The position numbers and the translations under genes are program-made. A DNA stretch of 35,568 nt from a virus: IMG/VR virus record IMGVR_UViG_3300026089_000018, positions 1 through 35,568 of that record, one strand, 5' to 3'. The notes beneath the pieces were generated by a model. It had not been told where the DNA came from, ran no database searches, and saw only the letters and a program-made list of their open reading frames with translations. This document shows positions 1 to 35,568 of the stretch, piece by piece. Every line of letters begins with the position of its first letter. Positions within the stretch are counted from its first letter, which is position 1.

Positions 1-903
1 GTAGTTGCCGAACTCCTCGTCCTTGTCGATCGTGACCCGCCAATCAACGTTCACGGCCTGCACCGACGCCAGCTTGTTCGCCTGGCTCCCCGGAATGTCA
101 GCCGGGTTGTAGCCGCCCGCATAGATCTCGATGTCGCGGCCCTTCACGGCAGCGGGCTTCACCGTCGCCGACGGGTGCACCGTCTGCAGGTAGCTCACCG
201 TGTCCGGGGACGAGTACATAATCCGGATCTTGTCGGTAGCCGGAACCGCAGCGAGGATCGTGAGGGTCGAGATGCCAGCACCAGCGGTGACGGTGCCGAC
301 AGCCTCGGTGTAGTCGATGCCCTTCGTCAGACGGTTCCTGCCAGCGGTCACCGACAGCACACGGCGGCCGTCCGCCTCAGCCGACTGGTACGCCGGGTGG
401 GCCGTCACAATGGTCTGGTTCGGGGTGTTCGACCCGACAACCTCCTGCAGGAACACAGGACCGGGGTTGTAGAAGATGGAGTCGCCGCGCAGAGTGGCCG
501 ACTGGGTTGCGTTGTCGCGGAGGCCGAACCGGTACGACATCTGCTCCAGGTACAGGAACGGGATCGCGACCGAGTTGACCACGTTGAACGGCGACGCCGC
601 GTTGACACCGGCCTTGAACTGCGACGCGATGTCGATGGGAACGGACGTTGCCAGGTCGAGGCCGCCGCCCGGCACCGACGTGACACCACACAGCATCTGC
701 TCGATCTCGGTGGACGTGTCGAACGACTCCAAGCTGAACGACAGGTCCGGGGTGTCACGAACAGTCGCGACCGACTTGTAGTTTCCGAGTTCGTAAATCT
801 TCTCGGTGGGGATGTTGACCTGACCGGGACCTCCGGTCTGCACACGATCGACAACGACATTGCCGTTGCCAGCGTGGATGATCTGCCCGCCCTTGATCGC
901 CAC
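1..903 (-). CDS. Major tail tube protein (C-terminus beyond window)
   Basis: An uninterrupted reading frame of 301 codons runs from a GTG at 903 off the left edge. It begins VAIKGGQIIHAGNG and continues with a region around YELGNYKSVATVRDTPDLSF and then DTSTEIEQML. It looks like the beta-rich subunit that stacks to form the tail tube of a long-tailed phage. AAGGGAG about 8 nt upstream of the GTG supports this start. It lies directly downstream of the connector and tail-terminator genes, which is where the tube gene normally sits in siphophages. The assignment rests on position and overall character rather than a diagnostic motif. A sheath or other tail subunit is less likely. The tape measure gene would be expected left of the window. 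Confidence 0.7.
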   Translation of the reverse strand, partial: MAIKGGQIIHAGNGNVVVDRVQTGGPGQVNIPTEKIYELGNYKSVATVRDTPDLSFSLESFDTSTEIEQMLCGVTSVPGGGLDLATSVPIDIASQFKAGVNAASPFNVVNSVAIPFLYLEQMSYRFGLRDNATQSATLRGDSIFYNPGPVFLQEVVGSNTPNQTIVTAHPAYQSAEADGRRVLSVTAGRNRLTKGIDYTEAVGTVTAGAGISTLTILAAVPATDKIRIMYSSPDTVSYLQTVHPSATVKPAAVKGRDIEIYAGGYNPADIPGSQANKLASVQAVNVDWRVTIDKDEEFGNY

Positions 904-1004
904 AGGAGGCTCCCTTCGTCAGCGGTGAACGGCCCCATTGGCGTCAGGGGCTCTCGAAGGGAGACTTCGACTAGGGGCCCCCGAATCGAAGGCGTGAACG
1001 GGTG
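904..1004. other. Intergenic nested hairpin
   Basis: This 101-nt gap before the tail tube gene contains a stem TCGAAG/CTTCGA (954-959 with 965-970, 5-nt loop) flanked by GGGGC and GCCCC. An alternative pairing joins CTCCCTTCG (910-918) with CGAAGGGAG (955-963), which covers the tube gene's ribosome-binding site. It may be a processing site, a weak terminator or a translational control element for the highly expressed tube gene. No T-run follows. Confidence 0.4.
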
Positions 1005-1727
1005 TTACCGCTCGTACATCCACGCCTTCCGGCTGGCCTCACGGACCAGGTGGGCGATGTCGTCGAGAGACTTCTGACCCGGCCTGTACGACCTGTACGC
1101 GTTGGCGTAGTCCTCGTGGGCGAGGATCGGTTCGCGGATGACTGCGGTACCGACGAAGTTCTGCTTGTTCCCGCCGTCTTCGAGCATGTCGTCACGTGAG
1201 ATGTAGTCTCCGCCCCGTCGGAGCCGGATACGGCCACCAGTCGGGATGAACATGTCGGACCGTCGTGACGCCTTGTGCGGGTAGTACGGCTTCCCGGCGT
1301 ACACACGGTCAGCCGTGACACGGCCGATGGTGCCACCCCACAGGCCCTTCAGTTCACGGCCGACGTGCCCCGTGTACCCCTCCTCGATCTGACGCCAGTA
1401 CTTCGCGATCGAGTTGTCCAGGAAACTGATCCGGCCCACGTGGTAGCCGAACTCGTCGGAACCACGGTTCCTCGGGTCCGCTGTCACATGCCGCAGACGA
1501 CGTGAGGACACGTTGCGTCGCAGGATGGAGTGCTCCATGTTGTCCAGCACCTCAGCCTGCAGTTCCCTAGCCCGCTGCGCGTTCTTCACCTTCAGGTCGG
1601 CGATCAACTGGGTCGAGTCGCCCAGAGAGTAGAACGTGCCAGGTTTCCCTAACGTCGACCCGGCCGGGTATCGGCCACGGCCACCCTCGCCACGTTTCGG
1701 GTAGATGTACCACTCGAAGGACGCCAT
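1005..1727 (-). CDS. Hypothetical neck/tail-region protein
   Basis: A 240-residue protein beginning MASFEWYIYPKRGEGG, rich in Arg, Lys and aromatic residues. A helical segment (about 40-75) is followed by a beta-rich part with many Gly/Arg. Its ATG overlaps the stop of the preceding gene (1727), so it is translationally coupled to the connector operon. I do not recognise a family. Its place between the tail-terminator pair and the tail tube suggests a tail completion or minor virion protein, by context only. Confidence 0.6.
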   Translation of the reverse strand: MASFEWYIYPKRGEGGRGRYPAGSTLGKPGTFYSLGDSTQLIADLKVKNAQRARELQAEVLDNMEHSILRRNVSSRRLRHVTADPRNRGSDEFGYHVGRISFLDNSIAKYWRQIEEGYTGHVGRELKGLWGGTIGRVTADRVYAGKPYYPHKASRRSDMFIPTGGRIRLRRGGDYISRDDMLEDGGNKQNFVGTAVIREPILAHEDYANAYRSYRPGQKSLDDIAHLVREASRKAWMYER

Positions 1728-2014
1728 CAGCCGGTCTTCCGCTCCCGACGGTCAGCCTGCAGACGGGAGTTCAGCTCAGCCATCAACCTGACCGCCTCCT
1801 CGTTGACGACGGACCCGTCGGACACCGACGCCTTCAACACATCCAGGCACACGTCATGGTAGGAGATGGTCGCGTTCAGGACCTTCTCCCGCAGCGACTT
1901 CTGCTCGTCACGGGTCAGTTTTGGGTACACCTCACGCTCCATGTACTGCATGAGAGACCCGACCATCCGCTTCCGCTGCTCGGTCAGAATGTTCCGAACG
2001 AAGTCCTGGCTCAT
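1727..2014 (-). CDS. Small helical protein in connector operon
   Basis: A 95-residue protein starting MSQDFVRNILTEQRKRM. It is predicted to be mostly alpha-helical and charged, with no Cys-based metal site. The start at 2014 is chosen because the ATG overlaps the upstream stop (TGATG) and the downstream stop overlaps the next ATG in the same way. No family is recognised. The tight coupling on both sides suggests it is made in fixed proportion to the neck proteins. Confidence 0.6.
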   Translation of the reverse strand: MSQDFVRNILTEQRKRMVGSLMQYMEREVYPKLTRDEQKSLREKVLNATISYHDVCLDVLKASVSDGSVVNEEAVRLMAELNSRLQADRRERKTG

Positions 2015-2538
2015 CAGTACACGACCTCGTTGTAGTAGGTGCTGGCAGTGACCTTCACGACCTGCCACTGGATCGAGAAGGTGTGATCCGGTGACATGCG
2101 CTCCACGTCCTCGAACTCTATGAGCCATCCAGGAACGGGTGTTGACGTCACCTGGTCCACAACTGGGAGCGTCCTGCCCGCGAACTCGAACCTGCCCAAC
2201 AGGATGTCGCGGATGTCGCACGCCAACGCTGTGGCCTCACCGTCGGTCTCCATGAACAGGTCGATGAAGAACGGGTAGTCCTGCCTGAACAGTGGCCCAC
2301 CCAGTTCCTCAGGGTCAGGCATCAGTTCGTTGCCGAGGACGATCGACACCAGCCCAGCGCCCACACCAGACCCCAGCTTCCCGCCCTGCAACGCCGTCGT
2401 GGTCTGGAACCTCACCGCTGGCGCACCCAACGGCGTGTTCGCCGGGTCAGTCCAGTCCAACTCGGTCAACCCGGCCTTCACATGCTTCGCGACAGTGGCA
2501 TGAACGTGCCGCGACGCGTGCCTCAGGAAGTCCACCAT
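2014..2538 (-). CDS. Putative tail terminator protein
   Basis: A 174-residue protein starting MVDFLRHASRHVHATV. It has the expected shape of a tail terminator: an N-terminal helix, a central variable loop, then strands around LFRQDYPFFIDLFMETDGEA and a C-terminal strand ending in FSIQWQVVKVTASTYYNEVVY. In siphophages this protein caps the growing tail and joins it to the head. The stop/start overlap (TGATG at 2538) with the upstream connector gene fixes the start. The assignment is from gene order and general shape. Confidence 0.55.
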   Translation of the reverse strand: MVDFLRHASRHVHATVAKHVKAGLTELDWTDPANTPLGAPAVRFQTTTALQGGKLGSGVGAGLVSIVLGNELMPDPEELGGPLFRQDYPFFIDLFMETDGEATALACDIRDILLGRFEFAGRTLPVVDQVTSTPVPGWLIEFEDVERMSPDHTFSIQWQVVKVTASTYYNEVVY

Positions 2539-2975
2539 CACGTCTCGTCTTCCGCTGTCACATGCACCGTCCACACGTCGATCGCACCCAACGCTACCGG
2601 TGGCTCCGTGATCCGGTAGTTGTACTTGTCGCCCCCTATGACGACGTAGTTGAACCCCTTCACCTTCTGGTAGTCCGGGTCCAGGAGAGTGATCTTCACC
2701 CTCGTCGCCTGCACATACCCGAACGTCTCCTGCTGGTCGGTCTTGTCGATGAACTCGATCGCCACCGGCACCTGCGTCGACTTCGGGACACGGGCACGAC
2801 GGGTGGTGGAGTTGAACGGCACCCCGTCGTCGTCGCGCGGTTCGGTGCCCTCCTCGATGTACGTGAAGAACGTGGCCCGGTCGGAAACACGCGTTGGTGC
2901 CCCGAACTCCATAGCCGTGTACAGGCCCTTGAGGATCGCGGCCTTATCGAAATCGGGAGGCAGGTTCTTCGCCAT
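2538..2975 (-). CDS. Putative head-tail stopper / connector
   Basis: A 145-residue protein starting MAKNLPPDFDKAAILKG. The middle is beta-rich (VPVAIEFIDKTDQQETFGYVQATRV, then VKITLLDPDYQKVKGFNYVVIGGDKYNYRI), as in small beta-barrel neck stoppers. It lies 3 nt from the adaptor gene upstream and overlaps the tail-terminator gene downstream, as is typical of head-completion cassettes. Function is inferred from position and fold-like pattern, with no catalytic motif. Confidence 0.5.
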   Translation of the reverse strand: MAKNLPPDFDKAAILKGLYTAMEFGAPTRVSDRATFFTYIEEGTEPRDDDGVPFNSTTRRARVPKSTQVPVAIEFIDKTDQQETFGYVQATRVKITLLDPDYQKVKGFNYVVIGGDKYNYRITEPPVALGAIDVWTVHVTAEDET

Positions 2976-2978
2976 CGA

Positions 2979-3473
2979 CTACCCCCTGTACTCGTACCCG
3001 TAAAACCCACCGAGCGCAGAGTTAGCCAACGACCTAGACACGTACGCATCCAGCACGTACGTCTTCCGGCCAGACCGACGAGCCAACGTCGTCAGTTCAT
3101 AGATCCGGGTCCGCATGAACGTCAGTTCGTCACGCAGAATCATCGCTGAACGGCCGGTCTCCGTCTCCACAGAACCGGCCTTGTAGCGGGCCGTCAACGT
3201 CAGGTTCCGCATCTGCGCCCTGACAATCTGCATCCCCGCATACAGCACCACCAGTGCACCACCAGCCGCCGACAGTTCCTCACTGACCGTGAACGGTGTC
3301 GTAGAAGTGACCGTCAGGTTCGGGAAGAAGCCGTCCAACTGCGCCTGAGCGAACCCGTCCGCGAGCGTCGCAGCCAGGTCCGTGTTCGAGGTGTCAGGGA
3401 ACACGTCATCGAAAACACCGGGTACCGCGATCTCCCGCTTCAGCGGCTCCACCAGTGTCACGAGATCCGTCAT
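2979..3473 (-). CDS. Putative head-tail adaptor
   Basis: A 164-residue, largely helical protein starting MTDLVTLVEPLKREIAVPG. It carries the segment VFPDTSNTDLAATLADGFAQAQLDGFF and an Ala/Leu-rich helix at about 85-110, as in connector proteins that bind the portal ring. The ATG at 3473 is preceded at fixed spacing by the CCGAAG block and by no Shine-Dalgarno sequence. Two long hairpins separate it from the upstream gene, so it probably begins a transcription unit covering the neck and tail tube genes. Confidence 0.55.
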   Translation of the reverse strand: MTDLVTLVEPLKREIAVPGVFDDVFPDTSNTDLAATLADGFAQAQLDGFFPNLTVTSTTPFTVSEELSAAGGALVVLYAGMQIVRAQMRNLTLTARYKAGSVETETGRSAMILRDELTFMRTRIYELTTLARRSGRKTYVLDAYVSRSLANSALGGFYGYEYRG

Positions 3474-3487
3474 GCCAACAACTTCGG
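3471..3487 (-). promoter_or_regulatory. CCGAAG start-associated element (copy at 3473)
   Basis: On the minus strand this reads CCGAAGTTGTTGGCATG, with the ATG being the adaptor start. There is no purine-rich ribosome-binding site. It is one of at least eight copies sharing CCGAAG, two variable bases (mostly A/T), about three variable bases, GGY and the start codon. I infer a -10 element giving a leaderless mRNA. Confidence 0.55.
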
Positions 3488-3494
3488 CATAAGA

Positions 3495-3560
3495 CGATGG
3501 TAGGCACCTCTCGTCGGGCTGCTTGAGCCTCAGACGGGCCAGTCAAGGTGCCTACCATCG
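3495..3560. repeat. 15-bp perfect inverted repeat with 36-nt loop
   Basis: CGATGGTAGGCACCT (3495-3509) is exactly complementary to AGGTGCCTACCATCG (3546-3560). It sits 8 bp beyond the CCGAAG element of the adaptor gene. A stem this long and perfect is not chance. It could be a transcript-processing hairpin, a terminator lacking a T-run, or a protein-binding site. Confidence 0.8.
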
Positions 3561-3562
3561 GG

Positions 3563-3604
3563 TCCCGTCTCGCGTAATGGGAGTCTGGGGGCCGCGAGAC
3601 GGGA
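3563..3604. terminator. 12-bp hairpin downstream of 3611-4126
   Basis: TCCCGTCTCGCG (3563-3574) pairs with CGCGAGACGGGA (3593-3604) over an 18-nt loop, 6 nt past the stop of the upstream minus-strand gene. Position suggests a terminator closing the capsid-side operon. It lacks a clear T-tract, so Rho-independent activity is uncertain. Confidence 0.5.
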
Positions 3605-3610
3605 GTTCTA

Positions 3611-4126
3611 CTACCTGGGGTCCTGCTGCTGCATCTCCCGCCAGGTGGCGGTGTCGCCGCCGATGGGCCACCGCTCCGACAACTGGTCAGACAGATGCTT
3701 GTCCTGCCACACCGTCGCATGGGCCGGGGCCATGTCCTTCATCCGACGGACGTTCAGCTCGTTCAGTTCCTTCACGTACTCCGCGAACGCGGCGTCTTCC
3801 AGAGTGAAAACCATTTTCAGGTCTTCCTCGGTGTGGGTCTGCCGAGACTGGGTCTCCGGGTCACCCTGAGCGTCCTTGTCGACACGCATCAGCATCCCGT
3901 TCACAAACGGGTCGAGGCCAGCGTCACGGCACACTTCCTGGTTCCGCTGCCGGTCCATGGTGGTGATCCTCAACCGGTCGCCCACCCCGAACGTGGACAT
4001 CGACTTGGGTGCGCCGCGATGGTCGGTGATCTCGACCCACACACGGCCCTCAATGCACGACTCCCACACTTCCTCATCTTCACGATGAACCAGAACCCTG
4101 GTGGTGGGTGTATCAAAATCGGTCAT
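3611..4126 (-). CDS. Hypothetical protein between capsid and connector genes
   Basis: A 171-residue protein starting MTDFDTPTTRVLVHRED. It has a beta-rich N-terminal half (VWVEITDHRGAP, FGVGDRLRITTMDRQRN) and a charged helical C-terminal half with EEDLKMVFTLEDAAFAEYVKELNEL. GGAGATGAAATG gives a clear ribosome-binding site. No family is recognised. The position would fit a capsid-associated or completion protein. Two hairpins follow the gene. Confidence 0.55.
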   Translation of the reverse strand: MTDFDTPTTRVLVHREDEEVWESCIEGRVWVEITDHRGAPKSMSTFGVGDRLRITTMDRQRNQEVCRDAGLDPFVNGMLMRVDKDAQGDPETQSRQTHTEEDLKMVFTLEDAAFAEYVKELNELNVRRMKDMAPAHATVWQDKHLSDQLSERWPIGGDTATWREMQQQDPR

Positions 4127-4340
4127 TTCATCTCCTGTTCCAGAGGAGTCGGGGTAGAGGGTGTTTCAACAAGCAGGCCACAGTCACCGAAAGAAAACTG
4201 TGGCGGCTCGTCCTAGGCTCTCCCCAGGCACCATGCCCTCCACCCCGACTGGCTCTATTCAACCACGCCCGTCTACAAGTTTCAGGGTGGCGCAGAATTG
4301 GCGTCAACGATCGACACCATCAACGGGCGTTCCCGGGAAG
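4127..4340. other. Intergenic region with stem-loop
   Basis: This 214-nt stretch has no convincing gene. It contains an 8-bp stem-loop, GCCACAGT (4177-4184) with ACTGTGGC (4197-4204), and one copy of the 10-mer AACGGGCGTT (4322-4331). The ribosome-binding site of the downstream gene lies at its left end. Confidence 0.5.
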
Positions 4341-4694
4341 CTACTCGGCCTTCGGCTTACTGCCCACAGCCTGCACCGAAGCCGTCACACCCGTCGGAGT
4401 CCACACCCCGAAATAGAACGCGACACCGGTGATGAACGTGACAACCGACGTGAGCAGCGCCTGCTGCCACTCGAACGACGGATCGTTCACGAACTCCGTC
4501 AGGAACCCGGAGATGGCCGACAGGCCCAGCAGAAGCATCGACTTCACCAGCGGAGCCGTGGTCACCTTCGTAACCAGACCCACCAGGATCGGGATGAAAA
4601 TCCCGATGAACATGCTCGCCACCTGCACAGTGGAGATCGACCCTGCGATCGGGTCGATGTCACCGCCCTCAGCCGCCAGGATGATGTCCAACAT
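4341..4694 (-). CDS. Holin-like three-TM membrane protein
   Basis: A 117-residue protein starting MLDIILAAEGGDIDP, with three hydrophobic segments at about 27-43 (MFIGIFIPILVGLVTKV), 51-68 (SMLLLGLSAISGFLTEF) and 78-96 (LLTSVVTFITGVAFYFGVW), then a short polar tail ending KPKAE. GAAGGAG upstream of the ATG fixes the start. Size and topology fit a phage holin. It lies immediately downstream of a cysteine hydrolase gene, so the pair resembles a holin/endolysin cassette inside the head genes. Membrane location is well supported; the holin role is inferred. Confidence 0.6.
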   Translation of the reverse strand: MLDIILAAEGGDIDPIAGSISTVQVASMFIGIFIPILVGLVTKVTTAPLVKSMLLLGLSAISGFLTEFVNDPSFEWQQALLTSVVTFITGVAFYFGVWTPTGVTASVQAVGSKPKAE

Positions 4695-4735
4695 TTTGGT
4701 ACTCCTTCTAATCAACTGGATACAACAGGACAAAC

Positions 4736-5335
4736 TCAGCGGACTTCCAGCCTCCGCAGACGCTCCCGCAGAACCTTCCGACGGTCACGGTTCCGTTCCA
4801 ACGCATCCAACGCCTCCAGATACGCCTTCGCTACCGCAGCAGCCCCCTTGTCCCCATCAGCGACGATGTGACGCAACGACCGACGGAAGTCGTCGTCGTC
4901 GTCCTTCAACCGCAACGCCGACGTGATGTGAGGCGTCCTCTGCTTCGGCTTCTCCCACACCGTCACACCGTTCACGTCCTCAGTCCAACCGAGGAACCTC
5001 TGCCCCCACGAACGCTCCAGATCCGTGATCCTCGCCGTACCCACCGCGTACGCGCTCGGCCAATCCGTAGACCGGACCAGCCCCTTCCCCAACGACACCG
5101 CAGCGTGGCCGTACCCCTTCGACCCGCCAGCGAAATACACCGGCACCCCCGGAGGGACCGAGTTCCGGTCCTTCGTCGGATGCTTCTTCTGCGCCCCGTC
5201 CCACGCCGCCTGAGCCGACGGGAACCCCGACCCCACCCCGAACGACATCCTGGTGAACTGTTGACACATCCCAGGCGGCGACCAGCGGGTCTGCGACAAC
5301 GCCCACAGGATCGCCTCCCTCCCCATGCGTGTCAT
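4736..5335 (-). CDS. Cysteine peptidoglycan hydrolase (CHAP/NlpC-P60-like)
   Basis: A 199-residue protein. The N-terminal 115 residues show a thiol-hydrolase layout: Cys24 in GMCQQFTRMSFG, then PPGVPVYFAGGSKGYGHAAVSLG with His77 as the likely second catalytic residue, and a TDW motif after it. The C-terminal 60 residues are helical and strongly basic (ALERNRDRRKVLRERLRRL), perhaps binding the cell wall or virion. The start at 5335 follows GGAGGTGA and overlaps the previous stop (ATGA). It probably cleaves a peptide or amide bond in peptidoglycan, either during lysis with the adjacent holin-like protein or during entry as a virion component. Confidence 0.65.
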   Translation of the reverse strand: MTRMGREAILWALSQTRWSPPGMCQQFTRMSFGVGSGFPSAQAAWDGAQKKHPTKDRNSVPPGVPVYFAGGSKGYGHAAVSLGKGLVRSTDWPSAYAVGTARITDLERSWGQRFLGWTEDVNGVTVWEKPKQRTPHITSALRLKDDDDDFRRSLRHIVADGDKGAAAVAKAYLEALDALERNRDRRKVLRERLRRLEVR

Positions 5336-5514
5336 CCCGTCACCTCCGGGTCCTGGGTGCCGTCAGGGGGTAGCCGATCAGCGTTTCCGGGGTCGTCGGC
5401 GTACGGGTCCTCACCCTCAGCCCACTCGTCCTCATCGACGTCCACCACAGGGGCGTCGTCGTCCCATTCCAGGTCGTCCTCACTCAACAGACGTTCATCT
5501 CGTGGCGTACTCAT
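5332..5514 (-). CDS. Very acidic small protein
   Basis: A 60-residue protein starting MSTPRDERLLSEDD; roughly a third of its residues are Asp or Glu (DLEWDDDAPVVDVDEDEW). The start at 5514 is chosen over upstream ATGs because it lies exactly 8 nt after a CCGAAG block, as in other genes here. It overlaps the hydrolase start by 4 nt. It has no recognised family. Small acidic phage proteins can mimic DNA or act as inhibitors or chaperones, but nothing decides this here. Confidence 0.55.
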   Translation of the reverse strand: MSTPRDERLLSEDDLEWDDDAPVVDVDEDEWAEGEDPYADDPGNADRLPPDGTQDPEVTG

Positions 5515-5528
5515 ACCCGTTACTTCGG
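5512..5528 (-). promoter_or_regulatory. CCGAAG start-associated element (copy at 5514)
   Basis: The minus strand reads CCGAAGTAACGGGTATG, where the ATG starts the acidic protein. It lies directly downstream of two hairpins that follow the capsid gene, the expected place for a new promoter. Confidence 0.55.
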
Positions 5529-5539
5529 ACATGAGCAGA

Positions 5540-5579
5540 CCCCACCGCATGAGGGGGGGCCCTTCTGACAGCGGTGGGG
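5540..5579. terminator. 9-bp hairpin after capsid terminator
   Basis: CCCCACCGC (5540-5548) pairs with GCGGTGGGG (5571-5579), with a 22-nt C/G-rich loop. It lies between the capsid terminator and the next CCGAAG element and may be a second terminator or a processing stem. Confidence 0.45.
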
Positions 5580-5591
5580 CCTACAAATGAA

Positions 5592-5623
5592 GGAGGCCCC
5601 CCAGCCGCACCCGGGGGGCCTCC
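5592..5623 (-). terminator. Terminator of the capsid operon
   Basis: An 11-bp perfect stem, GGAGGCCCCCC with GGGGGGCCTCC, has a 10-nt loop and begins 17 nt after the capsid stop. On the minus strand it is followed by the T-rich TTCATTTGT, fitting a Rho-independent terminator that isolates high-level capsid transcription. Confidence 0.75.
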
Positions 5624-5639
5624 ATTGTCACATCAGACC

Positions 5640-6632
5640 CTATGGGGTGACAGTCCCGTCGACGATCCGACGAGCTTCCTGAGGACGGTAGATGAGACCA
5701 CCGCAGTCCATCCGGCCACGGTAGTGCCGGTAGTCCACCGTGTTCTCCTCCCACGACTTCGTCTGCATCCCGCCGTACTTCACGAACGTGCCGACGGTGC
5801 CGCCGAACACCCACAGCTCGTTCGCTGGGATGTACGAAGCGCCCGACTCGTCCGCGTAGTTGTTGATCCGGACCACGTTCGCGCCCCGGTACACACCCAG
5901 GCGGCCACGACGGCGGATCTCAGCAGTAGCCTCCGGGTCGAACAGCGCCGACGGGTTGGTCACCACGTCGCTGATCTTGTCGACCATCGCCGCACGACCG
6001 AGGATCGTCACCGGAGCCTGCGACCCACCGGTGGGCTTCACGTTGTCCTGAACCTCACGGAGCGCGGTGTCCAGGTGGACCTTCGTCAGGCCGGTCGTGG
6101 CGTTGACGTAGTACGGGCTGGCCGACGGGATCGCCGCCTGCAGCAGGTTCAGCATCCGACGGTTGACCTCAGCGTCCAGACGCATGTTCGCGAGCGCCAC
6201 CAGTGACTCGATGGTCTCCGCGTAGTTCGCGCGAAGCTTGTCCGCGAACTCCGACACGTGAAAACCAACCGTGTCACGAGGGAGCGTGAACCGCTCGGTC
6301 GTGAGCTGGGTTTCCTCGATGTACCCGCCGCGAGCCGTCCAGAAGACGTTCAGGCCCTTGCGCTCGGTGATGGTGAGCTGATCGAACTCGCCCACCGTCC
6401 GCACCTCGAAGTACGTGCCGAACAGGTTGTCGAACTGGAAGCCGTAGTCGAACCTCTGAGCGAGGACGGCGGCCATCTCCTTGTGCCACCGCTCGTTCTC
6501 CCAGTTGTCCAGGGCCTCCTGGTTGAGAGCGGCCTTGGCCCTCTCGTACTCCGCGAGTTCCTCCGCACGGGGGCGGCCGAACGGGTCCGCTGCGGACTTG
6601 GCCCGCATGAGTTCGTCGATGAGAGTTGTCAT
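5640..6632 (-). CDS. Major capsid protein (HK97 fold)
   Basis: A 330-residue protein. The order of features fits an HK97-type capsid subunit: an N-terminal helical arm rich in Ala/Glu (about 1-60), an E-loop-like region with GEFDQLTITERKGLNVFW, a spine helix LRANYAETIESLVALANMRLD, then a P/A-domain with ITLGRAAMVDK-like strands (VTILGRAAMVDKISDVV) and a C-terminal segment ending GTVTP. It sits directly after scaffold and a possible decoration gene and before a strong terminator, as usual for the capsid gene. The ribosome-binding site is AAGGGGG. Confidence 0.85.
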   Translation of the reverse strand: MTTLIDELMRAKSAADPFGRPRAEELAEYERAKAALNQEALDNWENERWHKEMAAVLAQRFDYGFQFDNLFGTYFEVRTVGEFDQLTITERKGLNVFWTARGGYIEETQLTTERFTLPRDTVGFHVSEFADKLRANYAETIESLVALANMRLDAEVNRRMLNLLQAAIPSASPYYVNATTGLTKVHLDTALREVQDNVKPTGGSQAPVTILGRAAMVDKISDVVTNPSALFDPEATAEIRRRGRLGVYRGANVVRINNYADESGASYIPANELWVFGGTVGTFVKYGGMQTKSWEENTVDYRHYRGRMDCGGLIYRPQEARRIVDGTVTP

Positions 6633-6646
6633 GGTTACGCCCCCTT

Positions 6647-7171
6647 TCAGAAGGTAAGGACTGCTTCGCAGTAGTTGTTGGCGACGAGGGTGACGACCAT
6701 CCAGGGCTGAGTGGCGTTCTCAACCCACTTCGTGCCGTCCCATCCGAGCCGGTCACCGACGAGAACACCCGTCATGGTCACCAGAGTCACAGCGTCCCGG
6801 TGCCGGTCACCCCGGTCGTAGGCCGGTGTGTTCTTGAACCAGACCTTGGTTCCGTCGCCGGACCAGATCGTGGAGAGCTGGTTCCGCTTGGCGATACCGA
6901 GGTCGATCGAGTCGTAACCCAGATCCGGTGCCGCCGAGAAGACGTTGCCGAGGTGCGACTCCTCCTGGACCAGCAGGCCGAAGAAGCCTGAGATCGGAAC
7001 AGCGGCAGCAGCGGCCTGCTTCAGGAAGCCCGGAGCAGCCGGGTCGATCTGTACAGCAGTTCCGAGCAGGAGAGGCGTGCCGGACGCGGGGGTCTTCTGA
7101 CGACCCTCACGAATCGCCATGGACTCATCCGAACGCCGGAACCCGAAGTTGAGTCCGTAGTCAGATGCCAC
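6647..7171 (-). CDS. Putative head decoration protein
   Basis: A 174-residue protein starting at GTG 7171 (AAGGAGG lies 8 nt upstream) with ASDYGLNFGFRRSDESMA. The central part has short strands and a conserved-looking turn, TPLLLGTAVQIDP and AVPISGFFGLLV, and the end is WMVVTLVANNYCEAVLTF. It lies between the scaffold and capsid genes, where decoration or capsid-stabilising proteins are often encoded. The role is inferred from position only. Confidence 0.5.
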   Translation of the reverse strand: MASDYGLNFGFRRSDESMAIREGRQKTPASGTPLLLGTAVQIDPAAPGFLKQAAAAAVPISGFFGLLVQEESHLGNVFSAAPDLGYDSIDLGIAKRNQLSTIWSGDGTKVWFKNTPAYDRGDRHRDAVTLVTMTGVLVGDRLGWDGTKWVENATQPWMVVTLVANNYCEAVLTF

Positions 7172-7174
7172 GTC

Positions 7175-7717
7175 TCAGCCCTCCTTGGTGGTTGCGGGAG
7201 CGACGAACTGACGGAGAAGGAACGACGCGCCAGCGGCGGCCACCTTCTCCTCGCCACCAGCCGACTTGCCCTTCATCGCAGTCTCGCGAGGAACAGCAGG
7301 TGTGGTGGTGGTCGTTGTGGTGGTGCCAACGGATGTTGACGCCAGATCGGACACGTAGCCCTCGAAGTTCTCGTCGGACATCGCGACGATCCGTTCGATC
7401 CGCTTCTCGTCCTCGAAGAACTTCTCGTCGAGGTGCTTCGCGGACTCACGAACCTTCGTCAGGCGTTCGTCCTTCTTCGCTGCGGCGGCCTCACGGTCCG
7501 CGATGTCGGTCTTGAAGGCCGCGAAAGCCTCCTCCGACTGGGTCGCCTTCTGCTCGGCGGCCACCTTCGCTGCGGTCTCGACATCAAGCTTGGTTTCCAG
7601 CTCCGCCTTGTCGGACTTGAGCTGGTCCAGCTCGGCAGTCAGGTCAGCCGTCTCACGGTTTACCCGCGCCTCAAGGACCGCGAGGTGTTCCTCCTCCGTG
7701 TACGTCTTGTCTGCCAT
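7175..7717 (-). CDS. Scaffolding protein
   Basis: A 180-residue protein, coiled-coil over about 8-110 (EARVNRETADLTAELDQLKS and following Ala/Glu/Lys heptads), a Thr-rich linker TSVGTTTTTTTTP at about 128-140, then a basic C-terminal part. Long helical charged proteins just upstream of the capsid gene act as internal scaffolds that guide procapsid assembly and then leave. GAGGAGGAGG upstream gives strong translation. The poly-Thr linker, encoded by a run of similar ACN codons, is prone to length change. Confidence 0.75.
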   Translation of the reverse strand: MADKTYTEEEHLAVLEARVNRETADLTAELDQLKSDKAELETKLDVETAAKVAAEQKATQSEEAFAAFKTDIADREAAAAKKDERLTKVRESAKHLDEKFFEDEKRIERIVAMSDENFEGYVSDLASTSVGTTTTTTTTPAVPRETAMKGKSAGGEEKVAAAGASFLLRQFVAPATTKEG

Positions 7718-7821
7718 GCCTCCTCCTCACCACTCGTCACGGTCGAGGCATGACGCCTGACCAGCTTTTAGTGGTGCTTCGGCAGAAAACCGATAAATCG
7801 AAGTCTCAACGCCCGTTCGCG
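7718..7821. other. Leader region of the scaffold-capsid operon
   Basis: This 104-nt gap carries a CCGAAG block on the minus strand (7777-7782) about 60 nt upstream of the scaffold ATG, a 10-mer AACGCCCGTT (7808-7817), and the scaffold ribosome-binding site. The CCGAAG here has CA rather than two A/T bases after it, so it is a weaker match, but it could give a leadered transcript. Confidence 0.4.
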
Positions 7822-8067
7822 TCAGGGAGGATCTGTCCTCCACCTCGGGGCGTCAACCCATGTGCCGCAGATGATCCAGCCACGCTTCCCGCAACCGCAG
7901 CACATCACCGAAGGATCTATCGTCAAAGGGTCCTCACGCACCAAAATGAAGTCCCGGTCACCCAACTCAAGTTCCGTCGTATGACGGCTGCCGACACGGT
8001 GGCAGTAGTGGGTCCAGGTCACATATCTGCGGCCGTCTTCTACGACAAGAGCTGCCTCAGGTTGCAT
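7822..8067 (-). CDS. Small Cys-rich hypothetical protein
   Basis: An 81-residue protein starting MQPEAALVVEDGRRYVTW. It has a CCGCGKRGWIICG cluster near residues 55-67 that could bind zinc. It begins 4 nt after the protease stop with only a weak GAAG ribosome-binding site, so it is probably translationally coupled. No family is recognised. Confidence 0.5.
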   Translation of the reverse strand: MQPEAALVVEDGRRYVTWTHYCHRVGSRHTTELELGDRDFILVREDPLTIDPSVMCCGCGKRGWIICGTWVDAPRWRTDPP

Positions 8068-8071
8068 CGCT

Positions 8072-9079
8072 TCACTTCTTCACGTTCCAGTCATCGGGCA
8101 ACATCCCGAGAGCGTTCAGTTCACGGGCACGGCGGATGATCCATGCCTTGATCGCCGCCTTGTCGTCAGGGTTCCCCCTGCCGTACGCCTGGATCGCGTT
8201 CTTCAGATCAGCAGTGTTCCCGATCGGGTACCGGTCCCCCGCCATCGACGGCTTCCGCTTCCTGGCCTCCGTCGACATGGCCGTGTCACGGTTGGCCCAC
8301 GTCAGGATCTGCTGGACCATCTGCTCAGCCTCAGGCTTCGTCAGATCCGCTGTCAGCTCATGCTCCTCGATGACCTGCGCGGCAGCACGGACGACCTCCA
8401 CCTCAGCGTTCTGCCAGCCCGGCTGAACCGGAGGCACGATCAGGGCACCGCCGAGGAAGATGGGGTCGACGAACCGTCGTATCGACGAACGTTCACGCAG
8501 ATGCGAGCAGGCTTCCTGCCGGTTGTAGACGGCGTACTCGAATGACTCCCCGCAGCCGTCGACGCACATGACCTTCTGGGAGACGCACTCCATCGAGAAC
8601 CACAGGCTGTTGTCGGCGGCGGCCTTCTCCACGATGTCGACCTCACGTGGGAACAGGAACCGCCACATGGCCGCGTTGGAGACGATGTGGTTGCCGATAC
8701 CGGCAGCGGCGGCTTCCTTCCCTGCAACCAGGTGCCCGTCGAGGAGTGACCCGACGATCTTCTGATCGTCGTGGAGCCAGTTCAGGGGCCCTCCGGCGAC
8801 GGTGGCCTCACCCATCTGCAGGTCGTCGGTGGTCCACATCGCGCCGTTGCGGTTCGGGTTGTCGGCCTCCACGAACCGGCCCCTCAGGTAGGTGAACCCC
8901 TCGTTCTTCGAGGCGATCTCCCTGATCGGGCCCGAGATGACGGTGCGGCCGGACTTGGCCCCATCGACCACGAACGCCCGTTCAAGGACCGTCTCCGTTG
9001 TTTCCGGATCCGTCAGGTCCGGAACAACAGTCAACGCTGGCCGTCCGTACCGTTCCCGGAGTTCCTCACGCGTCACCAT
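8072..9079 (-). CDS. Head maturation protease
   Basis: A 335-residue protein. The N-terminal 230 residues include GFTYLRGRFVEADNPNRNG, then GGPLNWLHDDQKIVGSLLDG, whose His and following strand resemble prohead protease active-site surroundings. A Cys-rich insertion (CVSQKVMCVDGCGESF) follows. The C-terminal 60 residues (DRYPIGNTADLKNAIQAYGR then DKAAIKAWIIRRARELNALG) form a small helical module often fused to phage proteases and scaffolds. It lies between portal and scaffold and overlaps the portal stop by a TGATG junction. It should cleave scaffold and capsid during maturation. The precise catalytic residues cannot be fixed by eye. Confidence 0.7.
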   Translation of the reverse strand: MVTREELRERYGRPALTVVPDLTDPETTETVLERAFVVDGAKSGRTVISGPIREIASKNEGFTYLRGRFVEADNPNRNGAMWTTDDLQMGEATVAGGPLNWLHDDQKIVGSLLDGHLVAGKEAAAAGIGNHIVSNAAMWRFLFPREVDIVEKAAADNSLWFSMECVSQKVMCVDGCGESFEYAVYNRQEACSHLRERSSIRRFVDPIFLGGALIVPPVQPGWQNAEVEVVRAAAQVIEEHELTADLTKPEAEQMVQQILTWANRDTAMSTEARKRKPSMAGDRYPIGNTADLKNAIQAYGRGNPDDKAAIKAWIIRRARELNALGMLPDDWNVKK

Positions 9080-10797
9080 CAGGTTTTCCTCCCAGTCCGG
9101 GGATTTCCTCTAGGGGTCTTCGGCTTCGTCTGAGCCTGCGGCGACTGCTTCGTACGGCCGCCGCCAGCCGGGCGTCCACCTGCCGCACCCGACGTCTGAG
9201 GTGCGATCGGCTGCCCGTCAGGCCCCGCAGCAGAGAACGGCACATGCGTCTGGAAGATGTCGTCGAGACCCGAGTCCTCCTCGAACTCCCGACGCTGAGC
9301 CTCCGTGGCCTGGTCGAACCCGAAGTACTCCAGGACCGTCTCACGGGACAGTTCCTTCTGGGTCCGCAGGGCCATGATCTGCTGAACGACCGTTGAGTCC
9401 GCGTCGAGCTGCACGTTGCGAGGCGTGAACGTCAGGTTCGGTTCCGACTCGAACTTCCCCTCGTTCGCCGGGTGGTCGACCACAGCGCGGGCGATCTGGA
9501 TTTCCATGGCCCGCTTCATCATGTGGCGGCGGTTCTCCAGAAGCCTGGCGACGCCACGGGCGACCGTCAGAGTCGACTCGTTCCGCTGACCTGAGGTGGA
9601 GATCGTCAACGCGCCCATCACCCGGGACAGGATCCGACGGTCCAGGGTGTCGTACTTCTCGGAGTCGAGGACGTACGTCTGGTCTGGGGTGATGATCTCG
9701 ATGTTCAGCCGGTGGTCTCCGACGATCACAGGCAGCTTAGCGACGACCTTGAAGTTCTCCTGCAGGTTGTCCAGTTCCTCCTGGTCGGCAGGGTCGTCCT
9801 TGTCGCCCTTCTTGACCAGCAGAATGTAGTTGGCGGCTCCGACGAGGTTGACCCGGTCGGCCTCCAGAAGTTGCTGCTTCAGGTCCAGAAGCGGGAAGAC
9901 GGACCTGAGACGGTTCGCTGGGAACCGCTCGTAGGACATCTTGGTGCGGGTGTACCGGAACACGTTCCTGGAACTCAGGAAGATCAGCCGCTTTGGGTCG
10001 ATGTTCCACGACGCCAGGACCGCTTCCTCGTCCTTGGACAGGCCGGTGACCTTCCCGTCGAAGAACTCGCTCATCAGGTCGTCCATGTACTTGCCGTCGA
10101 GAGCAGCCGAGTAGGACGCGTACTCCGCGTCGGTGGCGTGCCAGGCGAGGCGATCCTGACCGAACGGGCCGGGCTGCAGCGGCACCACCTTCATCGGGTC
10201 GAGGAACGTCAGGGCGACCGGGCAGACGATGCTGTACTTCTTCCGCCGTCTCGGGCCCTGCTTCATCTTGGGCTTCTGCCCGGCAGGATTCGTGGGGTCA
10301 GCTACCGGGTCGGCTTCCTTGTCCTCAACGCGTGTTCGGCCCCGGACGGTGTACTCCTTGCGGCCCCACCAGACTCCGACGACGACCTGGGAGTACTTGA
10401 AGTCCTCCCGGTGCCACTGACGGGCGAACGTGTCCATGTCGAGGTCGCGGTTGATCTGGTTGAACACGTCGGCGGTGTCGGGGTCCTCGTCCTCCCATTT
10501 GATGCCCTGGAACATCAGGCCCTCGGTGACGTCGCAGACGCCTCCGACGACGTCGTCGTTCTCGACGGCCTTCCGGGAGACCCGCATCATCTTGTACGGG
10601 TTGTCGGGGGCGATGTACGCCTGACGGTCGAACAGGCTGGACCGCATCCGGCCCTGGGTGGTGGACACCCAGTTCGCGATCTCGCGGGCGACGTGGTTGA
10701 CGGAGGTCTCCAGGATGCCGGACTCGATGCCGGTGGCGTTGACCCATCCGACCTCGGGCTGCTCCGTGGTGCGAACGTTCGTTGACGTGACGGTCAT
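9079..10797 (-). CDS. Portal protein
   Basis: A 572-residue protein. The N-terminal section has APDNPYKMMRVSRKAVENDD, then a long alpha/beta core with VNQINRDLDMDTFARQWHRE-like helices, a stem/crown region around VNLVGAANYILLVKKGDK, and a Pro/Gly/Thr-rich basic tail (GGRPAGGGRTKQSPQAQTKP). Size, gene order (large terminase, small protein, portal, protease) and composition fit the dodecameric DNA-entry ring. The ribosome-binding site is GGAG. The disordered basic C-terminus is typical and probably faces scaffold or DNA. Confidence 0.8.
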   Translation of the reverse strand: MTVTSTNVRTTEQPEVGWVNATGIESGILETSVNHVAREIANWVSTTQGRMRSSLFDRQAYIAPDNPYKMMRVSRKAVENDDVVGGVCDVTEGLMFQGIKWEDEDPDTADVFNQINRDLDMDTFARQWHREDFKYSQVVVGVWWGRKEYTVRGRTRVEDKEADPVADPTNPAGQKPKMKQGPRRRKKYSIVCPVALTFLDPMKVVPLQPGPFGQDRLAWHATDAEYASYSAALDGKYMDDLMSEFFDGKVTGLSKDEEAVLASWNIDPKRLIFLSSRNVFRYTRTKMSYERFPANRLRSVFPLLDLKQQLLEADRVNLVGAANYILLVKKGDKDDPADQEELDNLQENFKVVAKLPVIVGDHRLNIEIITPDQTYVLDSEKYDTLDRRILSRVMGALTISTSGQRNESTLTVARGVARLLENRRHMMKRAMEIQIARAVVDHPANEGKFESEPNLTFTPRNVQLDADSTVVQQIMALRTQKELSRETVLEYFGFDQATEAQRREFEEDSGLDDIFQTHVPFSAAGPDGQPIAPQTSGAAGGRPAGGGRTKQSPQAQTKPKTPRGNPRTGRKT

Positions 10798-10807
10798 TTC
10801 GCAGCTC

Positions 10808-11197
10808 CTACTTCAACAGTTCGAGGTCTTGGCGCATCACTTCGACGAGGCGGGATGCGATACGGAATTGGCGGTCGCACTCCGTCAGGAGCCTTTCGAC
10901 CTGTTGTGTGCGGATGCGGGTGTACTGCCTGTCCTGTGACTCGACGCGGTGGAGCAGCACAGCCAACTCGGTCAGGCGAGCCGAGAACGCCGCGATCTCC
11001 CTCATCGCCTGGTCAGGCTGCTTCCCGTAGAACGCACGGATCGCCACCGCGACCACATCCAGTTCCGCTTCGATCTCAGCCCTGGTGCCGAGGTAGTTCG
11101 GCTTCGACAGCATCGACACCGGATCCATCACGAACACGGTGTGGTGGCCGGTCGCGGCAGGCGCATGGAAGTCTTCAGTCATCTCCGTCTGCGGCAT
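10808..11197 (-). CDS. Helical protein between terminase and portal
   Basis: A 129-residue protein starting MPQTEMTEDFHAPAATGHH. From about residue 38 onward it is one extended helical, coiled-coil-like region (RAEIEAELDVVAVAIRAFYG ... RTQQVERLLTECDRQFRIAS). The start at 11197 is placed 8 nt after a CCGAAG block; upstream in-frame starts would run back into the terminase gene. No family is recognised. Its position suggests a role in packaging or portal assembly. Confidence 0.6.
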   Translation of the reverse strand: MPQTEMTEDFHAPAATGHHTVFVMDPVSMLSKPNYLGTRAEIEAELDVVAVAIRAFYGKQPDQAMREIAAFSARLTELAVLLHRVESQDRQYTRIRTQQVERLLTECDRQFRIASRLVEVMRQDLELLK

Positions 11198-11211
11198 ACC
11201 TGGTACTTCGG
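11195..11211 (-). promoter_or_regulatory. CCGAAG start-associated element (copy at 11197)
   Basis: The minus strand reads CCGAAGTACCAGGTATG. It lies about 27 nt after the terminase stop and has no ribosome-binding site. A tandem 10-bp repeat lies immediately upstream. Confidence 0.55.
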
Positions 11212-11215
11212 CATT

Positions 11216-11235
11216 CGATCGGGTTCGATCGGGTT
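11216..11235. repeat. Tandem 10-bp direct repeat
   Basis: CGATCGGGTT occurs twice head to tail (11216-11225 and 11226-11235), each unit holding the palindrome CGATCG. It lies 5 to 24 bp upstream of the CCGAAG hexamer of the 11197 gene, where a -35 element or activator site would be. Confidence 0.6.
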
Positions 11236-11238
11236 CGT

Positions 11239-12909
11239 TCAGACCCCGAACCGGTCCAGCCTGGGGGCGGACTTCCGGATCATGTTCAGCGCCGCCTCGA
11301 TGTTCTGCAGGTTCCGGCCAGCGATCATCATGCGCGCAGCATCGAGCGTGTGGTAACTGCCGTTCCCGTACTTGCGGGACTTGTGTCCGGCCGCCGACCC
11401 CTCGTCGCGGACGTACTGGATCTCCTCGCCCTGCCACTCCGTCAGCAGTTCACGGTCGTAGGGGAGTTCCATACGGCCGGTGTCGACCATCTTCCGCAGT
11501 TCGTCGGAGGCGAAGTCGATGATGTTCTTCTCGATGACCGCATCCTCAGGCTTCTCCTTGCCCTTCAGGGCACGGTCGTCGAACTCGACGGCCACCTTGT
11601 TGGAGAACCCGTAGCCACGGATGCGTTGGGCGATGTGCTGCGGGGTGCGGCGCAAGTGAACGGACGTTCCCACCGCCAACGGGTCCAGCTCCTGCCACAG
11701 CGGCAGGCCGTTGCCGGTCTTGTCGAGGGCGAAGCATCGGAGACGTTCCCCGTAGAACGCGAAGACGTGCTTGACGGCCTCCGCCTGGTCCGCTGCACCA
11801 ATCCTCATCAGGTGGATGCGGGCCAACAGTCGGAGCACAGACTCGGCCTTCGCCTTCGGGTCAGCCAGTTCGCCGTAGACGAGGATCTCCGACGGGTCAC
11901 GGGTGTACCCAACGTCCATGCCAGCCCAGAACGACGTGTACTGCTTGTCGAGGTGGGTGCCCGGCAGGGTGACCAGCGACTCGATGTTCAGGCCCTGCCC
12001 CAGCAGGTCGTCGTTGATCTTGATTTTGGAGTACACGTCGTCGTTGTACTCGGTCGCCCACGGAGACTCGTTCATCCTGACGCACGCCATCAGCCGGTGC
12101 AGAACGAACAGAGGGTTCGCTGCGTCGCCGTGGTCGCCGTAGATGTTGCGTCGGTAGTCGACGTTGTCCGCTGACCCGCCGTAAATGGCGATCTTGTTGC
12201 GGCGCTCCATGTCTGACCACGTGGGGCGATGCATCGCCATGAACCTGTGCACCGTGAACGGAATGTCCGGGTCCTCCCCGACGGTGTACTCGTAGTACTT
12301 GTCGCGGATACCGTTCGACACCCCATGGCAACGCCACTGAGCGCCCGTTGACGCCGCCTTCATGGTCTCCACCAGCTCGATCCAGCCGTTCCTGGGGAAG
12401 TCCTGCATCTCGTCGGCCTCGATGACCAGCGGGTGCATCCCCTTCACGCCCTTCCCGTCACGCTGAGGGAGACGGGAGATGATCCTGGAGTTGTTCGCGA
12501 AGTGGACCTGGAACTGCGGCTGGTGGTTGATTCCGTTCCCTCGCTGCCGGGGCAGCATCTCCCTGGACAGCCGGTGGGAGAGGATCAGGTGCTCCACCTT
12601 GTCGGTGACGGGCCGGAGGTGGTTCAGCTCTGGTGCGGTAATGAGCATCTCGGAGCCTGGGAAGTTGAACGGGAACGCGTACGCCCTCATCTGGATGCCG
12701 ATGGACTTCCCCAACGACCGTCCGGCGTGGTCGATCTGGTAGGTGTCCTCGCACCGGTACCAGGCCCACTGGAAGTCCCACAGCCGGAAACAGTCGTCCT
12801 CGTTCTCCTCGTCGATCCACGAGAACTCGGCCAGTTCGATCCCTGACGGGTCATCCAAGATCGCCGCCAAATACATATCTTCTATATCAAGCTGTGCTAT
12901 AGCGGACAT
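11239..12909 (-). CDS. Terminase large subunit
   Basis: A 556-residue DNA-packaging motor. The ATPase domain has the Walker A-like GRSLGKS (63-69) and Walker B LVIEADE (161-167). The nuclease domain has acidic residues in AGMDVGYTRDP, in LDKTGNG, and in HTLDAARM near the C-terminus. The start at 12909 (MSAIAQLDIEDM) overlaps the HNH gene stop as TGATG, with GGAAGGTGAT upstream inside the HNH gene as ribosome-binding site. Its first 12 residues recur at the N-terminus of the HNH protein, and its first codons (ATA, CTT, GAT, ATA, TTG) are unusually AT-rich for this genome, so the 5' end looks rebuilt. Confidence 0.93.
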   Translation of the reverse strand: MSAIAQLDIEDMYLAAILDDPSGIELAEFSWIDEENEDDCFRLWDFQWAWYRCEDTYQIDHAGRSLGKSIGIQMRAYAFPFNFPGSEMLITAPELNHLRPVTDKVEHLILSHRLSREMLPRQRGNGINHQPQFQVHFANNSRIISRLPQRDGKGVKGMHPLVIEADEMQDFPRNGWIELVETMKAASTGAQWRCHGVSNGIRDKYYEYTVGEDPDIPFTVHRFMAMHRPTWSDMERRNKIAIYGGSADNVDYRRNIYGDHGDAANPLFVLHRLMACVRMNESPWATEYNDDVYSKIKINDDLLGQGLNIESLVTLPGTHLDKQYTSFWAGMDVGYTRDPSEILVYGELADPKAKAESVLRLLARIHLMRIGAADQAEAVKHVFAFYGERLRCFALDKTGNGLPLWQELDPLAVGTSVHLRRTPQHIAQRIRGYGFSNKVAVEFDDRALKGKEKPEDAVIEKNIIDFASDELRKMVDTGRMELPYDRELLTEWQGEEIQYVRDEGSAAGHKSRKYGNGSYHTLDAARMMIAGRNLQNIEAALNMIRKSAPRLDRFGV

Positions 12910-13343
12910 CAGGCCATCACCTTCCTTCGCGTGTGACCCGTCGTACGACGCGCCCGACGGGTGTTCTCGGCCCGAGTGACCACTTCCATGTGGGCGACAT
13001 TGACACAGGCCCGGTTGAAACAGAGATGGTCGATGGTCAGGCCAGCAGGAATTGGCCCATTCACGGCTTCCCAGGCACGCCGATGGGCGTACCCAACGTT
13101 CCCCTTGCCATCGGCCTGCCTGCCGTAGCCATTTTTGGCGATTGAGCCCTGCCAAACCAAACAGCCGTTCGCATCCGGCACGGGCGATGGCACCGGCTTG
13201 AACCGAACCTTCCCTGCTCGATACTGCCGCTGCCACTCGCTCTTACACCGACGACACCAGGTGTTTCTCCTACCGACCCCGCGAGGCTCACAGCCACAGC
13301 GCGAACACATGTCTTCTTCGTCGAGTTGGGCGATAGCACTCAT
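12909..13343 (-). CDS. HNH homing endonuclease with terminase-derived N-terminus
   Basis: A 144-residue protein. Residues 13-33 hold a Cys4-type zinc site (CSRC ... WCRRC). The HNH core covers about 55-125, with GYAHRRAWE (His87), TIDHLCFNRACVNVAHME (Asp105, His106, Cys108, Cys113, Asn115, His118) and a basic tail RRARRTTGHTRRK. It should nick or cut DNA and promote its own spread. Residues 1-12, MSAIAQLDEEDM, match the large terminase start in 11 of 12 positions, but the codons differ. Its stop overlaps the terminase ATG, and its 3' end supplies the terminase ribosome-binding site. This strongly suggests insertion into the 5' end of the terminase gene. Confidence 0.88.
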   Translation of the reverse strand: MSAIAQLDEEDMCSRCGCEPRGVGRRNTWCRRCKSEWQRQYRAGKVRFKPVPSPVPDANGCLVWQGSIAKNGYGRQADGKGNVGYAHRRAWEAVNGPIPAGLTIDHLCFNRACVNVAHMEVVTRAENTRRARRTTGHTRRKVMA

Positions 13344-13354
13344 AAACGAAGTAT

Positions 13355-13394
13355 GACCCCGGGAGTCGGCTCGTGCAGACCGACCCTCGGGGTC
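13355..13394. terminator. Long hairpin upstream of HNH gene
   Basis: A 15-bp stem with one mismatch and one G-U pair joins 13355-13369 with 13380-13394 over a 10-nt loop. On the minus strand it follows the 13432-13725 gene and precedes the HNH start by 12 nt. It may end the upstream operon or insulate the packaging genes; TTCGTTT after it is only weakly T-rich. Confidence 0.55.
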
Positions 13395-13431
13395 ACGGGG
13401 AATCCCTGCATTCCCGCGAACAGCGTAGACG

Positions 13432-13725
13432 CTATTCGCCGACCTGTCCCTCGATGAGCCTCAACAGCTTCGTCGTACGCTCCGTCTCAGCCTCAGCGCG
13501 GGCCACCTTGTCCTCACACACCATGAGCTGATGCCTCAGGTCGGCGATGATCTCGTCCCTAGCAGCGATGGCGTCCTCGCGTGCGATGAGAGCCTCCTCA
13601 TGAGTGTCGGACTCACGTTCCTCGTCGTCGCGGCGGGCAGTGAGCAAAGCGACCGTGATGACACCACCGGTGGTAACGACCGTTGACACCACGCCGACTA
13701 TCGCCACCTGCACCGACGGGTCCAT
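13432..13725 (-). CDS. Single-TM coiled-coil membrane protein
   Basis: A 97-residue protein starting MDPSVQVAIVGVVSTVV, with one hydrophobic segment (about 6-28) and then a long charged coiled coil (RRDDEERESDTHEEALIARE to the end). Its ATG overlaps the stop of the 4-TM gene before it (TGATG at 13725), so the two membrane proteins are probably made together. The one-TM plus coil design is seen in some phage holin accessory or Rz-like proteins; this is only a possibility. Confidence 0.6.
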   Translation of the reverse strand: MDPSVQVAIVGVVSTVVTTGGVITVALLTARRDDEERESDTHEEALIAREDAIAARDEIIADLRHQLMVCEDKVARAEAETERTTKLLRLIEGQVGE

Positions 13726-14108
13726 CAGACAACCGCCTGAGGGGCTTTCTTCTGCCTACGTGCCATCAGCTCCTGGAAGACCAGACGCCGCAGAACGTAG
13801 GCGTCGATCAGCGCGTACCCGCCGTAGGCGACCATCGCCGTAGAACCAGCGTTGTCGAACTTCACCACGGCGACACCGAACAGGGCGGCGGCGCACAGCA
13901 TCCACGCCATCGCGATCCACGTCGCACCGATCAGGAGCCACCTCTGGTTACCGAGCAGCATCATCAGACCTGCGAGCAACGTCCACACCCCCCACGGCCA
14001 CACCTGGCCGTCGAACCACTGCAGCAGCGGTTCGTATGTAGGCGGTGGGAACCGGTCGTCCCCACCAGCAACGATCGCCACACCGAGACAAACATGCACA
14101 AGCCCCAT
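13725..14108 (-). CDS. Four-TM membrane protein (holin-like)
   Basis: A 127-residue protein starting MGLVHVCLGVAIVAGGDD. It has hydrophobic segments at about 3-15, 38-52, 57-80 and 90-108, and a basic C-terminus RRQKKAPQAVV. The ATG at 14108 has no good ribosome-binding site, and a CCGAAG block lies 17 nt upstream. Together with the next gene it could form a lysis or superinfection-exclusion pair. An alternative GTG at about 14144 would add 12 residues. Confidence 0.5.
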   Translation of the reverse strand: MGLVHVCLGVAIVAGGDDRFPPPTYEPLLQWFDGQVWPWGVWTLLAGLMMLLGNQRWLLIGATWIAMAWMLCAAALFGVAVVKFDNAGSTAMVAYGGYALIDAYVLRRLVFQELMARRQKKAPQAVV

Positions 14109-14125
14109 GAGACGTCGTGTAGTTA

Positions 14126-14131
14126 CTTCGG
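14126..14131 (-). promoter_or_regulatory. CCGAAG block upstream of membrane gene pair
   Basis: The minus strand reads CCGAAGTAACTACACG. Unlike other copies, the base 8 nt downstream is not the first base of a start codon, and the ATG is 17 nt away. If the block is a -10 element, the transcript would have a leader of about 9 nt. Confidence 0.4.
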
Positions 14132-14200
14132 GGCTATCCACGCGCGAGCCTGACTTCCTGCTCCTGGTCCAGAAAATGATACGTCCCACCAGACTTCGAC

Positions 14201-14728
14201 CTACCTACCTGTCTCATGCGACGAGAATCGCTTCCATACCCCTATCGACAAGTGTGGCTGAGCCGCGAACGCATCATCGAGCAACGCCAAAATCCATAGA
14301 CGCCTCCACTCCACGAAGTACGACGGGTGAACCCGCAGAACCCGGGCAATCGCCTCGATCTGGTACATAGACCCTGCCGGGTCCCTGAGAGTCACCACAT
14401 CCCGCTCACCCCGGATAATCCTGGTGATCTGGGAGTGATGAAGTTTGAGCTGCTGCGCCAGCCACCGGACCGAACGTCCGTTGAGAAGCTCGTGTACTGC
14501 TGTCCCGAACGGCTCGTTGGTGTACTGGGCTGTCACCAACTGCTGCAGTTCCTCAACCGTCGGAACCCGGGACGGGTCCTCACCCTTCAGCACACACGCC
14601 GCATTGTGGAGGTCACCCAGGAGCCGGTACATCACATCCGGCCGTTCGGTGAGGAACCGTTGCCAGAACTCGTGGTCCGTGGTCTTGGGCATCATCTCGT
14701 GTTCGCGTGCCACGATCTCCCAGGACAT
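14201..14728 (-). CDS. HTH (XRE-like) DNA-binding protein
   Basis: A 175-residue protein starting MSWEIVAREHEMMPK. A helix-turn-helix lies at about 84-110 (RSVRWLAQQLKLHHSQITRI, then IRGERD), followed by MYQIEAIARVLRVHPSYFVEW, the usual last helix of Cro/CI-type domains. The N-terminal 75 residues are helical and may mediate dimerisation. GAGGAAG supports the start, 1 nt after the preceding gene. It may regulate phage transcription, or assist DNA recognition in packaging given its place beside the terminase genes. Confidence 0.75.
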   Translation of the reverse strand: MSWEIVAREHEMMPKTTDHEFWQRFLTERPDVMYRLLGDLHNAACVLKGEDPSRVPTVEELQQLVTAQYTNEPFGTAVHELLNGRSVRWLAQQLKLHHSQITRIIRGERDVVTLRDPAGSMYQIEAIARVLRVHPSYFVEWRRLWILALLDDAFAAQPHLSIGVWKRFSSHETGR

Positions 14729-14729
14729 A

Positions 14730-15392
14730 TCAGAGCTTCCTCAGGAAGAACTTCTGCTCATGCTCCCGGAAGTAGGCGTCGACCTCATCGAACTGCGGTT
14801 TCATGACCTCTAACACCCAGTCGATGACGTCTTCCGCCGACTCGAACCCCAGCTTCTTACGTTCTGACTCGTTCGCCCGCTTATACGCCCCGGCGACGTT
14901 GAACAGTTCCTTCGTCAACTCGATCGCCCGACCGAGCTGCTTCTCCCTCATCACCCCGAACGCCTTAGCGGCCGTCTTCAGGTTCGCCAGATACCCCTGG
15001 ACCGACTCGTGGGAGTTGTTGTCACGCTGCGCCTTCGTCAACCCCAGGTCGTTCTGCAACTGGGAGATCATCGGCGCGGACTCCTTCAGCGCCTTCTGCA
15101 GAGCAGACTCCTGCTGAGCGGTCAAGAAGTCCAGGTTGTAGTCCACACCGGCAGCCAACTGCCACTGCCACCTGAACATCTGCACCTCCATCAGAAGGAG
15201 ACGCTCAAGGCCCCGCAGATCCGACGCTGCGGTGAACACGTTCTCAGCCAGATACCTGTCCCTGGCCTCGTTGTAGTACTTCTGTTCCTTCTCCGACTGA
15301 ACTTCCAGTTCATGACCAGTGACCGTAGTAACCGGCCACTGCTGCCTGATGACGGTGTTCACGGTAGGTGTGGACACTGATGGCGCACTCAA
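14730..15392 (-). CDS. Putative terminase small subunit
   Basis: A 220-residue, mainly helical protein. Recognisable features are KYYNEARDRYLAENVFTAAS, DLRGLERLLLMEVQMFRWQW, and a C-terminal helical part ending QKFFLRKL. A dense helical protein of this size two genes before the large terminase is likely the DNA-recognition subunit. The proposed start is TTG at 15392; an internal GTG at 15380 is possible, and neither has a strong ribosome-binding site. Confidence 0.55.
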   Translation of the reverse strand: MSAPSVSTPTVNTVIRQQWPVTTVTGHELEVQSEKEQKYYNEARDRYLAENVFTAASDLRGLERLLLMEVQMFRWQWQLAAGVDYNLDFLTAQQESALQKALKESAPMISQLQNDLGLTKAQRDNNSHESVQGYLANLKTAAKAFGVMREKQLGRAIELTKELFNVAGAYKRANESERKKLGFESAEDVIDWVLEVMKPQFDEVDAYFREHEQKFFLRKL

Positions 15393-15417
15393 TTCTGGGC
15401 TGTGACACCAAGGGTAA

Positions 15418-15780
15418 CTACAACGATGTCGTTTTGGCGCTAGGTTGGCGCCGTTTATACCGAACCGGGGGGCGTTCGACCCGCACCCGACCCAAGGCTT
15501 TCAACTCCCGTTGAACACGGTCCGGGAAGTCCGACGGCTTCCACACATCCGCATCCAGGCCAGCCGAACGCATCGCATCCAGCCAGTACTTCTGCATCGG
15601 GGTGACCCGGCCGCTCTCGACCTTCAACTCCCGGAACATCACCCCACGGGCTCCGACAATGGTCAGATCCGGGTAACCAGGCTCACTACGATCCGAACGG
15701 TACGTGTGATAACAGGCCAAACCGTAGAAGAAGCACAGCTTCCGGACCTTGCTGAGGAACTCAGCTTCCGACTCGGCCAC
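15418..15780 (-). CDS. VRR-NUC-type nuclease
   Basis: A protein of about 120 residues starting VAESEAEFLSKVRKLCFF. It has the PD-(D/E)XK signature of the VRR-NUC family: Glu in ESEAEF, PGYPDLTIVGARG with the catalytic Asp, and MFRELKVESGRVTPMQKYWL with E-x-K and the Q-x-x-W-L helix. Such nucleases act on branched or replicating DNA. The start is uncertain: GTG at 15780, overlapping the preceding gene by 20 nt, keeps the whole fold. The C-terminus is basic (RYKRRQPSAKTTSL). Confidence 0.75.
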   Translation of the reverse strand: MAESEAEFLSKVRKLCFFYGLACYHTYRSDRSEPGYPDLTIVGARGVMFRELKVESGRVTPMQKYWLDAMRSAGLDADVWKPSDFPDRVQRELKALGRVRVERPPVRYKRRQPSAKTTSL

Positions 15781-15985
15781 GAGCACGCTTCGCTGCAGTC
15801 GCCTTGGCCTTCCTGGCCTGCCAAGCGTTGCCGCCCTCAACGCCCGACAACTCAACCCGCTCACGGTGATTGCTGACACGCGGCGTCCCATCAGGGGTAA
15901 TACAACGGGCGTTCACAGGCGACCCGCAATACGGGCACCCCGTCGCCATCCGAACCCTCAACCTGTACTCGTCCGTCCAGTTCAT
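15761..15985 (-). CDS. Small zinc-ribbon protein
   Basis: A 74-residue protein starting MNWTDEYRLRVRMATG. It has CPYCGSPVNARC (residues about 17-28) and a following His-containing loop VSNHRERVEL, a likely zinc site, then a basic Ala/Lys/Arg tail. GGAG supports the ATG at 15985. It probably binds nucleic acid. It lies just before the VRR-NUC nuclease and overlaps it. Confidence 0.65.
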   Translation of the reverse strand: MNWTDEYRLRVRMATGCPYCGSPVNARCITPDGTPRVSNHRERVELSGVEGGNAWQARKAKATAAKRARGRVGS

Positions 15986-16027
15986 CTCCAGCTCCTCGCG
16001 CGCGCGGGTCCTAAGACATAGACCCAA

Positions 16028-16194
16028 TACCTAGACCTCAGAGGTCCTTTGCCCCGCTCCTCTGGAGGCTCCCCGAAGGGGATAACCCCATCCTATTGAG
16101 CTTGTCTACAAGTTCCGGTGCTTCTTTCCAGAACAAAAAAGGAACGGCCCCCGGGCTGGAGTTTCGGGGGCCGTTCACATCCAGGAGGACGACT
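16028..16194. other. Intergenic region with terminator
   Basis: This 167-nt gap holds the strong minus-strand terminator at 16142-16176. It also has a second small GC-rich inverted repeat near 16040-16078 (CTCAGAGG/CCTCTGGAG and CCCCGAAGGGG). No gene is visible. Confidence 0.5.
16135..16176 (-). terminator. Rho-independent terminator after 16195-16467
   Basis: A 12-bp perfect stem, GAACGGCCCCCG (16142-16153) with CGGGGGCCGTTC (16165-16176), has an 11-nt loop. On the minus strand it is followed directly by TTTTTT. This is the most canonical terminator in the window. Confidence 0.92.
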
Positions 16195-16467
16195 CTACTC
16201 GTCCTTCTTGTCCTCATCGGGAGCGTCGTCAGCTTCCTCCTGCTGAGCCACAGGATCCACCGAGTACGCCGGGTTCAGGTCGTCCTGAGACGGCACCGTG
16301 AACGGCGACTCCAGATCCTTGTGCTCCCCCTCCTGCGGGTTCGGCCTGTCCTCAGCCTTGTCACCGCCGTCAGCAGGGGCGTCCTGTGCAGGAGCCTCCT
16401 CCTGTGCAGGCCGGTTCTCCTCGTCGGGAGCCGGGGCGCTGCTCTCAGGCTCGTTCTTCCTCGCCAT
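16195..16467 (-). CDS. Acidic low-complexity protein
   Basis: A 90-residue protein starting MARKNEPESSAPAPDEEN. It is rich in Glu, Asp, Pro, Ala and Gln and probably disordered. GGAGGAG 5 nt before the ATG at 16467 is preferred over the GTG two codons upstream. It overlaps the end of the zinc-ribbon gene. It has its own strong terminator, suggesting high expression. No family is recognised. Confidence 0.6.
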   Translation of the reverse strand: MARKNEPESSAPAPDEENRPAQEEAPAQDAPADGGDKAEDRPNPQEGEHKDLESPFTVPSQDDLNPAYSVDPVAQQEEADDAPDEDKKDE

Positions 16468-16469
16468 GG

Positions 16470-16703
16470 TCACTCCTCCTCAGTGTTGGTTCCAAGCTCA
16501 CGGCTTGGGCTGGCATTCACGTTCTCCGCAGCCGCCTTCTCCACATCTGCGGAATCGGCGGCGCTGTAGCACGACGTGCACGGACCGAACGAGATCGCGC
16601 CGTCGGCCTCCTCGTGTGACGTCAGCTTCGCTCCACAGTTGGGGCACTCGACTTCCTCGACGCCCTTCTCACGGGCCTCGTCGGTGACGCTCTCCTCCGC
16701 CAT
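16470..16703 (-). CDS. Zinc-ribbon small protein
   Basis: A 77-residue protein with an acidic N-terminus (MAEESVTDEAREKGVEE), then CPNCGAKL at about 20-27 and CTSC at about 42-45, a four-Cys zinc ribbon, and an Ala/Glu-rich tail. AGGAGGTG precedes the ATG. It is the first minus-strand gene after the divergent region shared with the sigma gene. Confidence 0.7.
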   Translation of the reverse strand: MAEESVTDEAREKGVEEVECPNCGAKLTSHEEADGAISFGPCTSCYSAADSADVEKAAAENVNASPSRELGTNTEEE

Positions 16704-16810
16704 GACACCTCCTGATCGTGTACGTGCTAGACGACAGGATCTTCGGCTGAACGGCCGTTTGCAACTCCCAGTACCCAGAACCTCTGGACTCCATCAGCGA
16801 CAATAGAGGT
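16704..16810. promoter_or_regulatory. Divergent promoter region: sigma gene / terminase-side operon
   Basis: This 107-nt region separates two outward-facing genes. On the minus strand GCCGAAGATCCTGTC begins just past 16746 and is followed by a leader of about 30 nt carrying AGGAGGTG before the ATG at 16703. A perfect palindrome AACGGCCGTT (16750-16759) lies 3 bp upstream of the CCGAAG hexamer. On the plus strand GACAAT (16799-16804) lies 6 nt before the GTG of the sigma gene, resembling a host -10 box for a leaderless transcript. Confidence 0.55.
16741..16746 (-). promoter_or_regulatory. CCGAAG block with leader and Shine-Dalgarno
   Basis: CCGAAGATCCTGTC resembles the start-associated blocks, but 8 nt downstream there is GTC, not a start codon, and the gene begins about 30 nt later with a full ribosome-binding site. 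This argues that the block marks a transcription start rather than a translation signal. Confidence 0.55.
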
Positions 16811-17512
16811 GTGACCGACGAGGAACTGTCTCAACTGTGGGCCTGGTACAGCGACGACCACGCCCCCGAGGCGCTGGAGATGCTGGTCGCCCACTACGAG
16901 CCGCTCGCCCGGTACCTCACCCGCCGTGCCCTCGCCAAGGCCCCGCCGCATCAGGACAAGGAAGACCTCCTGTCCTACGCCCACCACGGGCTGCTCGATG
17001 CGATCAGGAAGTTCGACCCCGAACGAGGGTTCAAGTTCGAGACCTACGCGTCACGGCGGATCACCGGGTCCATCATCGACGGGCTCCGGTCGCAGGACCC
17101 GCTGTCGAGGCCCGTCCGTAAACGGGTGTCCGCGCTCCGCGACGCGCAACTGAGGCACTGGGAGCAGGTAGGCAGGTCCCCGACGGTGGAGGAGCTGGCC
17201 GCCGACATCGGCGAGTCCGTCGACGCCGTGAGGGAACTCCTCGTCCACCAGCAGACCCTCACCAAGGAACTCGACCAGACCGTAGCCGAGTCCCATTACA
17301 CCGACGGAGACGCTGAGGCAGTCCTCGAAGAAGAAGGGCTCGTGCACGGGCTGGCGAACCTGCTGCCCCGCCTGTCAGAGCGTGACCGGGTATTCGTGGT
17401 CCTCTACTACGTGGACAAGATGTCGCTGCGGGACACCGGGAAAGTGCTCGGCATCTCAGACTCCCGCTGCGCCCAGATACGGCGTGAAGCGTTGCAGTCG
17501 TTGCTGTCCTAG
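16811..17512 (+). CDS. FliA/WhiG-type RNA polymerase sigma factor
   Basis: A 233-residue protein from GTG 16811. Region 2 (about 25-100) contains DKEDLLSYAHHGLLDAIRKF, then FKFETYASRRITGSIIDGLR and PLSRPVRKR, the core-binding and -10 recognition segments in the form typical of sigma-28/WhiG. Region 3 (104-150) has GRSPTVEELAADIGESVDAV. Region 4 (184-233) has LPRLSERDRVFVVLYY and the -35-binding helix LRDTGKVLGISDSRCAQIRR. It should redirect host RNA polymerase to phage promoters. It is the only gene of its block on the plus strand, and its stop shares CTAG with the convergent tail gene. No anti-sigma gene is evident beside it. Confidence 0.9.
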   Translation: MTDEELSQLWAWYSDDHAPEALEMLVAHYEPLARYLTRRALAKAPPHQDKEDLLSYAHHGLLDAIRKFDPERGFKFETYASRRITGSIIDGLRSQDPLSRPVRKRVSALRDAQLRHWEQVGRSPTVEELAADIGESVDAVRELLVHQQTLTKELDQTVAESHYTDGDAEAVLEEEGLVHGLANLLPRLSERDRVFVVLYYVDKMSLRDTGKVLGISDSRCAQIRREALQSLLS

Positions 17513-17865
17513 GCGACGTTCGAGGCGGCCGGGTCCAGGGTGGCCGCGCCCTGCAGTAGACGGATGCCTACGTCGGGGTCGGCGATCTGGTCAAGGAACA
17601 GGTCCCAGGCGGCTGTCCGGAACGAGTTGGGCGGCAGCGTCATGAACGCCTGCCTCGGGACCTTCATCACAATGACGTCGTCGACGATGGTCATGTACTG
17701 GGCCAGGTCGATCAGCAGTTCACTGTTCGGGTCTTCCTTCTTCCGGATCTGCGACCGGATCGTGTACCCGTCCAGTGGCTGCTTCACCCCGGCGATCTTG
17801 TACGTGAACGTCCGTTCCAGCGTTTCGCCCTGGATGATTTCGAGGTCGTAAGGCTGATCTGCCAT
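17509..17865 (-). CDS. Small tail/baseplate-like protein
   Basis: A 118-residue protein starting MADQPYDLEIIQGETLER. The pattern DLEIIQGETLERTFTYKI ... LDGYTIRSQIRKKED is that of small beta-sandwich proteins found near phage tail fibres and baseplates. The start lies 8 nt after a CCGAAG block that directly follows the upstream stop TAG. Its own stop overlaps the sigma gene's stop on the other strand. Confidence 0.6.
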   Translation of the reverse strand: MADQPYDLEIIQGETLERTFTYKIAGVKQPLDGYTIRSQIRKKEDPNSELLIDLAQYMTIVDDVIVMKVPRQAFMTLPPNSFRTAAWDLFLDQIADPDVGIRLLQGAATLDPAASNVA

Positions 17866-17879
17866 GCCTGTTTCTTCGG
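17863..17879 (-). promoter_or_regulatory. CCGAAG start-associated element (copy at 17865)
   Basis: The minus strand reads TAG then CCGAAGAAACAGGCATG: stop codon of the 2103-residue gene, block, start codon, with no spare bases. No ribosome-binding site is present. Confidence 0.55.
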
Positions 17880-20800
17880 CTAGACCCCAGCGCGGCTAAT
17901 GGGAACCCAGCCGACCCCAGGCACCTTCACCAGCACCGGACGGTTGTTCACTGTGTTGATTCCGATGATGACCCGTTGACCGTTCGCGGTCAGCACCGAC
18001 AACTGCACAAACGCTGCGGCAGGGAACAGCATCCTGACGGGGGCAGTGCTGAGGACACTTGTCACGGTCAGCGTGGCCGCTGCAATCCTCGTGGGAAGCC
18101 CAGCGGGGTCCAGGGTGGAGGTGGCGGTCATCGCCACGGTGGCGAGGACGACCCGTTCCCCGACCGGGGTGAGTGTTGCTGTGGTGGTGAGGGTGACGGT
18201 GGAGGGCTGGATCGCCCCGCCGCCCGCCTGCAGGGTGGAAGCAGTGGTCAGGGCTGCTGCGACGACTGCCGTCCTGGTCGCGGTAGCAGTCAGTGTCGAC
18301 GTGGTGGTGAGGTCAACGGTTCCGACGCCGACACCGAACCGGATCGCGGTCGCAGACAGTGTGGACGTAGTGATGAGCCCTGCGGCGACCGGTCGGATCC
18401 GTTCACCCGTGGCGGTGAGGGTGGAAGACGCATTAAGAGCTGCAGCGGACTGGGGGGCGCGAACGGCCGTTGCCGTCAGGGTCGCCGACGCACTGAGTGC
18501 ACCGGTAGACAACTGGGTGCGGACTGCGGTGGCGGTCAGGGTGGACTGGGTGGCGAGAGTGGCGGCGACGAGGCCGATCCCGATGACGGTCCCGGTAGCG
18601 GTGAGTGTGGATGTGGCTGTGAGGGCCGCAGTGGCCTGCGGAACCCGGACCCCGGTGGCAGTGAGCGTGGACGCCGCTGTGAGGGTGGCGGACGCGACGG
18701 CGTCACGGGTGGCGGTAGCAGTCAGGGTGGACGCTGTAGTGAGGTTGGCGGCTGACAGTGGGATACGGACAGCAGTCGCGGTCAGAGTGGAGACTGCAGC
18801 CAGATCGGCGGCGGCCTCCTTCACCCGTACAGCGGTTGCTGTGAGTGTGGACGTGGCCGCGAGGGTGGCTTCTACGACACCGACCCCGGTACGGATTGCG
18901 GTAGCAGTGAGCGTGGAGACGCTGGGCAACGCAGCAGTGGCGAAGGTGGTGACAACCCCAGCGGCCGTCAGGGTTGACGTGGTGGTCAGGTCGCGGCTGA
19001 CGATCCGGAGCCGCTCTGCGGTAGCGGTCAAAGTGGAGACGGTAGTCAGGTCGACGGTAGGCGTGACAACTCGGAGCGCAGTGGCAACGAGTGTTGACGT
19101 CGAGACCAGCGACACAGCGGACTGCGGCTCCCGCACGGCGGTAGCAGTCAGCGTGGACGCGCCGGTCAGGGCAGTGGTAGCGGGCTGGGTGCGTACCCCG
19201 GCGACCGTCAACGTGGAGGCAGTGACGAGGTTGGCTGCGACGAGACCGACGCCGATGGAGATACCGGTGGCGGTCAGTGTCGACGCTGTGGTGAGCGCGG
19301 CAGTGGCCTGGTTGGTCTGGATTCCAGCCGCAACCAGAGTGGACGTGGCAGTCAGAGCTGCAGTGGCCTGCGGCTCCCGAACCCCGGTCGCGGTCAGTGT
19401 CGATGTGGTGGCGAGGGCGGCCGTCGTGGTGTGGGTCTGCTGTGGCGTAGCGGTGAGTGAAGATGAGGCCGTCAGGGAGACGGCAGCGATGGGCTCCCTG
19501 ACGGCTGCTGAGGTGAGGCTGCTCGTGGCAACCAGGTTCGCGGCGGAGGCACCGACCCCGCTGACGGCCGCAGCCAGTGTCGATGACGCGACTAAAGCGG
19601 CCAGCACAGTGGCGTCGCGAACGCCCGTTGCCGTCAAGACCGCTGTAGAGCTCAAGGCCGCTGTGGTGGTCTGTTCGCGTACGGCGATGGCGGTGAACAT
19701 GGAGACGCCGGTGAGGTCGGCTGCCGCCTGCGGGACCCTGATCCCCGTCGTGGTGAGCGTGGATGCGACGGTCAGGGCTGCCGACGTGACGGCGTCACGT
19801 TCCGCCGTGGCGGTGAGGGTGGACTGGCCGACGAGGGTGGCTGCCCCGGGGAGGACCGCGAACGCGACACCGGTTGCTGTGAGTGTTGAAGTGGCGGTAA
19901 GAGCTGCGGCTACAGTCGCGACGCGAACGGCCGTTGCCGTCAATGTGGTTGCGGCTGTCAGGGTCCCAGCAGCCTGCGGTTCCCTGACTCCGGTGGTGGT
20001 CAGTGTCGACGTCGCCGTGAGTGCTGCGGACGCGGGTACGACGCCGATGGTGGTGCCGGTGGCTGTGAGGGTGGAGACGGCTGCCATCGCGGCGGTGGAG
20101 ACTGCGTCACGGACGGTGGTGGCTGTGAGTGTGGATGTGGTGAGGAGCGCGGCTGCGCCGAGGGGCACATGGAACGCTGTCGCGGTGGCCGTCAGAGTAG
20201 TTGTGCTCGTGAGGGCGGTTGTGGCGAACTCGGTGATGACCCCGGTCGCAGTCAGGGTGGATGCGGCGGCGAGGTTGGCTGCTGCTACCTGGTCACGTAT
20301 CGGGGTGGTGGCGAGGGTACCGGTGGCGGTGAGAGCGGCTGTGGCGAACTCAGTGGCGACAGCGGTAGCCGTCAGTGTGGATGCCGCCGTGAGGGCTGCT
20401 GTGGCGTTCTGGGTGCGTACCGCTGTGGCGGTGAGGGTGGACGCCGTGAGGAGGGACACGGCGGCTGCTGGTGCCCTGACGGCTGTAGCGGTGAGCGTCG
20501 ACGCAGCGGTGAGGGCTGCTGCCGCGCCCTGGACGCGTACCGCTGTGGCGGTCAGGGTGGATGTAGCTGTGAGTCCCGCTGCGGACTGCGGTTCCCGAAC
20601 GGCTGTTGCCGTCAACGTCGATGCGGCCGTCAGGGCGGCTGTCGCGTCGTGAGTGAGCGGCCCGGAAGTGACGTCGCCGGTAGCCGTCAGTGTTGATGTG
20701 GCCGTAAGGGCTGCTGTGGCGTCATGGGTGGTAGGCCCTGTGCCGATGTCACCGGTAGCCGTCAGCGTCGAAGTTGCTGTCAGGTTGGCCCCGGCGTATG

Positions 20801-23800
20801 CGGTGATGGTGGCACCCGCAGGCGAAATTGCCCTCGCCCTGCTCGCATGTGCAGTACCAAGCCACTGGTACTCCCACGTCGCCGTATCAGTGGTGTCACC
20901 GTCGAAGTAAGTCTCAGCCCGGTTACCGATCTGCTCAACAATCACACTGTCGATTCCGACGGCCTGCGACGTGGCATTGTTCGTGGCGAACGTGAATTGA
21001 AGTCTGTCGGAATCAGTCCCACCAGGGAGGCCCAAATATGCGGCTCCCGGAGGGGGAACGTACTGGACCAGCGACGTCCACGAGTTAGCAAAGAAACTGC
21101 CGATTGTGTCGAACGTAGTCACCGTGTGACGTTCCATCGGCCCGGTATCAGTTGTACCGTCCGCCGCGTAAGTAGTCGGCACAACCGGGTCAACCTTCAC
21201 GGTCGGTGTTGCTGGACCGACCACTCTGTTGCGGAAGTGGTACGCCCGACCCTGCTTGACCGGAATAGCTCCGTACGTTGTGTCACGGACGAACGAACCA
21301 GTCGCTCCGGTCGCCTCGTAAGCGTAAGTCCCTACAGGGACAGCGCCATTCGTCAACGTCGATGTACGCGTGCCACCAGTCCAACCGGTTGAGCCTGTCT
21401 CGAACGACGGGTTCTCGATCAAATTGGTGCGAACGTACGGCGACGTGTGTGTAGCACCAACCTTGATCTGCATGACGCCACGCGAAGCGGCACCGCTAGA
21501 CGTTTGAGCGAGGGTTGTGGCAGGAGACGTCTGATTCCCAGAAACCACCATCGCCTGTGTGGCCCACGTAGTCAGGTTGTTACCGGTAGTCGTATTGGTG
21601 CCGTTGAAATAGACAACTTCCGACATCGCGCAACCAGGAACAATAAGATCGTGGCTCGAAACCGACGCCGTGTTGTTGCTCTCGCCGCCAACCGAAATAA
21701 TCATCTCGCCAGGGGCGGCATCGAGACTCTCATCGACGGTTGCGGAGAAACTCGACCCAGCAGCCGACGCTCCGAAAGCAACCTCAGGGTACTGCCATAT
21801 AGCGTTCGAGTCGTTCTTGCGGTATACGCCAGCGAACGTTGCCGTAACACCACCCGTGACCACCGGGATGCTTGGTGCGGCGCTCTCCCCGACGTTCTGC
21901 TGCCTGCACCATGCCGTCAATCTGACTGGGCCAGTACCTTCGCCGTCGGCGTCGGAACCTATAGCCATAGACCCGATCAGCACCCACCCGACGTCAGGAG
22001 GAAACGGAATCGAACTAGCCGGACGAGTCGTCATCCATAGCACTGTCAAGTCGCCAGCCTGAACGTCACCGGCTGCCGTCAAAGTGGTGCCAGTCGCAGA
22101 CGACGGTGTCGCCGGTGGCGACGGAGAAGAAACGTGGTACACGAACGGGCTAGGGACGGCGTTGAAATCCGCCGCAAGGACAGCGAGTACGGTTCCACCG
22201 TTCTCAGTCCGGCTGTGGTCCCACACCTGATGGCCGTCAACCGTGGGAACCTTCCACTGCATCCCCGCAGTGATCGACGTACTCGATGTGCCCGTGTTGG
22301 CGTTCGCGGTGTAAACAGACGACCATGCACCGCCAGTGCCGTTGCTGTACGTCGACGGGACCACATTCGACTCGAAGTCGGTACACCCAATGACCAGGTC
22401 GCCAGCCAGCGTTGGTTGCCCGAACGTATCGAACCCCGAAATAGGGTTCGTGGTCGAAACGCCGCGCGGGTTGTTTCGGAGCACCACCGAACAACCGGTG
22501 AACTCCGACAACAACAACACCTTGGAAGCACGCGACGAATCTATAGTCGCGGTCACTGCCGTAGACGACGGCCAATTAACGGTGGTCTTGATCGCCCACA
22601 ACTCGCCACGGGACCAACCATTAGCCGTCGAAGAACCGGCGTCGTGGGTGATGATTCTGCGCCACGTCGCCGTCTCTCCACCGGGCTTGCTGATCGAAGA
22701 AACAAGAGGGAATTGGAAACCGCCGTTGTCGCCTGCGTAGTACGCCACCAACACGTTCCCGGCATCGACCTGCGCCGCCGTGGTCGCAGCGACAGTTGTG
22801 CCAGATACGGTCGACGTTCCTGCCGTGTGGTCTCTCACCCACCGCGCAGACGAAGGTATCAAGGTGCCCGCAGCCGTCAACGTCGACGTGGCCGTCAGAG
22901 CGGCTGTGCCCTGCCTAGTAACTGGCGCGATCGTGATGTTGACGGTCGGTGTCACAGTGGTCGCGTCAAGATTCACGCCGTTACGGCGGACCCGGAACTT
23001 CAACACATCACTGTTGACGAAGTCGGCCTGTTTCAGCGTCAACGCGTACAACAGCTCAGTATGGCCGGACGCGGTCCAACCTTCGTTGTCGACCAGACCG
23101 TCCTCAGACACAGAACCTGCGCCGAACGTGCCCGTGCCGCCAGTAAGCCGACTGGTGGTCGCCCCTCCGTCGGTCAGGTTCGCGGAGGCGTATCCGGAAA
23201 CAGTGGAGGTGCCTGTGCCTACATCGACCCACGTGCCGCTGCTGTTCTTCTCCCACTGGAGCTGGAAGTCGTCAGTGGCCGGGACTGTGCCGCCTGCTGT
23301 TTCCTGTAGCCGGACACGGAGTGCGAGGTTCTCATCAGCAGACGAAAGGTCAACGGTTGGTGCCGTGTCCTGAGCCGCCAATGCGGTAGCCCCGGTTTCC
23401 GTCCCATCCGCATAGAACCGGTACGCGGCCTGGGTGACAGCCGGTTGAATGAGTGCCCGAGCGCGAACGATCGCCCCAGGCCCATATGTCGTTGTTGTCG
23501 TGCCTGTGACACCAGCGGAGTATGTGAGAGTTCCTGCCAACTGCTGCGAGGACACGGTCGGCATCGCAGTAGACACACGCCCACCGATGTCGTTGCCGGT
23601 CGTGGATGCTGGTGCGACCCTCTGGGAGATGGTGCCCAGCGTGATCGTGCCGCCACCCTGTGCCGTGACCGTCGCCAACTGCCACGTCGGGGCTGTGCCC
23701 TGTGCCATAACGATTGCGAAGATGAGACCGTCGCCGGTCTTGACAAAGTCCGTAGCAACAGACGATGTCACAAACGTGAACGGGGTGGCCGCCGTCGTGT

Positions 23801-24191
23801 CTACGCCGCCCGTGATCGCCCAGTCAATCGTCTCCGTGGTAGCGCATTCCCAACGCTCCGTATACCCCCACGCCATGTTCGCTGAGCCAGTGAGAGTGAA
23901 CGTCACAGAACCCGAGTTGGTCGCAGTCGTCTGGTCATCACGCACAAAAACGGAAACCTCAGACGGACCAGTACCGCCACCAGGGACACCGCCACCGCCA
24001 GAGAACGTCCCCAACAATGTCCAACCGGAGGGTGTGGTGATCGCAGCCGTGTCAGGGCGCAGGCCGATGTATGTGATGTAACCGTACTTGCGGGATGCTG
24101 TCGGCGTTCCGGTCGGATACGCGACGGCTACGGATGACGGGTTCTGGGATGTGATGACCTGAGCGCCACCGGAACCCCATACGAGTGCCAT
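17880..24191 (-). CDS. Giant repetitive tail-fibre/adhesin-like protein
   Basis: A 2103-residue protein. The N-terminal half holds three related beta-rich modules starting near residues 1, 460 and 700 (for example TTPSGWTLLGTF and DVGWVLIGSM), then a carbohydrate-binding-like region near 930-1110 with NLIENPSFETGSTGW. From about 1130 to 2070 there are about 46 tandem imperfect repeats of 20, sometimes 22, residues with consensus AALTAxSTLTATAVR. Alternating small/hydrophobic and Thr/Ser residues suggest a beta-solenoid or fibre shaft. The C-terminus GVGWVPISRAGV ends it. It is probably a surface-exposed tail appendage that binds host glycans. The start ATG follows the upstream stop as TAGCCGATG. 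Confidence 0.8.
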   Translation of the reverse strand: MALVWGSGGAQVITSQNPSSVAVAYPTGTPTASRKYGYITYIGLRPDTAAITTPSGWTLLGTFSGGGGVPGGGTGPSEVSVFVRDDQTTATNSGSVTFTLTGSANMAWGYTERWECATTETIDWAITGGVDTTAATPFTFVTSSVATDFVKTGDGLIFAIVMAQGTAPTWQLATVTAQGGGTITLGTISQRVAPASTTGNDIGGRVSTAMPTVSSQQLAGTLTYSAGVTGTTTTTYGPGAIVRARALIQPAVTQAAYRFYADGTETGATALAAQDTAPTVDLSSADENLALRVRLQETAGGTVPATDDFQLQWEKNSSGTWVDVGTGTSTVSGYASANLTDGGATTSRLTGGTGTFGAGSVSEDGLVDNEGWTASGHTELLYALTLKQADFVNSDVLKFRVRRNGVNLDATTVTPTVNITIAPVTRQGTAALTATSTLTAAGTLIPSSARWVRDHTAGTSTVSGTTVAATTAAQVDAGNVLVAYYAGDNGGFQFPLVSSISKPGGETATWRRIITHDAGSSTANGWSRGELWAIKTTVNWPSSTAVTATIDSSRASKVLLLSEFTGCSVVLRNNPRGVSTTNPISGFDTFGQPTLAGDLVIGCTDFESNVVPSTYSNGTGGAWSSVYTANANTGTSSTSITAGMQWKVPTVDGHQVWDHSRTENGGTVLAVLAADFNAVPSPFVYHVSSPSPPATPSSATGTTLTAAGDVQAGDLTVLWMTTRPASSIPFPPDVGWVLIGSMAIGSDADGEGTGPVRLTAWCRQQNVGESAAPSIPVVTGGVTATFAGVYRKNDSNAIWQYPEVAFGASAAGSSFSATVDESLDAAPGEMIISVGGESNNTASVSSHDLIVPGCAMSEVVYFNGTNTTTGNNLTTWATQAMVVSGNQTSPATTLAQTSSGAASRGVMQIKVGATHTSPYVRTNLIENPSFETGSTGWTGGTRTSTLTNGAVPVGTYAYEATGATGSFVRDTTYGAIPVKQGRAYHFRNRVVGPATPTVKVDPVVPTTYAADGTTDTGPMERHTVTTFDTIGSFFANSWTSLVQYVPPPGAAYLGLPGGTDSDRLQFTFATNNATSQAVGIDSVIVEQIGNRAETYFDGDTTDTATWEYQWLGTAHASRARAISPAGATITAYAGANLTATSTLTATGDIGTGPTTHDATAALTATSTLTATGDVTSGPLTHDATAALTAASTLTATAVREPQSAAGLTATSTLTATAVRVQGAAAALTAASTLTATAVRAPAAAVSLLTASTLTATAVRTQNATAALTAASTLTATAVATEFATAALTATGTLATTPIRDQVAAANLAAASTLTATGVITEFATTALTSTTTLTATATAFHVPLGAAALLTTSTLTATTVRDAVSTAAMAAVSTLTATGTTIGVVPASAALTATSTLTTTGVREPQAAGTLTAATTLTATAVRVATVAAALTATSTLTATGVAFAVLPGAATLVGQSTLTATAERDAVTSAALTVASTLTTTGIRVPQAAADLTGVSMFTAIAVREQTTTAALSSTAVLTATGVRDATVLAALVASSTLAAAVSGVGASAANLVATSSLTSAAVREPIAAVSLTASSSLTATPQQTHTTTAALATTSTLTATGVREPQATAALTATSTLVAAGIQTNQATAALTTASTLTATGISIGVGLVAANLVTASTLTVAGVRTQPATTALTGASTLTATAVREPQSAVSLVSTSTLVATALRVVTPTVDLTTVSTLTATAERLRIVSRDLTTTSTLTAAGVVTTFATAALPSVSTLTATAIRTGVGVVEATLAATSTLTATAVRVKEAAADLAAVSTLTATAVRIPLSAANLTTASTLTATATRDAVASATLTAASTLTATGVRVPQATAALTATSTLTATGTVIGIGLVAATLATQSTLTATAVRTQLSTGALSASATLTATAVRAPQSAAALNASSTLTATGERIRPVAAGLITTSTLSATAIRFGVGVGTVDLTTTSTLTATATRTAVVAAALTTASTLQAGGGAIQPSTVTLTTTATLTPVGERVVLATVAMTATSTLDPAGLPTRIAAATLTVTSVLSTAPVRMLFPAAAFVQLSVLTANGQRVIIGINTVNNRPVLVKVPGVGWVPISRAGV
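17965..20795. repeat. About 46 tandem 60-bp coding repeats
   Basis: Imperfect repeats of 60 bp (some 66 bp) encode the AALTAxSTLTATAVR units. Adjacent units differ at many positions and recurrent variants such as REPQ recur at distant units, suggesting duplication and shuffling by recombination. The repetition leaves long open frames on the opposite strand. Confidence 0.9.
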
Positions 24192-24194
24192 CGG

Positions 24195-24488
24195 CTAATC
24201 CCCATCATGTACTGAGATGAGGGTGGCGCTCCGAGTGGACGCACGCATCGCATTGGCCATGTCGTCCTTGAAGGCTATGGCAGTCGCCTGGTCTGGGAAG
24301 TCATAGGCCACCGTGAACCTTGTGGAGGACTGCGATACTACACCACCTGCGAACCGCCCAATGGTCGCAGCGTAGGTGGGGAAGATCGCCGTCGGGTAGT
24401 TAGGCACAATGGCCTCCACCGCCGTTTGACGCGCTGTCTTATTGGAGGCCACCGTGTATGTGCAATCACCTCGCACCTTCCAAACCAT
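24195..24488 (-). CDS. Hypothetical tail-region protein
   Basis: A 97-residue protein starting MVWKVRGDCTYTVASNKT. It has an alpha/beta pattern: strand, helix ARQTAVEAIV, strand, then the helix FPDQATAIAFKDDMANAMRA and a final strand SATLISVHDG. GGGAGG supports the start. It is coupled to the giant fibre gene (3 nt between stop and start). No family is recognised; an assembly or structural role in the tail is likely from context. Confidence 0.6.
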   Translation of the reverse strand: MVWKVRGDCTYTVASNKTARQTAVEAIVPNYPTAIFPTYAATIGRFAGGVVSQSSTRFTVAYDFPDQATAIAFKDDMANAMRASTRSATLISVHDGD

Positions 24489-24554
24489 GCCGACCTCCCT
24501 CAGGGCATCACGGGTCTACCGATCAACCAGGGGGTCGGCATGGCCCAATGCGGA

Positions 24555-24953
24555 TTACGCCAGAGCTGAGGTGATCGCACCTGACGCGAACGACAGGGTG
24601 TCGCCGATCGCCATGGTCTTCGACGACGCCAGGGTGCCCCACTCGACACGCTTCGGGGTGCCGGTCGAGTCCCAGATCTCCAACGCGGTCACCGTCTCCG
24701 CACGCGGCCAGTTGGTGACGTTGATCGCGGCGTTCGTTGCCTGCGACCCAGCGGATGCGGCGGCCCACGTCACGGTCGGGGCACCGGTGCCCTGCGTGTA
24801 GCCGCCCCCGGTGCCAACCTCCGTTCCCGACGTGGTCGCGTTGCCGACGGCCGTGTACAGCCGGACGTGGATGGGGCCGGTCAGCGCAGTAGGAGCTGAT
24901 CCGCCGTGCATCCAGGTCAGAACTTCATTGGCTCGGGTCTGGTCGATCGCCAT
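24555..24953 (-). CDS. Phage tail-fibre-like protein
   Basis: A 132-residue protein starting MAIDQTRANEVLTWMHGG, followed by PIHVRLYTAVGNATTSGTEV and GGGYTQGTGAPTVTWAA, then ETVTALEIWDSTGTPKRVEW and GDTLSFASGAITSALA. This order (N-terminal helix, ExGxxY-like motif, D-rich strand pair, Gly-x-Ala end) is common in small actinophage tail fibre or minor tail proteins. GAAGGAGAAG precedes the ATG. Closely spaced with 24956-25279. Confidence 0.65.
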   Translation of the reverse strand: MAIDQTRANEVLTWMHGGSAPTALTGPIHVRLYTAVGNATTSGTEVGTGGGYTQGTGAPTVTWAAASAGSQATNAAINVTNWPRAETVTALEIWDSTGTPKRVEWGTLASSKTMAIGDTLSFASGAITSALA

Positions 24954-24955
24954 GG

Positions 24956-25279
24956 TTACTTCTCCTTCTTCCGTGTCAGGTGGTTGACCAGCGCCTCACC
25001 GCGCAGATCCTCGGCTCCAGCCGTTACTTCGTCACAAGATCCGTCGGGGCAACCTTCCTCCCGGCAGCAGTCCATGTGACGCATGATCGTGGAGGTGTCC
25101 ATGATCTGCTGCATGATCGCCTCGGCGTGCTTCTTCCCCGACGCCCTCTCCGACGCCTTCGACGCCACCTCAGGGTCCGTCTGCCCGTCCCCTGGGGCTA
25201 CCCCCATCACGTGACGGGGATCAGTGTCGACCTGACCGCACACGTCACACATGCGGTAGGTACGTTCTTTCGCTGCCAT
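24956..25279 (-). CDS. Cys-rich small protein
   Basis: A 107-residue protein starting MAAKERTYRMCDVCGQVD, with CDVC near the N-terminus and DCCREEGCPDGSC at about 75-87, probably one or two zinc sites, then a charged tail LTRKKEK. The ATG at 25279 overlaps the previous stop as TGATG, which excludes the longer upstream reading. Function is unknown; its position among tail genes may be incidental. Confidence 0.6.
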   Translation of the reverse strand: MAAKERTYRMCDVCGQVDTDPRHVMGVAPGDGQTDPEVASKASERASGKKHAEAIMQQIMDTSTIMRHMDCCREEGCPDGSCDEVTAGAEDLRGEALVNHLTRKKEK

Positions 25280-25578
25280 CAGATGTTCTCCTGTACCTGT
25301 AGATCCCATGCTTCCGCGTTCTCTGGGTCGGCGACCCCGAGCCAATACACGACCGGCGCGTCAGGTCGAGGGACCGACGGGTCGTCGTGGTGGTGGACCA
25401 GTTCGATCCCTGGCACACCCGGGATGCCCTGAGCGCCGGTGTCGCCGGTCAGGCCTTGCGGCCCAACCTCTCCCTGCACACCTGGGGTACCCCTCACTCC
25501 CAGTTCCACGACCGTCGTTTCACCCGGCCCGGTGACTTCGACGGTGTGCTCGACGACACCGGTGATCTCGACGGTCAT
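25279..25578 (-). CDS. Collagen-like tail fibre protein
   Basis: A 99-residue protein starting MTVEITGVVEHTVEVTGP. Residues about 28-58 are eleven Gly-X-Y triplets (GVRGTPGVQGEVGPQGLTG and on), which should form a trimeric collagen helix. A small C-terminal domain with HHHDDPSVPRPDAPVVYWLG follows. Collagen-like segments are used as trimeric stalks in phage tail fibres. The start is fixed by a CCGAAG block. Confidence 0.75.
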   Translation of the reverse strand: MTVEITGVVEHTVEVTGPGETTVVELGVRGTPGVQGEVGPQGLTGDTGAQGIPGVPGIELVHHHDDPSVPRPDAPVVYWLGVADPENAEAWDLQVQENI

Positions 25579-25592
25579 GTCTGATTCTTCGG
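25576..25592 (-). promoter_or_regulatory. CCGAAG start-associated element (copy at 25578)
   Basis: The minus strand reads TGA then CCGAAGAATCAGACATG. The upstream gene's stop codon directly abuts the block, as at 17865. Confidence 0.55.
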
Positions 25593-26351
25593 TCAGCGGA
25601 GCACCAGTGTCACGATCAGGGCATTGTGGTCCGACGCCAGACCGGTGATGACCCGCTGGGACGCCATCCGGGCTGCTGACGACTTCCTCACGAAGATCGC
25701 GTCGATCATCCGCGCCCCATGGGTGCCGGTCTGCCTCAACGGACCGAGGACGTCGTAGTTGGAGTACATCTTCTGATGCCGCAGCGACGCGTACGGGAAC
25801 TTGGGGATGTTCTTGGTGCGCCGCCAGTCGGCGTTCGTGTCCATCCCGATGATCTGAACGAGCGTTGAGCTGCGGAACGTCTTCGTCTCCCGCACCATCC
25901 TGCGGAGCTGTTTGCGGTACTGACGGAACCTGGGCAGCACCTGCCACACCGTCCGCTCCACGTGGGAGTTCATGTGGGTGACCCGCACCTGGAACCCGGT
26001 GCCGGTCTCCTTGTGGGTGAACCGCTTCCTGGTCATATACCTGGGCGGCGTGTGGGAGGTGGTCTTCTTCCCGGCCCCGTAGCACATCTGGATCACGTCG
26101 GCACGACGGCCGGTCGTGGAGAATATCGTCTTCCGGTACATGATGCAGTTCTGGCGTTGGTTGTGGTCGCCGTCGGGGATGATCGCCCCCCACTCAGAGT
26201 GGGCCTTGCACCACGCCTCGATGGTCTTCTTGTGGTTGGCTGCCTCGTTGAGGAGGACGAGGTCAGAGTGTGGGAGCACTCTCTCGAAGTCCTCGGTCAG
26301 GTGCTTCGACTCGCGCCAGGTGTTGAACTGACAAACCCGCACAATGGACAT
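25593..26351 (-). CDS. EEP-superfamily (DNase I-like) phosphodiesterase
   Basis: A 252-residue protein with the ordered motifs of the endonuclease/exonuclease/phosphatase fold: QFNTW (Asn10), LLNEA (Glu36), THMNSH (His126, Asn128), GMDTNAD (Asp171, Asn173), MIDAIFV (Asp217) and SDHNALIV (Asp241, His242). The metal and His residues expected for catalysis are all present. It is encoded among tail fibre genes, unlike replication nucleases, so it may be a virion-carried or late nuclease, for example degrading host DNA, RNA or a cell-surface phosphodiester polymer. The substrate cannot be told. Confidence 0.85.
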   Translation of the reverse strand: MSIVRVCQFNTWRESKHLTEDFERVLPHSDLVLLNEAANHKKTIEAWCKAHSEWGAIIPDGDHNQRQNCIMYRKTIFSTTGRRADVIQMCYGAGKKTTSHTPPRYMTRKRFTHKETGTGFQVRVTHMNSHVERTVWQVLPRFRQYRKQLRRMVRETKTFRSSTLVQIIGMDTNADWRRTKNIPKFPYASLRHQKMYSNYDVLGPLRQTGTHGARMIDAIFVRKSSAARMASQRVITGLASDHNALIVTLVLR

Positions 26352-26365
26352 GCCTGAATCTTCGG
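26349..26365 (-). promoter_or_regulatory. CCGAAG start-associated element (copy at 26351)
   Basis: The minus strand reads CCGAAGATTCAGGCATG. Unlike some copies it is not against a stop codon: about 80 nt separate it from the previous gene. AACGTCCGTT, related to the palindrome at 16750, lies 6 bp upstream of the hexamer. Confidence 0.55.
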
Positions 26366-26402
26366 CAGGTCAACGGACGTTCACGCATGAACCGTGTGCA
26401 AC

Positions 26403-26420
26403 TGTTTAGGGGGCTAAACA
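26403..26420. terminator. Small hairpin after 26432-26545
   Basis: TGTTTAG and CTAAACA form a perfect 7-bp stem around a GGGG loop, 12 nt past the stop of the Zn-ribbon gene and upstream of the nuclease promoter element. Likely a weak terminator or operator. Confidence 0.4.
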
Positions 26421-26431
26421 CCATCTGGCGC

Positions 26432-26545
26432 TCATCTGGAGCCGGAAGCTTCACACCTGTCACAGACGTCGGTGGTCTCGCGAGGGTCGGGTGTCTCGCC
26501 GATCCGGTGCCCACAAACGACGCAGCGGATCACATACTGGTCCAT
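26432..26545 (-). CDS. Mini zinc-ribbon protein, 37 residues
   Basis: The frame MDQYVIRCVVCGHRIGETPD continues to CDRCEASGSR and a stop. Two Cys pairs, CVVC (8-11) and CDRC (28-31), make a minimal zinc ribbon. The ATG lies 8 nt after a one-base variant of the CCGAAG block. The plus strand is also open here but codes nothing recognisable, so I prefer the minus-strand reading. Confidence 0.6.
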   Translation of the reverse strand: MDQYVIRCVVCGHRIGETPDPRETTDVCDRCEASGSR

Positions 26546-26559
26546 GACGGGATCTTCGT
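26543..26559 (-). promoter_or_regulatory. Variant CCGAAG element (ACGAAG) at 26545
   Basis: The minus strand reads ACGAAGATCCCGTCATG. The first A is the last base of the preceding gene's TGA stop. Spacing to the ATG is the same 8 nt as in the other copies. Confidence 0.45.
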
Positions 26560-26678
26560 CAGGACGCGAGGTACTCCTCGATCTCCTCGACGGAGTGGAA
26601 CTCAGGTGTGGCTGACACCTGGATGCTGAACAGGAACCGGACAGTCGCCGGGTTCTCTGGAGCCGGGCTCATATCCAT
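26559..26678 (-). CDS. Small protein with IEEYL C-terminus
   Basis: A 39-residue protein starting MDMSPAPENPATVRFLFS and ending EFHSVEEIEEYLAS. GAGGGTG precedes the ATG at 26678. The acidic-aromatic end matches the ends of three plus-strand small proteins (28307, 28503, 28869 genes). Function unknown. Confidence 0.55.
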   Translation of the reverse strand: MDMSPAPENPATVRFLFSIQVSATPEFHSVEEIEEYLAS

Positions 26679-26691
26679 AAGGTACACCCTC

Positions 26692-28275
26692 TCACTGGGT
26701 GAAGTTCCGGCCGTCTCGCACCCAGTCGCCGACGATCTTCTCACCGTAGATACCCTCAGCAGTCAACGTCGACACTGTCGTCAGCTCGGCGACCGCCTGG
26801 TGGACCGGCACGTCGGGGCTGCCTTCCCAGGTGAAATACCGGTACGGCGGCGGCCTCAACGCCAGCGTGATCGTCGTGTCTGCCTCCAGCAGCCATTTCT
26901 TGTTCATCTGGGTGAGGAACGCGTCGGTCGGTGGAGTGGTAGATAGTGCGTTGTCGACCATCAGGATGTTCACGAACCGGTCCCCGCCGTCGACCTTGAT
27001 GTACGGATCCAGGTTGTCGATGGTGACGCGCACGTCGGTCTTGGTGGAACTGTTCGGCTTGTAGTCCCCGACCGGACCGGTGGGGTCCGAGTCGTACTGT
27101 CCGGTGACCTGCAGGTATACCTCTCCCAGGTGCAGGTCGTTGTCGTCGAGTGTCAGCAACTGAGGCACTGTCAGTCCTGCGATGCCGGGGAATGGGTGGT
27201 CGAGGTCGAGAACAGCCTGCTGTCCTCCGAATGCTGGACTGTCGGGGTCGTGCAGGTACACCTGGGCTCTGGTCCAGGAGCTGACGTTGTGGGTGTAGTT
27301 GGTGTCAGATACGGGATGCCCGCCAGAGGTGCTGTAGGTGATCGCTGGTCCCATGTCATGGTCGTCGCTTTCCGTGTACACCGTCGGCACGACCTCGATA
27401 CGGTGCCCGCTCTGGGATGTCGTGGACTCGCCTGGCTTCCACTGGAACGACCCGGTGCCGTCAGGGTTGGTTCCGATGCTGACGGTGCCGTCCGGTGTGG
27501 CCGGTTTCCAGTCCTCGTCCGGCAGTGTGAACCGGTAGAGGCAGAGGCCACTGGTGACCACAGTTCCGTGGACCTGCTCCAGTCCGCCGCTGAAACGAGC
27601 GGTTATGAATGTCGCAAGCCCGACCCCAGCTTTCATAGCGAAGCCGGGGGCATTGGCGAAGTCGCCGGACCATGTTTCAGTCGGCATAGGGACAATCCTT
27701 GACGTCCACATCAGGTCGATGTCGGCCTGGTTGAAGGGGCCGCCGTTGCTGTACAGACGCTGGTTCAGGCCGGTCTCAGCCCCAGTGTAGTGCGGGACCT
27801 GGCCGTGGCTGTATGACGACGTGTGCCCGTCGTACTTGAGTTCGTAGCCGACTGGGGCGGACTGGAGCCACTCCGACCATCCCGAGTTCAGGTCCTGCCA
27901 CCGGAGGGTGAATAGGCCGGAGGTGCCTGAGACCTGCAGCCGGTAGATGGTGCCCGCGTTGGCGTCCAACTGGTACGCGATGGTGGTGGCCCCGGGCTTT
28001 TCCACGCCGGTGGTCACAGCCGTGGAGGTGATGGTAACGGGTGTTAGCGCGTCCACGGCAGTGCCGGTGTACACGTGCAGCACGGCACCCATGGGGCTCT
28101 CGACGGTGAGAATGTACGTCTCCGACGTGGGTGGAGTGAAGGTGTACCAGACTGACGGGGGTGTGGGGTTGGGTTCACCGGTCTGACTGGTGGCGCTGGT
28201 AGTGGATCCGCCCCTGGCTCCGTGCTTGTCGGTCAGTGGGATGGCGTTCACGAAGTTGTTGTTGGGGGCTGCCAT
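26692..28275 (-). CDS. Tail protein with PPC-like N-terminal domain
   Basis: A 527-residue protein starting MAAPNNNFVNAIPLTD. Residues about 1-115 resemble a pre-peptidase C-terminal (PPC) beta-sandwich: PSVWYTFTPPTSETYILTVE, then VLHVYTG and a closing FTLRWQDL. The rest is beta-rich with many Gly, Asp, Thr and Trp, as in minor tail or receptor-binding proteins. Near the end, VAELTTVSTLTAEG is one unit of the 20-residue repeat of the giant fibre gene. The start is set by a CCGAAG block; the longer upstream frame would cross the divergent promoter. Confidence 0.7.
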   Translation of the reverse strand: MAAPNNNFVNAIPLTDKHGARGGSTTSATSQTGEPNPTPPSVWYTFTPPTSETYILTVESPMGAVLHVYTGTAVDALTPVTITSTAVTTGVEKPGATTIAYQLDANAGTIYRLQVSGTSGLFTLRWQDLNSGWSEWLQSAPVGYELKYDGHTSSYSHGQVPHYTGAETGLNQRLYSNGGPFNQADIDLMWTSRIVPMPTETWSGDFANAPGFAMKAGVGLATFITARFSGGLEQVHGTVVTSGLCLYRFTLPDEDWKPATPDGTVSIGTNPDGTGSFQWKPGESTTSQSGHRIEVVPTVYTESDDHDMGPAITYSTSGGHPVSDTNYTHNVSSWTRAQVYLHDPDSPAFGGQQAVLDLDHPFPGIAGLTVPQLLTLDDNDLHLGEVYLQVTGQYDSDPTGPVGDYKPNSSTKTDVRVTIDNLDPYIKVDGGDRFVNILMVDNALSTTPPTDAFLTQMNKKWLLEADTTITLALRPPPYRYFTWEGSPDVPVHQAVAELTTVSTLTAEGIYGEKIVGDWVRDGRNFTQ

Positions 28276-28289
28276 GCCGGGTACTTCGG
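28273..28289 (-). promoter_or_regulatory. CCGAAG start-associated element (copy at 28275)
   Basis: The minus strand reads CCGAAGTACCCGGCATG. It lies in a 31-nt divergent gap facing the plus-strand gene at 28307, too short for a conventional pair of leadered promoters. Confidence 0.6.
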
Positions 28290-28294
28290 CCGGG

Positions 28295-28306
28295 TATAGT
28301 ACAGCC
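28295..28306 (+). promoter_or_regulatory. TATAGT -10 box, leaderless start
   Basis: TATAGT (28295-28300) is followed by ACAGCC and then the ATG at 28307. Six nt between a -10 box and the start codon implies that transcription begins at or next to the ATG. No ribosome-binding site is present. Confidence 0.6.
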
Positions 28307-28510
28307 ATGAGGACCTCATGCCCCGACTGCGGGAACGGCATGACACCACTCATCGAGTGCGCCACCTGCGGCTGGGTCGACGAGGAGCTGACTCAGTTCA
28401 TCTGCCAGTCGCTGCAACTGCATGAGTTCTGCTGGGACCCTGGTTGTCCCTGCCTGTGTCACAACATCCCGAAGACCCTTGGGGAGATTGAGGAGTACCT
28501 CAATGAGTGA
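28307..28510 (+). CDS. Cys-rich small protein, IEEYL end (copy A)
   Basis: A 67-residue protein starting MRTSCPDCGNGMTPLIEC. It has CPDC and CATC in the first 22 residues (zinc ribbon), then CWDPGCPCLCHNIP and the end GEIEEYLNE. The C-x-C-x-C-H-x-x-P segment plus I-E-x-x-L end also occurs in the gene at 28869. First gene of a six-gene plus-strand block with overlapping starts and stops. Unknown function. Confidence 0.65.
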   Translation: MRTSCPDCGNGMTPLIECATCGWVDEELTQFICQSLQLHEFCWDPGCPCLCHNIPKTLGEIEEYLNE

Positions 28511-28652
28511 TGAAACCCTCTACCCGCTCTCGCAGTACAACAAGGATCAGCCTCAGCCGATCTGGGTGATCTGGAAGGAGATGAAGGAGCGCGAGGAAGC
28601 CCACTTCAAGACCATGTCATCTGAGCAGATCGAGGCGTACCTGAATGAATGA
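28503..28652 (+). CDS. Small protein, IEAYL end
   Basis: A 49-residue protein starting MSDETLYPLSQYNKDQPQ, with a helical, charged middle (WKEMKEREEAHFK) and the end SSEQIEAYLNE. It overlaps the previous gene by 8 nt; GAGGAG inside that gene serves as ribosome-binding site. The ending matches its neighbour although the rest does not. Confidence 0.6.
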   Translation: MSDETLYPLSQYNKDQPQPIWVIWKEMKEREEAHFKTMSSEQIEAYLNE

Positions 28653-28872
28653 GCCATGGCACAGCACTCCTGGCGGCTATTCCAACCACAACTGCCGCTG
28701 CGTAGGGTGTACTGTAGCCAACAGTGAGTACCAGGCGAAACGACGCCAGGAACGCTACGCCGAAGGGGTGCCGTCCACGGTCACCCACAATGCGAGCACC
28801 TACAACAACTGGGGATGCCGATGCGCCACCTGCACGGACGCCCACCGAGAGGCCAGGAAGGTGACCCGATGA
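28645..28872 (+). CDS. Duplicated CxCxxC zinc-binding protein
   Basis: A 75-residue protein with two similar halves: HNCRCVGCTVANSEYQAKRR and later GCRCATCTDAHREARK. Each carries a C-x-C-x2-C site followed by a helical basic stretch. It probably binds zinc and nucleic acid. It overlaps both neighbours by a few nt. Confidence 0.65.
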   Translation: MNEPWHSTPGGYSNHNCRCVGCTVANSEYQAKRRQERYAEGVPSTVTHNASTYNNWGCRCATCTDAHREARKVTR

Positions 28873-29081
28873 GGATGCCCAAGCTGGAGCTGCAGTTCCG
28901 CTCTGACGGGAAGTTCGACGCGTGCGACAGCCTCCATCATGAGGAGTGTGTGGAGTTCATCGTCGCCAAAACAGTGACTGGGATCGCCAACTCCCAGAAA
29001 ATCGCCTATCACTGCTCCTGCGTCTGCCATGAGCTGCCTGACGTGCTCACCCCCGCCGCGATTGAGGACTTCCTCGGATGA
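28869..29081 (+). CDS. Cys-rich small protein, IEDFL end (copy B)
   Basis: A 70-residue protein starting MRMPKLELQFRSDGKFDA. It has Cys and His in ACDSLHHEEC and YHCSCVCHELPD, and ends AAIEDFLG. The CSCVCHELPDVLTPAAIEDF segment parallels CPCLCHNIPKTLGEIEEY of the 28307 gene, so the two are probably diverged paralogues. Confidence 0.6.
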   Translation: MRMPKLELQFRSDGKFDACDSLHHEECVEFIVAKTVTGIANSQKIAYHCSCVCHELPDVLTPAAIEDFLG

Positions 29082-29359
29082 GCGACCACCCCATCCCCGT
29101 CCACAGCTACGTCTCCCAGGCGTGCGGTGTCATGCCGTCGTGGCCGTGGCCCGCGTCGTACGTTGAGGAGTTCCTGAACGGCACAGGCAACCTGTCCCTG
29201 GATGTCGCCGACACGTTTAAGCCCGTCTGGCACATCACGGCCACCACCAACACCGCCAACACTGTCGCCTATAACGCCTATAAGGCCTACGCCAGCACCA
29301 GCAGCACCACCAACCGCATGTGGAGCGGGGACTTCAACTGGGGCGGGAGCGTGGCGTGA
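29078..29359 (+). CDS. Hypothetical protein with internal VEEFL motif
   Basis: A 93-residue protein starting MSDHPIPVHSYVSQACGV. It has ASYVEEFLNGTGNL at about 27-40, then a Thr/Asn/Ala-rich section and an aromatic end MWSGDFNWGGSVA. The VEEFLNG motif resembles the C-termini of the preceding genes, and the remainder looks like an appended domain. ATGA overlap with the previous gene. Confidence 0.55.
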   Translation: MSDHPIPVHSYVSQACGVMPSWPWPASYVEEFLNGTGNLSLDVADTFKPVWHITATTNTANTVAYNAYKAYASTSSTTNRMWSGDFNWGGSVA

Positions 29360-29526
29360 ATCTACGCAACGGAAGACACAAGGTTCCCGTCGTGACACAG
29401 GCGCAGACGGGCGTTTGCATCCACTGTCACAGCACCGTCACCTGGTCCCCGGCCGGTTGGGCTAATCGGAGCATCATCTGCTTCGATCGAGTTCATGGCG
29501 GTTTCCACGAGGTAATGGACGCCTAA
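29356..29526 (+). CDS. Small zinc-ribbon-like protein
   Basis: A 56-residue protein from GTG 29356 (GTGA overlap with the previous stop): VNLRNGRHKVPVVTQAQTG, then CIHCHSTVTW and IICFDRVHGG. CIHCH plus a later Cys/His could bind zinc. It ends 1 nt before the stop of the convergent protease gene, with no terminator between. Confidence 0.5.
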   Translation: MNLRNGRHKVPVVTQAQTGVCIHCHSTVTWSPAGWANRSIICFDRVHGGFHEVMDA

Positions 29527-29527
29527 A

Positions 29528-30298
29528 TCAGGCAATACGGACAATCTTGCGGTCCATGGGAATGCAGGCCTCCCGACCCCACGGACCGATCAGAACCTCA
29601 AGATCCGACCACTTCACCCACCCGTGACCGTTCCGCACCCCATCAGTCCCCTTGAACCCATACCCGTCGCCCCAACTGTTCTTCCACCTGGCCGACTGGT
29701 GATAGCTGTACCCCGTGACCCGCTCATACCAGCGCCGCCTAGGGCTATACCCGTTCAGCAGAAGACAATGCCCCCCCGCCAAACCGGAGCCAGGATCCAC
29801 GACAACCTGACCCCGGTCGTCGGTGTAATACATGCTGTTGTACCAGGGGATTCCGATGACCACCGGACCCAACGCGATGAGCGCATTGCGGATGTCCTCC
29901 ATGCTGAACGCCCACCGGTACGAGCCGATGATGCCGCGCTCCCGCATCACCTTCGCGCCAGCCAGAACCGACGTGCCCTCGTAGTCCTCCCCGTCCCACT
30001 CGTCGATCTGCTTACAGCGGGCGTACACACCCCGCCCGTACGAGTTCCCCACCAGCTCCGGGACGCCATAGCAGGGCATAGGAGAAGACATCGCCTCACC
30101 AGTCCACCCGAACCCGACACATGCACCCTCAGACCCCTGGTCGAGAGTTGTGCCTGGGGTCCACAGCTTGAGGACGTCCTCCTGCGTCTGTACGACTTCG
30201 CCGACCCCGAACAGACGTGAACGTTCGTCGAGGCGCGGATTCCAGTCGAGCCTCGGATCGTGATGCCGGGGCAGAACGTCATTTAGGGGCAGAACCAT
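29528..30298 (-). CDS. Papain-like (C1 family) cysteine peptidase
   Basis: A 256-residue protein. The C1 layout is complete: Gln54 and Cys60 in DQGSEGACVGFGW, His177 in GLAGGHCLLLNGYS and Asn207 in RWKNSWGDGYGFKG. There is no evident signal peptide or propeptide. The start at 30298 overlaps the GH25 stop by 20 nt; starts further upstream are possible. Papain-like enzymes are unusual in phages. Next to a lysozyme it may cut peptidoglycan cross-bridges or a proteinaceous surface layer; alternatively it acts on host or virion proteins. Confidence 0.85.
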   Translation of the reverse strand: MVLPLNDVLPRHHDPRLDWNPRLDERSRLFGVGEVVQTQEDVLKLWTPGTTLDQGSEGACVGFGWTGEAMSSPMPCYGVPELVGNSYGRGVYARCKQIDEWDGEDYEGTSVLAGAKVMRERGIIGSYRWAFSMEDIRNALIALGPVVIGIPWYNSMYYTDDRGQVVVDPGSGLAGGHCLLLNGYSPRRRWYERVTGYSYHQSARWKNSWGDGYGFKGTDGVRNGHGWVKWSDLEVLIGPWGREACIPMDRKIVRIA

Positions 30299-31214
30299 AA
30301 GTGCTAGTTCCCTTCGTGAGGACATTGGCAACAGCGTCCTCGATAACCGTCTTGTCGAGGGTGACGCTCGGCGGAAGCGTGGAGATCACCGCCTCAGCGA
30401 TCTTCGCCGCCGTAGGACCCGTGTACTCGTCCAGAGACGCCGCTGCCTCTACCTTGTCCAGCCGGTTCAGGATCGTCCGCAGAACCCGCTGCAACGGCTG
30501 CGTCTCACTGGTCTCCACGTTCACCAGGATCGGGGTAGTCGCCACCCAGTCCTGCAGTTCCTTCATGGTTGCCATTTCCAGTTCGTCCTTCGTGTAGTCC
30601 TTGAACCAGCCGCTGGAAACCAGCGCTGGACGGTCCCGGCGGAACGCGTTCCTGTCGATGTTGTCGTCGTAGCCGGGGATCCTGCCACGGGACGTGTACT
30701 GCAGCACCTTCGGTGCGAACGTCCCGGTGACATCCCAGTTCGCGGAGTCGTCCCCTGGGTAGACGCCGTTGTTGGATCCGTAGCCGGAGTTCCAGATGTC
30801 CCAGGTGGACACGTCCGGCCGCCCAATCTCAAACCAGTACCAGCGGGGCAGGTACAGCAGAGGGGACACCTTGAACCCACGGTTCCTCAGGGCCAAGGCG
30901 TACCCGTTGACGTGCGCCATGGTCGGCCGTGAGGTCTCGTGTCGTTCGATGTCGATGATGACCGGGATGGACTTGTCGCCGAGAGCAGCGGCCGTGTTCG
31001 TCGCCTGAGCTTCGACAGGTGAGGTGGAGCGGAGGAAGTGGTAGGCGGCGAACAGCAGCCCTGCTGTCTCGGCCTGGCGGCGGAACGGCTGGAACTCGGT
31101 GTCCTGGATGCCTTGTCCGTCGGTGACCTTGGCGATAACGAACGTTGTCGCGTCCGTCGTCTTGATGTTCAGACCCGTCTGATAGTGCGAGACGTCAATT
31201 CCAAATACTGCCAT
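30279..31214 (-). CDS. GH25 family lysozyme (endolysin)
   Basis: A 311-residue protein. The catalytic domain (about 1-195) starts MAVFGIDVSHYQTG with Asp7, contains SIPVIIDIERHE with Asp88 and Glu90, and YLPRWYWFE and LQYTSRGRIPGYDDNIDRN typical of GH25 muramidases that cut the glycan backbone. The C-terminal 110 residues are helical (LQRVLRTILNRLDKVEAA, IEDAVANVLTKG) and may multimerise or bind the wall. It begins at a CCGAAG block facing a divergent plus-strand gene and is coupled to the papain-like peptidase. Confidence 0.9.
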   Translation of the reverse strand: MAVFGIDVSHYQTGLNIKTTDATTFVIAKVTDGQGIQDTEFQPFRRQAETAGLLFAAYHFLRSTSPVEAQATNTAAALGDKSIPVIIDIERHETSRPTMAHVNGYALALRNRGFKVSPLLYLPRWYWFEIGRPDVSTWDIWNSGYGSNNGVYPGDDSANWDVTGTFAPKVLQYTSRGRIPGYDDNIDRNAFRRDRPALVSSGWFKDYTKDELEMATMKELQDWVATTPILVNVETSETQPLQRVLRTILNRLDKVEAAASLDEYTGPTAAKIAEAVISTLPPSVTLDKTVIEDAVANVLTKGTSTYGSAPK

Positions 31215-31228
31215 ACCAGATTCTTCGG
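31212..31228 (-). promoter_or_regulatory. CCGAAG start-associated element (copy at 31214)
   Basis: The minus strand reads CCGAAGAATCTGGTATG. A second CCGAAG occurs 15 nt further upstream (31238-31243). This is the divergent gap with the plus-strand gene at 31263. Confidence 0.6.
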
Positions 31229-31250
31229 CATGTCATCCCTTCGGCGGGTG

Positions 31251-31262
31251 TACGGTACCTCC
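31251..31262 (+). promoter_or_regulatory. TACGGT -10-like box, leaderless start
   Basis: TACGGT (31251-31256), then ACCTCC, then the ATG at 31263. Spacing is the same 6 nt as at 28307. No ribosome-binding site. Confidence 0.5.
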
Positions 31263-31439
31263 ATGGAGGAGTCAGATAACAACAACGAACGGGATCGGCT
31301 ATGGGAATCCCTCTCCGAACTGGTCAAACTGAAGGACGGCCCTCGCGACTCCGACTACGAGCGGCGCAAGCCCCTGGCGTGGGCCGCAGCACGACGCGTA
31401 TTGGCCTCGATCCCCCCACCGAAAAGGAACAGTCCATGA
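31263..31439 (+). CDS. Small charged hypothetical protein
   Basis: A 58-residue protein starting MEESDNNNERDRLWESLS, with helical stretches LWESLSELVKL and PLAWAAARRVLASI and a basic end PPPKRNSP. First gene of the right-hand plus-strand block. No family is recognised. Confidence 0.55.
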   Translation: MEESDNNNERDRLWESLSELVKLKDGPRDSDYERRKPLAWAAARRVLASIPPPKRNSP

Positions 31440-31624
31440 CAGACCATGACATCAGTGAGGCGGCTGGCATGAACGCCAACGCTGTCGCCGTAGCCCACTG
31501 TCCCCGCTGCGGCAAAGCCATCCTCGTCGACGCCCTCATCAGGCGCGTCGAGTGCGAACGGGAACGCGGCCTGGTCGTCGAGTTCCAGGACACCTACATG
31601 ACCCACCTCTGCGGACAGCCGTGA
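31436..31624 (+). CDS. Zinc-ribbon small protein
   Basis: A 62-residue protein starting MTDHDISEAAGMNANAVA, with HCPRCGKAILVDALIRR and later Cys residues (VEC, HLC) that could complete a zinc site. ATGA overlap with the previous gene. Confidence 0.6.
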   Translation: MTDHDISEAAGMNANAVAVAHCPRCGKAILVDALIRRVECERERGLVVEFQDTYMTHLCGQP

Positions 31625-31827
31625 CAACTGACGGTGTGGTCCGTCCTCGCCCTGTGAGTCGCTGCGAAGCTCTGTCGTACCTGATCCCCCACGGCAGCGA
31701 GAACAGGCTGCAGTGCCTGCTGGTGGCCCCGCATGAGGGGTATCTGCACTACGCCGTGTTCCCTGGCGATCCGGGCAGGTTCTGGATGTGGACCGACGAG
31801 GACGCCGTGGGCTGGAGCAGGTCGTGA
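31621..31827 (+). CDS. Hypothetical protein, Trp/Tyr-rich
   Basis: A 68-residue protein from GTG 31621 (GTGA overlap): VTTDGVVRPRPVSRCEAL, then LLVAPHEGYLHYAVFPG and FWMWTDEDAVGW. It looks like a small beta-sheet protein. No family is recognised. Confidence 0.5.
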   Translation: MTTDGVVRPRPVSRCEALSYLIPHGSENRLQCLLVAPHEGYLHYAVFPGDPGRFWMWTDEDAVGWSRS

Positions 31828-31916
31828 GCACCGTCGGGGTTGTCATCCTTCTCGGGCTCATCGGGGTCGCGATCATCGCTGCCCTCATCATCGCGGGTTC
31901 CCGCAAGATGAAGTGA
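31824..31916 (+). CDS. 30-residue single-TM peptide
   Basis: GTG 31824 (GTGA overlap) opens a frame reading STVGVVILLGLIGVAIIAAL, then IIAGSRKMK and a stop: one hydrophobic helix with a basic end, likely membrane-inserted with the C-terminus in the cytoplasm. The overlap with the previous gene and the following hairpin suggest it is a real last gene of this sub-operon. Confidence 0.55.
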   Translation: MSTVGVVILLGLIGVAIIAALIIAGSRKMK

Positions 31917-31918
31917 CT

Positions 31919-31963
31919 CCTGTCCCGGGGGGCTTAGTTGACTCCTTCCCTCCCCGGGACAGG
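31919..31963. terminator. 12-bp hairpin between accessory gene sets
   Basis: CCTGTCCCGGGG (31919-31930) pairs exactly with CCCCGGGACAGG (31952-31963) over a 21-nt loop, 2 nt after the small TM gene. No T-run follows. It may act as a terminator or as a 5' mRNA stabiliser for the next gene. Confidence 0.55.
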
Positions 31964-31984
31964 GCTATATCACAGGAGATATAA

Positions 31985-32593
31985 ATGGGTGTTCTCGGTC
32001 AGCTTGGTCCTTGCCCCGTCTGCGGCCACCGGGCGATCCTCCCCACCGGACAGGTCCGCCGCCACCCGCCCCTCCACGGCGACCCGGACGCCATCTGCCC
32101 CGCGTCCCGCACCTGGGTCAACCATGAACCTCAGGTTCAGGGTAAAGACGAAGATCACAGTGTCAACGTCCGTTCAGAACCCCAGGAGTCTGCTATGCCC
32201 CCAAACCAGCCTGCCGCCCCACGCGAGTGGGACTACCAGATCACCGACCTGATCCGAACCGTCGACGGAGACACCGCCGACCTCACCATCGCGAAACGGA
32301 TGGACTTCGGGTTCTACCTCCGCGAGGACAAGGAATGGTCCTCCCGGTTCCGGCTATTGGGTGGGGACGCGTTCGAGACCAACGAAGCCGGAGGCGCAGC
32401 CGCCACCAGGTTCACCAACGACTTCATCACCCGAGGCATCTCCGACGGCCTGCTACGTGGACAGACGTTCAAGGCCGACTCGTTCGGCCGCTGGCTCATC
32501 GACATCTACAGGGCCGACAACAGCGTCCGGTTGATCGACCAGCTCCGTGTCGAGGGCCTCCTGGACCCAACATCGAAATGGAACAAGCCATGA
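31985..32593 (+). CDS. Staphylococcal-nuclease-like protein with zinc-ribbon N-terminus
   Basis: A 202-residue frame. Residues 1-45 hold CPVC and a later Cys (zinc ribbon-like). Residues about 80-190 match the SNase (thermonuclease) fold: RTVDGDTADLTI, RFRLLGGDAFET with Arg123 and Glu131, and DSFGRWLIDIY with Arg169, the three expected catalytic positions. It should cut DNA or RNA with calcium. An internal ATG at 32195 with its own AGGAG could make the nuclease domain alone, so this may be a fusion, two products from one frame, or one gene starting at 32195. CAGGAG precedes the first ATG. Confidence 0.7.
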   Translation: MGVLGQLGPCPVCGHRAILPTGQVRRHPPLHGDPDAICPASRTWVNHEPQVQGKDEDHSVNVRSEPQESAMPPNQPAAPREWDYQITDLIRTVDGDTADLTIAKRMDFGFYLREDKEWSSRFRLLGGDAFETNEAGGAAATRFTNDFITRGISDGLLRGQTFKADSFGRWLIDIYRADNSVRLIDQLRVEGLLDPTSKWNKP

Positions 32594-32829
32594 TGCGGAA
32601 GAAGTGTCTGCACGGTGAACACAAGTTCATCACCAACGCTCCACCCGGTGCCCTCCCGTACGTGTACTGCGCCAGGTGGAAGTGCACGGCGACAGCGGTA
32701 GCGATCTGGGTCGACGCCGACATCGCCTACTCGCTGCACAACGCCATCCCTGAGGAGGACAGGTGGCCGCCTGTGGAACTCGGAGACGACGGCACCGTTG
32801 TCCGCACGTTAGGGGCACCCCATGAGTGA
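32590..32829 (+). CDS. Small Cys-containing hypothetical protein
   Basis: A 79-residue protein starting MMRKKCLHGEHKFITNAP. It has CLHGEH and later YCARWKCTATAV, a possible Cys/His zinc site, and an acidic C-terminal half. ATGA overlap with the nuclease gene. No family is recognised. Confidence 0.55.
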   Translation: MMRKKCLHGEHKFITNAPPGALPYVYCARWKCTATAVAIWVDADIAYSLHNAIPEEDRWPPVELGDDGTVVRTLGAPHE

Positions 32830-33022
32830 CCGGGCCGTCATCGTCCTCACCTGGGACTACGACCCAAAGGTCGGGCCCGGCTTCGACGCCGTCATCCGCG
32901 CCGTCCGCCCCCACATGCTCGACGGGGTGCACGCCTACGCCGCCATCCGCGACACCGCGCAGGCGGTGCTCGACTGCTTCGACGAAGACGCACACCCCAG
33001 AGACGAAAAGGAACAGACATGA
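32822..33022 (+). CDS. Hypothetical protein
   Basis: A 66-residue protein starting MSDRAVIVLTWDYDPKVG, alpha/beta with the helix AYAAIRDTAQAVLDCF and an acidic/basic tail. It overlaps both neighbours. No family is recognised. Confidence 0.5.
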   Translation: MSDRAVIVLTWDYDPKVGPGFDAVIRAVRPHMLDGVHAYAAIRDTAQAVLDCFDEDAHPRDEKEQT

Positions 33023-33174
33023 GTGACGCCAGTGAAGCGTTCTCCGCTATCGACCGGATCGAGGCCGGTGACTGGGATCAGTTCCTGCACCGGGTGCATG
33101 GTGCGATCCATCTGCGGCAGAGGACTGAGGCGTACCGGGCGAAAATCATCGCCGGACAGGCGGGGGACGAGTGA
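33019..33174 (+). CDS. Small protein with MSDASEAFSA N-terminus (copy 1)
   Basis: A 51-residue protein MSDASEAFSAIDRIEAGD, then WDQFLHRVHGAIHLRQRT and a Gly/Asp end. Mainly helical. Its first ten residues are identical to those of the gene at 33855, although the codons differ. ATGA overlap with the previous gene. Confidence 0.6.
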   Translation: MSDASEAFSAIDRIEAGDWDQFLHRVHGAIHLRQRTEAYRAKIIAGQAGDE

Positions 33175-33353
33175 GCGCGTTCCTTCATGTGGCAGTCCTC
33201 TGCCTGGCGGTCATGAACGGTGTCGCCGTCGGAATCAACCTCGTCAACGAACGCTGGTACCTGGCCGCCTACAACCTCGCCATCGGTATCGCCCTCGCTC
33301 TCATGTGGGGCGAGAACAGGAAACTCAACCGGAAGAACAGGAACCTGAAGTGA
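33171..33353 (+). CDS. Two-TM membrane protein
   Basis: A 60-residue protein from GTG 33171 with hydrophobic segments at about 4-22 and 32-46 and a basic tail ENRKLNRKNRNLK. The positive tail should stay in the cytoplasm, giving a hairpin with both ends inside. GTGA overlaps on both sides. Confidence 0.6.
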   Translation: MSAFLHVAVLCLAVMNGVAVGINLVNERWYLAAYNLAIGIALALMWGENRKLNRKNRNLK

Positions 33354-33658
33354 TCGTCTACATCTCCGGCCCAGTCACCGGCATCCCCGACTATGAACCC
33401 CCGTTCACGTCGGAGGAGGAGCTGCTCATCAACGAAGGCCACACCGTCATCAATCCCTGTAACGCCTTCCGAGGACAGGACGGCCTCTCGCAGGCGTTGT
33501 ACATGAGGTTCCACATCCACTCCATCCTCATGGCCGACGCGATGGTTCTCCTTCCTGGCTGGAAGTCCTCGAAGGGTGCACAGTTCGAGGAACACATGGC
33601 CCGCACTCTCAACCTGCCTATCTACATCAGGCGCGGTGGGGAGCTGATCCTCCAATGA
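33350..33658 (+). CDS. DUF4406-type (deoxyribosyltransferase-like) protein
   Basis: A 102-residue protein from GTG 33350. It starts VIVYISGPVTGIPDYEPP and has INPCNAF, YMRFHIHSILMADAMVLLPG and WKSSKGAQFEEHMA, the usual motifs of DUF4406, a relative of nucleoside 2-deoxyribosyltransferases. Such proteins may process nucleosides or nucleotide-derived signals. The whole family core is present. Confidence 0.8.
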   Translation: MIVYISGPVTGIPDYEPPFTSEEELLINEGHTVINPCNAFRGQDGLSQALYMRFHIHSILMADAMVLLPGWKSSKGAQFEEHMARTLNLPIYIRRGGELILQ

Positions 33659-33858
33659 CCGAGTACCGCCTGCCCGCCAAGTATGAGCACTCAGCAGCCT
33701 GCTACGACTGCGCCTATCAGAGCCCGTGGGTCGAGGACAAGTCCGAGGCCGACGACGCACGCATTGAGCATGAGGCCAACGGCCCCGCGCACAAGATCAA
33801 GGTGATGTCCCGACTGCAGCGTACCCGCGTCCTTCCGCCCGAAGGGACACAGCCATGA
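33655..33858 (+). CDS. Small Cys-containing protein
   Basis: A 67-residue protein starting MTEYRLPAKYEHSAACYD, with CYDCAYQSPWVEDKSEADDA followed by a His pair and a basic tail ending VLPPEGTQP. The pattern C-x2-C ... H ... H suggests a small zinc finger. Its last codons carry the GAAGGGACAC used as ribosome-binding site by the next gene. Confidence 0.6.
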   Translation: MTEYRLPAKYEHSAACYDCAYQSPWVEDKSEADDARIEHEANGPAHKIKVMSRLQRTRVLPPEGTQP

Positions 33859-34160
33859 GTGACGCCAGCGAGGCGTTCAGCGCACTTATGACCGGGTACA
33901 TCGCCGAGAACGACGCACGCTGGGTGCTGCTCCGCGAGGCGATGCGCTACGTCGAGTGCCACGAGGATGTGACCCGCAAGGGCGAGAGCCAGCCGTGCGA
34001 GAACATCGCCGTCGCCGTGCGAATCGACCCCAACGAGGGTGGCTTCTACCCGGTGTGCTCGCGGCACACGCGGCGACCGATGGTGCGGCTGGCCGATCTC
34101 GCAGCCTGCACCGTTCCGCACGCCCGCACCGTTCCGCCCGAAGGGACACCCGATGACTGA
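33855..34160 (+). CDS. MSDASEAFSA protein (copy 2), Cys-containing
   Basis: A 101-residue protein. The first ten residues repeat those of the 33019 gene. The rest has LREAMRYVECHEDVTRKG, PCENIAVAVRIDPNEGGF and CSRHTRRPMV, a likely Cys/His zinc site, and ends VPPEGTPDD. The shared end PPEGT and start MSDAS suggest that gene ends were duplicated as modules. Confidence 0.6.
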   Translation: MSDASEAFSALMTGYIAENDARWVLLREAMRYVECHEDVTRKGESQPCENIAVAVRIDPNEGGFYPVCSRHTRRPMVRLADLAACTVPHARTVPPEGTPDD

Positions 34161-34326
34161 ACGACAGACCGAAACAGAGTGGGAACACCAGCGGGCACAG
34201 AAAGAATGCGCGACCTACGGACACGACTGGGAAGTGATCGAAACGATGGCCGTCCCGCTGTACCTGGTATGCAACCGGCCATGCGGTGCGCCCACCTACC
34301 ACATCCTCCCCGAGGAGCAGCCATGA
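34153..34326 (+). CDS. Small hypothetical protein
   Basis: A 57-residue protein starting [18 protein letters not shown], with [20 protein letters not shown] and CGAPTYHI. It looks like a small zinc-binding protein. It overlaps the previous gene by 8 nt. Confidence 0.55.
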
Positions 34327-34580
34327 CCGACGAGAATGACGCACCCCGCCTGACCGACAAGCAGAGGCGCATCTATCTAATCCAGATGGTCAATGACATT
34401 CGTCTAGATTTCGGTGATGGAAAAGGAACTCTTGGCGAGGTTGCCGACAGGATGGGTAAGGAACTGGACGCCATAGTTGAAAAAGAGAAGTGCCAGCACG
34501 GTTGTCAGTATTACGCGCCACAGAATCAATGTCCTGACTGCCGAAGCCTCACCACGCCCGGGAAAGGGATGAGGCCATGA
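34323..34580 (+). CDS. Small protein with C-terminal Cys cluster
   Basis: An 85-residue protein starting [18 protein letters not shown], a helical N-terminal half and a C-terminal [17 protein letters not shown] likely to bind zinc. The middle of the gene is less GC-rich than its neighbours. ATGA overlaps. Confidence 0.55.
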
Positions 34581-34777
34581 CCGAACACACCGCCGAGAAC
34601 GACGCACCGTTTCGTGACTGCGAGACGCCCGCCGAACTGCTCACTCAACTAGCCGGGGCGGCATCGGTGTGCTGGGAGCACGTTGAGGAGGCGGGGGTGT
34701 TCGACTCCGAGCAGGCTCTGAGGTTCGCGGATCAGGCGCTTGAGCGGTTGATCGAGATGGGCTGGTCGACCCCGTGA
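34577..34777 (+). CDS. Small acidic helical protein
   Basis: A 66-residue protein starting [18 protein letters not shown], then helices [19 protein letters not shown] and [18 protein letters not shown]. No metal site or family is recognised. Its N-terminal TAENDAP resembles IAENDA and TDENDAP in nearby genes. Confidence 0.55.
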
Positions 34778-34998
34778 CCAGGACCAAGACACGGATAACC
34801 ACCATCCGGCTACCCGAAGACCTCTACACGAACGCCGAAACCGTCGCCCGCATAGACGGCATCACCATCTCCGAACTCATCAGACGCGCCATCCACGACC
34901 ACCTGACCGCCGAAACAGCCGAACCAGGATTCAGAGACCGCCTCGAAGCTCGAATGGAACGCGACCGACGCATCATGGAACGCCTCACCCAGGACTGA
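34774..34998 (+). CDS. Ribbon-helix-helix DNA-binding protein
   Basis: A 74-residue protein from GTG 34774: [20 protein letters not shown], then ITISELIRRAIHDHLTAE. The strand RITTIRL, first helix and G-I-T-I-S-E-L-I-R-R second helix match CopG/Arc-type repressors, which dimerise and insert the strand in the major groove. It probably controls early genes and could be antitoxin-like, though no toxin gene adjoins it. Confidence 0.75.
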   Translation: MTRTKTRITTIRLPEDLYTNAETVARIDGITISELIRRAIHDHLTAETAEPGFRDRLEARMERDRRIMERLTQD

Positions 34999-35013
34999 CC
35001 CCCTGTGAGGGGG
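34999..35013. terminator. Short hairpin between convergent genes
   Basis: CCCCCT and AGGGGG form a 6-bp stem around GTG, immediately after the stop of the RHH gene and 18 nt before the stop of the opposing gene. A weak bidirectional terminator. Confidence 0.4.
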
Positions 35014-35030
35014 GGGTAACCACCCCGACG

Positions 35031-35252
35031 TCAACGGGCGTTAGCAGTACCGTTCCAGCCGGAATCCCGATCCACCTTCCGGGTCCCATTCCAACCCGAA
35101 TCATGATCCGTATGCCGCACACCCACCCTGGTCCCATTCCAACCAGAGTCACGCCGAGCAGACGCCGGACCCGCAGCCACAACACCAGCCGCCACAACAC
35201 CCAAAACACTCACGCCCACCACCAGCAGACGCTTCCTCATCTTCTTCTTCAT
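35031..35252 (-). CDS. Secreted peptide with three DSGWNGT repeats
   Basis: A 73-residue protein. Residues 1-32 are a signal peptide: basic MKKKMRKR, hydrophobic core LLVVGVSVLGVVAAGVVAAG, and cleavage site PASA. The mature 41 residues contain DSGWNGT three times (RRDSGWNGTR, HDSGWNGTRK, RDSGWNGTAN), separated by basic spacers. GTAGGGGG precedes the second of two adjacent ATGs (35252), chosen as start. It should be exported by the Sec system. No Cys and no enzyme motif are present. It may act outside the cell as a signal, an inhibitor or a surface-coating peptide. Standing apart at the right end, it looks like a host-acquired gene. Confidence 0.75.
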   Translation of the reverse strand: MKKKMRKRLLVVGVSVLGVVAAGVVAAGPASARRDSGWNGTRVGVRHTDHDSGWNGTRKVDRDSGWNGTANAR

Positions 35253-35568
35253 CATTCCCCCTACACGTACAGCCGACAGGGTTGTCGACACCTGTTCCCG
35301 TACCCACCCACCACCCTCACAACCAGGTTCCTTTACCACCCGCACCCCCAGACAGGAAAATCTTCGGCACCCGCCCATGACACCCCCCCACTTAGGCCCC
35401 AAAACGAGGGTTCAGACAACAAAACCTCCCGCCAACACCCCCCAAAACGCGAAAACATCCCGCCACAACACCAAAACACACCCCCAGCCCCACAAAACAC
35501 CCACCCGTCAACACCCGTTCACACCAAACCCTATTTCGAGCTACCCGGTCTTATCGCGCCCGGTGACC
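35253..35568. other. Non-coding, strand-asymmetric right end
   Basis: This 316-nt stretch has no credible gene. The plus strand is very rich in C and A and poor in G (for example CCCCCCAAAACGCGAAAACA). It contains CCGAAG on the minus strand (35362-35367) about 110 nt upstream of the secreted-peptide gene, and a short inverted repeat near 35271-35290. It may be a promoter/leader region, an origin, or DNA near a genome end. Confidence 0.5.

Follow-up and report, generated by a model that had tools for sequence, protein, structure and literature searches.

Which of two nearly identical gene starts belongs to a phage terminase, and how did an endonuclease gene come to wear the other one? This question is raised by the uncultured phage represented by IMG/VR record IMGVR_UViG_3300026089_000018, a single metagenomic contig of which a stretch of 35,568 bases (the window) was analyzed. 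Here, an HNH endonuclease gene sits immediately in front of the gene for the terminase large subunit and opens with almost the same 12 residues as the terminase itself.

An HNH gene that opens with the start of its neighbor

The first 12 residues of the HNH protein are MSAIAQLDEEDM, and those of the large terminase are MSAIAQLDIEDM, with 11 of 12 residues identical. On the DNA level, the HNH copy (13343-13308; ATGAGTGCTATCGCCCAACTCGACGAAGAAGACATG, also written ATGAGTGCTATCGCCCAACTCGACGAAGAAGACATGTA) and the terminase copy (12909-12874; ATGTCCGCTATAGCACAGCTTGATATAGAAGATATG, with the AT-rich start ATGTCCGCTATAGCACAG) share 25 of 36 nt. Nine of the 11 differences are synonymous, distributed over seven codons (2, 4, 5, 6, 7, 8, and 11), while the remaining two fall in codon 9, which reads GAA (Glu) in the HNH copy and ATA (Ile) in the terminase copy. 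An earlier note on this DNA had described precisely this pattern, including codon 9 as the sole residue change, and it can be read directly from the sequence. The resemblance is far beyond chance; no other of the window's 869 start-codon ORFs (at least 80 aa) matches the HNH start at more than 4 of 11 residues.

The two genes are tightly interlocked (Table 1). The HNH stop codon TGA overlaps the terminase ATG as TGATG, and the two starts are offset by 434 nt (2 mod 3), which places them in different frames. As the earlier note had proposed, the 3′ end of the HNH gene, judged by its sequence, both restores the terminase frame and supplies a Shine-Dalgarno-like element. The HNH start is not preceded by a clear Shine-Dalgarno sequence, and a strong hairpin lies 9 nt upstream of it; HNH initiation is possibly leaderless or structure-controlled.

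Table 1 Features of the HNH/terminase locus in the window
Feature	Position	Strand	Remarks
HNH endonuclease gene	12909..13343	-	ORF of 144 aa, stop included; PF13392 HNH_3; phrog_826
Terminase large subunit	11239..12909	-	556 aa; phrog_5909, identity to GX15bay TerL, HK97 TerL fold
Putatively captured, native-like terminase start (12 codons, HNH N-terminus)	13308..13343	-	Log-likelihood against 19 starts
HNH body	12909..13307	-	Zinc ribbon CxxC..CxxC from residue 13; HNH_3 domain at residues 85-129
Shine-Dalgarno-like AAGGAAGG	12920..12927	-	Within the final HNH codons, 10 nt upstream of the terminase ATG (sequence)
Putative replacement terminase start, codons 1-12	12874..12909	-	AT-rich, foreign composition
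Terminase nt 37-88, tract common to L030/L031	12822..12873	-	51/52 identity
Stable hairpin just upstream of the putatively captured start	13353..13396	-	96-nt region, MFE -40.8 kcal/mol, z=-2.2

The HNH protein matches PF13392 (HNH_3) with E=3.8e-16 and 58.9 bits (cut-off 24.8) and phrog_826 with E=4e-30. It retains the invariant residues H87, H106, C108, C113, and H118 as well as the nearly invariant D105 and N127, so that domain and core residues are those of an HNH homing endonuclease of the HNH_3 class. Fold matches to I-PpoI and I-HmuI are weak (E 0.04-0.08). The zinc motif CxxC..CxxC begins at residue 13, directly after the shared 12 residues. Because only 3-11 residues commonly precede the first Cys in related HNH proteins that have such a motif, the shared residues appear to replace an ordinary short HNH leader. 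In the structure model, residues 1-10 are predicted to be disordered (mean pLDDT 46).

The terminase has no match in Pfam, and we found no homologue in GTDB genomes. It gives a weak match to phrog_5909, a large terminase, and its sole INPHARED match is the annotated GX15bay TerL (39% identity). Its predicted fold matches HK97 TerL (6z6d, E=2.6e-9), and the best 12 PDB matches are all terminases; this assignment is drawn mainly from the better-predicted nuclease half, and we make no claim for the N-terminal half (pLDDT about 30-50).

Elsewhere in the window, two small genes on the minus strand (13432-13725 and 13725-14189) lie between an HTH gene and the HNH gene; neither gave a match in PHROG or in the fetched loci. 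A sigma-factor-like gene (16811-17512, plus strand; phrog_351, E=1.4e-30) is encoded opposite to the structural genes, and a 2103-residue protein (17880-24191, minus strand) carries many degenerate ALTATSTLTATAV-type repeats at its C-terminal end.

The HNH copy resembles a native start

To determine which copy is native, we compared both with 19 homologous terminase starts from IMG/VR. Under the site frequencies of these starts, the HNH copy has a log-likelihood of -26.6, inside the leave-one-out range of -18.9 to -34.1, whereas the terminase copy, at -43.2, falls outside the values of all relatives, a difference of 16.5 in favor of the HNH copy. All 19 relatives have Asp or Glu at position 9 and the HNH copy has Glu, whereas the terminase copy has Ile. 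Of the 20 start loci listed, 18 are nearer in DNA to the HNH copy; because this list includes duplicates and its rows are related, the figure is a tally and not a test.

The terminase start is also an outlier in its own genome. None of 20,000 simulated codings for this peptide had a codon usage as unusual. Its GC3 of 0.27 falls in the lowest 0.09% of windows and below the starts of all other 26 genes checked (0.36-0.91). ATA occurs only 15 times among the 8,147 codons of the genome, and two of these 15 are in the terminase start. Within terminase codons 2-15, TAT is used in 1/1 and GAT in 2/2 cases, with two ATA and one CTT; after nt 90 of the same gene, the counts are 0/20 for TAT, 2/39 for GAT, and zero for ATA and CTT. 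The codon contrast drawn in the earlier note thus holds for the AT-rich terminase copy, while its description of the HNH copy as GC-rich proved too strong: this copy is moderately GC-rich, with a GC content of 0.50 over the 36 nt and a codon usage P=0.017.

Because the HNH copy fits the relatives and the terminase start has a composition foreign to the genome around it, these sequence comparisons largely support the reading that the native-type start is now on the HNH gene and that the terminase carries a substitute, as the earlier note had assigned them. The comparison with relatives that the note had suggested thus came out largely in the predicted direction, although we infer the native start of this lineage from relatives that keep the terminase 5′ end at about 75% protein identity or less. 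Our searches returned no relative above ~75% terminase identity that keeps the 5′ end and none that shares the start without the HNH gene. A degenerate pattern of the 12-residue start yielded no further contig in IMG/VR, and the sole match to a looser pattern was the contig of L016.

A foreign-looking tract adjoins the putative replacement start

The anomaly does not end at codon 12. Terminase nt 37-88 are identical at 51 of 52 positions to two related contigs, L030 (3037-3088) and L031 (equivalent position), although the terminases are otherwise ~60% identical (59% on the protein level). Among 53 pairs with <66% overall identity, the next-best 52-nt window reaches 48/52. In a search of 2.9 million IMG/VR viral contigs, the 24-mer TATTTGGCGGCGATCTTGGATGAC from this tract occurred only in L030 and L031, at the same position of the gene. 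Both contigs diverge from the window again on either side of the tract, and shared regions elsewhere align at about 65-80%, with short pieces a little higher. The HNH gene is absent from both at this position.

The simplest reading of nt 37-88 is a short stretch of recombination right beside the HNH insertion, with transfer in either direction compatible with the sequences. The replacement start itself (nt 1-36) matches L030 at only 21/36 positions, and no donor for it was found in the IMG/VR start-pattern searches or the L030 comparison. Since the anomaly runs past codon 12 into the near-identical tract, the replacement start looks imported, possibly by co-conversion, rather than recoded in place. 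Of the carried-in, recoded start postulated in the earlier note, the replacement is retained, and the recoding appears less likely.

The terminase gene as a target of mobile elements

A PF13392 HNH gene adjoins TerL in none of 24 related contigs, some of which are fragments; the nearest HNH_3 matches, those of L032 and L027, lie upstream of the terminase start at a distance of roughly 1-2 kb. The usual gene order in relatives places the terminase after an HTH gene or short ORFs, and the upstream genes in the window (HTH, 14201-14728, and the gene at 14730-15392) are the usual upstream neighbors of this terminase family. The HNH gene at the terminase is thus optional and sporadic among relatives, and such sporadic presence at a site is a further property of HNH homing endonucleases.

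Intein-like in-frame insertions interrupt the related terminases of L027 (1768-4431), L032 (1477-4179), L030 (3001-5688), and L031, and terminase alignments are also interrupted in L010, L035, and L006. The insertions are located in the Walker A motif (L027), after GVKG, near residue 397, and near residue 520. Because inteins thus occupy several sites in related terminases, these alignments show the terminase gene to be an apparent homing target. The insertion in the L030 terminase begins after DK with Met, with no obvious Cys/Ser.

The insertion in the window itself fits neither an intron nor an intein. A cmscan of 10500-15500 found no group I or group II intron family at E up to 1, and the 434 nt are almost all coding. 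Group I splice logic, which calls for a 5′-exon T and a 3′-intron G at homologous sites of both copies, was satisfied at no position. An intein was rejected as well, since the HNH and terminase frames differ and a splicing domain is absent.

Two surveys covering ~135 related HNH loci revealed no second captured start. The only high scorer (L153) turned out to be an out-of-frame match from a tandem gene duplication, in which a 219-nt gene segment beside an HNH gene is duplicated (104-322 and 1061-1279) with 95% identity.

A proposed route of insertion and its alternatives

The duplication, the native-like and alien copies, the shared foreign-looking tract, the optional HNH gene, and the lack of an intron or intein signature are established directly. 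We consider it probable that they reflect a homing-type HNH gene that inserted at the terminase start, took the native start, and left a foreign replacement start through the element itself or through co-conversion; the cleavage, homing, and immunity steps of this route are ones that we infer. The HNH gene would have entered the terminase large-subunit gene 12 codons in, whereby the native first 12 codons, together with the upstream expression signals, would have become the start of the HNH gene. The terminase would then restart 434 bp downstream at a second start encoding nearly the same peptide and originating from a diverged phage lineage, on a foreign 5′ tract of about 36-88 nt carried with the element or acquired by co-conversion during break repair. 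Coupling through AAGGAAGG in the last HNH codons and through the stop/ATG overlap would keep the essential terminase expressed. If the HNH enzyme recognizes the native start region, the new allele would be protected, since the insertion splits the recognition site and the diverged substitute does not restore it, whereas an identical substitute would recreate it. The key question is whether the enzyme cuts the start that it wears itself and spares the start that it supplied.

Besides the lack of closer relatives that keep the 5′ end and of a donor for nt 1-36, several points weigh against homing. The case is one example in ~135 HNH loci, and the junction rests on one assembly, as the near-identical contig L002 (99.9% over 5.5 kb) stops 167 nt short of the terminase start. 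Furthermore, the cut sites of well-studied free-standing homing enzymes of the T4 type are hundreds to thousands of bp away from the enzyme's gene (PMC2988022).

The main rival, which we regard as rather unlikely, is ordinary phage mosaicism: an illegitimate crossover at a gene boundary would have joined the 5′ end of one terminase plus an HNH gene to a terminase from another phage with its start complete, leaving HNH as a passenger whose cutting is irrelevant. This would produce the same anatomy as homing; the foreign tract and the L030 match require recombination alone, and boundaries of genetic exchange are frequent locations of nuclease genes (PMC10448857). However, an in-frame capture that ends right before the zinc ribbon, with 11 of 12 residues matching and an intact stop/start overlap, is neat for one random crossover, and in relatives inteins have invaded this gene repeatedly. 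An assembly chimera of two related phages joined at the terminase start is a further alternative, as the locus is known from a single contig, with the independent contig L002 stopping at 12742. We nevertheless judge it very improbable, because both genes are intact and overlap by TGATG and the genes upstream are the usual neighbors of this terminase family.

It is also improbable, though less so than a chimera, that the start was duplicated in tandem with an HNH insertion and that the terminase copy then diverged synonymously in place, either because selection favored an initiation region downstream of HNH that is AT-rich and unstructured or because repeat-mediated deletion was avoided in this way. 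AT enrichment is frequent in start regions, divergence would make the repeats more stable, and the restriction of all non-synonymous change to codon 9 fits such a course. Yet the Ser change from AGT to TCC takes multiple steps, the GC3 lies below that of every other gene start checked, and the anomaly extends into nt 37-88 with their match to another phage. Least credible of all is a role of the HNH protein as a packaging cofactor of the terminase, similar to HK97 gp74, with the shared N-terminus as a functional interaction tag. HNH genes beside the terminase do act in packaging in HK97-like phages, and the same has been proposed in Skunavirus (PMC10448857, PMC12724721), but here the HNH_3 class of the protein, the absence of an HNH_3 gene beside TerL in the 24 related contigs, the predicted disorder of the N-terminal tag, and the lack of such a tag on any other surveyed HNH gene all speak against it.

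Beyond this locus, we tentatively raise the possibility of a class of phage homing elements that resupply the 5′ end of an essential gene, taking the native start, carrying a diverged start and a ribosome-binding site, and thereby becoming self-immune. They would be the N-terminal counterpart of mitochondrial C-terminal elements, with ShiLan-type inserts perhaps as the version internal to a gene. If true, a selfish nuclease would need no intron or intein to invade an essential gene at its front; it would take the start and leave a diverged spare in payment. Such a route would account for the persistence of free-standing homing genes within densely packed phage operons. It would also bring the unusual mitochondrial elements, the HNH inserts of actinophages, and the hot spots around packaging genes under one directly testable mechanism.

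Comparison with known systems

Nuclease genes are known to accumulate around the terminase, and some of them function in packaging (PMC10448857; PMC12724721). HK97 gp74 and Skunavirus HrdP resemble the HNH protein described here in adjoining the terminase; unlike those proteins, which are conserved in their phage groups, the HNH gene of the window is sporadic. Intronless homing by T4 seg/mob genes likewise involves free-standing phage endonuclease genes and co-conversion of flanks, but these enzymes cut at a distance, and the available part of the source describes no captured or resupplied gene end (PMC2988022). In the core creep of intron endonuclease ORFs (PMC10448965), an ORF is fused in frame to upstream host coding sequence and uses host expression signals, as we propose here; core creep needs an intron, whereas the insertion in the window lacks one.

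Another phage case is the HNH insert of the ShiLan domain in actinophage DNA methylases, which carries no intron or intein signature and whose first 11 residues resemble the 11 residues just downstream of the insert, more so in protein than in DNA (PMC11855218). Uninvaded genes are slightly closer to the insert copy than invaded ones, and the authors weighed the repeat as a possible sign of an intron (PMC11855218). In ShiLan gp65, we saw the hidden HNH frame in the sequence, while the flank duplication is taken as given by PMC11855218. Both systems thus combine a phage HNH insertion lacking these signatures with a duplicated flank. In contrast to our locus, the ShiLan insert lies inside a gene and is read through out of frame, with no gene start captured.

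We found no published N-terminal case of gene-end resupply in the papers searched from the non-subscription literature. Two candidates were rejected: the so-called N-terminal copies in Tremella are copies of the following exon, and in Phialocephala the whole atp9 region is duplicated with an insert. The nearest system is that of fungal mtDNA mORFs associated with foreign gene ends (Allomyces atp6; Glomus atp6, atp9, cox2, and nad3; PMC3630166). In the window as in mORFs, an endonuclease gene sits in an essential gene and a duplicated gene end flanks the ORF. In mORFs, the displaced native copy resembles close relatives in DNA (91-98%), while the active copy is foreign (64-81%) and encodes a similar peptide (PMC3630166). 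In the window, too, the displaced copy is native-like and the active copy foreign, a likeness limited by relatives of about 75% identity or less. Regarding the donor lineage of the active copy, nt 37-88 are shared with L030 and L031, and nt 1-36 are without a donor. The parallel to fungal mitochondrial elements drawn in the earlier note therefore extends to the duplicated end and the native-like displaced copy and stops at the C-terminus: mORFs resupply the C-terminus and encode LAGLIDADG or GIY-YIG enzymes, whereas the phage case concerns the N-terminus, an HNH enzyme, and overlapping genes. By this analogy, the phage locus can be viewed as the mirror image of an mORF at the N-terminus.

Follow-up and report, generated by a model that had tools for sequence, protein, structure and literature searches.

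Peptide quorum sensing is a textbook subject for the Firmicutes. In the arbitrium system of Bacillus phages, AimP is the pro-peptide and AimR its TPR-type receptor. The RRNPP systems (Rap-Phr, PlcR-PapR, NprR, Rgg and PrgX) have two adjacent genes, one for a propeptide that is secreted and one for its presumed intracellular receptor, occur on chromosomes, plasmids and phages, and use signals of about five residues that are often C-terminal (PMC10075063). RRNPP systems are described as a feature of the Firmicutes; actinobacterial signals are typically small molecules made by enzymes (PMC10075063). Density signalling in Streptomyces is described as relying mainly on butyrolactones; when a study of 2024 sought signalling peptides in its strain, it reported no strong candidates (PMC11019849). 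S. coelicolor is reported to import an extracellular signalling oligopeptide of ~655 Da through the BldK oligopeptide permease (PMC9640686, PMC11303876); we found no sequence given for it in these two sources.

Here we describe small secreted precursors, each with one to nine D-x-x-W-[G/N/S/T] units, that are encoded divergently from a TrmB-like regulator with a LuxR-type domain, and a phage gene that resembles them. As in arbitrium, an exported pro-peptide carried by a phage adjoins a regulator gene. Unlike arbitrium, the family has several D-x-x-W-x copies per precursor, divergent genes and actinomycete hosts, and in place of the AimR-type TPR receptor its regulators combine a TrmB/PLD part with a LuxR-type HTH. 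The features of RRNPP systems listed above recur in the family, with receptors from a different superfamily: no TPR-type receptor of the AimR, Rap or PlcR kind accompanies its propeptides. In the open-access PMC literature we found no description of the D-x-x-W motif, of the precursor-regulator pair or of peptide signalling by actinophages.

The precursor gene and its phage

The window (the whole stretch of DNA analysed) is a linear viral contig of 35,568 bp. The features at its right end are collected in Table 1.

Table 1. Features of the precursor gene and its surroundings (positions in the window).
Feature	Position	Strand	Basis or remark
Precursor peptide CDS, 73 aa	35031..35252	minus	alternative in-frame starts 35255, 35240
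Sec-type leader (predicted), residues 1-32	35157..35252	minus	translation, hydrophobicity
Unit 1, DSGWNGT	35130..35150	minus	translation, pattern scan, substitution test
Unit 2, DSGWNGT	35082..35102	minus	translation, pattern scan, substitution test
Unit 3, DSGWNGT, then ANAR and stop codon	35046..35066	minus	translation, pattern scan, substitution test
Small ribbon-helix-helix-like protein, 74 aa	34774..34998	plus	convergent with precursor gene; DUF6290 E=5.7e-5
Upstream intergenic region to contig end	35253..35568	.	316 bp, without convincing gene

Read on the minus strand from 35252 to 35031, the precursor consists of MKKKMRKRLLVVGVSVLGVVAAGVVAAGPASA followed by the 41-residue mature chain RRDSGWNGTRVGVRHTDHDSGWNGTRKVDRDSGWNGTANAR and a stop codon; choosing either alternative start leaves the conclusion unaffected. 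The first part has a KKKMRKR n-region, a hydrophobic core of Val, Ala and Gly and an ASA cleavage-like site. From this composition and site a Sec-type leader is predicted, with putative cleavage position and start codon, and by sequence and hydrophobicity the peptide has the secretion leader that marks the D-x-x-W precursors. The mature chain lacks Cys, as in the Streptomyces family. The initial annotation had read a leader and a 41-residue chain with three DSGWNGT units, and translation and pattern matching confirm the ORF and the units. Its remark that the gene stands alone on its strand holds locally and fails elsewhere in the window, where phage structural genes also lie on the minus strand.

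The D-S-G-W-N-G-T pattern has exactly three matches in the window, versus none in 100 dinucleotide shuffles. The DNA of the three units differs at six sites, all of them third codon positions, and all seven unit-to-unit changes are synonymous (P ~4e-5 under random single changes); the spacers between the units are not conserved. Selection has thus held the peptide unit while its DNA and the spacers drifted, and the DSGWNGT unit is under purifying selection. With its three DSGWN copies the peptide has the two or more D-x-x-W-[G/N/S/T] units typical of the family. The initial annotation suggested that cuts at the basic spacers could set DSGWNGT peptides free. Most relatives have spacers rich in Ala and Pro, so that the basic spacers of the window peptide are particular to this phage. 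It also ends six residues past its last unit (GTANAR); in the relatives on mobile elements the last unit is the C-terminus.

That the window derives from a phage, as had been proposed, is backed by its terminase, portal and tail genes. The terminase has a weak PHROG match and tblastn relatives, and further genes include a portal-like gene, a GH25 endolysin, a sigma-70-like factor and fibre genes. No integrase was seen among the window ORFs checked, and no tRNA was found in the window. Downstream of the peptide gene, at 33 nt, lies the ribbon-helix-helix-like gene; the product of that neighbour also matches RHH_1 (E=0.0026), and both its DUF6290 and RHH_1 matches are below curated cut-offs. The best named phage relative is the uncultured GX15bay. 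Related contigs have the left half in common with the window and lack its right arm. The precursor is absent from the phage relatives that have the window's terminase, a lysin-based search returned no relatives bearing the right arm, and no overlapping viral contig that continues the right end was found. At the left end of the contig, a 5'-open ORF (1-1077, plus strand) was considered as a wrapped-around regulator and proved not to be one; on the minus strand, the same stretch reads like a structural gene that related phages also have.

Other observations concern the phage at large. An 11-kb fragment (L015, IMGVR_UViG_3300005459_000078) has ~99-100% protein identity to window positions 1.5-12.9 kb and comes under another metagenome number, so that the same phage recurs. 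The sigma-70-like factor (16811-17512, plus; Sigma70_r2 E=3.5e-14) is conserved in the related contigs G002 and G008. A 2,103-aa phage protein without Pfam match (17880-24191, minus) adjoins collagen-like and Gp80-like fibre genes, and its C-terminal half is made of dozens of degenerate 'STLTATA' repeats of ~17-20 residues each. In a related phage contig, a 181-aa ORF with a LuxR-type HTH (53.6 bits; L245, G003:C1:24988-25152) lies immediately upstream of the terminase and is, by its size, of another kind than the TrmB-LuxR type.

A family of precursors and divergent regulators

No whole-peptide homologues were found in phages and plasmids (tblastn) and no close homologue in IMG/VR (peptide patterns), and Pfam, PHROGs and NCBIfam hold no match to the window peptide. 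The Phr N-terminal model TIGR04429 does not match it; one Streptomyces relative scores 16.3 bits, below the cut-off of 25. Chance was judged to account for single DSGWNGT matches in IMG/VR and for GWNG...D[S/T]GWN matches, and a weak match in the related phage G004 belongs to an unrelated gene frame.

We scanned 84,980 genomes at the DNA level for three D-x-G-W-N units. Among the 51 matches, 13 are small Streptomyces precursors with 3-9 copies each of DSGWN, DIGWN, DVGWN, DLGWN or DPGWN, and a secretion leader can be recognised in nearly all of these. As a control, the pattern was reversed and run on 15 of the source genomes, where it matched nothing. Under phylum-wide sampling, genuine pattern matches are limited to large Streptomyces-type genomes. 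The initial annotation had made its reading depend on conservation of the repeat in homologues, and secreted DxGWN repeat precursors do occur in Streptomyces, phages and plasmids, where they pair with a regulator family. Across 31 precursors, several of them picked through the D-x-G-W-N pattern, units of one precursor are 98.6% identical at the variable positions versus 37% between precursors, a pattern that would follow if every precursor were matched to a single receptor. Unrelated proteins of Lachnospiraceae, Bacilli and Eubacteriales (L065, L078, L092) repeat 'SWxDxGWNN[YS]SG', followed in L078 and L092 by a Cys-containing domain of the CYITTA/CFITTA type.

The regulator adjoining the Streptomyces precursors is encoded on the opposite strand, has ~330-370 residues and carries a GerE/LuxR domain. 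By tblastn it has a homologue in Streptomyces phage Chymera, and one such regulator (L082) used as query matched 96 plasmid records. Chymera gene 30, a leader with two DPGWG units, the second at the C-terminus, is divergent from regulator gene 29. Six of the seven plasmids examined have the same divergent pair, with DSDWG, DSAWG or DTTWG units; in the seventh, an ISAs1 transposase occupies the position expected for the precursor. When viral contigs were scanned with the regulators, eight loci emerged. Each of them has a precursor, and the units are DTAWG, DTTWG, DTHWG, DTSWG, DLGWG and, in L186, DSGWN/DTGWN/DTGWN. A motif peptide thus accompanies 15 of the 16 regulators examined on phages, plasmids and viral contigs. 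The Chymera gp29/gp30 pair adjoins an integrase and an immunity repressor, and integrase and repressor-like genes lie near the L186 pair. This neighbourhood suggests control of lysogeny and is a further likeness to arbitrium, by analogy with which a role in lysis-lysogeny is presumed.

The start of the precursor lies 68-421 nt from that of the regulator in these mobile-element relatives, varying with the start codon chosen. The window record has no LuxR-type domain, and its contig stops 316 nt upstream of the peptide start, within this range. A receptor is therefore expected at or just past 35568, and the window's own receptor would be out of sight because the contig ends about where a divergent regulator would start. 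No shared operator stood out in 15 intergenic regions. The region upstream of the L067 precursor contains a perfect 16-nt palindrome, TCCTGTAGCTACAGGA (shuffle fraction 0.04, uncorrected for the 15 regions), which is imperfect in L093; it is an operator candidate for the clpB-linked pairs.

Chromosomal pairs were also sought by regulator alone. A search with the L186 regulator found one to nine homologues in each of 57 Streptomyces genomes, out of 61 sampled. Thirty chromosomal loci were chosen by regulator score, with no selection for the motif. At 23 of them a small ORF that has both a leader and a [D/E]-x-x-W motif is divergent from the regulator, 17 have at least two motif copies, and seven regulators have no recognisable peptide partner. 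New unit variants at these loci include GEPSWE, GEPTWE, DIGWS, GEISWS, DSGWT and DSSWN. In a class-wide sample, strong regulator homologues in smaller non-Streptomyces genomes are mostly without a recognisable partner, so that the pair seems to belong mainly to Streptomyces. The regulator and its unit co-vary with p=0.0014 for the sensor in 43 pairs and p=0.06 in 51 pairs. With one regulator per clade, sensor (p=0.0006) and HTH (p=0.004) both correlate with the unit, and shared ancestry may therefore explain the co-variation. It is sensitive to sampling and partly phylogenetic, and hence suggestive rather than robust.

The surroundings of the chromosomal pairs vary. Precursors of L074, L099, L058 and L070 adjoin NRPS-type thioesterase or synthetase genes, a position that suggests control of antibiotic clusters. 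Several family regulators stand in tandem within a few kb at G450:C8:119564-125491, G467:C136, G729:C7 and G712:C8. A conserved ORF of ~93-104 aa adjoins many precursors (L093, L190, L195, L198, L202, L204, L206, L209 and L212) and resembles N-terminal segments of Rieske-type oxygenases (MATAYRSGWHFIDL...); at several loci it is followed by a PPOX-like gene and clpB. In L093, L098 and L105 the pair lies in the clpB-hspR interval, where SCO3664 of S. coelicolor is presumably also found. An insertion in SCO3664, described as 'regulator', altered actinorhodin production (PMC6585502).

The regulator as a presumed receptor

An AlphaFold model of the L186 regulator begins with a winged helix at the N-terminus, continues with a long helix and an alpha/beta domain, and ends in an HTH (mean pLDDT 85; pTM 0.54, which leaves the domain arrangement uncertain). 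The regulators have the N-terminal winged HTH, coiled coil and PLD-like sensor domain by which TrmB proteins are defined. In a profile search the first part is TrmB-like (TrmBL2, E=6e-10). The sensor has a phospholipase-D fold and matches the TrmB sugar-binding domain (Z 15.8, 2.5 A over 131 residues), while profile and fold searches agree on a NarL/LuxR-type HTH at the C-terminus. The likeness to TrmB and TrmBL2 thus extends over sensor sequence and fold, and the family differs from them by the added LuxR-type HTH and by its linkage to secreted peptides; the known ligands of TrmB are sugars. None of 51 regulators has an HKD catalytic motif in its PLD-like domain, two pattern matches falling outside the domain. 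It is plausible that the dead PLD domain serves as a ligand pocket, and we infer that the ligand bound there is the peptide.

The signal imported by BldK, also found in Streptomyces, is of the same size class as the D-x-x-W-x peptides. By analogy, a BldK-type permease is a plausible import route for them.

Readings of the phage gene

The window peptide resembles the family in its leader, size, lack of Cys and near-identical D-x-x-W-N units. The link consists of the five-residue unit and the architecture, the rest of the sequence being not alignable. Neither a TPR-type nor a TrmB-LuxR receptor was found in the window up to its end 316 nt upstream of the peptide start; with leader and repeats present, two of the three defining features, membership in the D-x-x-W precursor/TrmB-LuxR family is likely but incomplete. 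The gene is most likely a phage-borne precursor of signalling peptides, to be read by a TrmB-LuxR receptor of the phage or of its host. The initial annotation had left the choice between a signalling peptide, a coat peptide and a modified-peptide precursor; the regulator-paired family favours the first.

We give a probability of roughly 0.55 to the reading that the exported pro-peptide carries three DSGWN(GT) signals and, together with its own TrmB-LuxR receptor encoded past 35568, steers a decision of the phage. The precursor would be exported via Sec and cut by proteolysis into short D-x-x-W-x peptides, which an oligopeptide transporter, conceivably of the BldK type, would import. Inside the cell, the peptide would bind the catalytically dead PLD-like domain of the TrmB-LuxR regulator, and the altered DNA binding of the regulator would shift transcription, that of the precursor gene included. 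The receptor of the window phage would most likely lie on the plus strand just beyond 35568. How densely phage-carrying cells are packed would be signalled by the pair, which, by analogy with Chymera, may steer a choice such as lysis versus lysogeny.

A phage without a receptor of its own might instead make the host's signal and so feed a false message to a host TrmB-LuxR regulator. Among the chromosomal units of the set, DSGWN is indeed the most frequent (8 of 31 precursors, seven of them of the clpB-linked type); several Streptomyces have it at their clpB-linked locus, and the window shows no regulator. Yet nearly all regulators examined on mobile elements travel with their own precursor (15 of 16), and the contig stops where the partner would be expected, which makes mimicry of this kind unlikely.

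We also doubt that the gene encodes some other secreted repeat peptide (surface-active, wall-binding or a modified-peptide precursor) that came to resemble DSGWN by convergence. The basic spacers and the GT after the unit are unlike the Streptomyces family, and other phyla have W-rich repeat proteins that are unrelated to it (Lachnospiraceae, Aliidiomarina, Novosphingobium). Among 874 small leader-bearing ORFs in ~670 kb of other loci, however, part of them selected by the GWN pattern and hence no pure control, a leader and short chain with at least two identical D..W units are found in family members only, and the subset of window ORFs given to Pfam contains no modification enzyme. It is highly improbable that the peptide is a bacterial gene, the terminal 0.5 kb being either host sequence from the edge of a prophage or the product of a chimeric assembly. 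No further gene separates it from the contig end, where strand composition shifts (GC skew -0.455), and the precursors are common in Streptomyces chromosomes, but the GC content of the end is phage-like (60%, against ~70% in the Streptomyces loci fetched), the phage-like RHH gene is 33 nt away, and neither an integrase (ORFs checked) nor a tRNA was found.

Beyond this locus, we tentatively propose, short of even odds, that phages, plasmids and chromosomes of actinomycetes share D-x-x-W-x/TrmB-LuxR messaging that is independent of the RRNPP systems of the Firmicutes, and that temperate actinophages such as Chymera and the window phage use it in an arbitrium-like manner, to choose between lysis and lysogeny, or intercept host signals. 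If true, Streptomyces would have a genetically encoded set of peptide messages, from which import systems such as BldK might draw their peptides, and communication between phages would extend beyond Bacillus. The family is present in most sampled Streptomyces, often several times per genome; phages and plasmids carry it too, and some of its members lie beside NRPS genes or in the clpB region. Its gene content and arrangement point to a previously unrecognised peptide messaging system in Streptomyces and their viruses.
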